38,495 nucleotides of DNA from an uncultured Spartobacteria bacterium (GTDB lineage Bacteria > Verrucomicrobiota > Verrucomicrobiia > Chthoniobacterales > Chthoniobacteraceae). The position numbers and the translations under genes are program-made. Under the pieces are notes generated by a model. The model ran no database searches. It was not told the DNA's origin and saw only the letters and a program-made list of their open reading frames with translations. Positions 1 to 38,495 of the stretch are shown here, one piece after another (position 1 is the stretch's first letter; every line of letters starts with the position of its first letter). The stretch spans positions 1 to 38,495 of the forward strand of contig CAIWVL010000108.1 of the NCBI GenBank assembly GCA_903916085.1. Direction: 5' to 3'.

Positions 1-1632
1 ACTCCAGCGGAGCTCGCTCTCGAGGCCGCCGCGATTGCCGCCGCCGCCGCCCTCGCTCAGGCCGCTCAGCAACCCTCGGCGGTCGTCGATACGACTGCGC
101 CTTCCGACTCAGTTGTAGATGTTACTTCCGACGCGGGAGCGCAGGCATCCCAGCCGAATGCGCTTTTAGATCAACTTGCTCTTCGTGCTTTGCAGGCTTC
201 CTTTCGCTCGGGTCTCGCTGCGGCAACGGCAGCCTCTCAGTCCTCTCAAGTCTCGAGTGCTGCACCAGTTCAATCGCAGTCGAGTGCGGTAATGGCTCAG
301 GGGTCATCGCAGACTGCCTCGACTCCCGTTCAGGTTGCTGCTCAAAAACAACCCTCGGTACCCGCGCCTGTGCCTTCGGTGGACGCCACCACACCCTCCT
401 TACCGGCACAACCGCAGTCGGCTCCTGCCTCACTGCCAATAGACGCACCTTTGGTGAGCGTTTCAGCGACATCCGCTCAAGCTGTCGCTCTTGCAGCTTC
501 AGGACAGTCCAACTTCAAGGTTGCGTCCACCGAGGTCGCTGCGCCTCTTGCTGTGAAAGCTCCCGTAGCGGAACCGCCCCCGGTACAACCGACACCTGTT
601 CCAGTTGTCGCTGTAGCTCCGGTCGCACCTTATGCTCCCGGCGCTCTCGCGTCTGCTCCCAGCGTTGGCGAGTCGGTGGAGGAATTTTCCGTACCGTTGA
701 CAGCGCTCGACCCCACGCAGCCTACGGCGGCCGGTGTCACCACAACGACCTCTACGACCCCGGCGGTTCTAGGTGTTGCAGTGGCTCCGGTTGGGAAGGA
801 CGCGTCCTCCGGAGATGGGGGTTCCCAGTCCGCCGGAGACGAGTCGCCAAAAGATCAGACTCAGACGCCTGTTCCTCAGGCTTCAAAAGCCTCATCCTCA
901 GTCAGTTCACGTCCCTCCGTGCCCCCGGTTAAGTCGGAAGCGCAAACTGGCACGCTAGGTGCTACAGGAGAGGGTGTGTCAAAAGTCGCCACATCGCTCC
1001 GCTCGCAAACAGCGGAAGACAACACTCCCATTGCTGTAGAGAATGAGGTGCGTGCTTCTGTCGCGGACAAAGCAACTGCGGAGTTGTCCCCGTCCTCAAT
1101 GCAGGCGCCGGTTGTGGCTCGTCCAGTTCTTGAAGTCGCCCCCAAGCCTGTGGTTCTCCCGCCAGTCCAGGCGCGGGCTAATGAAGTTTGGAAAGTTGTC
1201 CAGGATGCGGTTCAGCGTGCGCGTTCAGAAAACCCCTCCCATTTGGCCGTCGATGTGCGCATGGACGACGGTTCAACACTTGGGGTGGAGGTTCGTATGA
1301 GCAACGCCGGTCTTCAGGCTTCCTTCCGTTCGGACTCTCAGAATCTATTGAAGTCCATCGAGGCACAGTGGAACACGTTTGTTTCGAAAGAAACAGCTGA
1401 TGCAAAGGTGACTAGTGCCGTTTTCGAGGGACGGACCGGCCTCGGGACATCCAGTGACTCCAGTTCAAATGGCAGCGAGCGTCGTCAGCAGATGCAGGAT
1501 GCGTCTGACTCTGCCGCGCTCAGTCGCGGGGATGCTGGCGGGAAGTCAGTTTCTTCCGGCGTTGCGTCCAAGCCTATCGTAATTACTCCCTCAATCCGGA
1601 CCAGAGATGGTCGCGTGTCCGTCTACGCTTAG
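1..1632 (+). CDS. fliK: FliK-like flagellar hook-length control protein, 5' truncated
   Basis: The reading frame is open from the first base, so the true start lies outside the window; about 543 residues are visible. Most of the protein is a low-complexity Ala/Pro/Ser/Val/Gln-rich stretch, as in the elongated N-terminal ruler of FliK. The conserved part is near the C-terminus (about 1170-1400): a helix beginning ANEVWKVVQDAV, then the strand pattern LAVDVRMDDGSTLGVEVRM and LQASFRSDSQNLLKSIE, which matches the FliK C-terminal substrate-specificity switch domain (Flg_hook). A Ser/Gly-rich tail follows. FliK measures the hook and signals FlhB to switch export from hook to filament proteins. The position just before flgD and flgE supports this. 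Sequence identity in this family is always weak, so the call relies on composition, the C-terminal pattern and context. Confidence 0.8.
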   Translation, partial: TPAELALEAAAIAAAAALAQAAQQPSAVVDTTAPSDSVVDVTSDAGAQASQPNALLDQLALRALQASFRSGLAAATAASQSSQVSSAAPVQSQSSAVMAQGSSQTASTPVQVAAQKQPSVPAPVPSVDATTPSLPAQPQSAPASLPIDAPLVSVSATSAQAVALAASGQSNFKVASTEVAAPLAVKAPVAEPPPVQPTPVPVVAVAPVAPYAPGALASAPSVGESVEEFSVPLTALDPTQPTAAGVTTTTSTTPAVLGVAVAPVGKDASSGDGGSQSAGDESPKDQTQTPVPQASKASSSVSSRPSVPPVKSEAQTGTLGATGEGVSKVATSLRSQTAEDNTPIAVENEVRASVADKATAELSPSSMQAPVVARPVLEVAPKPVVLPPVQARANEVWKVVQDAVQRARSENPSHLAVDVRMDDGSTLGVEVRMSNAGLQASFRSDSQNLLKSIEAQWNTFVSKETADAKVTSAVFEGRTGLGTSSDSSSNGSERRQQMQDASDSAALSRGDAGGKSVSSGVASKPIVITPSIRTRDGRVSVYA

Positions 1633-1650
1633 TCTTTTACTTAATAAATC

Positions 1651-2115
1651 ATGGCAACCACTCCATCCATCGCGACTGGCTCGACGGACATCACAAAGTT
1701 CGATCCGGCTGTTCAACAGGCGCTTCAAGGCGTGACGATTAAGGCCAATAAGCAGGCACTGAATCAGGACGATTTTTTGAAGCTCTTGACGACCCAGCTT
1801 CAAAACCAGGATCCGCTCAAACCCATGGAAGATGCGCAGTTCATGGGAACGATGGCGCAGTTCGCTGCCTTGGAACAAACCAAGGAGTTGAACACCACCA
1901 TGACGAATTTCTCTACCTCAATGAACCTGAGTTCGGCTCAGCAGTTCCTTGGGAAGAACGTGACCATCAACGACAACGGCACGGATGTCACCGGCACCGT
2001 GGATGGCGTCACTGTAGTGAGTGGGGTTGCGCAGTTGCTCGTGAACGGCAAGTCCTACACCACCGACCTCGTTACTGGTGTGACTCTCTCGACTCCCGCG
2101 ACCACTTCTAAATAG
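1651..2115 (+). CDS. flgD: Flagellar hook assembly (cap) protein FlgD
   Basis: 154 residues. The diagnostic FlgD core is at residues 37-75: LNQDDFLKLLTTQLQNQDP, then PMEDAQFMGTMAQFAALEQ. FlgD forms the transient cap that lets hook subunits (FlgE) polymerise at the tip of the growing hook and is exported by the flagellar type III system. The C-terminal part is short (FLGKNVTINDNGTDVTGTV onward), so this is a minimal FlgD without the extra Tudor/FnIII-like domains of longer homologues. It starts 19 bases after the fliK stop; the leader is AT-rich (acttaataaatc) with no obvious Shine-Dalgarno. Co-transcription with fliK and flgE is likely. Confidence 0.95.
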   Translation: MATTPSIATGSTDITKFDPAVQQALQGVTIKANKQALNQDDFLKLLTTQLQNQDPLKPMEDAQFMGTMAQFAALEQTKELNTTMTNFSTSMNLSSAQQFLGKNVTINDNGTDVTGTVDGVTVVSGVAQLLVNGKSYTTDLVTGVTLSTPATTSK

Positions 2116-2148
2116 TTTTAAGCTCTAATCTCTAACCGCATCTAACTT

Positions 2149-4569
2149 ATGTCTCTTGCTTCCAGTCTCAACGTCGGTGTCAGCGCCCTCCGGGCCTACT
2201 CCGAAGGGATCCAAGTGGTCTCCAACAACATCGCCAACGTTAACACCGTTGGTTACAAGGCTTCCCAGGCCCAGTACTCGGACACTTTCTCCAACATTCT
2301 GCGCCCCATGGTGCCGAATGAAAACAACACTGCCGTCAAGATTCCTCCAACCCAGGTTGGTGGTGGTGTGCAGGTTGAGGCTGTTTCTCCCGTGTTTTCT
2401 CAGGGCACTATTCAGGTCACGAACTCTAGCAGCGATCTCGCGATCGCGGGGAACGGCTTTTTCCGCGTTAAAAACCCTCAGACGGGCCAGTACTTCGTCA
2501 CCCGCGCAGGCAACTTCCGCGTGGATGCCGATGGTTACTTGGTGACGCAGCAGGGCTTCCGCGTGCAGGGCTCTTACGGTGCACAGACCAAAGTTGTCTA
2601 TGATGCCTCCACGGGTTCCTACGACGTGAAGGGTCAGCAGGACAACGCGTTGGTCAAGATTCCTGCAGGGATCACTACTACGCAGATTGTGGGCGGAGCG
2701 ACGACTCTCGGCACTTACGTGATGACTGTCCCCACGGCAGTGAATGCCGCTTCTCTCGCGGTTGGTATGCCGATCTCTGGTAACGGGATTGCCACAGGCA
2801 CGACGATCCAAGCGATCGACATGACCTCGGTCCCCCCGAAGATCACGATGAGCAAGGCTGGTACTGCTACGAACTCTAACATGACTTTGACAGCCGGTCT
2901 CAAGACAGTCGATTCCGGTGGGCTCACTCTGACCTTCCCGGCAGACTACTCCCGTTCTGATCTAATGAAAGGGATGGTTATCACCGGCGCAGGGATCGCT
3001 CCAGGCACCACCATCGAGACCTTCAGTGGTAACATCAAGAAGACCATTCCCGCCTCCTCGGGTTCGCTGACCCTCACTGGCGTCACGACGACCCTGGCAA
3101 GCACGACTGTGACGGCCTCAGGTGGTACATCTGGTCTTGCTCCCGGGATGATCCTTTCTGCTGGGTCCGGCATTCTGAACGGATCTAAAGTGGTCACTGT
3201 GAGTACAGACGGCGTGACGTTCACGATTGATACGCCTGCAACGCTTGGTGTAAACGGTACGTTGTCTGTCGTCGCGGCAGGCACGAAGACGTTGGATGTT
3301 AGCAGTAACATCATTGCCTTGTCTGATGTCACATCCTTGACTGTGGGTATGAAGGTTTCTGGTGAAGGCCTGCCTTCTCCTGCCTACATTGGCAGTATTT
3401 CCTCCACGACCAACATCGATGGCACCAAGAACGTCACACTTCTGGATGCCGCGCCCCAGACCTTCTCGAGCGCTTCCATCGTCACGGTGGGTACCGCGCA
3501 AACTGTTACCGTCTCGGACACTTCAAAGCTGCGCGTGGGTGATCGTCTCACTGGAATTCCCCAGTCCATGACGAACCTGGCCACCATCGCGACTAATGGC
3601 GGTACCGGAGTGACGACCGTCACACTCGGTGCCACAGACGCGGGTATCATTTCTCATTTCAACGCTGGTGACGCTTACAGTTGGACAGTGGGCGGTGTCG
3701 GTTATACGGGCACGATCGGAAGCGTTAACTCTACGAACGGGACCTTTACCGTTAGCGGAATCACTGTCGCATCCTCGGGAGCTTCAGCTCTCTCTAGTGC
3801 TTACAGTGGAACCGCCACGGCAAACAGCGCTACCGTTTCCGCAGCGATCTCGGGCATTACTGATGCCACACATGTCACGCTGGCTAGCGCTGTTACCGAT
3901 ACCGCGTCCTGCACGCTGGTCTCACAGGGAGCCAAGGTGTATCCTACTGGTAACTCGTACTCCGCAGTGAAGCTTGGCTTTGGGGACCAGACGGTTGTTT
4001 TGAGCAAGCGTCCCACGGTGGATAGTTTCGATCCTGTTTCCTTCTCTCTTGGCACTTATTACACACCCGCTGCCAAGGTGGGCGATGTGAAGGTTGCCTT
4101 CAATGAGGGTGATAACTACACCTTCTACGGGACCGATGGCAACGTGCTCGCTGGGATCCCGTTGAGCGCTGCGCAGGCTTCTTCTCCGAAGATCCGTGCC
4201 TTCAACGTCGGCACGACGGGTGCAATCAACATCATCCTGTCCAACGGGCAGACCTTCACCGCAGGTAACGTGTTGCTTCAGACCTTCAAGGATCCGGGCG
4301 CTCTGACGCGCGAAGGGGATAACCTCTTCTCCGGGATCACGACCGCAGGACCTTACAACGGCGACTTCGTGGACTCAAACATTGCAGGACTCACTCCCTC
4401 GGGCGGTGGTCTCGGTGCGATCAACGGCGGTTCGCTCGAACTGTCCAACGTCGACCTCGGGCAAGAGTTCTCGACGATGATTGTCACGCAGCGTGCCTTC
4501 CAGGCTGGCTCGCGTGTAATCACGACGACCGACCAGATGCTCGAAGAAGCTGTCAACCTCAAGCGCTAA
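2149..4569 (+). CDS. flgE: Flagellar hook protein FlgE with large repeat-rich insert
   Basis: 806 residues, roughly twice a standard hook protein. The N-terminus (MSLASSLNVGVSALRAYSEG, then NNIANVNTVGYK) is the flagellar rod/hook helix that packs in the D0 core. Residues 85-140 (SQGTIQVTNSSSDLAIAGNG and following) match the FlgE/F/G family, and the C-terminus (LELSNVDLGQEFSTMIVTQR ... QMLEEAVNL) is the matching C-terminal helix. Between about residues 185 and 600 lies a Ser/Thr/Gly/Val-rich insert with degenerate modules of the form 'vGM.i.G.GI..GT.I....ltls', recognisable near residues 205, 275, 332 and 399, with a weaker one near 463. This insert should form the surface-exposed D1/D2-type domains. 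The hook is the universal joint between rod and filament. Leader is pyrimidine-rich without Shine-Dalgarno. Confidence 0.96.
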   Translation: MSLASSLNVGVSALRAYSEGIQVVSNNIANVNTVGYKASQAQYSDTFSNILRPMVPNENNTAVKIPPTQVGGGVQVEAVSPVFSQGTIQVTNSSSDLAIAGNGFFRVKNPQTGQYFVTRAGNFRVDADGYLVTQQGFRVQGSYGAQTKVVYDASTGSYDVKGQQDNALVKIPAGITTTQIVGGATTLGTYVMTVPTAVNAASLAVGMPISGNGIATGTTIQAIDMTSVPPKITMSKAGTATNSNMTLTAGLKTVDSGGLTLTFPADYSRSDLMKGMVITGAGIAPGTTIETFSGNIKKTIPASSGSLTLTGVTTTLASTTVTASGGTSGLAPGMILSAGSGILNGSKVVTVSTDGVTFTIDTPATLGVNGTLSVVAAGTKTLDVSSNIIALSDVTSLTVGMKVSGEGLPSPAYIGSISSTTNIDGTKNVTLLDAAPQTFSSASIVTVGTAQTVTVSDTSKLRVGDRLTGIPQSMTNLATIATNGGTGVTTVTLGATDAGIISHFNAGDAYSWTVGGVGYTGTIGSVNSTNGTFTVSGITVASSGASALSSAYSGTATANSATVSAAISGITDATHVTLASAVTDTASCTLVSQGAKVYPTGNSYSAVKLGFGDQTVVLSKRPTVDSFDPVSFSLGTYYTPAAKVGDVKVAFNEGDNYTFYGTDGNVLAGIPLSAAQASSPKIRAFNVGTTGAINIILSNGQTFTAGNVLLQTFKDPGALTREGDNLFSGITTAGPYNGDFVDSNIAGLTPSGGGLGAINGGSLELSNVDLGQEFSTMIVTQRAFQAGSRVITTTDQMLEEAVNLKR

Positions 4570-4616
4570 CCTGACGCGGCCTAGTTTAGCTCCGCGTCTC
4601 TAACCGTACCTTTCTC

Positions 4617-5312
4617 ATGTCTGATGAAGTAATTGATCCATCATTAGAGCCCTCAGCTCAGGAAAAAAAGGCAGCAGCCAAGGCTGGCAATCCTTTGATT
4701 CCCTTAATCATAGCGGTGGTTGCCAGTACGGCGATCTCCTTTGTGATGGTGAAGTTTGTCTTCGCCCCGGGCCTTGAGAAGAAAATCAAAGCGGAACTTG
4801 CCGCTGGCGAAGGCGGTGAAGAGGGCGGAGCGGCAGAGGCTCCCAAAGACGCCCACGGCGCGGCACCTGCAAAGGACGCCCCCAAGGACGCTCACGGCGC
4901 ACCTGCGAAGGAAGCACCGAAAGACGCCCACGGGGCGGCTCCTGCAAAGGATGCGCACGGCGCACCTGCACCAGCCGGTGAAAAAGACAAGGGACCGAAA
5001 CAGACCAAGGCGGGTTGGGAAGTGAGTTTTCCCAATGTGGTGTCCAATCTCACGGGCTCCCTTGGCACGAAGTACGTAAAGGTTTCCTTCACGGTGTTGA
5101 GCGATGACAAAAACATCGGCGACATCGTTGAGGAGAACAAAAGCAAACTCAAAGATGCAGCTATTCGTGTTCTAGGTTCCCGTTCGCTTGCTGACATGGA
5201 GACGTCTAATGCCAAGAATGTGCTTTGCAGTGAGATCGCTGCGAATTTCAATAAGGCGCTTAACACGAACACAGTGAAGCAGATCTTCCTGACTGAGTTT
5301 CTGATCCAATGA
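4617..5312 (+). CDS. fliL: Flagellar basal-body associated protein FliL
   Basis: 231 residues: a short cytoplasmic N-terminus, one transmembrane helix (about residues 27-50, PLIPLIIAVVASTAISFVMV), a periplasmic Ala/Lys/Pro-rich linker built from KDAHGAPA-type repeats (about 74-120), and a C-terminal FliL domain (about 132-231) with GTKYVKVSFTVLSDDKNIGD and the conserved ending KQIFLTEFLIQ. FliL rings surround stator units and stabilise MotAB at high load. The linker is much longer than usual. The stop overlaps the fliM start (ATGA), indicating translational coupling, as in the common fliL-fliM arrangement. Confidence 0.93.
   Translation: MSDEVIDPSLEPSAQEKKAAAKAGNPLIPLIIAVVASTAISFVMVKFVFAPGLEKKIKAELAAGEGGEEGGAAEAPKDAHGAAPAKDAPKDAHGAPAKEAPKDAHGAAPAKDAHGAPAPAGEKDKGPKQTKAGWEVSFPNVVSNLTGSLGTKYVKVSFTVLSDDKNIGDIVEENKSKLKDAAIRVLGSRSLADMETSNAKNVLCSEIAANFNKALNTNTVKQIFLTEFLIQ
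4836..4976 (+). repeat. In-frame KDAHGAPA repeat tract in FliL linker
   Basis: About 47 codons of imperfect repeats, with units such as PKDAHGAAPA, KDAPKDAHGAPA and KEAPKDAHGAAPA. At DNA level the units recur as variants of 'gacgcccacggcgc'. The tract lies in the periplasmic spacer between the membrane helix and the folded FliL domain, so unit number could change spacer length through replication slippage without breaking the frame. Confidence 0.9.
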
Positions 5313-6298
5313 GTGACTCTGATGAAGCACCTCAGGTAAGGGACTTGGCTACGGCAATCACTTCGACCGGCCGTTCCATGACCATCATCACGGCAGAAGG
5401 TTATCAGAAGGAGTTAGACTCGTCCGGAGTGACTTCCTACAACTTTCGGCAGCCGGGTTTTTTGTCCCAAAAGGACACGACTCAGCTAGCGGTTCTGCAC
5501 CAGAAGTACGTTGCGAACTTGGGAGCCAAGTTAGCGACGTTCCTCCGCATGGACATTACGTGCGAGCGTAAGAGTGTGCGCTGTGCGAGCATGCCGTTCC
5601 GGACCTTCTGCGATAACGTTCAGCAGCCTACTCATCTGTCTGTTTTTCAGGTTTCTGGACTCGATGGAGCCGGGGTTTTGGAATTGCGTCCGATGACGAG
5701 CGTGGCCATTGCCAACCGCCTTTTGGGTGGTCAAGGCGTGGTGCATGAAGTGGAACGCAATCCGACTGAAATTGAGATCGCGCTGTTGGATGATGTTGTG
5801 ATGATGATTTTGCGTGAGTGGTGCTCCATGTTCGAGCGCACACCGGCTCTGAAACCGACGATTGTCGGGCACGAGACCGGCACTCGGTTTCTCCAAATCG
5901 CGGCCGATGACACGCCCTGTTTTGTGTTTAGGGCAGAGATCACGTTGGGTGAGTTAAAGGAACAATTGCAGATCGGCGTTCCTTTTTCGTTGATGGATGG
6001 AATTACCCATGAAACGGGTTTGGGCGGAAAGTCCACGCCTGAGATCAAGCAGAAGCCTCTTCATTGGCGTTCCCCGTATGCAGCGATCGAGGTCCCTATT
6101 GTGGCACAATGGGACGTCAGGGAGATCACGTTAGGCGAGGCTGCGGCCTTGTCTGTTGGCGATTTGATTAGTGTCCCCCAGGATTTGATTGATCAAACAC
6201 GCCTCAAAGTGTCTGAAACTGAGGAGTTTTACGGCACGATTGGGGTCGAGGAAGGCCGCCTCGCGGTGCACCTGAACGAAAGAATTACTAAGGAATAG
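5309..6298 (+). CDS. fliM: Flagellar motor switch protein FliM
   Basis: 329 residues. The middle domain (about 45-235) shows family patterns such as YNFRQPGFLSQKDT, LAVLHQKYVANLGAKLATFL, LELRPMTSVAIANRLLGGQG and EIEIALLDDVVMMILREW. The C-terminal SpoA-like domain (about 255-329) carries VPIVAQWDVREITLGEAAAL and DLISVPQ. FliM is the C-ring component that links FliG to FliN and normally receives CheY-P. The canonical N-terminal CheY-binding peptide (LSQ.EID.LL) is not present in the first 35 residues, which read MSDSDEAPQVRDLATAITST and on. It overlaps fliL by 4 bases and is followed after 3 bases by fliN, as expected for a C-ring operon. Confidence 0.94.
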   Translation: MSDSDEAPQVRDLATAITSTGRSMTIITAEGYQKELDSSGVTSYNFRQPGFLSQKDTTQLAVLHQKYVANLGAKLATFLRMDITCERKSVRCASMPFRTFCDNVQQPTHLSVFQVSGLDGAGVLELRPMTSVAIANRLLGGQGVVHEVERNPTEIEIALLDDVVMMILREWCSMFERTPALKPTIVGHETGTRFLQIAADDTPCFVFRAEITLGELKEQLQIGVPFSLMDGITHETGLGGKSTPEIKQKPLHWRSPYAAIEVPIVAQWDVREITLGEAAALSVGDLISVPQDLIDQTRLKVSETEEFYGTIGVEEGRLAVHLNERITKE

Positions 6299-6301
6299 GT
6301 T

Positions 6302-6562
6302 ATGGTTAACACTCTCGATGATTCCAGACTGAGCACAGTGCTGGATGTAAAGGTGCAACTCTCCGTGCGTCTTGGCTCCTGCCAGATGGCAATGCGAGAT
6401 GTGCTCGAATTGCAGCCCGGTACCGTTGTCCAGCTCGGCCAGCGCGCAGACGATCCCGTGGGCTTGTACATCAACGACAAACTCATCGCCTTGGGTGAAG
6501 TCGTGGTCGTGGAAGAAAAATTCGCGATCAAGGTGACCACGATGGTCGGCGGCCCGGCGTAA
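6302..6562 (+). CDS. fliN: Flagellar motor switch protein FliN
   Basis: 86 residues, essentially just the SpoA core: LDVKVQLSVRLGSCQMAMRD, then VLELQPGTVVQLGQ.ADDPV and LYINDKLIALGEVVVVEEKF. FliN forms the lower C-ring, docks the FliH-FliI export ATPase and helps bind CheY-P. The long N-terminal extension found in some FliN/FliY proteins is missing. It sits 3 bases after the fliM stop and before fliO, the classic order fliM-fliN-fliO-fliP. Confidence 0.95.
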   Translation: MVNTLDDSRLSTVLDVKVQLSVRLGSCQMAMRDVLELQPGTVVQLGQRADDPVGLYINDKLIALGEVVVVEEKFAIKVTTMVGGPA

Positions 6563-6576
6563 GGCCACCGTGCCTT

Positions 6577-7068
6577 ATGGTTTTCGCCGACCGGTTTCGA
6601 TCCGCCCTGCGGCTTTTACTGGCGTTTGGTTGCGTTTTTGCAGCCCGCGCCGAAGAGGGAGGTGCAACTGTCGGCGGCACCGCCGCCGCCATCGCTAATT
6701 CAGGGATAACGACCCTCTCAGGAGGTGGCGGTATCTCTATTCTGGGCTATGTCCTCACCATTTTGGTGTTGGCAGTCGCTGCCGCCGGCGTCCTTTTTAA
6801 GGGCGGCTTTATGGCTTTTAAGGGTGCCTCCAAGGCGGAGCGCAAGCTTCACATCGAGGAATCTCGTTCGCTCGGCCACCGTCAGTACCTGGTCGTGGCC
6901 GAGTACGACGGGCGTCGCTTCCTGTTAGGGGTTTGCCCAGGCAGCATTGAGTATCTGAGCGGACTCGACTCAGAGGGGACTGCGCCGGCTGGCAGTTTTC
7001 AGGAGTTGCTTCCAAAGGATCCTAAGGCCGATACACCCGATTCAGTTCCTGCAAAGGGGGCGCAGTGA
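6577..7068 (+). CDS. fliO: Flagellar export apparatus assembly protein FliO
   Basis: 163 residues. A cleavable signal-like hydrophobic N-terminus (about 8-24) is followed by a Gly-rich periplasmic stretch, one transmembrane helix (about 48-72, SILGYVLTILVLAVAAAGVL) and a short cytoplasmic domain with the FliO pattern LHIEESRSLGHRQYLVVAEY ... RRFLLGVCPGSIEYLSGL. FliO helps assemble the FliP ring of the export gate and is not part of the final gate. Identity is based on this weak but recognisable pattern plus its place between fliN and fliP. Confidence 0.85.
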   Translation: MVFADRFRSALRLLLAFGCVFAARAEEGGATVGGTAAAIANSGITTLSGGGGISILGYVLTILVLAVAAAGVLFKGGFMAFKGASKAERKLHIEESRSLGHRQYLVVAEYDGRRFLLGVCPGSIEYLSGLDSEGTAPAGSFQELLPKDPKADTPDSVPAKGAQ

Positions 7069-7192
7069 TTCTCTCTCGGAGACCTAAGCGTAAATTTTGG
7101 CCTGCTTCACTCCTCTATCCTGCAGCAGTGAAACTTTCTGTTCTTTTTCTGCGACCGCTAGCGTGTTTGCGGTTATCTATTCGGTGAAAGGT

Positions 7193-8041
7193 ATGAGTCC
7201 ATCCGCCCCTGTCCTTCCCACTTTCTCCGGCCTACGGGTCTGGCCTCCGAGCTTACAGGTCTGGCCTGTATTGTTGCGCTTGCTGCTGCCTGTTGTCTAC
7301 GTGGCGATTTTCGGCGTGTTACTGACTGGCGTTGCCCAAGCTCAACAGGCCTCGGTCTCGGCACCAGGCGGTGCTTCGATGACCATCTCCCTTGGTGGAG
7401 ATACTGACCCCGCCAACGTCTCGACTGCCATTCAGATCGTCATTCTAATGACGCTGCTGACGTTGGCGCCTTCGTTTATCTTGTTGATGACGAGCTTTAC
7501 GCGCTTTGCGATCGTGCTCGGCTTCATTCGGAGTGCCATTGGTCTCCAGGGGGCACCGTCGAACCAGATCATTTTGGGGATGTCATTATTTCTCACTATG
7601 TTCATTATGACGCCGACGGCCAAGCGTGTAAATGATGAGGCGCTACAGCCGTACATGAACAAAGAGATCTCGACGACGCAGTTTGCAGAGCGTGCTTCGG
7701 TGCCCTTAAAGACCTTCATGGTGCGCCAGACGCGTCCGACAGAGATTGACTTTTTCTTGGGACTCTCCGGACAGGGCGCTACCAAGACCGAGGATTTGCC
7801 GATCACGGTGGTTGTTCCTGCTTTTGTGCTGAGTGAGCTGCGCACCGCCTTCCAAATGGGCTTCCTTATTTATGTGCCTTTCCTCGTCATTGATTTTCTT
7901 GTGTCGGCGACACTGATGTCCATGGGGATGATGATGATGCCGCCGATGATGATTTCGCTGCCCTTCAAGCTTCTGCTCTTTGTTTTGGTTGATGGCTGGC
8001 ATTTGATTGTCCGTTCCTTGGTGCAGAGCTTCGCGTCATGA
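7193..8041 (+). CDS. fliP: Flagellar type III export gate protein FliP
   Basis: 282 residues from the ATG at 7193, preceded by a GAAAGG Shine-Dalgarno-like stretch; an upstream in-frame TTG at 7097 is less plausible. An N-terminal signal region ends near TGVAQAQQ. The mature protein has the FliP signatures TSFTRFAIVLGFIRSAIGLQ, then NQIILGMSLFLTMFIMTPTA, and the C-terminal LISLPFKL-like helix (MMISLPFKLLLFVLVDGWHL). FliP pentamers with FliQ and FliR make the helical export gate core. The stop overlaps the fliQ start in ATGA. Confidence 0.96.
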   Translation: MSPSAPVLPTFSGLRVWPPSLQVWPVLLRLLLPVVYVAIFGVLLTGVAQAQQASVSAPGGASMTISLGGDTDPANVSTAIQIVILMTLLTLAPSFILLMTSFTRFAIVLGFIRSAIGLQGAPSNQIILGMSLFLTMFIMTPTAKRVNDEALQPYMNKEISTTQFAERASVPLKTFMVRQTRPTEIDFFLGLSGQGATKTEDLPITVVVPAFVLSELRTAFQMGFLIYVPFLVIDFLVSATLMSMGMMMMPPMMISLPFKLLLFVLVDGWHLIVRSLVQSFAS

Positions 8042-8307
8042 ACATCGAACAATCAGTCGACATCTTACGCGATTTGGTGACGGTGGCGCTTACCGTGTCC
8101 GCACCGATTCTTATCGTGGCTGTATCTGTGGGCGTGGTGGTGAGCTTGCTCCAGGCGGTCACCAGTATTCAGGAGGCGTCTCTGTCGTTTATCCCAAAGG
8201 TCACGGCACTCGGGATCACGATGGTGGTCGTGGCGCCGTGGATTTTAAAGACCTTGATGAACTTCACGATCCTTTTTCTCAACCGTCTCCCGGAGGCTGT
8301 CCGCTAG
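8038..8307 (+). CDS. fliQ: Flagellar type III export gate protein FliQ
   Basis: 89 residues with two transmembrane helices (about 14-40 and 52-80). Conserved features are APILIVAVSVGVVVSLLQAV, then TSIQEASLSFIPKV and the second helix ITMVVVAPWILKTLMNF. FliQ packs around the FliP-FliR core and regulates opening of the export gate. The 4-base overlap with fliP suggests coupled translation. Confidence 0.97.
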   Translation: MNIEQSVDILRDLVTVALTVSAPILIVAVSVGVVVSLLQAVTSIQEASLSFIPKVTALGITMVVVAPWILKTLMNFTILFLNRLPEAVR

Positions 8308-8365
8308 CCTTGCTCCCATCGACTAGCGAAGCCGCATCTTACGCGGGCTTTCCGCAATTAAGCAC

Positions 8366-9121
8366 ATGCTAAACGGGGATCTTCTGGTGATGTGGTTCCT
8401 GGCATCTCTCCGGGCGACTGGGTTGATGTTGATTTCCCCTGTCTTTTCCTCAAGAGCGGTGCCTGCGCCACTGCGCGTGATGATCGCGTTATTTGCCGCT
8501 TTCGTTGCCGCCCAGCTTTCGGGGGGGGCGCGAGTGCTTCCGACGACGTTGGGGGCGTTGGTTGTCGCCTCGGTCATGGAGATTATCATCGGACTGTTCA
8601 TGGGCTGGGCGATTCGCTTGGTGCTGCATGGGGTCGAGGTCGCGAGCCAAGTGATTTCCAGCGAACTCGGCTTCACCATGGGGCAGCAAATTGATCCCAT
8701 GAGCGACACCTCAGAAAGCGCCATTGGTCAGCTGTTGATGTCCTTCGGGTCCCTACTTTTTTTGATTTCGGGAGCGCATCAGGCTGTTTTGGCGGCGTTC
8801 TTGCATAGCTATGAAATTGCGCCTGTGGGGTTTCTGCGAGGAAACGAAGCCGCAGCGGTGCTTTTGGTGGGAGCAACCGGCAAAATTTTCCAGGCGGGTA
8901 TTCAGATGGCAGCGCCACTGGTGGCCGTTAACTTTATCATATCTTTGACCTTTTCGATCCTTGGAAAGGCAGCGCCGGCGACAAACGTGTTTGGGGAGAG
9001 TTTTGCGGTACGGATTGTCGTGGGACTGACGCTTTTGGGGATCACGCTTTCTCTGTCGGCCCAACTCCTCGTCCAAGCTCTCCGAGGTGCTCCTGAGCTG
9101 ATGCTCCGGATCATCCCTTAA
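8366..9121 (+). CDS. fliR: Flagellar type III export gate protein FliR
   Basis: 251 residues and strongly hydrophobic, with about six membrane segments. Family patterns include SLRATGLMLISPVFSSRAVP, RVMIALFAAFVAAQ, GLFMGWAIRLVLHGVEVASQ and ISSELGFTMGQQIDPMSDTS. FliR completes the FliPQR gate and contacts FlhB, which follows 15 bases downstream. The 58-base gap after fliQ shows no hairpin. Standard length for the family. Confidence 0.96.
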   Translation: MLNGDLLVMWFLASLRATGLMLISPVFSSRAVPAPLRVMIALFAAFVAAQLSGGARVLPTTLGALVVASVMEIIIGLFMGWAIRLVLHGVEVASQVISSELGFTMGQQIDPMSDTSESAIGQLLMSFGSLLFLISGAHQAVLAAFLHSYEIAPVGFLRGNEAAAVLLVGATGKIFQAGIQMAAPLVAVNFIISLTFSILGKAAPATNVFGESFAVRIVVGLTLLGITLSLSAQLLVQALRGAPELMLRIIP

Positions 9122-9136
9122 ACTCACGCGCAAGGA

Positions 9137-10228
9137 ATGGCCGATCAGGAAAATAAAACGGAAGAGCCAACGGAGAAGCGGCTTAACGAGGCCCAGGCCG
9201 AGGGGCAGTTTCCGCGTGCCCCGGATCTCCAGACCGTCGCGATCCTTGCGGGAGCGTTGTGGGCAATTTCTGTTCTGGGGAAAGAGACGGCTGAGCGAGT
9301 GGCCTCCATCGCTGTGGATATTTTCTCGCACATCGGAAAGATGGAGATTCGTCCCGAGGCAGTGGGTCCTTGGGGGATGGCCTCACTCAAGGCATTGCTC
9401 GGGTTGTCCCTTCCTTTGGCGCTTGTTTGCACGACGGCGGCTGTGCTGATGGGTGGCGTCCAGACGCGGTTTGTGCTGAGTCCTAAGGTCTTGGATTTGA
9501 AATTTGACAAACTAGATCCGATTGCCGGGCTGCAACGGATCTTTTCCATGCAGGGCCTCGTGCGCGTGGCGCTCGACATGTTTCGGTTGATGTCGGTGGC
9601 TTGGGTGATCTATGGCGGTCTGCAAAAGGTGATGGCTGACCCCATCTTCTACACTCCAGTCCCGCTGGGGCGACTCGGGGCATTCATTGCCGATTCCGCG
9701 ATTATCCTGCTGTGGCGCTGCATTCTCGCGCTCGGGATGATTGCGGCTGTGAATTTCACTTACCAGTTCTTCAGGGTTAAAAAGAGCCTGATGATGACCA
9801 AACAAGAGGTCCGCGACGAAATGCGGCAATCTGAAGGGGATCCTAAGGTAAAAAGCGCCCTACGTGCGATGGCTCGCCGCATCCTTCAGCGGCAAATGCT
9901 CAAATCGATTCAGACGGCTGATGTCGTGGTAACTAATCCCGTACACTTTGCGGTCGCCTTGCGTTACGATCGGAAGCAGGAATCCGCGCCCACGATCGTC
10001 GCTAAGGGTGAGCAGGCCTTTGCCCGTCGTCTAAAGGCGGCGGCCGCGCAGCATGGCGTCCCTGTGGTAGAGAATCCGCCCGTGGCTCGGATGCTTTACA
10101 AGTTTGGCAGGGTGGGGAAGCCTATTCCCGTAAATCTGTATCACGCCGTTGCTGAGATTCTTGCGTTTGTTTACAAATCTCATCGCGACTATTTTCGTGA
10201 TCTTCAACGTAGAAGAGACGAGTCCTGA
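9137..10228 (+). CDS. flhB: Flagellar export switch protein FlhB with NPVH cleavage motif
   Basis: 363 residues. The N-terminal ENKTEEPTEKRLNEAQAEGQ is the classic FlhB start, followed by four membrane helices (about residues 30-210) and the cytoplasmic part with TKQEVRDEMRQSEGDPKVKS. FlhB switches export specificity after autocleavage between Asn and Pro of NPTH. Here the motif reads N267-P268-V269-H270 (codons 9935-9946), so Thr is replaced by Val while Asn, Pro and His are retained. Downstream the pattern FAVALRYDRKQESAPTIVAK and the C-terminal segment are normal. The ATG is preceded by AAGGA. Context between fliR and flhA is canonical. Confidence 0.96.
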   Translation: MADQENKTEEPTEKRLNEAQAEGQFPRAPDLQTVAILAGALWAISVLGKETAERVASIAVDIFSHIGKMEIRPEAVGPWGMASLKALLGLSLPLALVCTTAAVLMGGVQTRFVLSPKVLDLKFDKLDPIAGLQRIFSMQGLVRVALDMFRLMSVAWVIYGGLQKVMADPIFYTPVPLGRLGAFIADSAIILLWRCILALGMIAAVNFTYQFFRVKKSLMMTKQEVRDEMRQSEGDPKVKSALRAMARRILQRQMLKSIQTADVVVTNPVHFAVALRYDRKQESAPTIVAKGEQAFARRLKAAAAQHGVPVVENPPVARMLYKFGRVGKPIPVNLYHAVAEILAFVYKSHRDYFRDLQRRRDES

Positions 10229-10262
10229 GCACGCGGCTTGCTTACATTAAAAGAGCTGATCC

Positions 10263-12428
10263 ATGAACGAACTTGCCTTCCCATCCCCTTCAAAGATTCT
10301 CGCGAGTCTTAAAAAGGGCGACCTTGCCTTTGTCGCGGCACTGTTCGGCACGGTTGTCCTGCTTGTGGTGCCCGTGGGGCCCATGTTGTTGGACCTGCTT
10401 TTGGCGACGAGTATCGCCATTTCGCTGCTGATCCTGCTCATTATTGTTTACGTGAAGGAGCCTGAGGATTTCTCAGGGTTCCCCACGTTGCTGCTCTCTG
10501 TGACCTTGTACAGGTTGGCTCTGAATGTGGCCTCCACGCGACTCATTCTGGTCGATGGGCACGCTGGTAACATCATTCAGGCTTTCGGTGATTTTGTCGT
10601 TCGCGGTAATTATGTAGTCGGTGCCGTGGTGTTTCTGATCCTAGTGGTCATTAACTTCATGGTTATCACCAAGGGTGCCGGACGTATCGCCGAAGTCGCT
10701 GCCCGCTTCACTTTGGATGCCATGCCAGGCAAGCAGATGGCTATCGACGCCGAATTGAACGCAGGTCTCATCGACGAAAGCACGGCCACAAGGCGGCGCG
10801 GTAAGATTCAGAAGGAAGCAGATTTTTATGGTGCCATGGACGGTGCCAGTAAGTTTGTGCGTGGAGATGCCATCGCAGGGATCTTAATCACGCTCATTAA
10901 CATCATTGGTGGCATCATTATTGGGGTCGTTCAGAAGAACATGCCCGTTGCGGACGCCCTCAAGACGTACACTTTACTCTCCATCGGGGATGGTCTTGTG
11001 GCTCAGGTCCCAGCTCTCATTGTGTCCTTGGCTGCAGGTATTCTTGTCACTCGCGCCTCCGAGGACTCCGATCTGGGCAGTTATCTTTCCAAGCAGTTGA
11101 CGTTTTACCCACGTGCCATGGGGATTGCCGCTGGAATGATGGGCATCTTTGCGGTCGTCCCAGGCATGCCAGTGATGCCTTTCCTCACGCTCGCCGTGAT
11201 TCTGGGCGGACTCGCTTGGAAGCTGAAGCAAACTGAGAACGAGGAAACTGAGAAAGCGGCAGTCGCGGCCATGGCCAATGCGAGTCGTTCCCTGGGTTCC
11301 TCGGGTGCTGACGCTGCTCCTGGCAAAACAAGTGCCCCGAGCGATGGTAAGCCACGCCCGATTTCCGAAGAGTTCAAAAAGCTCATGGAAGTGGACGTTC
11401 TCTGTATCGAGCTTGGCCTTGGCCTCGTGGGGCTTGCTGACAAAAAGACAGGCGGCGATCTGCTCGATCGTGTCACAGGTGTCCGCCGCAACTTCGCCCG
11501 CGACATGGGGATGGTGATTCCCCCAATCGCCATCCGCGACAGTCTGGATCTCGAGAACTCAGAGTACCGCTTCTTACTGCGCGGTCGCGAAATTTCGCGT
11601 GGCAAGGTGCTTCTGAAGCACTGGCTCGCGATGAACGTCTCCAACAGTCCTGTGACCTTGCGTGGTGTTCCCACCGTGGAACCGGTGTTCGGCATCAAGG
11701 CCACTTGGGTGGATGATGATGAACGGCGGACCGCAGAAATCCACGGGTTTACGGTCGTTGATCCCAGCTCCGTGCTGATCACGCACTTGTCTGAAACCAT
11801 GAAACGTCAGGCGCACCTTATTTTGGGACGTCAGGATGTGCAGACTCTACTGGATTCTCTCAAGGAAACCCAGCCGGTCTTGGTCTCCGATGTGGTGCCG
11901 GAACCGCTCGGCGTTGGTGTGATCCAGCGTGTGCTCCAAAATCTGCTGCGAGAAGGGGTTTCCATCAAGAACCTGCCTTCGATCATGGAAAATTTGGGTG
12001 ATGTGGCTTCGCTGACGAAAAGCCCAGATGAGTTGTCTGAGCATGTCCGTCGTCGTTTGGGTACGTATTTTGTCGCCGAATACGAGTCAGAGCCTGGTAT
12101 TTTGAAGGCTATCACCATTGAGCCGCGTCTGGAGCAGTTGCTGACCACCAAGGTACACCGGACCCAGTTTGAAGTTGGGTTGGTCATTGATCCGCAGATG
12201 GCGCAACACATTCTACAGGAGTTGTCCAAGCGCATGGCTGAGATGGCTGAGAAGGGGCTGGTGCCCGTTTTGATCACGACCTCTGAGCTGCGGTTGGCCT
12301 TCCGTCGCTTCTTTGAGCCGTCTTTATCCAAGCTCGTGGTGGTGTCTTATCAAGAGCTTCCCGCTCAAACTGAGATCCAGAACGTCGGTATTTTACTGCC
12401 GCCAGCTGCCGGTCAGAACGCCGCTTAA
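10263..12428 (+). CDS. flhA: Flagellar export gate protein FlhA
   Basis: 721 residues. The N-terminal half (to about residue 330) has eight predicted membrane helices and the most conserved FlhA strings, such as FSGFPTLLLSVTLYRLALNV, then ASTRLILVDGHAGNIIQAFG, and GAMDGASKFVRGDAIAGILI. The C-terminal cytoplasmic part (about 375-721) forms the nonameric ring that docks chaperone-substrate complexes; it starts after a Ala/Ser/Gly-rich linker (about 335-365). FlhA is the proton-driven export engine. Length is slightly above the usual, due to that linker. The leader contains AAAAGAGCTGATCC with only a weak possible Shine-Dalgarno. Confidence 0.97.
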   Translation: MNELAFPSPSKILASLKKGDLAFVAALFGTVVLLVVPVGPMLLDLLLATSIAISLLILLIIVYVKEPEDFSGFPTLLLSVTLYRLALNVASTRLILVDGHAGNIIQAFGDFVVRGNYVVGAVVFLILVVINFMVITKGAGRIAEVAARFTLDAMPGKQMAIDAELNAGLIDESTATRRRGKIQKEADFYGAMDGASKFVRGDAIAGILITLINIIGGIIIGVVQKNMPVADALKTYTLLSIGDGLVAQVPALIVSLAAGILVTRASEDSDLGSYLSKQLTFYPRAMGIAAGMMGIFAVVPGMPVMPFLTLAVILGGLAWKLKQTENEETEKAAVAAMANASRSLGSSGADAAPGKTSAPSDGKPRPISEEFKKLMEVDVLCIELGLGLVGLADKKTGGDLLDRVTGVRRNFARDMGMVIPPIAIRDSLDLENSEYRFLLRGREISRGKVLLKHWLAMNVSNSPVTLRGVPTVEPVFGIKATWVDDDERRTAEIHGFTVVDPSSVLITHLSETMKRQAHLILGRQDVQTLLDSLKETQPVLVSDVVPEPLGVGVIQRVLQNLLREGVSIKNLPSIMENLGDVASLTKSPDELSEHVRRRLGTYFVAEYESEPGILKAITIEPRLEQLLTTKVHRTQFEVGLVIDPQMAQHILQELSKRMAEMAEKGLVPVLITTSELRLAFRRFFEPSLSKLVVVSYQELPAQTEIQNVGILLPPAAGQNAA

Positions 12429-12505
12429 ACGACCGCTAACGAGTGTTTGACCAGAAATCGCGAACATCCTTTGCATTTCGCCTGAACCAGAGCTGATTCT
12501 CTTTC

Positions 12506-13585
12506 ATGTCTGAACAAAGATACCGGTTTGTAGTGAGCTCCGCCGAAGAGGCGGTGAGCGTGCTGCGCCAAAGGTTTGGGGCCCGAGCCCGCGTGGTTTC
12601 CGTGCGCCAAGTTGAGGGCAAGGGGCTTGCGCGGTTTCTGCAATCGCCCAAGCTTGAGGTCATTGCGGCCGTCGGCGATGCGCCTGCTCCCGCCCCTGTC
12701 GCAGTGCCCGCAGCGGCTCCAGAGCCAGTCACTCAGGCGCGCACCGTAGTGACCGAGATGCCGCGACAGACCGTCGCTGAGAGTCCCGCACTTGAGAGCA
12801 GCTATTCTTCGGTCAGTCGCCTCGTGCGTTTGCTTGAAGCGGGCGGTATTTCTAAACAGGTGCTCTCTAGGCTCCAGCTGTATCCCTCCTGGACGGGGAT
12901 CGAATCCATGCCGCTCGGGCGTGCGCTTCCTGAAGTGGGTGGCCTTTTGCGTGCCGAATTCCGGACGATCCCGCGACGCCCTCTCGGCGATCGGGTGGCC
13001 TTTGTGGGACCTGCCGGCTCAGGCAAGACAACCGCACTGTGTAAGCGTCTCGCAATGGACGTATTTCTGCGTAACCAGAAGCCTTGCGCACTGAAGCTTG
13101 ATCTCGATCGCGCAAACCCGGGCGACGCCCTCTCGGTCTTCTGTGAAGCGTTGGGTGCCAACTACATCCGTGCCGCGGCCGAGGCGCCCACTCCCGGCCA
13201 TGGGCGCACTTTGTACATTGACCTGCCTGGGTTTGGTCTTTGGGCCGAAGACGAGTTGGCTGACATCCGGACGGCTCTCGGTCCTCTTCACACGACAAGT
13301 CGAGCCATTGTGATCAACGCGGCTTACGACCCCTCCCTGATCCGGCGCTGCTTTGAGGTCGGAGCCCGCCTTGACTGCACTCACGTTGTCTTCACGCACT
13401 TAGATGAACTTCAGCACTGGGGCAAAATGTGGGACTTCTTACTCCGCTCAGGTTTGACCCCGCTTTTCCTGAGTACGGGCCAAAATATCGCAGGAGATTG
13501 CGAAGAGAATGTATTTGATGTGGTTCTTTCTCGAACCTTTTCGGGAGTTGGTTTGGAATCTGCTACACAAGCTGTCAGCGCATGA
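12506..13585 (+). CDS. flhF: FlhF-like SRP-family GTPase, divergent G motifs
   Basis: 359 residues. The N-terminal basic domain (YRFVVSSAEEAVSVLRQRFG) matches FlhF, followed by an Ala/Pro linker (about 58-95), a helical N domain and an SRP-type GTPase domain. The P-loop is GPAGSGKTT (168-176), the C-terminal STGQNI motif is present, and the order flhA-flhF is standard. FlhF positions the flagellum at the pole and recruits early basal-body parts. Divergence: the usual DTYR element reads DLDRANPGD, the G3 DTAGR is DLPGFG (239-244), and the G4 TKLDE is THLDE (297-301). Basic and GTP-contact residues are therefore altered, so activity may differ. The stop overlaps the next start (ATGA). Confidence 0.87.
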   Translation: MSEQRYRFVVSSAEEAVSVLRQRFGARARVVSVRQVEGKGLARFLQSPKLEVIAAVGDAPAPAPVAVPAAAPEPVTQARTVVTEMPRQTVAESPALESSYSSVSRLVRLLEAGGISKQVLSRLQLYPSWTGIESMPLGRALPEVGGLLRAEFRTIPRRPLGDRVAFVGPAGSGKTTALCKRLAMDVFLRNQKPCALKLDLDRANPGDALSVFCEALGANYIRAAAEAPTPGHGRTLYIDLPGFGLWAEDELADIRTALGPLHTTSRAIVINAAYDPSLIRRCFEVGARLDCTHVVFTHLDELQHWGKMWDFLLRSGLTPLFLSTGQNIAGDCEENVFDVVLSRTFSGVGLESATQAVSA

Positions 13586-13833
13586 GGTACTTTCTTTTAA
13601 TGGGCGGTTTTGCAGGGTTTGCAGCTGTGATGATTGCGAGCCTGTATGCAGGCAATCGCCCCGCCATAGCTTTGAGAGACGCAGCCGTGGGCTGTTTCGT
13701 GGGCGGCATCCTATTCCGGATGCTTCACGCCGCTTACTTCGCTGGTATTAAAGGTTGCATCGCCGAACGCGCGAAAGGCACTCGCAACGCAGATCATTCG
13801 GACGAACTGGAGGGCTCGCAGCGCAGGGCTTAA
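13582..13833 (+). CDS. Small two-helix membrane protein in flagellar operon (unknown)
   Basis: 83 residues with two predicted membrane segments (about 3-22, YFLLMGGFAGFAAVMIASLY; and 34-54, AAVGCFVGGILFRMLHAAYF) and a charged C-terminal tail. I do not recognise the family. It begins inside the flhF stop codon (ATGA) and ends 39 bases before fliA, so translation is coupled to flhF. In many bacteria this slot holds flhG, the MinD-like partner of FlhF; this product is not an ATPase. A role in flagellar assembly or stator function is inferred only from position. Confidence 0.7.
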   Translation: MRYFLLMGGFAGFAAVMIASLYAGNRPAIALRDAAVGCFVGGILFRMLHAAYFAGIKGCIAERAKGTRNADHSDELEGSQRRA

Positions 13834-13872
13834 CCCCTTTTTGCGTAGTTCTGGGTTCGATTTACCCCGTCC

Positions 13873-14655
13873 ATGCAGACTTCTGACTCCAGCCCCGTCA
13901 ATCCCTCCCATGTGGTGCGGACTTACCAGACGGATGAAGACCGCGCTAACCTGTTGGAGGGCAACCTCCCATTGGTCAAGGCTGTCGTGGACAGAATGCG
14001 TATTTTCTTGCCTCCATCCTTGGATCTTGAAGATCTCTACAGCGTTGGGATCACGGGCCTCATGGCGGCTGTTCGTAAGTTCGACCCTTCCCAAGGGACG
14101 CCCTTTTCAAACTTTGCCGCTCTGCACATCCGTGGTTCCGTTCGAGATGAGTTGCGACGCATGGACTGGACCCCTCGAAGCGTTCGGGAAAAGGCGAAGC
14201 GTCTGCGTGTGGCCATGGAGAAGCTTGAACAGCGACTTGGCCGCCCCTGTCTTGAGACGGAGGTGGCTGAGGAATTGGGTATTTCTCTTGAAGTCTATTG
14301 GAATCTGTTGGATGAAATTCGTCCGATAAGCTTTGTTCCCTTGGACGATGAGCTCACGAGTGATGAGACCTCGGACTCCCGTGTCCATGAGCGCATCGCG
14401 GATGATTCTCAAGAGGACGCTCTCCGTATTTTGGAGCGTCGCGAGCTCCATGACCTCGTGGTACAGCAGATGCAAAAAATGCCCGAGGTGACTCGTAAGG
14501 TTTTGGCCATGTATTACCACGAGAATCTGCGCTTGGCGGAGATCGCGGCGGTTTTCAATCTCACTGAGGGTCGAATTTCACAAATCCACACGCAGGCTGT
14601 CTTGAGCTTGCGCAACTTTGTCAGGCGAATAAACAATTCTAACTTATGCTCCTAA
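13873..14655 (+). CDS. fliA: Flagellar sigma factor sigma-28 (FliA)
   Basis: 260 residues. Region 2 (about 30-98) includes NLPLVKAVVDRMRIFLPPSL, LEDLYSVGITGLMAAVRKFD and FSNFAALHIRGSVRDELRRM, with the DW.PRS.R transition typical of FliA/WhiG-type sigma factors. Region 3 follows (RLGRPCLETEVAEELGISLE), and region 4 ends with the helix-turn-helix LAEIAAVFNLTEGRISQIHT. It directs RNA polymerase to late flagellar genes such as flagellin and chemotaxis genes, none of which lie in this window. No flgM anti-sigma gene is visible here. It overlaps motA by 10 bases. Confidence 0.95.
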   Translation: MQTSDSSPVNPSHVVRTYQTDEDRANLLEGNLPLVKAVVDRMRIFLPPSLDLEDLYSVGITGLMAAVRKFDPSQGTPFSNFAALHIRGSVRDELRRMDWTPRSVREKAKRLRVAMEKLEQRLGRPCLETEVAEELGISLEVYWNLLDEIRPISFVPLDDELTSDETSDSRVHERIADDSQEDALRILERRELHDLVVQQMQKMPEVTRKVLAMYYHENLRLAEIAAVFNLTEGRISQIHTQAVLSLRNFVRRINNSNLCS

Positions 14656-15503
14656 TCGTCGGGTACGTCGTCGTTATTGTCGGGGGGTTAGCTGGGTTCA
14701 TGATGGCCGGGGGCCATCCTGGTTCTTTGCTGGTTCCTTCTGAGTTCGTGTCTCTGGGTGGTCTCACGGGGGGGATGCTTCTCATTGCCACATCGCCTGC
14801 AGGGATTAAGGCGCTCATTGGCTCGATCGTGAGCGTTCTCAAGGGCGGGTTGGTCAAAAAGAAAGACGCTGAGGATCTTTTGAAGCTCCTTTATGAGCTG
14901 TTCAACACGGCGCGTCGTAACGGTTTGATCGCCCTTGAAGATCACGTGCTCGATCCCAAAAAGAGTGCTATCTTTTCCAAGTACATGACGCTCACAGGCA
15001 ACCATGAGCGCCTCGATTTCCTCTGCAACGGCCTCAAACCGCTGATCGATGGTCGTATCAAGCCTGATCAGTTGGAGTCTTTGATGCAGGTTACTGTGGA
15101 TGCTCACGACGAAGAAATGTCTGAGCCGATCCATCTCCTGCAGCTCATTGGGGACTCCCTACCAGGGATTGGCATTATCGCGGCCGTTCTAGGGATCATT
15201 CACACGATGGCCATCGTCGATTCCGGTGCCGCCATGGTGGGTAAGAGCGTGGCCGCCGCTTTGACCGGTACTCTCCTCGGGGTGTTGGGTGCTTACGGCT
15301 TCGTCAATCCGACCGCCGCAAAGGTCAAAGCCAACAACAATCTTGAGGCCCAATACTTCATGGCCGTCATGAAGGGACTGTGTGGCTTCGCTCAGGGGAT
15401 GAATCCCATCATGGCTGTCGAGGTCGCTCGCCGCTGTCTCGATCATCACCTGACTCCTTCCTCCGAAAAGCTTGAGGAAATGCTCAAGGGTGCCGCGAAG
15501 TAG
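14646..15503 (+). CDS. motA: Flagellar stator ion-channel protein MotA
   Basis: 285 residues with four membrane helices. N-terminal LIVGYVVVIVGGLAGFMMAG and GGLTGGMLLIATSPAGIKAL form helices 1-2. The cytoplasmic loop carries LEDHVLDPKKSAIFSKY, which contacts FliG. Helices 3-4 are DSLPGIGIIAAVLGIIHTM and VGKSVAAALTGTLLGVLGAYGF (17-22 residue segments), the latter typical of MotA/PomA. It forms the proton- or sodium-conducting stator with MotB. The start lies inside the fliA 3' end, suggesting coupled expression with the sigma factor. Confidence 0.96.
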   Translation: MLLIVGYVVVIVGGLAGFMMAGGHPGSLLVPSEFVSLGGLTGGMLLIATSPAGIKALIGSIVSVLKGGLVKKKDAEDLLKLLYELFNTARRNGLIALEDHVLDPKKSAIFSKYMTLTGNHERLDFLCNGLKPLIDGRIKPDQLESLMQVTVDAHDEEMSEPIHLLQLIGDSLPGIGIIAAVLGIIHTMAIVDSGAAMVGKSVAAALTGTLLGVLGAYGFVNPTAAKVKANNNLEAQYFMAVMKGLCGFAQGMNPIMAVEVARRCLDHHLTPSSEKLEEMLKGAAK

Positions 15504-15536
15504 GTTCCTGTTCCCAGGCTTCATTACTGATTTCCG

Positions 15537-16244
15537 ATGGCTAAGAAAAAAGATGCTCATCACGGCGGCGCGTGGAAGGTTGCTTACGCAGACTTCGTGA
15601 CGGCCATGATGGCGCTCTTCATCGTGCTGTGGATTTGTAAAGAAAAGCCTAAGCTCGCCGCGCTAATTGCTGCGACCTTCAAAGAACCTCTACAAGGGTT
15701 CAAGGGCGGCTCCACCGATGTCAAGGGAACGGTAGATCCCCTTGAAGACGTCAAGATGACGGCTGAAGAAATTGAGGAAACCCTGGAGAAAATTTCGGCT
15801 GATGTCCAAAAGATGATCAACAAGGATGAACCGGATGACAGTCTGATGGAGATTCAGATCACCTCAGACGGTTTGAAGATCATGCTATTTGACAATCCCA
15901 AAAAGCCTCTTTTCGAACCTCTGACAGCGCGCCTCACCAAATGGGGTGAGTTTGTCATGGAGAGTCTTTCTTGGATCATCGAGAAGAATAAACTCCGCGT
16001 GTTTATCGACGGCCATGTTGCATCTACGGATGTGGAGTTTAAGAAGAAGGATTACGGTCTTTGGGAATTAAGCTTGGACCGGGCCAACGCCTGTCGCCGT
16101 TCACTTCTTAACTACGCAGCCTCTCCGAAGTACATGTTCCGCGTGACGGGCTATGGCGACAGCAAACCCCTACCTGACACTGAACCCGAAGACGAGGAGA
16201 ACGACCGTATGCTGTTCACCCTCAACATGAACACATACAAGTAA
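15537..16244 (+). CDS. motB: Stator protein MotB, first paralogue
   Basis: 235 residues. The N-terminus has the MotB pattern GGAWKVAYADFVTAMMALFI with ion-binding Asp19 in the single membrane helix. A plug/linker follows, then an OmpA-like peptidoglycan-binding domain (about 125-230) with LRVFIDGHV, DYGLWELSLDRANACRRSL, and VTGYGDSKPL. Two usual ligand-region features look eroded: the DGHTD-like turn reads DGHVAS and the NRR element reads NDRM. Located 33 bases after motA, so it is the probable primary partner by position, although the second paralogue at 16690 has the more standard domain. Confidence 0.92.
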   Translation: MAKKKDAHHGGAWKVAYADFVTAMMALFIVLWICKEKPKLAALIAATFKEPLQGFKGGSTDVKGTVDPLEDVKMTAEEIEETLEKISADVQKMINKDEPDDSLMEIQITSDGLKIMLFDNPKKPLFEPLTARLTKWGEFVMESLSWIIEKNKLRVFIDGHVASTDVEFKKKDYGLWELSLDRANACRRSLLNYAASPKYMFRVTGYGDSKPLPDTEPEDEENDRMLFTLNMNTYK

Positions 16245-16247
16245 TCT

Positions 16248-16601
16248 ATGGATAGCTATCTTTCCAATCGGCCGAAGGTGGATCCCCTCGCGGCGTTCGA
16301 CACCGGCCTTCCCGTAGACGGTCTTGCTTTCCGTGATCCTATGGAAGGCCATGACAATTTCATGTCGGGCCTTCCTCAAACCGGCGGGTTTCAATCCTTA
16401 AAGTCTGCCCTTTTAGAGGCCGGTTCCATCGTTGATCCTGCTGATGCCCAACGGCATCAGCGTTTTAAAGATTCTAAAGAAGGCTCCCAAGACCACACCT
16501 CCGAGCCCACAGTCGAGGTGATCACTCACGAGGGCCGCATCGAGAAGGTGATCGTGACCTGCTCTTGCTGTCGTACAATCGAGTTGGAGTGCACTTACTA
16601 G
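16248..16601 (+). CDS. Small protein with C-terminal Cys cluster between two motB genes (unknown)
   Basis: 117 residues, no membrane segment or signal peptide. The N-terminal two thirds is polar and Pro/Gly/Asp-rich, suggesting disorder. The C-terminal 28 residues look like a beta-hairpin: VEVITHEGRIEKVIVTCSCC followed by RTIELECTY, with Cys105, Cys107, Cys108 and Cys115. This resembles a minimal metal-binding or redox-active knuckle, though I do not recognise a family. It begins 3 bases after the motB stop and lies before the second motB, so it is very probably in the stator operon. Function is unknown. Confidence 0.7.
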   Translation: MDSYLSNRPKVDPLAAFDTGLPVDGLAFRDPMEGHDNFMSGLPQTGGFQSLKSALLEAGSIVDPADAQRHQRFKDSKEGSQDHTSEPTVEVITHEGRIEKVIVTCSCCRTIELECTY

Positions 16602-16689
16602 TCTTCCTCGTCAACCAATAATCTCACCTTGAGATGCTCCCGCTCTTCAGGCGACTTTCCAATCGGGGAGTCGTTGAGCGCACTCTTTT

Positions 16690-17412
16690 ATGGCTAAAAA
16701 AAAGGATGAACACCACGGCGGTGCGTGGAAAGTCGCCTATGCTGACTTTGTGACCGCCATGATGGCGCTCTTCATCGTTCTATGGATTATTGCTCCCGAG
16801 CCAAACGACAACAAAATCGTCTACGAAGACGAAATTGACACCGCTCCTCCACCCCCTCCTGACCAAGGCGCGCAAGGAGGAGATCAAAAAGATCCGGGTG
16901 AGAAGAATCTCGACAAAAAAGGGGAGGGAAATGCGGCCCAGAAAAAAGTCGACCTGCAACTCATTGCTGACGAACTCATCAAAATGATGAAGGTCGATGA
17001 GCTGGATGTGGACCGTCCGGTAGACGTTAAGCTGGTCAACGACACCATCAAAATCACGCTGTTCGATCGCCAAAAGCAGGCCTTTTTCAAAACCGGGACT
17101 GCCCAACTCACGGAATGGGGTGATTTTGTTCTTAAAAATCTCGCTTACGTTGCTGTCCGTCACGAAATGAGCCTTCTCCTGGATGGCCACACCGCGAAGG
17201 GCAACGCCGCCGCGTCGGATCGAGCCGACTTTGGGCCTTGGGAACTCAGTTCAGAACGCGCAGCAGCCTCGCGTCGCCGTTTACTCAACTTCGAACTTCC
17301 AGCCGAACAGATTGTCCGCATCAACGGCTATGCAGATACCCGTCCGTTAGAGGGGCTCGATCCGAAGATGCCCCAAAACCAGCGACTCACCGTTCACATG
17401 GGAATCCGATAG
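16690..17412 (+). CDS. Stator protein MotB, second paralogue
   Basis: 240 residues. The first 33 residues are nearly identical to the upstream MotB (one substitution, Ala7 to Glu, before the helix diverges), including Asp19 in YADFVTAMMALFIVLW. The linker differs completely: a poly-Pro and Gly/Asp/Lys-rich stretch (about 48-80). The OmpA-like domain (about 120-240) has LLLDGHTAKG, FGPWELSSERAAASRRRLLN, INGYADTRPL and NQRLTV, closer to the standard peptidoglycan-binding pattern than its neighbour. It could pair with the same MotA or with a MotA elsewhere. It is the last gene of the flagellar run, 88 bases after the previous gene. Confidence 0.93.
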   Translation: MAKKKDEHHGGAWKVAYADFVTAMMALFIVLWIIAPEPNDNKIVYEDEIDTAPPPPPDQGAQGGDQKDPGEKNLDKKGEGNAAQKKVDLQLIADELIKMMKVDELDVDRPVDVKLVNDTIKITLFDRQKQAFFKTGTAQLTEWGDFVLKNLAYVAVRHEMSLLLDGHTAKGNAAASDRADFGPWELSSERAAASRRRLLNFELPAEQIVRINGYADTRPLEGLDPKMPQNQRLTVHMGIR

Positions 17413-17629
17413 CATCGGCAGCTAAGGGCGGAATGCCTAGTTGTGCGTTTGCGCAAGTGCTTGGATCTTCTGCTCCCTCCTGTTAATTCCTCCCAGACTT
17501 CCGCGAAGGAACAGGAAGTGGATCCTTGAACAGGATGGAACAGAGAGAACAGAGGGGGAGAAAATTTTTGAGATTTCGTTCTGCGGCAAATCCTTTTTAG
17601 GTCCAACTGGTTAGCCCGCACTGGGTGCT
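17413..17629. other. Intergenic region after the flagellar locus, no gene seen
   Basis: No convincing coding region. It contains a purine-rich stretch with four copies of GAACAG (17509, 17528, 17538, 17547) at irregular spacing of 19, 10 and 9 bases, just before a GGGGGAGAAAATTTTT run. I see no canonical rho-independent terminator directly after the second motB. The region borders the decayed inverted-repeat element to its right. Confidence 0.5.
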
Positions 17630-17843
17630 AGGTCGTAGTACGGCCTAAAAAGTCGAATCTCCTATCGACATCTTTCAATCATAGTGCGGTTCTCCCGACG
17701 CCCCCGCGACGAGGGCTAAGAGAATAGATGCCGGTGGTTCCAGTCGCGATGCTCCTATACCCACCGGCTCTTCCGACGCCCACGTCTTGCTTTACAGCTT
17801 GGGCCCTCTCGCAATTCGAACAATTTCGCGGTACAAACTACTA
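17630..17843 (-). repeat. Decayed copy of the dispersed inverted-repeat element
   Basis: Homologous to the element at 37799-38187. The palindrome CCGGTGG (17731-17737) and CCACCGG (17761-17767) spans 37 bases; its reverse complement agrees with 37881-37917 at 32 of 37 positions with no gaps. Flanks also match: AAAGTCG.ATCTCCT (around 17649) pairs with AAAGTCGGATCTCCT on the opposite strand of the intact copy. The right end, GAACAATTTCGCGGTAC...CTACTAG, corresponds to GAACAATTTCACCGAACAGCCTACTA. It carries one palindromic module where the intact copy has two, so it is a single-module or internally deleted form. The right end overlaps the stop codon of the minus-strand gene at 17841-18578. Confidence 0.8.
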
Positions 17844-18578
17844 GTGACCTTCCCGCACGCCTTGTGACGGTACCATCTTGTAGGTCCCACGCGCGGTCCG
17901 GGCGACTAGGAGATTCCGTTTCCCTGTGCTAGACAGCCAAACGTGAATGTTTCGGTAAGTTGAGCCTGTGCGTTTAGCGAGTTCGCTTACCGAAATCCCG
18001 GCGTCCCCGACCGTCTCCAAAACTTGAAGAATCCTTTGGGTGACCTCTCCCCGCTTGGCTGGAATCCGGTCTGTAGTCTTTCCCTGCGCGGTGGGTTTGG
18101 AGGCTGTACTCTGGAGGTCCGCCGCAAGAACGCCCGCAAGCTGGTAGTGACTGGGGCCTGTTTTCTTGATCTGTGGGAAGCGCTTGAGCGCGGTGTGAAA
18201 CCACGAATGAATGTTCACGGCCTTTAACCCCAACTCCTGTGCCAGGTCATGAACCAACACACCCTTGTCGCCTGCCTGCGTCAGGCGCTCTAAAATCTGA
18301 GTGCGTAGTTCACCTCGCCCCATTCGACGATGCCCATTGGTACTGGGAGCCCGGCCCTGGTCCTTCAACCGGAAGCGCAACGGACGTGCGCGAGTGCTCT
18401 CAATGAGGGCGCTGTGCAGCACGTTAATCTTGGTGTTTAATGTGTTGAGGGTGATTTCTAAACCGGCCCGTTCTTCTTCGAGTTGCATCAATTCTTTGAG
18501 GGATGCAAGCCGTTGGCTGGGTTCGATGCTCTGTCGGGCCGATCTGTGCAGCGGCCTTGGATTTTTCTGGAAGTTCAT
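17841..18578 (-). CDS. Protein with two tandem winged-helix-like repeats (putative DNA-binding)
   Basis: 245 residues. The N-terminus (about 20-62) is a likely coiled coil (SLKELMQLEEERAGLEITLN). Two homologous domains follow: residues 88-149 and 176-236. Both begin RGE, continue with an ILE.L-type helix, a GD.G..V.[DE]LA turn, an NIH.W recognition-like helix, and end in a short beta hairpin (SHYQLAG and GTYKMV). The pattern fits an internal duplication of a winged helix-turn-helix. No enzyme motif is present. A nucleic-acid-binding role is inferred. The ATG is at 18578; the TAG stop coincides with the end of the inverted-repeat element, whose TAGTAG sequence may have supplied or replaced the original stop. 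Confidence 0.75.
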   Translation of the reverse strand: MNFQKNPRPLHRSARQSIEPSQRLASLKELMQLEEERAGLEITLNTLNTKINVLHSALIESTRARPLRFRLKDQGRAPSTNGHRRMGRGELRTQILERLTQAGDKGVLVHDLAQELGLKAVNIHSWFHTALKRFPQIKKTGPSHYQLAGVLAADLQSTASKPTAQGKTTDRIPAKRGEVTQRILQVLETVGDAGISVSELAKRTGSTYRNIHVWLSSTGKRNLLVARTARGTYKMVPSQGVREGH

Positions 18579-18854
18579 TTTGGCGGTTGGTTTGAGTGTT
18601 GCTGTCTGGCGCTAACGAATTGTCTATTGCACTGACCTCAAAGCATCGGGGCAGATGCCTTCAACGGATGCCGCATACAGCGTTTCTTTAGATAATCCTG
18701 CATTCCATGCACGGATTTATCCCATCCAGAGCACAGGCACACGGTTAGATGTCTGCGCAGGGGAGCGCTAAAGGGGAAGCGAAGAAAAATTGCTTCCTCC
18801 TTTTGTTGTGTGTGCGTACTATTTCGACCTCGCCCCGGTCTTTCCTGCTCCCCG
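18579..18854. promoter_or_regulatory. Divergent intergenic region between the winged-helix gene and the first propeller gene
   Basis: 276 bases separating two divergent genes, so promoters for both should lie here. I cannot point to a convincing -35/-10 pair on either strand. The clearest structure is the hairpin at 18770-18804 listed separately. No coding sequence of credible length is present. Confidence 0.5.
18770..18804 (+). promoter_or_regulatory. Hairpin with U-rich tail in the leader of the first propeller gene
   Basis: Arms AAAGGGGAAGC (18770-18780) and GCTTCCTCCTTTT (18792-18804) pair with one G-T wobble and one bulge around an 11-base A-rich loop. It resembles a rho-independent terminator or attenuator and sits about 50 bases upstream of the ATG at 18855. 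It may be a leader attenuator if the promoter is upstream, or it may insulate the operon. Confidence 0.45.
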
Positions 18855-21281
18855 ATGAAACTCCCCGTCCTTCTCGCTCTCGCCTCTCTCCCTCTGTCTT
18901 GCTTTGCCGCAGATAAAAAAGCGCTTAAAGATCAATCCACCAACGATTCTCAGCCCCAAGGCTGGCTCGATTGGCGCGGTCCGTTCCAGTCCGGCGTGAC
19001 TCCCGAGACGCAGCTTCCCTCCGTCGTGGACGCCAAAAAACCGCTCTGGAGCGTCGAGTTCCCCGGTCAATCCACTCCTGTTCTCTTCAAGGGCCGCCTT
19101 TTCATCAACGGGTATCAAGGCGAAGGCCCCGACTTGCAGGAGGCTGTTGCGTGCTACGACGCGGAGACCGGGAAACAACTCTGGGTTCACAGATTCAACG
19201 ATTTCCTAAGCGACACCATCTACTTGCGGTACTCCACTTCAAGTCCCTGCATTGATCCTGAAACGGGTAATGTGTATGTCTCTGGCACCCAGGGGCTTTT
19301 TTCGTGTTTTGATCGGGATGGAAAACTTCTTTGGCAGCATTCGCTCATGGAGGAGTTCGGCAGGTTGACCTTCCCCAATTCCCGCACAGCCTCGCCTCGT
19401 ATCGACCACGAACTGGTCATCACGCGCGGGATCACCTCCAACTGGGGTGCCAGTGGGCCCGCAGGCGACCGCTTCTACGCTTACGACAAGCGTACTGGCG
19501 AACTCGTCTGGACCAGTGCCCCAGGCGAACGTCCCCAGGATAACACCTTCTCCCAGCCTTTGCTGACTTGGATGGATGGTCAGCGCGCTCTGATCTCTGC
19601 TGGCGGTGACTCCACCGTGGTTGGCATCAATGCTCGGACTGGTGACCCCATCTTTCGGTTCCCAGCGGCCAAGGCGGGTGCCAAGGGCGGTATCAATGCC
19701 GCGATTGTGCGCTACAAGGACAGCCTCGTGGTGGTGCACGAATCCGAGAACTTGGATTCCAGCGAAGTGGGGCGTACGGCTATGTTCAAGCTCCCTCTCG
19801 GGAGTAAGCCGCCTGAGCCAGGAAAGCCGCAGGTATTTGAGCCCAAGGAGATTGAGCAGTGGCGTAACTCTCTCGGTAGTCTCGCCAGTTCTCCGGTTAT
19901 TGTGGGCGATCGTATGTATGAGGTCACTGGCACCGGTGAACTCGGCGCCATGGAAATAGAAACGGGCAAGGTTCTTTGGAAGAAGAAGTTGGCGGCTGAG
20001 CAGCGCCAAAGTTCGCCACTGTATGGTGATGGCAAACTCTACGTCGCCATGTACATCGCGGACGCTACCGCATCAGGAAAAGCTGGTAGCGAGGGCGACA
20101 CAGGTGGCAACGGCGAGTTGCTCATCCTCAAACCGGGCGATAACGACGCTCAGATTCTCTCGCGTACCGTTTTAGACGGGCGCTGCTACGGGTCGCCCAT
20201 CGCTTACAACGGCAAGCTCTACGTGCAGACTGACCGCAAGCTTTACTGCTTTGGCAAGAAGGGCAACAACCCGAGTGCTGCTTTGGTGCGCAGCGACGAC
20301 GTTTGGCCCAAGATGGAAACAGGTCCCGCAGCGCGTCTGCAAATTATTCCAAGCGAAATGCTGCTGAAACCCAGTGAGGGGCACAAGGTACGCGTGCGCG
20401 CGCTCGATGCAAAGGGCTTTACGGTTCAGGAAAACGTAGATTTGTCCCAAGTGAAGTTCGAGAGCTATGTTCCTCCAACCGCTCTGGTTAAGGCGCAGAT
20501 GAAGGGCGCTTTTGATGCCACAGGACAGCTCGTAGCCGACGCCGCTCCTGTCGCAAGTGCGGGTGCCTACCAGGCAACTTTGGGCGATGTCAAGGGCACC
20601 ATGCGCGCCCGGGTTCTCCCAGATCTCCCTCTCAAACTCGACTTCGAGCAGATGGAACTTTCCCTGACCACGGATCATCCTCCTGGTCCCGCCGTGCCCA
20701 ATACGCTGGAGCCATCCACTCCGTTCGCCTACCCGCCGCTCGCGTGGAATGCAGCGCGGTTCCGTTTTGAGGTGCGCCAGGCGCCCGGCGAAGGCGGCAC
20801 GAAGGCGCTTTGCAAGACTATTGAGAACAAGCTGTTCCAGCGCGGTCAGATTTTTATAGGGCACCCGGGCTCCAAGGACTACACGGTCGCGATGGAAGTC
20901 CTTTCCGAAGGTAATAAGCGCAAGATGAGTGAGATCGGTCACATTAACCAGCGCTACTTGATCGTGCTCAAGGGCAACTCGCAGCAGCTCGAAGTCAGCT
21001 CCAATCAGGAGCGTTTGCGTGAATCCGTGCCCTTTGCGTGGGTTCCCAACCAGTGGTACAACCTAAAAAGCCGCGTGGACATCGCGCCGGACGGTTCGGG
21101 ACTGGTACGCGCCAAGGCGTGGAAGAAAGGCGACGAAGAGCCCGCCGCCTGGACGATCGAGGTCACTCACAAACACGCCCATCCCGAGGGCGCCCCCGGT
21201 CTGTTTGCCTTCACCCCACAGGAACAGCGGGCTTGGATCGATAACATTGCCGTGCTTCCCAACACTACCGCAAAGCCCTAA
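18855..21281 (+). CDS. Secreted PQQ-type beta-propeller protein with C-terminal extra domain
   Basis: 808 residues from the ATG at 18855 (a GTG at 18810 would add 15 residues in front of the signal peptide and is rejected). Signal peptide MKLPVLLALASLPLSCFA. The N-terminal part (to about residue 490) has BamB/PQQ-like blades with motifs such as CYDAETGKQLWVHRF, YAYDKRTGELVWTSAPGER and MEIETGKVLWKKKLA, and begins with the WLDWRGPFQSGVTP signature common in PVC bacteria. After a beta-rich linker, residues about 600-808 resemble a LamG/DUF1080-like jelly roll (KLDFEQMELSLTTDHPPGP ... QWYNLKSRVDIAPDGSG). Enzymatic PQQ binding cannot be shown. It opens a run of co-directional genes and is 11 bases from the next. 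Confidence 0.85.
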   Translation: MKLPVLLALASLPLSCFAADKKALKDQSTNDSQPQGWLDWRGPFQSGVTPETQLPSVVDAKKPLWSVEFPGQSTPVLFKGRLFINGYQGEGPDLQEAVACYDAETGKQLWVHRFNDFLSDTIYLRYSTSSPCIDPETGNVYVSGTQGLFSCFDRDGKLLWQHSLMEEFGRLTFPNSRTASPRIDHELVITRGITSNWGASGPAGDRFYAYDKRTGELVWTSAPGERPQDNTFSQPLLTWMDGQRALISAGGDSTVVGINARTGDPIFRFPAAKAGAKGGINAAIVRYKDSLVVVHESENLDSSEVGRTAMFKLPLGSKPPEPGKPQVFEPKEIEQWRNSLGSLASSPVIVGDRMYEVTGTGELGAMEIETGKVLWKKKLAAEQRQSSPLYGDGKLYVAMYIADATASGKAGSEGDTGGNGELLILKPGDNDAQILSRTVLDGRCYGSPIAYNGKLYVQTDRKLYCFGKKGNNPSAALVRSDDVWPKMETGPAARLQIIPSEMLLKPSEGHKVRVRALDAKGFTVQENVDLSQVKFESYVPPTALVKAQMKGAFDATGQLVADAAPVASAGAYQATLGDVKGTMRARVLPDLPLKLDFEQMELSLTTDHPPGPAVPNTLEPSTPFAYPPLAWNAARFRFEVRQAPGEGGTKALCKTIENKLFQRGQIFIGHPGSKDYTVAMEVLSEGNKRKMSEIGHINQRYLIVLKGNSQQLEVSSNQERLRESVPFAWVPNQWYNLKSRVDIAPDGSGLVRAKAWKKGDEEPAAWTIEVTHKHAHPEGAPGLFAFTPQEQRAWIDNIAVLPNTTAKP

Positions 21282-21292
21282 TTCCCAAACGT

Positions 21293-22885
21293 ATGTATTC
21301 CTCCCTTCGTTCTCTATTGCCTCTGGGTGGCACCTTGATGTGTGGCGCCCTGACCACCTTTAGCGCCTGTGCCCAAGACTGGCCCCAATGGGGTGGCAAA
21401 GATCCAGGTCGTAACATGTACTCGGATGCCAAGGGGTTGCCCGACTCGCTCCAGCCTGGAAAGTTTAAACCGAACTCCGAGGAAATCGACCTCGACACTA
21501 CCAAAAATGTGAAGTGGATCGCAAAGTTGGGTTCACAGTCGTACGGCAACCCTGTTGTGGCTCAGGGTGTTGTCCTTGTGGGCACGAACAATGCCTCGCC
21601 CCGCGATCCCCGATTCAAGGACGACAAGTCGGTTCTTTACGCCCTCAAAGAATCAGATGGCTCGCTTTTGTGGCAGTTGACGGTCCCCAAGCTCGCCTCG
21701 GGTAAGGTAAACGATTGGGAGTACCTCGGGTTGCTCTCCTCACCCTGCGTCGAGGGAGACCGCGTGTATGTCGTGACGAGCCGCTGCGAAGTGCTGTGTC
21801 TCGATTTGCACGGCCAAGCCAATGGCAACCAAGGCCCTTTCACTGATGAAGGCCAGTATATGGTCGGCCCCGGTAAGCCCAAGGTCGAAGTGCTTCCCAC
21901 GGATGCTGATATTATCTGGAAATACGACATGATGGACGAACTCGGCGTGTTCCCGCACAACGCCTCCAACTGTTCCGTCATCATCGATGGCGATAAAATC
22001 TTCGTCTGCACTTCCAACGGTCAGGATTGGACGCACGTTAACATTCCTTCACCCCAGTCGCCTTCCTTTATCGCTCTCGATAAAAAAACCGGCGAACTCA
22101 TTGGCGAAGACAATGCAGGTGTGGGTTCCCGAATTTTTCACGGCCAATGGACTTCGCCTTCGATCGGAGTGGTGAAGGGCAAGAAGCAGGTGTTCTTTGG
22201 TGGTGGCGACGGCGTGCTGTACGCTTTGGACACGACTCCTGTTAAGGAAGGCGACACGAACCTGCTAAAGAAGATCTGGTGGTTTGATTGCGTCCCGCCT
22301 GAGTACAAGAAGGACAAGAACGGCAAGGCGATCAAGTATCCAGCGGCCGAGGGACCCAGTGAGGTGAATGCCACGCCCGTGTTTTACAAGGACCGGGTGT
22401 ATGTTGCTGTAGGACAGGATCCTGAGCACGGGGAAGGGGTTGGTCGTCTCCTGTGTATTGACCCGAGCAAGGAAGGGGACGTCACGGCGTCCGCCCTGAT
22501 TTGGGACTACAAAGGCATCAAGCGTTCCATCTCCACGGTGTCGATTGATCCCGCGAACGGATTGCTCTTCATCGCAGACTTCTCTGGGTTCGTACACTGT
22601 CTGGACGCTGAAACGGGCAAGCTCAACTGGGTACACGACATGCAGGCCCACATGTGGGGGTCTACCTTGGTAGCAGACGGCAAGGTGTACGTTGGTAATG
22701 AAGATGGGGACTTCGTGGTGTTCGCTTCGAACAAAGAGAAGAAAATCCTGAGTCAGAGCAACTTCGGGGCGCCGATTCTCTCTACACCAATCGTCGCCAA
22801 TGGTGTCATGTACGTAGCCTCACAGACCCACCTGTTTGCAGTAGGGCAGGGGGCCAAACCGCTCGAAACAGCGCCTAAGCCTTAG
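21293..22885 (+). CDS. Secreted PQQ-type beta-propeller protein
   Basis: 530 residues with an N-terminal signal (hydrophobic to about residue 25, cleavage likely after SACA before QDWPQWGG). Blades carry VLYALKESDGSLLWQLTVP, FIALDKKTGELIGEDNAG, VLYALDTTPVKEG, and VHCLDAETGKLNWVHDMQ. Probably a periplasmic or cell-surface propeller of the BamB/quinoprotein fold. The lipobox-like FSAC is not canonical, so a soluble secreted form is more likely. Immediately downstream of the first propeller gene, so probably co-expressed. Substrate unknown. Confidence 0.85.
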   Translation: MYSSLRSLLPLGGTLMCGALTTFSACAQDWPQWGGKDPGRNMYSDAKGLPDSLQPGKFKPNSEEIDLDTTKNVKWIAKLGSQSYGNPVVAQGVVLVGTNNASPRDPRFKDDKSVLYALKESDGSLLWQLTVPKLASGKVNDWEYLGLLSSPCVEGDRVYVVTSRCEVLCLDLHGQANGNQGPFTDEGQYMVGPGKPKVEVLPTDADIIWKYDMMDELGVFPHNASNCSVIIDGDKIFVCTSNGQDWTHVNIPSPQSPSFIALDKKTGELIGEDNAGVGSRIFHGQWTSPSIGVVKGKKQVFFGGGDGVLYALDTTPVKEGDTNLLKKIWWFDCVPPEYKKDKNGKAIKYPAAEGPSEVNATPVFYKDRVYVAVGQDPEHGEGVGRLLCIDPSKEGDVTASALIWDYKGIKRSISTVSIDPANGLLFIADFSGFVHCLDAETGKLNWVHDMQAHMWGSTLVADGKVYVGNEDGDFVVFASNKEKKILSQSNFGAPILSTPIVANGVMYVASQTHLFAVGQGAKPLETAPKP

Positions 22886-22904
22886 CCGAAACCCTAGCGA
22901 TGCA

Positions 22905-22948
22905 GCTCGCCGCGCCTTCCGCCAAATCCGCGGACGCGCGCGGCGGGC
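22905..22948. promoter_or_regulatory. GC-rich hairpin between propeller and MFS genes
   Basis: Perfect 8-base arms CGCCGCGC (22908-22915) and GCGCGGCG (22938-22945), extendable by three pairs with one wobble. No T-run follows, so it is not a typical intrinsic terminator. It could be an mRNA processing or stability element in the 100-base gap. Confidence 0.4.
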
Positions 22949-22985
22949 AGCTCCGCCAGTCCGTCTCCCCTGAGTTCTCCCTCCC

Positions 22986-24680
22986 ATGAGCAACCCCTCT
23001 TCCACGATTGACGCGCGCACGCGGCTTCTCGTCCTCCTCATCGCCAGTATCGGGTTTCTGTTCGACACGTACGAGCTCCTGATGACTCCGTTAGTGGGCG
23101 TTCCCGCCATTGCGGAACTGCTAGGACTCCCCCCCAATAACCCCGTTGTCACTGACTGGACCGGACGAATGCTGTGGATTTCAGCGCTTTGTGGTGGTGT
23201 GTTTGGGCTGATGGGCGGCTGGCTCATCGACCGCTTCGGGCGCAAGCGGATCATGGCGCTGAGCATTTTCTTGTACGCTTTCTCACCCTTCGCCGCCGCG
23301 TTCGCAACGACTCTCCCGGCGTTTGTTTTCTTTCGTAGCCTGACTTTCGTGGGGGTCTGTATTGAGTTTATCGCAGCAATTACATGGCTCGCGGAGCTCT
23401 TCGCTGAGCGCAAACAGCGCGAGTTTGCCCTTGGTTTTACACAAGCCTTCGCCTCTCTCGGTGGCATCCTTGTCACGGCAGTGAACGGATGGATTGTCCT
23501 TCACGCAAACGATTTGCCGTCTCTCCCATTGCCCGACTTTTTGAACGCCCACGCCTCTTGGCGCTACGCGCTCATGACCGGCATTCTCCCCGCCATTCCC
23601 ATCGCGCTTTTACTCCCGTTTGTGCCCGAATCGCGCGTCTGGTTGGATCGCCGAGCCTCGGGTACCTTGTCTCGCCCAAGCCTTGCCGGTCTGTTCTCGC
23701 CCCAGTTACGCCGTACAACCCTCGTGACTGCTGGGCTTTCCGCTTGCGCGTACGGCGCAGCCTTCGGCGCGCTACAGTTGACCCCGTTGCGTGTCATCCC
23801 GGGCGTGCCCGAACTCGCGGAACAACGCGTGGCGCTCAAGCCTTTGCAGGACGAAGCGAAGGTCATCAACACGTCGATCCTCGAAGTGGACCCGGCGCTA
23901 CGGCAGTCCTATGAAACGGTGCCCGGCTTGCGTGAACTCGCTGCCAAACGCGCCAAGAACCGAGTCGCTTTCCGCGCCGCTATGAAGGCCGGTGAGAAGG
24001 AGCGTGCTGATGCGTTAAATGCGGATTTCAAAGCGCTTGGCGCAGAGCTGGATACCCTCACTGCCACCGCGCCTGAGGCGAAGAAAAGTCTCGTAGATCG
24101 GGAAAAACTCCTCAAGCAGCTGGGCGACAACCGCGAAAAACAGGAGGCACCAGACAAGGCCATCAAGGCTCGCGCGAACACGGCTCAGCTTTGGCAGGAG
24201 ATGGGCGGTCTGGTGGGCCGAATCATCCTCGCAGTCCTCGTGATCTTCGCTGTGACCCGCCGCACGCTCCTTCGTATCTTCCTGCTTCCTGGGTTGATAG
24301 CGATCCCACTGACCTATTTTTCACTGTACCACACCGGGGGCGACAACTTGAACTGGGGCATCGCTATCAGCGGCTTGCTGGTGGTGGCACAGTTTTCCTA
24401 TTTCGGGGAGTTCCTGCCGAAAGTCTTCCCGCTGCATTTGCGCGGCACCGGCGGTTCTTTTGCGACGAATGTAGGCGGTCGCATGATCGGCACTTCGGCG
24501 GCCTTTCTGACTACTAACATCCTGGCTCCGCTGATGCCCGGCACCTCGACCTTCGACAAGGTGGCATTTGCTGCCGGAGTCGTGGGTACCTCGGTGTTTG
24601 TCATCGGTTTGATCCTCAGTTTTTTCCTTCCTGAACCTCCCCCAGAAGCGGAGCACAGCTCTCTTCCAAATAACGCTTAA
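22986..24680 (+). CDS. MFS transporter (sugar-porter-like) with coiled-coil insert
   Basis: 564 residues with about 12 membrane helices. MFS motif A is GGWLIDRFGRKR (77-88) and a PESRVWL element (214-220) matches the PES..WL of sugar porters. Between helix 7 and helix 8 (about residues 272-400) there is a charged, Ala/Lys/Glu-rich, helix-forming insert with coiled-coil character, for example AAMKAGEKERADALNADFKA. With a cytoplasmic N-terminus this loop faces the periplasm. Normal MFS transporters have only a few residues there. Located between secreted propeller genes and the adenylation/reduction genes (16 bases to the next), so it may export or import the pathway product or its precursor. 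Substrate is not predictable. Confidence 0.85.
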   Translation: MSNPSSTIDARTRLLVLLIASIGFLFDTYELLMTPLVGVPAIAELLGLPPNNPVVTDWTGRMLWISALCGGVFGLMGGWLIDRFGRKRIMALSIFLYAFSPFAAAFATTLPAFVFFRSLTFVGVCIEFIAAITWLAELFAERKQREFALGFTQAFASLGGILVTAVNGWIVLHANDLPSLPLPDFLNAHASWRYALMTGILPAIPIALLLPFVPESRVWLDRRASGTLSRPSLAGLFSPQLRRTTLVTAGLSACAYGAAFGALQLTPLRVIPGVPELAEQRVALKPLQDEAKVINTSILEVDPALRQSYETVPGLRELAAKRAKNRVAFRAAMKAGEKERADALNADFKALGAELDTLTATAPEAKKSLVDREKLLKQLGDNREKQEAPDKAIKARANTAQLWQEMGGLVGRIILAVLVIFAVTRRTLLRIFLLPGLIAIPLTYFSLYHTGGDNLNWGIAISGLLVVAQFSYFGEFLPKVFPLHLRGTGGSFATNVGGRMIGTSAAFLTTNILAPLMPGTSTFDKVAFAAGVVGTSVFVIGLILSFFLPEPPPEAEHSSLPNNA

Positions 24681-24696
24681 TTGCCCCTTAAATCCA

Positions 24697-25767
24697 ATGA
24701 ACACACTAAGTTCCGAAGCCGCACAGGCGCAGCTCGAAGCCCATTTGCGCGAAACGATCCAGTGGCATTTCAGCCCCGAAACGGGCTCGCCCTTCTGGCT
24801 CAACTGGGCAGCAAAAGCGGGATGGGATCCCCGCACCGAAATCCACACGGTGGCCGATCTCCTCAAGTTTCCCCATTTTGAGGACGAATGGCTCCGTGAC
24901 CTCCAGCCCGAAGTCTGGGTGCCCAAGGCATTTGCAGGACGCCCTTTCAACATCTTCGAAACAGGTGGCACCACCGGAATGCCTAAACAGCGCATCGGTT
25001 GGGACGATTACAAAATCGATTATAGCGAGTTCAGCGAGAAGATCAGTGACGAGCATTTTCCTCGGAACCACTACTGGCTGATGATGGGCCCAACTGGCCC
25101 AAGGCGTTTGCGTTTGGCCATTGAGCACTTGGCCCAGGTGCGCGGTTCTTCGTGTTACTTCATCGATCTCGATCCGCGTTGGGTGAAGCGTCTCATTACC
25201 AACAAACAGTTCGATCAGGCCAAGGCCTACATGGAACACGTTGTGGATCAGGCTGCGAACATTCTTAAGCACCGCAAGGTGAGTGGTTTGTTCACGACGC
25301 CGAAGCTCCTCGAAGCCCTCGCGGAACGCCTCGACATCTGGGATGCGGGCATCCGGGGTGTGTTCTGTGGCGGCACAACCATGCTCCCTCAGTACACACG
25401 GTTCATCGTCGAAGAAGTGCTCGAAAACCGGATCGGCTTCTATCCCACTTACGGCAACACGCTTATGGGACTGGCCGCCTCCGTTCCTCTAACTCCCGAA
25501 GATCAGTATTCCATCACGTACTACGCTCCCCAACCGCGTGCCATTCTGCGTGTTGTGGATCCCGAGCACACCGCGAATACGGTCGGTTACGACGCCTGGG
25601 GTCGAGTCGAACTTACCACGCTGACCCGTGAGTTCTTTATGCCCCGCTTCCTCGAACGCGACGAAGCCATCCGCCGTCGTCCTCGCGGCCAGTACGCCTG
25701 GGATGGAGTCGCCGAAGTGCGGCCTTTCGGTGCGATGCAAAAGACAATCGTAGAAGGAGTTTACTAA
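24697..25767 (+). CDS. Atypical adenylate-forming enzyme, EhpF-like
   Basis: 356 residues. The ANL-superfamily phosphate-binding loop is ETGGTTGMPKQ (88-98). The substrate/aromatic motif is YPTYGNTLMG (249-258) and a late Asp lies in GQYAWDGVAEVRP (Asp336). The protein ends soon after, so the usual C-terminal lid domain with the catalytic Lys is missing. That size and build match EhpF of griseoluteic acid/phenazine biosynthesis, described as an atypical ANL member, rather than full-length PaaK ligases. Predicted reaction: activation of an aromatic carboxylate as an acyl adenylate. It overlaps the next gene by one base (TAATG), and that gene is an aldehyde-dehydrogenase family member, as in the ehpF-ehpG pair. 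The true substrate is unknown. Confidence 0.78.
   Translation: MNTLSSEAAQAQLEAHLRETIQWHFSPETGSPFWLNWAAKAGWDPRTEIHTVADLLKFPHFEDEWLRDLQPEVWVPKAFAGRPFNIFETGGTTGMPKQRIGWDDYKIDYSEFSEKISDEHFPRNHYWLMMGPTGPRRLRLAIEHLAQVRGSSCYFIDLDPRWVKRLITNKQFDQAKAYMEHVVDQAANILKHRKVSGLFTTPKLLEALAERLDIWDAGIRGVFCGGTTMLPQYTRFIVEEVLENRIGFYPTYGNTLMGLAASVPLTPEDQYSITYYAPQPRAILRVVDPEHTANTVGYDAWGRVELTTLTREFFMPRFLERDEAIRRRPRGQYAWDGVAEVRPFGAMQKTIVEGVY
25753..25760 (+). promoter_or_regulatory. Ribosome binding site for the ALDH-family gene
   Basis: GAAGGAGT ends 6 bases before the ATG at 25767 and is one of few strong Shine-Dalgarno sequences in the window. It lies within the last codons of the upstream gene, so it supports an independent, strong initiation at the overlapping start. 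Confidence 0.7.
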
Positions 25768-27200
25768 TGGACACGATTCCCCATCTCCCGGCGCTCCGGC
25801 GCGGTAAACCCTATGAAAGCCTCGATAAGACCGAGGTGTTGGATCATTCTACGGGCAAGGTAGTTGCTGTTGTTAGCCAAGTGAACGCGGGCATCCTTAA
25901 AAAGGACATCCAGCGCATTGGCGAGGCGCGTGCAGCCCTTAAGAAATTTAGCGTTGCCCAGTTGATTGAGATCTCGGCCAAAGCCGGTGAGTTTTTCCTA
26001 AATGGAACGCTTCCCCTTGGTGACAAAGGGCATACGCAGACTGCTGACGAATACGTTCGCACCCTCTCGGGTACAAGTGGTCTTCCGCACGTCATGGTTC
26101 GCCGCAACATGGCCAAGATCCACTACGCGCTTACGCACGTGGGCACGGTTCTCAACGGCCTCACTCGTGGGCTTCCGTTGGAAGTCATCGACCGTGGTTA
26201 CGGTGAGCAGAGCGGCGCCGCTGTCAGCTACTATCCGACTACACAGGCACTGGGCCTCGTCATGCCGAGCAACTCACCGGCTGTCAACTCGTTGTGGCTT
26301 CCCGCAATCGCACTGAAAACGCCAGTCATTATCAAGCCCGGTCGGGAAGAGCCTTGGACGCCTTACCGGCTCATTCAGGCCTTCATCGCCGCAGGTGCGC
26401 CTCCAGAAGCGTTCGGGTTCTATCCCACCGATCACGAAGGTGCTGGTGAAGTGATGCGCCTGTGCGGTCGCGCCCTGATTTTCGGTGACGCAAATACGGT
26501 CGCTCAATACCGCGATAACCCGAAGTTCTCGGTCCACGGCCCGGGCTTCTCCAAAATCCTGCTGGGCGAAGACTGCGTTGATCAGTGGCCCGAGTATGTG
26601 GATTTAATGGCAGCCTCGATCGCCGAGAATGGCGGACGCTCCTGCGTGAATGCTTCTGCGGTTGTTGTGCCGCGCCATGGTCGCGAGATCGCCGATGCAC
26701 TTGCCAAGAAGTTGGGGCCGATTCAACCACTTCGCTCTGAGGATGAAAACGCCAGGCTTTCGGGCTTCGCCAATCCGAAAATGGCCGACTACATCGATGC
26801 CGCGATTGAGGACGGCCTCAAAACTCCAGGTGCCGAAGATGTGACTGCCAAGTATCGCCACGGCGCGCGAAAGGTGGTTTTCGAGGGAGGCACTTTCCTT
26901 CAGCCCACGATCGTGTTGTGCGATTCCTTCAAGCACCCCTTGGCCAATCGCGAATTCCTTTGCCCTTACGCCAGCGTGGTGGAGGTGCCACAGGCAGACA
27001 TGCTCAAAGAAATCGGCGCCTCGCTGGTCGTCACTGCAATCACCAAGGATCCCGGCTTCACTTCGGAGTTGTTAGATTCGCCATTGATTGAGCGGTTGAA
27101 CTTGGGGCCGATCTCGACGATGAAGATCTCCTGGGACCAGCCCCATGAGGGCAACATGTTCGAGTTCTTGTACAAACGCCGCTCCATTGAGCGGGCTTAA
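25767..27200 (+). CDS. Aldehyde dehydrogenase superfamily protein, putative carboxylate-activating reductase partner (EhpG-like)
   Basis: 477 residues with the ALDH fold. Nucleotide-binding and oxyanion-hole features: VMPSNSPAVNSLWLPAIALK (Asn169) and IIKPGREEPWTP (Lys190). The catalytic cysteine is Cys293 in ENGGRSCVNASAVV. The family pattern is closer to acyl-reducing or coniferyl-type members than to classical glutamate-base ALDHs. Paired with an adenylate-forming enzyme, it could take an acyl adenylate or thioester to the aldehyde using NAD(P)H, as proposed for EhpG. Direction (oxidation or reduction) cannot be read from sequence. 18 bases separate it from the alcohol dehydrogenase gene. 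Confidence 0.82.
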   Translation: MDTIPHLPALRRGKPYESLDKTEVLDHSTGKVVAVVSQVNAGILKKDIQRIGEARAALKKFSVAQLIEISAKAGEFFLNGTLPLGDKGHTQTADEYVRTLSGTSGLPHVMVRRNMAKIHYALTHVGTVLNGLTRGLPLEVIDRGYGEQSGAAVSYYPTTQALGLVMPSNSPAVNSLWLPAIALKTPVIIKPGREEPWTPYRLIQAFIAAGAPPEAFGFYPTDHEGAGEVMRLCGRALIFGDANTVAQYRDNPKFSVHGPGFSKILLGEDCVDQWPEYVDLMAASIAENGGRSCVNASAVVVPRHGREIADALAKKLGPIQPLRSEDENARLSGFANPKMADYIDAAIEDGLKTPGAEDVTAKYRHGARKVVFEGGTFLQPTIVLCDSFKHPLANREFLCPYASVVEVPQADMLKEIGASLVVTAITKDPGFTSELLDSPLIERLNLGPISTMKISWDQPHEGNMFEFLYKRRSIERA

Positions 27201-27218
27201 TTAACTATCCCTGTATCC

Positions 27219-28355
27219 ATGCTCGCTTTCGATTACCAACCGCGCACCCGAGTCGTGTTTGGGGCGGGGGTTCTCTCCCGAGTAGGCGAGCTGGCTCGCG
27301 AACTCGGGGGCACCCGTGTCCTCGTGGTCACGGATCCCGGGATCGTTGCCGCAGGGCATGCGGCGCGTACGGCTGAGGCGCTGCGTCTGGCCGGGCTCCA
27401 CGTGGGTATGTTCGAGGGTGTTCGTGAAAACCCGGATGCTTTCGACGTCGCGCGGTGTGTGGCTGCTGCGCGCGAGCATGAGATCGATCTGTTTGTGGGG
27501 CTGGGCGGCGGCAGCGCAATGGATACGGCCAAGGGAGCGAATTTCTTGCTCACTAACGGCGGTGAAATTGCGGATTACAAGGGTATTGGAAAAGCATCGA
27601 AGCCGATGCTCCCACTCCTTGCAATTCCCACAACGGCAGGAACGGGGAGCGAATGTCAGTCTTTTGCGCTCATCAGCGATCCCGTGACGCACATGAAAAT
27701 GGCGTGCGGCGATCCTAAGGCTGCGGCGAAAATTGCGCTACTGGATCCGGAACTGACTGTTTCCCAGCCGTTTCGCGTGACCGCCTGCACGGGAGTGGAC
27801 GCTCTCGTGCACGCTCTGGAAACAGCCGTCACAAAGAAGCGCTCCCCGGTTTCGCTGCTCTTCTCAAGAGAAGCTTTCCGCTTGTGTCTGAACGCTTTAC
27901 CTCGTGTGTTGGCTGATCCCAAAAATCTGGAAGCGCGGGGTGAGATGCTTCTCGGTGCCGCCTACGCGGGTACGGCCATTGAGAACTCGATGCTCGGGTG
28001 CGCGCACGCCTCTGCGAACCCGCTGACAGCATATTTTGGAGTCGTCCATGGGCACGCGGTGGGCCGTTTGGTGTCGGGCGTTATCCGGCGTAACGTGGCT
28101 GATCCAGCTGCGGCTGCGGAGTATGCCGCACTCGCGAAGGGAGCTGGATTGGGGTCCGTGGAAGAGCTTTTGCGAAGGGTGGCGGCGATTCTGGAGCAGG
28201 CCGGATTAGCCGCCCCGTTTGAGTTCGGGGCACCGTCACGAGAACTAATCCATACAATGGCGCTGGAAGCTTCTGCCCAGTGGACGGGCTCTTTTAATCC
28301 CGTGACTTTTACTGTGGAAGACTTTGAAGCGCTTTATGCGGAGGTGCTTCTGTGA
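27219..28355 (+). CDS. Iron-containing (group III) alcohol dehydrogenase
   Basis: 378 residues. N-terminal Rossmann-like domain with VGLGGGSAMDTAKG (93-106), then AIPTTAGTGSE. Metal ligands Asp194 and His198 (TGVDALVHALE), His263 (GCAHASANPL) and His277 (VVHGHAVG) are all present at family-typical spacing. It should interconvert an alcohol and an aldehyde with NAD(P). Following the EhpF/EhpG-like pair, the simplest role is reduction of the aldehyde they form to an alcohol. The ATG leader (tatccctgtatcc) lacks Shine-Dalgarno. The stop overlaps the next start in GTGA. Confidence 0.92.
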   Translation: MLAFDYQPRTRVVFGAGVLSRVGELARELGGTRVLVVTDPGIVAAGHAARTAEALRLAGLHVGMFEGVRENPDAFDVARCVAAAREHEIDLFVGLGGGSAMDTAKGANFLLTNGGEIADYKGIGKASKPMLPLLAIPTTAGTGSECQSFALISDPVTHMKMACGDPKAAAKIALLDPELTVSQPFRVTACTGVDALVHALETAVTKKRSPVSLLFSREAFRLCLNALPRVLADPKNLEARGEMLLGAAYAGTAIENSMLGCAHASANPLTAYFGVVHGHAVGRLVSGVIRRNVADPAAAAEYAALAKGAGLGSVEELLRRVAAILEQAGLAAPFEFGAPSRELIHTMALEASAQWTGSFNPVTFTVEDFEALYAEVLL

Positions 28356-29485
28356 ATACGGTGCGTATTGCTTCCTGTTTTTTCACGTCCCTTTTGTGCT
28401 GCGCTTTTAGTGCGCATGCAGACTGGCCGATGCATCGGGGCAATCCGCAACTGAATGGCATGTCCACCATGTCGGCTGCCTCCGCTCCGCGCGAAGTCTG
28501 GACGTTTTCAGCTGGCAAACCCGTTAAAGGCGGTGCTGCAATCGCCTCGGGCCGAGCCTTTTTTGGGGACGAAGGCGGCGTAGTCCATGCCATTGACCTA
28601 GAGCGCGGACTAGAACGTTGGGCGTTCAAGACTGAGGGGCCCGTCGAGGCGACGCCTCTTTTGCAGGGCAAGCGTCTCTTCGTGGGTTCGAGCGACGGCA
28701 AGCTTTACGCCCTCGATTCTGACTCCGGCGAATTACTTTGGAGCTACGCCACCGGCGACAAAATTATCGGGGGCGCGAACACCTGCAAAAGTCCCGACGG
28801 CACAGCGGACTGGATTCTGGTCGGCAGCTACGACTCGCAACTGCACTGCGTAAACGCCCTGACAGGTGCCGTCGTGTGGACGCTCCAGACCGACAATTAC
28901 ATCAACGGAACACCCGCACTTCTCCCCGGCGGCGAACTGATTTTTGGCGGCTGCGACTCCATGTTGCGCATTGTTAGCAGCACTGACGGTAAGCAGTTAC
29001 GCCAGATAGAAGCCGAGGCGTATGTGGCTTCTTCCGTGGCTGTTGCTGAGGATGGAACTGCCTATGTTGGCCACTATGGCAACGTCGTGCTAGGGCTTGA
29101 ACCGAAAGAAGCCGCCGTTCTCTGGAAATACCGGGAACGGCAATTTCCGTATGTTTCAAGCGCGGCAGTCACGGCGGATCGCGTGCTTATCGGCGGCGGG
29201 GACAAGCGTTTGCACTGTATTGAACGACGCACCGGCAAAGGGCTCTGGCAGTTTGCGACTCGCGGCAAAATGGACAGCTCTCCTGTCGTGTGCGGAGACA
29301 CTGTTGTCGCCGGTTCCATGGATGGGCGGGTGTACGGCGTCGCCCTCGCTGATGGCGCGGAGCGCTGGGTGTACGACCTCGGCTCGCCAGTCGCAGCTTC
29401 GCCCGCAGTATCGGATGGTTGGATCATCATCGGGACCGAAGATGGAGCTGTCCACGGCCTCAAAATTTCCACGACCTCGCCATGA
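28352..29485 (+). CDS. Secreted PQQ-type beta-propeller protein (small)
   Basis: 377 residues beginning at a GTG overlapping the preceding stop. Signal peptide MNTVRIASCFFTSLLCCAFS, cleaved near AHA before DWPMHRGNP. Seven or so blades with patterns such as VHAIDLERGLERWAFKT, LYALDSDSGELLWSYAT, LHCIERRTGKGLWQFAT and VYGVALADGAERWVYDL. Compact BamB-like size. The export signal and coupling to cytosolic redox enzymes suggest that the same pathway has a periplasmic arm. Ligand unknown; PQQ binding not demonstrable from sequence alone. The stop overlaps the radical SAM start (ATGA). Confidence 0.87.
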   Translation: MNTVRIASCFFTSLLCCAFSAHADWPMHRGNPQLNGMSTMSAASAPREVWTFSAGKPVKGGAAIASGRAFFGDEGGVVHAIDLERGLERWAFKTEGPVEATPLLQGKRLFVGSSDGKLYALDSDSGELLWSYATGDKIIGGANTCKSPDGTADWILVGSYDSQLHCVNALTGAVVWTLQTDNYINGTPALLPGGELIFGGCDSMLRIVSSTDGKQLRQIEAEAYVASSVAVAEDGTAYVGHYGNVVLGLEPKEAAVLWKYRERQFPYVSSAAVTADRVLIGGGDKRLHCIERRTGKGLWQFATRGKMDSSPVVCGDTVVAGSMDGRVYGVALADGAERWVYDLGSPVAASPAVSDGWIIIGTEDGAVHGLKISTTSP

Positions 29486-30825
29486 CCACCGCACTCCATT
29501 CAGACCACAAAACCGAGGCACCCGAATCCGGGGAGACAACGGCGGGAAACTATTTCGTCGCGAATTATCCGCCCTTCCATTTTTGGGACAAGGGTACGGC
29601 TCAACATTTGGAAGAGCTATTGGCGCAGCCCGCAACCCCTGAGACACCGCTTGGAGTCTACTTTCACATCCCGTTCTGTCGTAAGCGCTGTCACTTCTGT
29701 TACTTCCGCGTTTATACAGAACGGAGCGCGGGCGAAATCCAGCGCTACCTTGACGCCGGCATGGCGGAACTTGAGCGGTACTCCGCCGCTCCGTTCGTGA
29801 ACGGGCGCAAACCACGCTTCGTTTACTTCGGTGGAGGTACGCCCAGTTACCTGAGCGTCAACCAATTGCGTTCACTTACGGACCGGATGAAGGAGTTGTT
29901 GCCTTGGGACCAAGTCGAGGAGGTGACCTTCGAGGCGGAACCTGGCACCTTGAACGAGGGCAAGCTGCACGCCATCCGCGAGTTGGGCGTTACACGGCTG
30001 AGCTTGGGCGTCGAAAATTTTGATTCGCACATTTTAGAAATCAACGGTCGCGCCCATCGCGCCGATGAAATCCACCGCGCCTACAAGGCCGCACGCGCTG
30101 CGGGTTTTCCACAGATCAACATCGATCTTATCTCGGGCATGGTCGAGGAGACGGAGGAAAACTGGCGAGAAAACGTCCGCAAACTCATCGAGTTAGAACC
30201 CGATTGCGTCACGATTTACCAAATGGAAGTGCCTTACAACACGGGCATTTTTAAGCAGATGAAGGCTGAGGGTAAGCTGGTGGCGCCCGTTGCCAACTGG
30301 GCCACCAAACGCGCTTGGACCGGCTACGCTTTCGCCGAACTGGAAAAGGCCGGGTACACGGTCACCAGCGGTTACACTGCCGTGCGCGATCCCCAGCGGA
30401 CCAAGTTTGTGTACCGCGATTCGCTCTGGAAGGGGGCTGATCTTATCGGAGCAGGCGTGTCCGCGTTCTCGCACATTGGCGGTGTACACTTCCAGAATGT
30501 GACCGAGATCGAGCAGTACATCGACACTGTCGGGCGTGGCGAACTGCCCGTCTTGCGCGCGATGGCGACCACTCCTGAGGAACGCATGATTCGGGAATTG
30601 ATCCTCCAGATGAAACTCGGCCGGGTTGCCTCCGAATACTTCCAGCAGAAGTTCGCAGTGAACATTAAGGACCGTTTCGCCCCGCAGTGGAGCGAGTTGG
30701 AACAAGGCGGTCTCGCCAAGTGGAGCGGCGATACTTTCGAGCTCACTCGCGAGGCGCTTTTGAAGGTGGATTCCCTCCTGCACGCCTTCTTCCTGCCGCA
30801 ACACCAGAACTCTCGTTACGCATGA
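29482..30825 (+). CDS. HemW/HemN-like radical SAM protein
   Basis: 447 residues from the ATG overlapping the upstream stop. The cluster motif is in YFHIPFCRKRCHFCYF: Cys66, Cys70, Cys73 (CX3CX2C). The residue two after the last Cys is Phe, as in HemW, not the fourth Cys of HemN. Further SAM-domain features: VYFGGGTPSYLS and the EAEPGTLNEGKL strand. A HemN-type C-terminal domain is present (about 370-440). HemN-like proteins include coproporphyrinogen oxidase, the heme chaperone HemW and class C radical SAM methyltransferases or cyclopropanases. In this biosynthetic context a tailoring role is as likely as a heme role. It overlaps the next gene by 4 bases. Confidence 0.85.
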   Translation: MTTALHSDHKTEAPESGETTAGNYFVANYPPFHFWDKGTAQHLEELLAQPATPETPLGVYFHIPFCRKRCHFCYFRVYTERSAGEIQRYLDAGMAELERYSAAPFVNGRKPRFVYFGGGTPSYLSVNQLRSLTDRMKELLPWDQVEEVTFEAEPGTLNEGKLHAIRELGVTRLSLGVENFDSHILEINGRAHRADEIHRAYKAARAAGFPQINIDLISGMVEETEENWRENVRKLIELEPDCVTIYQMEVPYNTGIFKQMKAEGKLVAPVANWATKRAWTGYAFAELEKAGYTVTSGYTAVRDPQRTKFVYRDSLWKGADLIGAGVSAFSHIGGVHFQNVTEIEQYIDTVGRGELPVLRAMATTPEERMIRELILQMKLGRVASEYFQQKFAVNIKDRFAPQWSELEQGGLAKWSGDTFELTREALLKVDSLLHAFFLPQHQNSRYA

Positions 30826-31412
30826 GTGCGCCCGCCCCAGAACTGCTGCTTCCGCTGCGCCGTTTTCGGTTGGCGGAACATGCTATCTTTGAGGAGGTTG
30901 TTCCTGAGGAAATGCCCAGTGTCCTGCGCAGATTGCTGGTTCACGGGGGCGACATGACTTCTCGGCTGGAGAACTTTCATAACACCCACATCCGTCTTGA
31001 AGTTCGGCACTCTGAACGCACCGGGGCAGGGGCTTACTTTCGCGAAGTGCTGCTGCTTTGTGCGAAATCCGATCAAGCCGTCGAATACGGCGCGATTGAG
31101 ATTTTTCTGGAAGCTTTCGACCCCGCAGTGCGTGCTCAGATCCTCGAGGGCAAAATTCCTCTCGGTGGCCTGCTCAATTCTTCCGGAATGCGTTATCGGA
31201 GCGAACCGCAGGCCTATTTCCGCGTCACCTGCGGAGCGGAGTTGTTTGAACTTTTAGACGCGCCCCCAGATGCTGCTCTTTATGGGCGTTGCAATGTGTT
31301 GCGCACGGAAGCGGGCGATCTTCTCGCTCGGATCGTGGAGGTGCTCCCTCTCTCTACGCCCGCAGTGAATGCCGTCGAACGTGCCCCAGTGCTTTCCTGT
31401 GAAGGCTCGTAA
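30822..31412 (+). CDS. UbiC-like chorismate pyruvate-lyase (4-hydroxybenzoate synthase)
   Basis: 196 residues. The alignment to E. coli UbiC from memory is clear in pattern: GGDMTSRLENFH (cf. DSMTKRFE), YFREVLLLC with Arg74 (cf. WLREILLC, catalytic Arg), KIPLGGLL (cf. KTPLGRYL), ALYGRCNVL (cf. GLWGRRSRL) and LLARIVEVLPL with Glu173 (cf. TELFLP, catalytic Glu). UbiC removes pyruvate from chorismate to give 4-hydroxybenzoate. Position inside a coupled biosynthetic run, not next to ubiA or other quinone genes, points to specialised metabolism. Slightly longer than UbiC (165 residues), mostly at the N-terminus and between Pro-Leu-Gly and Tyr-Gly-Arg. Start ATG overlaps the radical SAM stop. Confidence 0.77.
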   Translation: MSAPAPELLLPLRRFRLAEHAIFEEVVPEEMPSVLRRLLVHGGDMTSRLENFHNTHIRLEVRHSERTGAGAYFREVLLLCAKSDQAVEYGAIEIFLEAFDPAVRAQILEGKIPLGGLLNSSGMRYRSEPQAYFRVTCGAELFELLDAPPDAALYGRCNVLRTEAGDLLARIVEVLPLSTPAVNAVERAPVLSCEGS

Positions 31413-31521
31413 ATGACTCTCTTGAAGTAATTTCTGTTCACGCGATTCACTTTTCTTTGCAGTTTTTTCGCTCCCCAGAACCTCGGTCTAAACCCTAAAA
31501 GCCAACTCGGCACCCCAGCGT

Positions 31522-32808
31522 ATGCCTCAAAAAAATCAGTACGATGTGATCGTTATTGGCGGTGGCCCCTCGGGCTCAACCGCATCCGCTCTTTTGGCCG
31601 CGAAGGGACGCAGTGTCCTTTTGTTGGAGAAAGAGCAGTTCCCTCGCTACCACGTTGGGGAATCGTTGATGCCCTTCTGTTGGTTCACGCTCTCTGCCTT
31701 GGGCGTGCTCGAGGAAATGGACCGCATTGCGTTCACCCGAAAACACAGCGTCCAGTTTGTGACTCCGGAGGGGAAACGTTCACAGCCCTTTTACTTCTTT
31801 CAGCACTTCGACCATCCTGCTGCAAACACCTGGCAGGTAGAGCGTTCTGAGTTCGATCTAATGCTCTTGGGCAACGCTCGTAAAAAAGGCGTCGAGGTCC
31901 ATGAGCGCACCCGGGTTGAGCGCGTGCTCAAGAACGACTCGGGCACGGTCATCGGCGTCGAGGCGACCGGACCGGATGGAGTGCGGTTCGAGGCGTTTGC
32001 CCCCGTCACGGTGGATTGTTCTGGCCGTGAACAGGTTGCCACGATCAAGGAAGGCTGGCGTGTGCGCGATCCCAAGCTCAACAAAATCGCCATCTGGACG
32101 CTCTACAAGGGTGCCCGTCGCGATCCCGGCATCGATGAGGGCAACACCACCGTGGCCTATGTTCCTCAACGCGGCTGGTTTTGGTACATCCCGTTGCGCA
32201 ATGACATCGTGAGCGTCGGCATCGTGGCCGAGCGCGATTACCTCTTCTCCGGCTCCAAGGATCCCGCCGAGATCATGCGGCGCGAGGTCGAAAACAACGC
32301 CTGGATTCGCGAGTACCTCTCCGGTTCCGAGCAAACAGGCGAGTACTGGGTGACGGGTGAGTATTCCTACCGCTCCAAATCCTGCGCAAGCGACGGACTC
32401 GTCCTCGCCGGGGATGCCTTCGCGTTTCTGGATCCCGTGTTTTCCAGCGGCGTTTTTCTAGCCCTCAAGAGTGGTGAAATGGCCGCAAACGCTGTCGATG
32501 CCGCCCTCACTGCGGGTACTGTAAGTGGTTCCTTCTTCACGGAATACGGGGAGCGCCTATGCCAGTCCATCGAGAACATGCGGGCCTTGGTGTACGCCTT
32601 TTACGATCAAAACTTCAGCTTCGCCGACATGCTCCGCAAGTACCCTCAAATCCGTGGCAAGCTGACGGACTGCCTCATCGGCGATGTGGACGGGAAAGAT
32701 TTCAGCGACCTGTTCGCCTGCGTCGCAGAGTTCGCGCAAGTCCCCGAACCGCTCGCCCACGGTCGTGCCCCAGCTCCCGTTGCCGCCGTCGAACCCGCAC
32801 TGGTATGA
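31522..32808 (+). CDS. Flavin-dependent halogenase-like FAD oxidoreductase
   Basis: 428 residues. FAD-binding GGGPSGSTASALLA near residues 13-26, then LLEKEQFPRYHVGESLMP, which is typical of carrier- or phenol-acting flavin halogenases. Lys74 in FTRKHSVQF sits where the catalytic halogenase Lys is expected. A WFWYIP element matches the halogenase WxWxIP motif, and AFLDPVFSSGVFLALKSG matches the FxxPxxSxG motif. The GD...FLDP FAD contact follows LVLAGDAFA. Related oxidoreductases such as geranylgeranyl-reductase-like enzymes share part of these, so halogenation is a prediction. Next to a 4-hydroxybenzoate synthase, a phenol is a sensible substrate. Separated from it by 109 bases, then overlaps the next gene by 4. 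Confidence 0.8.
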   Translation: MPQKNQYDVIVIGGGPSGSTASALLAAKGRSVLLLEKEQFPRYHVGESLMPFCWFTLSALGVLEEMDRIAFTRKHSVQFVTPEGKRSQPFYFFQHFDHPAANTWQVERSEFDLMLLGNARKKGVEVHERTRVERVLKNDSGTVIGVEATGPDGVRFEAFAPVTVDCSGREQVATIKEGWRVRDPKLNKIAIWTLYKGARRDPGIDEGNTTVAYVPQRGWFWYIPLRNDIVSVGIVAERDYLFSGSKDPAEIMRREVENNAWIREYLSGSEQTGEYWVTGEYSYRSKSCASDGLVLAGDAFAFLDPVFSSGVFLALKSGEMAANAVDAALTAGTVSGSFFTEYGERLCQSIENMRALVYAFYDQNFSFADMLRKYPQIRGKLTDCLIGDVDGKDFSDLFACVAEFAQVPEPLAHGRAPAPVAAVEPALV

Positions 32809-34124
32809 GCGTCCCCCGCACGCCTGTGAACGGTCTGCGCATTGCCCTGCTTGGGCTGAGCCTTGCTGCAGGTGCCACGCAGGCAGCGGATTGGCCCCGT
32901 TTTCTCGGCCCTAACCACGACTGTAAAGCGGCTCCCGCTGATGTCGCAGGGTTTTGGCCGGAGTCCGGCCTCAAGCGGGAATGGGATTTCCCCAAGGGAA
33001 AAGGTTGGGCGTGCCCTGCTGTCATCGGAAATCGGGTGGTGCTTTTCCACCGCGCAGGGACGGAGGAAGTTCTCGATTGTTTGGATTTGCGTTCCGGTAA
33101 ACTGCTGTGGCACATGGCTTACGCTGCGCCTTACCGGGATCGGTACGGCTCCGGGGACGGCTCGCGTACGAGCCCGGTGGTGGATGGTGACCGTGTCTGG
33201 GTGTTCGGTATTACGGGTCTTCTCCACTGCATTGCGTTACAAACTGGCGAGGTGCTTTGGAAGCGCGATCTGGGCACCGATTTCGCCATGCAGGACAACT
33301 TCTTCGGGCATGGCTCCACGCCTCTCGTCCTGAATGGGCGCGTGATCGTACCAGTCGGCGGAACAGAGGATCGCTGTGCTGTGGCTCTAGATGCCGCTAC
33401 GGGCGACACCTTGTGGACCACCAAACACGCGTGGGGCGCAGGCTACGCGTCGGCCATCCCGGTCCGCCTCGGTGCTGGATCTGACAAGCGTGATGCCGTG
33501 TTTTTGTTCCTCGGAGGCGAAAGTCGTCCGCCCACTGGTGGCGTTCTTTGTGTGGACGCACAGACGGGAAAGGTGCTGGGAGAACTGCCTCACCGAGCGC
33601 GAATCGCGGAATCGGTGAACGCGGCCTCTCCTGTTTTAGTGGATGGAAACAAAGTGTTTACCACCGAGGCGTATGGCAGTGGCGGATTGCTTGCCGAGGT
33701 CTCCGCTGATGGGGCGCTCTCCAAAGTTTGGAGTACCGTCAAACTCGGCGCGCACTTCGGAACTCCAGTGACCCGCGATGGTCTCATCTTCGGCTTCGAC
33801 GGACAAAACGTGCGTCTGGCAGAACTGGTCTGTCTGGACGCCGCTACGGGCGAGGAAAAGTGGCGGGACGATCTTGGTGGCCGTTTTGGGCGTGGGAGTT
33901 TGGTGGATCTCGGTGAACAGGGCGTTTTGGCGTTGGGCGAGACCGGCGAACTCGTGCGCTTCAAGCCGAACGGCACCCGCCTGGATGTCCTTCAACGGGA
34001 ACGCCTTTTTGAGGCTCCCGAAACGTGGACGATCCCAGTCCTTGCAGGTCGTCGCCTGTTGGTCTTGCAGAACGAACGCTCCCGAGACGGAGCAAGCCCA
34101 CGGCTTATTTGTTACAGCTATTAA
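32805..34124 (+). CDS. Secreted PQQ-type beta-propeller protein (end of cluster)
   Basis: 439 residues from the ATG inside the upstream stop codon. Signal peptide to about GATQA, then ADWPRFLGPNHDCKA, the usual N-terminus of PVC propeller proteins. Blades include LDCLDLRSGKLLWHMAY, LHCIALQTGEVLWKRDL, VALDAATGDTLWTTKHAWG and LVCLDAATGEEKWRDDLG. It is the fourth such protein in this run. Probable extracytoplasmic location. Coupled translation with the halogenase-like gene suggests a shared process. Convergent with the next gene, so this ends the transcription unit. Confidence 0.88.
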   Translation: MSVPRTPVNGLRIALLGLSLAAGATQAADWPRFLGPNHDCKAAPADVAGFWPESGLKREWDFPKGKGWACPAVIGNRVVLFHRAGTEEVLDCLDLRSGKLLWHMAYAAPYRDRYGSGDGSRTSPVVDGDRVWVFGITGLLHCIALQTGEVLWKRDLGTDFAMQDNFFGHGSTPLVLNGRVIVPVGGTEDRCAVALDAATGDTLWTTKHAWGAGYASAIPVRLGAGSDKRDAVFLFLGGESRPPTGGVLCVDAQTGKVLGELPHRARIAESVNAASPVLVDGNKVFTTEAYGSGGLLAEVSADGALSKVWSTVKLGAHFGTPVTRDGLIFGFDGQNVRLAELVCLDAATGEEKWRDDLGGRFGRGSLVDLGEQGVLALGETGELVRFKPNGTRLDVLQRERLFEAPETWTIPVLAGRRLLVLQNERSRDGASPRLICYSY

Positions 34125-34264
34125 GTAGAGGGGGGGAACGCAGAGGCGCGGAGAGTTCGGAGTAATCACCAAATCACATTCAAAATGGGATTATGATAAA
34201 AGCTCCGCGCTCTTCGCGATTCAGTGTGCGTCTATCTTTTTGGCGCTCTTCGCAACCAGCGCGG
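34125..34264. other. Convergent intergenic region with short inverted repeat
   Basis: 140 bases between two convergent genes. It contains GCGCGGAG (around 34146) and CTCCGCGC (around 34203) about 50 bases apart, but no compact hairpin with a T-run, so a bidirectional terminator is possible but not shown. No gene. Confidence 0.4.
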
Positions 34265-34969
34265 CTATTTCTCGCCAAGCTCGCGCAGTTTCATGCTGCG
34301 GAAGTCCACCACATCGCCGTGATCTTGTAGCAGGATGGGAGAGGCGATCTTTACGCCGAAGTCTTTCACCTTAGCGTACTTGCTCTTGGCAATGCGCTCC
34401 TGCATTTCGGGACTGCCAATTTCAAAAGTGAGGGCTAACGAGCCATTGAGCCACTGCTCGACGTGCGCGCCTTTGACAAGTAGGCGGCTCGTATTCCATT
34501 CACCAGCAGGTTTGGTTTTGCGATCTGCGGCCGGGTCAATGAGGTCGTATAGGGCTGCCGTCTGGTGGGAGAGGCCGCGACTGGCGTCGGCATGCCGTGC
34601 ATCATCAAGCATCTGGTATTCAAATCCCACGCCCTTCGCCGGATTCGGCAGGTTGTATTTTACCCCGCTGTTGCCGACTTCCGAAATTTTCCAGTCCCAT
34701 ATCAGCTCAAAATTGAGATAGTTCTTGGCCGTTACAATGTCGCCACCGCCCTTTTCGTGATGGAGGCTCCCCTCTTTGACCGACCAGCCCGCGGCTGGAA
34801 AAGAGGTGGTGCCAAGACCCACCCACCCGTCGATAGAATTGCCGTCGAAAAGCAACTGCCAGCCAGCGGCCTTTTCTTCGGGAGTGATCGTGTTGGGCTC
34901 GGCTGCGTTGGAAAATGCCGAGAGGGTCAGGACCAGGGCCGCAGTGGGGAGAAGCAGAGAACGTTTCAT
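34265..34969 (-). CDS. Secreted DUF1080 (3-keto-disaccharide hydrolase-type) protein
   Basis: 234 residues from the ATG at 34969; a TTG eight codons earlier is less likely. Signal peptide MKRSLLLPTAALVLTLSAFS, cleaved near NAA. The DUF1080 jelly-roll signature is GWQLLFDGNSIDGWVGLG, followed by WSVKEGSLHH, YLNFELIWDWKIS, NSGVKYNLP and FEYQMLDDARHADA. Ends with SPILLQDHGDVVDFRSMKLR. This family is heavily expanded in Verrucomicrobiota and Planctomycetota and includes 3-keto-glycoside hydrolases acting on sugars outside the cytoplasm. It is on the opposite strand from the propeller run and is probably an independent gene. Confidence 0.9.
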   Translation of the reverse strand: MKRSLLLPTAALVLTLSAFSNAAEPNTITPEEKAAGWQLLFDGNSIDGWVGLGTTSFPAAGWSVKEGSLHHEKGGGDIVTAKNYLNFELIWDWKISEVGNSGVKYNLPNPAKGVGFEYQMLDDARHADASRGLSHQTAALYDLIDPAADRKTKPAGEWNTSRLLVKGAHVEQWLNGSLALTFEIGSPEMQERIAKSKYAKVKDFGVKIASPILLQDHGDVVDFRSMKLRELGEK

Positions 34970-35043
34970 GAAGCTGGGGATGATGGAAAACAACGGCTTT
35001 AATTTCTACGGTGAGACAGCAGAAGACAACCAGAACTGCAGGC

Positions 35044-36390
35044 TCAGTCTCGCCGCGTGGTGTTCCAAATCTGCCAGCACTTCAGAAAGCCTGGGGCAAA
35101 ATCGGAGGGGCGCGCTGCTGTCCACTCTGCCACTTGGGCAGTGGTAAACCATTCGCCACATTCGATTTCTGCGGGTGGCAGATGGAACGGTCCATCGTGC
35201 TGAGCCTGATACAAGCCGACGAACTCGAATCCTGTTTCCACGCAAGGTGCAATGCGAGTCACAGGTTGAACCGAGGCACTCACGCCGAGTTCCTCCTCAA
35301 GCTCGCGAGCGGCCGTTTCGTCGTAACCCCGACCGGCGTTCACATGCCCGGCTGCGCTGGAATCCCAGAGCTGCGGGCACACGTCCTTCCACTGAGAACG
35401 TTTTTGCAAAAAAAGTTCTCCGTGTTTGTTGAGGACAAAAATGTGAATCGCCCGATGCCGCAAATGCTGTTGATGTACCTCGAAGCGAGAGGCTTGGCCG
35501 GTAACGTTGTCGTGCTCGTCAACCACATCAAAAATCTCGCCGTGAACGTCCTGTGCGTTTGATGACGGATCTGTCTCGCCGGTATCTGGCTTCCACGCGG
35601 CAAGTTTGCACCACTGTTCCAGGGACAGCGCCTCTGCGCGTGACGTGACGGGAATTCCAATAGCCTCTGCAGCTTGCGCCCACTGCGGGAGAGCCGGTGC
35701 AAGCAGTTTGCCGAGCTGTTTACGGCGCTGACTGAACCCCAATTTCACAAGCGTCGTAAAACGTGCTCCATCGCAAGGCGTTAGCTCGCCTGCCGGGCGG
35801 GGTGTCAACAGCACAACGGCGGAGTCTACCTTGGGCACGGGCAGGAATACCGAGGGCGGCAGTGTGCGAAGCATTTCTACGCGCCAACGTCGGCCGATGA
35901 GCACGGTGGGGGCACCGTACTCTTTGCCTCCGGGTCCGGCTGCAATACGTTCTGCAAGTTCCTTTTGTAGAGTAAATAGCAGAGCGGTCGCAGGCGAGGC
36001 GTCGGAGGTGAAGTTGAAAAGAATTTGGCTCGAAACGTAGTAGGGCAAGTTACCCAAAACTTTGAGTGGACCGCCCGCCATCAGGTCGCGCGTGTCAAAG
36101 CGGCAAGCGTCACCGTGCACGACTTCGAGCTGTGGATAACGACCTCTGAGGAACTCAATGAGGCGGTCGTCTTTCTCAATGAGCACCCCGTTTTCAGACT
36201 GCTCACTAGCGATACTCGTCAGGGCACCTAACCCCGGACCAATTTCCAGCCAGCGTTCGCCCTGGGCGATTTCCAGTCGGGATACAATCCACTCTGCGAG
36301 ATTGCGGTCGTGTAGAAAGTTCTGCCCAAGGCTGCGTGTGGGCGTGGCGTCCAGCTCGTCGAGCGTGGCTTGCAGTTCGGAAAGTTTCAC
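35044..36390 (-). CDS. rsmA: RsmA (KsgA) 16S rRNA dimethyltransferase fused to a Nudix hydrolase
   Basis: 448 residues from a GTG at 36390 that fits the RsmA N-terminus and begins 13 bases after the uppP stop. Residues 1-268 are RsmA: SLGQNFLHD, SAM-binding EIGPGLGALT (49-58), catalytic NLPYYVSSQIL (114-124), and FLPVPKVDSAVV. RsmA dimethylates two adenosines near the 3' end of 16S rRNA. Residues about 284-448 form a Nudix domain of the YfcD/IDI-like kind (EIFDVVDEHDNVTGQ, HRAIHIFVLNKHGELFLQKR). Its Nudix box is GHVNAGRGYDETAARELEEE: the catalytic REL.EE part is intact but the first conserved Glu is Arg354. No frameshift or stop separates the two domains. Confidence 0.92.
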   Translation of the reverse strand: MKLSELQATLDELDATPTRSLGQNFLHDRNLAEWIVSRLEIAQGERWLEIGPGLGALTSIASEQSENGVLIEKDDRLIEFLRGRYPQLEVVHGDACRFDTRDLMAGGPLKVLGNLPYYVSSQILFNFTSDASPATALLFTLQKELAERIAAGPGGKEYGAPTVLIGRRWRVEMLRTLPPSVFLPVPKVDSAVVLLTPRPAGELTPCDGARFTTLVKLGFSQRRKQLGKLLAPALPQWAQAAEAIGIPVTSRAEALSLEQWCKLAAWKPDTGETDPSSNAQDVHGEIFDVVDEHDNVTGQASRFEVHQQHLRHRAIHIFVLNKHGELFLQKRSQWKDVCPQLWDSSAAGHVNAGRGYDETAARELEEELGVSASVQPVTRIAPCVETGFEFVGLYQAQHDGPFHLPPAEIECGEWFTTAQVAEWTAARPSDFAPGFLKCWQIWNTTRRD

Positions 36391-36403
36391 CAGTGCGGAG
36401 GGG

Positions 36404-37180
36404 CTAAAGGAAAACGAGCAGCGCCACACCCACGATAATCCGGTAGACGCCAAAGCCCGCAAAGGAATGGGTTTGAACGAACCGGAGTAGCCATTTGACA
36501 GTGACAAACGAAACAACACCAGCCACTAAAGTTGCGAGTAGCAGCATGGACCAGTTCTCATTGGTACCGTGTCGGAGTTCCTTGAGGATTTTGAGGCCGC
36601 TGGCTGCGAGTAGGGTTGGAATGCCTACGAGAAACGAAAATTCCGTCGCAGTGACGCGTGAGGTGCCCGTCAGCATGGAGGCCATGATGGTGGTCCCCGA
36701 GCGCGAAGCACCTGGGAAAATCGCTGCGATTAACTGCGAAAAGCCCACCACAATCGCCGAAAACCACGAGTGCTCGGCGGCCAGCTTCTTTTTCTCCAAA
36801 AGCCGCTCTACCAAAAGAAAAATAATCCCACCGATGATCAGCGCCCAAGCGACAGGACGGATCGCCTCAGGGAGACGGAAGTGCAACTTCTCCAGCAACA
36901 AACCGCCGACTGCAGTAATGCCAAAGGCGGCGAAAATGAGTGCCCAGAGCTTCTGGCTGGCCGGTTCGCGCCAACGCAAGAGTTGGGCGATTCTTTCCCG
37001 AAAAAGGGGAAGCACTGCGAGTACAGCGCCGGACTGGATCACGACGTTGAAAAGGTCGCTCTGCCTAGGAAGCCAGTTTTCAGCAATGAGCAGATGCCCG
37101 GTGGAGGAGACTGGGAGAAACTCGGTGAGTCCCTCAATCACTCCCAAAATAACGGCGTTGGCCCAGAGCGGCAGGTCCAT
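36404..37180 (-). CDS. uppP: Undecaprenyl-diphosphatase UppP (BacA)
   Basis: 258 residues from the ATG at 37180. Multi-pass membrane protein with signature LTEFLPVSSTGHLLIAENWL near the N-terminus and FPGASRSGTTIMASML in the middle, the two motifs that make the active site of UppP. It recycles the lipid carrier of cell-wall synthesis by removing a phosphate from undecaprenyl pyrophosphate and contributes to bacitracin tolerance. It lies 13 bases upstream of the RsmA-Nudix gene on the same strand, so the two are likely co-transcribed. Confidence 0.96.
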   Translation of the reverse strand: MDLPLWANAVILGVIEGLTEFLPVSSTGHLLIAENWLPRQSDLFNVVIQSGAVLAVLPLFRERIAQLLRWREPASQKLWALIFAAFGITAVGGLLLEKLHFRLPEAIRPVAWALIIGGIIFLLVERLLEKKKLAAEHSWFSAIVVGFSQLIAAIFPGASRSGTTIMASMLTGTSRVTATEFSFLVGIPTLLAASGLKILKELRHGTNENWSMLLLATLVAGVVSFVTVKWLLRFVQTHSFAGFGVYRIIVGVALLVFL

Positions 37181-37202
37181 CAATTTTGCGTGTGCACAGG
37201 TC

Positions 37203-37243
37203 TTCCGGTAGTGGTGGCTAAAATTCCACTGCGCCCACCGGAA
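37203..37243. promoter_or_regulatory. Hairpin between glnB-type gene and uppP
   Basis: Outer arms TTCCGGT (37203-37209) and ACCGGAA (37237-37243) with inner arms AGTGG (37210-37214) and CCACT (37226-37230). The stem fits a structured terminator or spacer between two same-strand genes, but there is no T-run. The CCGGT/ACCGG ends resemble the CCGGTGG/CCACCGG core of the dispersed palindromes in this window. Confidence 0.5.
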
Positions 37244-37251
37244 TACTCGGG

Positions 37252-37798
<547 letters not shown>

Positions 37799-38187
37799 TA
37801 GTAGGCTGTTCGGTGAAATTGTTCGGATTTAATAGAAGATCCAAGTCGGCAACCGAGCCGGAGGCTTCGGAAGAGATTAGCCGGTGGTGATAGGAGCGGA
37901 GCGACTGGAACCACCGGAATACCGTACCAAACGGATTGCGCTCCGGCAGGAGTGCGAGAAACATCCGCAACCCACGCGGCTCGAGTTCTATGTGAGGGGT
38001 TTCTCGCGCACCTCCGGCGCGCAGACCTTCGTTTGGACATCACCGGTGGTTCAGCTCGTTCCTCGCATCACCACCGGCTAATTTCTTAGCCCCCTCGCGG
38101 GGGCTTCGGAAGCGTCCCGCGATCATTAAGGATTCATTCCAAAAATGTCCGCAGGAGATCCGACTTTCTAGCCCGAACAGCCTACTA
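37799..38187. mobile_element. 389-bp MITE-like element with 15-bp terminal inverted repeats
   Basis: TAGTAGGCTGTTCGG (37799-37813) and its perfect reverse complement CCGAACAGCCTACTA (38173-38187) bound the element. Inside are two palindromic modules: CCGGTGGT/ACCACCGG at 37881-37917 and again at 38043-38077, plus the hairpin at 38088-38105. GCTTCGGAAG occurs beside both modules. The outermost TA at each end could be a TA target duplication. No transposase is encoded, so movement would need help in trans. A second, decayed copy lies at 17630-17843. Short open frames across it on both strands are by-products of the palindromes. Confidence 0.75.
38088..38105. repeat. Perfect 7-bp stem with TCGC loop inside the element
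   Basis: AGCCCCC, loop TCGC, GGGGGCT. The corresponding site in the decayed copy (17700-17716, GCCCCCGCGACGAGGGC) keeps the arms but is mutated, which indicates a conserved structural part of the repeat family. Confidence 0.8.
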
Positions 38188-38316
38188 GGGCAACGCCCTA
38201 GGATTACCGATCAGATGAAATCAGCCATGTTAAGGACGCCCCAAAACATGCCACGATTCAAGACGCCCCTTCAGGGCTGTGGATTTTTTCATCCAAAACC
38301 TAGGGCGTTGCCCTAG
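38185..38316. repeat. Pair of palindromic CTAGGGC..GCCCTAG repeats
   Basis: CTAGGGCAACGCCCTAG (38185-38201) and CTAGGGCGTTGCCCTAG (38300-38316) are each palindromic (7-bp arms, 3-base loop) and are reverse complements of each other, 98 bases apart. Between them ACGCCCC occurs twice. Similar sequence, from memory, is abundant in intergenic regions of planctomycetes and relatives. This lies directly against the right end of the 389-bp element, sharing CTA. Confidence 0.7.
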
Positions 38317-38495
38317 GCTGCCATGGTGCGCTCCGTTAGGGCTTCGGAAACGAGCTGATCCGACGTTGTTGCGCGTAATGCCTATCATTACCCAGTACGG
38401 CCACATACGACGAATCTGTTGTTTTTAAATCAGCGCCGCCCTGGGAGCGCCTCTGGCAGACTGATTGCAAACTCTGACGCCACCGATGATGCTGA
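38317..38495. other. Right end of window, no gene seen
   Basis: Contains another GGGCTTCGGAAA (about 38338) and otherwise no long open frame with credible coding character. The neighbouring gene lies beyond the window. Confidence 0.4.

Follow-up and report, generated by a model that had tools for sequence, protein, structure and literature searches.

MITEs and REPs are usually held to be separate classes of repeats with unrelated movers (DDE and HUH transposases, respectively). The Correia elements of Neisseria and the RUP elements of Streptococcus pneumoniae are classed as IS630-derived MITEs (PMC2817692). Cut-and-paste movement by an IS630 transposase is established for ISY100 (PMC2170065), and a preference of IS630 for the TA of CTAG is established in the work of Tenzen and Ohtsubo (1991), as cited in PMC2170065. 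In REPINs and BIMEs, two REPs are paired in inverted orientation and are mobilized by RAYTs (PMC3116915, PMC2817692). IS630 MITEs and REPs are each known in their own right, the latter also from the PVC superphylum (PMC2817692, PMC3733652), and the paper defining RAYTs mentions IS630 MITEs as background only. The Rfam family RF01687 (Acido-Lenti-1; Weinberg et al. 2010, PMC2864571) is listed as an sRNA gene.

We analyzed a 389-bp repeat at positions 37799-38187 of a 38,495-nt window, which is an entire contig (C108; CAIWVL010000108.1) of the 3.70-Mb draft genome (379 contigs) of an uncultured Spartobacteria bacterium. Judged by sequence comparison, the repeat is very probably an internally deleted IS630-family MITE in which the transposase gene was replaced by an inverted pair of RAYT-family REPs, and which would be moved in trans. 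It resembles the Correia and RUP elements in being gene free, in its IS630-type inverted ends, TA insertion, and foldback structure, and in its many copies, but it differs from them in its interior, an inverted RAYT-linked REP pair, and in the occurrence of three REP families within the same arms. Like REPINs and BIMEs, it contains two inverted REP units with a spacer, and the unit occurs next to Y1 transposase genes that belong to a single clade; in contrast to them, the pair lies within IS630 arms, and no cognate RAYT turned up in the organism's own draft genome.

Boundaries, copies, and insertion site

The element is bounded by perfect 15-bp inverted ends: TAGTAGGCTGTTCGG occupies 37799-37813, and 38173-38187 is its exact reverse complement; by our estimate, ~7e-5 such perfect 15-bp pairs would be expected by chance per 389 bases. 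Because the 15-bp end contains the duplicated target TA, the element proper (type A, plus strand; TIR GTAGGCTGTTCGG) spans 37801-38185 (385 bp), with boundaries common to its copies and with a TA on either side (37799-37800 and 38186-38187, both assigned by comparison with an empty site). Its interior contains two CCGGTGG/CCACCGG pairs (37881-37887/37911-37917 and 38043-38049/38071-38077) and a GC stem (AGCCCCCTCGCGGGGGCT, 38088-38105). The inverted ends, the palindromes, and the GC stem named in the preliminary description of this DNA are all present. It had also reported that no transposase is encoded inside, and the ORF list of the window agrees: no transposase ORF lies within the 389 bp, and the sole listed ORF of at least 80 aa that starts there is an 81-aa frame without gene-like signs.

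Sixty-three stretches of the 3.7-Mb genome match the element, and at least 8 of them, besides the element itself, cover more than half of its length. Near-complete copies are located on contigs C351, C290, C169, C223, and C189, and others are truncated. The copies are dispersed and have a common end point, with the end consensus TAGTAGGC[A/T]GT[A/T]CGG. Within the same genome, this end pattern was found at 65 places with ≤2 mismatches (versus 26 for a reversed control pattern) and at 32 places with ≤1 mismatch (versus none for the control); the exact left-end pattern had no match across the GTDB species contigs searched, a set from which records of this genome or its nearest relatives may be missing. 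The related copy previously noted 20 kb away exists, in degenerate form (17638-17843, minus strand; 72% identity over the left 122 bp, right end recognizable). The proposal of a nonautonomous mobile repeat family is therefore borne out, since further copies do exist in the genome and their boundaries coincide.

The preliminary description had missed that the element is nested in a second MITE (type B; 37723-38387, plus strand), whose ends are of the same class as those of the inner element. The left part of this outer MITE is 37723-37800, and the right part is 38188-38387, including a degenerate right TIR at 38373-38387. When joined, the two flanks align end to end with four uninterrupted type-B sister copies (L064, L070, L083, and L088), against which this one empty site was compared. 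The uninterrupted copies, e.g., L064, read GCGAGTTATGACAGCCTAGGGCAA, and the window flanks, minus the element and one TA, read GCGAGTTATGACAGCTTAGGGCAA, a 1-base difference. Since the joined flanks rebuild an uninterrupted type-B MITE, the element was inserted at the TA of a CTAG and the TA was duplicated, which supports the TA duplication suggested earlier for its ends; at a CTAG target, such a duplication is indistinguishable from one of 4 bp. The base preceding the MITE end was C in 33 of 47 cases, versus 28% C overall, in agreement with the CTAG preference known for IS630. An insertion at CTAG leaves CTAG on both borders, which allows a further copy to insert directly next to an earlier one: four end pairs are exactly 13 bp apart with a common TA, and similar joints occur at C290 and in contig C71 of a congener (G007).

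CTAG is scarce in the window as a whole (37 occurrences versus 145 expected from base composition and 42 from a second-order model), and given this rarity, CTAG-bearing repeats may be favored landing sites. As read from its translation, the gene at 37252-37590 (minus strand) encodes a P-II type nitrogen regulatory protein; its start is ~130 bp away from the outer MITE, and the MITE could influence its upstream region.

Arms and interior of the element

The left arm (37801-37853, plus strand) was traced to the 5' end of an IS630 element through IS630 remnant ends in the same genome, with which the left-arm consensus agrees at 28/33 (C2), 27/33 (C112), and 24/33 (C83) positions. At C83, and more weakly at C2, this left end continues into the decayed 5' part of an IS630 gene. 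The outer part of the right arm (38113-38185, plus strand) resembles an IS630 3' end, as seen when the right-arm consensus is compared with the IS630 end in G007:C71 (27/31 positions identical). The matches of both arms are close but not exact. At one end of contig G007:C71 lies the 3' portion of an IS630 transposase gene, and the outer end of the IS630 sequence directly abuts a G007 MITE. A complete IS630 element of G007 (contig C18, CAMDSZ010000018.1; ends TAGTAGGCAGTAACG) has one frameshift and encodes a protein scoring 144.5 bits to NCBIfam transpos_IS630. It has the first 12 TIR bases (TAGTAGGCAGTA) and the CTAG target in common with the MITE; unlike the MITE, it is 1210 bp long and carries a transposase gene, and its inner TIR and subterminal sequence differ.

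The organism's own draft genome yielded no intact IS630 element with the exact MITE ends, only 5' remnants and a single 3' fragment whose ends are different; nor did it yield a member of the RAYT clade to which the inner REP is linked. Both absences are weak evidence because the draft is divided into 379 contigs and repeats break contigs. A DDE_3 fragment in C239 (L093), which has a MITE TIR beside it, was rejected as the partner, as it has a TIR of its own (GTATCTASTTGAA) and is inserted at a TA in a MITE left end. This 5'-truncated copy (positions 1246-1857) belongs to a second IS630 lineage with GTATCTASTTGAA ends, an intact congener copy of which (L096; G001:C100, ~710-1830) interrupts an ORF and duplicates TA. 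Another DDE_3 protein is encoded in contig C241 (L092) of the own genome.

Between the arms lie REP unit 1 (GATTAGCCGGTGGT..ACCACCGGA; 37875-37918, plus strand) and the inverted REP unit 2 (38043-38087, minus strand), recognized as its inverted repeat and from relatives. The GC stem described above (38088-38105, minus strand) is the small hairpin of unit 2, an arrangement that recurs in relatives. The pair is bordered by direct repeats, namely CGGAGGCTTCGGAAG at 37859-37873 (plus strand), which overlaps a small GCC-GGA-GGC hairpin, and CGGGGGCTTCGGAAG at 38098-38112 (plus strand), identified by repeat analysis of the element. The palindromes form a module of their own that is also found away from the MITE ends, a point absent from the preliminary description: the unit ATTAGCCGGTGGT...ACCACCGG was found without detectable arms in ~18 clusters of the own genome, as well as in relatives of eight genera.

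The inner REP unit was present at 5 of the 31 Y1_Tnp loci examined, always at most ~160 bp from the transposase match, and at one of them (L175) it flanks the match on both sides in inverted orientation. In a 20-member tree, the five REP-linked Y1 genes (L173-L176 and L182), each of a different genus, group as a single clade (moderate support, 84/81). In the alignment of the inner REP, the stem pairs in 98.4% of cells, with little variation and one pair changed on both sides. As the unit lies near Y1 genes of one clade and its stem pairs, the interior is taken to be a RAYT-linked REP pair; the CCGGTGG/CCACCGG palindromes are best read as an inverted, REPIN-like pair of such REPs and not as IS630 sequence. 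The conserved tag is TTAG, unlike the GTAG or CGTC tags of published REPs (PMC3733652), and we therefore file the unit as RAYT-linked and REP-like, outside the GTAG/CGTC superfamilies. Two Y1 genes of the own genome (L043 and L044) were rejected as partners of this REP, since they group elsewhere in the tree, in an IS200-like branch, and lack a neighboring REP. Both partners initially suggested for the element, a RAYT and an IS630-like transposase, are thus involved, but in separate layers: IS630 accounts for the arms, and the RAYT family accounts for the palindromes.

Other REP families in IS630-type arms

The outer MITE carries an Acido-Lenti-1-like REP unit at 38299-38343 (plus strand), which scores 26.8 bits to RF01687, below the gathering score of 37; its sister copies score 37.3 to 44.1 bits. 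Apart from this unit, RF01687 matches lie inside the IS630 MITEs of L064, L070, L075, and L088, and 17 of the 21 matches in the own genome are ≤300 bp from an IS630-type end (versus 0.22 expected). RF01687 also matches 7 of the 20 Y1 loci scanned (L168, L170, L172, L180, L181, L183, and L192). Among the seven is the whole of a second RAYT clade (5 members; support 89/96, with one internal fork still open). In arbitrarily chosen control sequence of these genomes, 44.5 kb in total, RF01687 had no match. In contrast to its listing as an sRNA, the family here is REP-like and occurs in inverted pairs in MITEs and beside RAYT genes. Judging by these sequence contexts, RF01687 appears to be a family of REPs and not of sRNA genes.

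MITEs of the congener G007 have related arms and a third palindrome, which also adjoins Y1 genes in both G007 and G001 but is absent from the controls. This third MITE class, with the palindrome CTGGGAGCGCG, is represented by L116 (G007:C27, 1501-1847) and ~13 more places in G007, often at contig ends, and its units form arrays beside the Y1 gene in L178. With three REP families in such arms, at least three acquisitions of RAYT-type repeats by IS630 arms have occurred in this genus.

Two MITE copies (L031 and L042) have no REP pair, and L031 is joined at the 15-bp repeat by which the pair is bordered elsewhere. A further copy, L024 (G000:C338, 840-1253), is chimeric: its left arm and spacer are of type A, whereas the REP pair and right arm that come next are of type B. 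The copies without the pair, together with this mixed one, indicate that the MITE interior is exchanged or lost. We tentatively entertain the possibility, on balance somewhat doubtful, that IS630 MITEs of this genus are general carriers of RAYT-type REP pairs of unrelated families, which would be taken up repeatedly into the same arms, probably at the common small hairpin and 15-bp repeat, and that REPs that have lost their own RAYT are thereby still spread by a DDE transposase. A corollary, if this were true, is that the Rfam family Acido-Lenti-1 is a REP family and not an RNA gene.

Proposed mechanism, rival explanations, and implications

The features seen in the sequence are the common ends, the empty site with its TA duplication, the CTAG preference, the match of both arms to IS630, and REPs linked to one RAYT clade. 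The element would have originated from an IS630-family (bacterial Tc1/mariner) element of which both ends were kept as arms while the transposase gene was lost. An IS630 transposase acting in trans would recognize GTAGGCWGTWCGG and excise the element, and cut-and-paste reinsertion at the TA of a CTAG would duplicate that TA. The REP pair would be a passenger from a Y1 (HUH) transposase system, thought to work on single-stranded DNA hairpins, and may have entered by RAYT insertion or by exchange at the small hairpins and 15-bp repeats.

The REP pair could instead be the moving part, with a RAYT (Y1) transposase spreading the element through it and the IS630-like ends as bystanders; the linkage of the REP unit to RAYTs and the own-genome clusters in which REP units occur with arms undetectable speak for this. 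The 389-bp insertion, however, is bounded by the IS630 TIR and a TA duplication and not by the REP, some MITEs have the arms without a REP pair (L031 and L042), different REPs occupy the same arms, and the own draft genome yielded no cognate RAYT. This explanation is thus very improbable, and for the present copy it is already largely refuted by the empty site. A partner with a 4-bp (CTAG) duplication, of the kind known from the IS5 group, would leave a target that reads alike under both schemes, but the arms match IS630 ends adjoining IS630 transposase genes, and the IS630 relatives themselves end in TA, mostly in a CTAG setting, leaving hardly any probability for such a partner.

It is also highly unlikely that the repeat is a functional structured RNA family or terminator-like element spread by duplication. 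The fold of the 389-bp element is very stable (z = -13.6 as RNA and -11.6 as DNA; 0 of 100 shuffles as stable in either case), the type-B modules match an Rfam family listed as an sRNA, and pairing in the REP stems is maintained, one pair having changed at both of its positions. Yet the inverted repeats account for the fold, its long stem being formed by the REP pair; the covarying pair is a single one, no Rfam family matches the inner element, and the repeat has sharp transposon ends with a TA duplication.

Each layer of this structure is known, and the combination, as well as RF01687 as a REP, looks new: no description of REP pairs inside IS630 arms or of Acido-Lenti-1 as a REP was found in the literature searched (most subscription papers were outside its scope). 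One repeat unites a MITE and a REP, and three REP families are found in the same IS630 arms. The Rfam "sRNA" family Acido-Lenti-1 is suggested to be worth re-examination as mobile DNA. Carriage by IS630 could provide a concrete route for REPs to outlast their own transposase, and it offers a testable explanation for REP copy numbers that may not track the presence of RAYTs.
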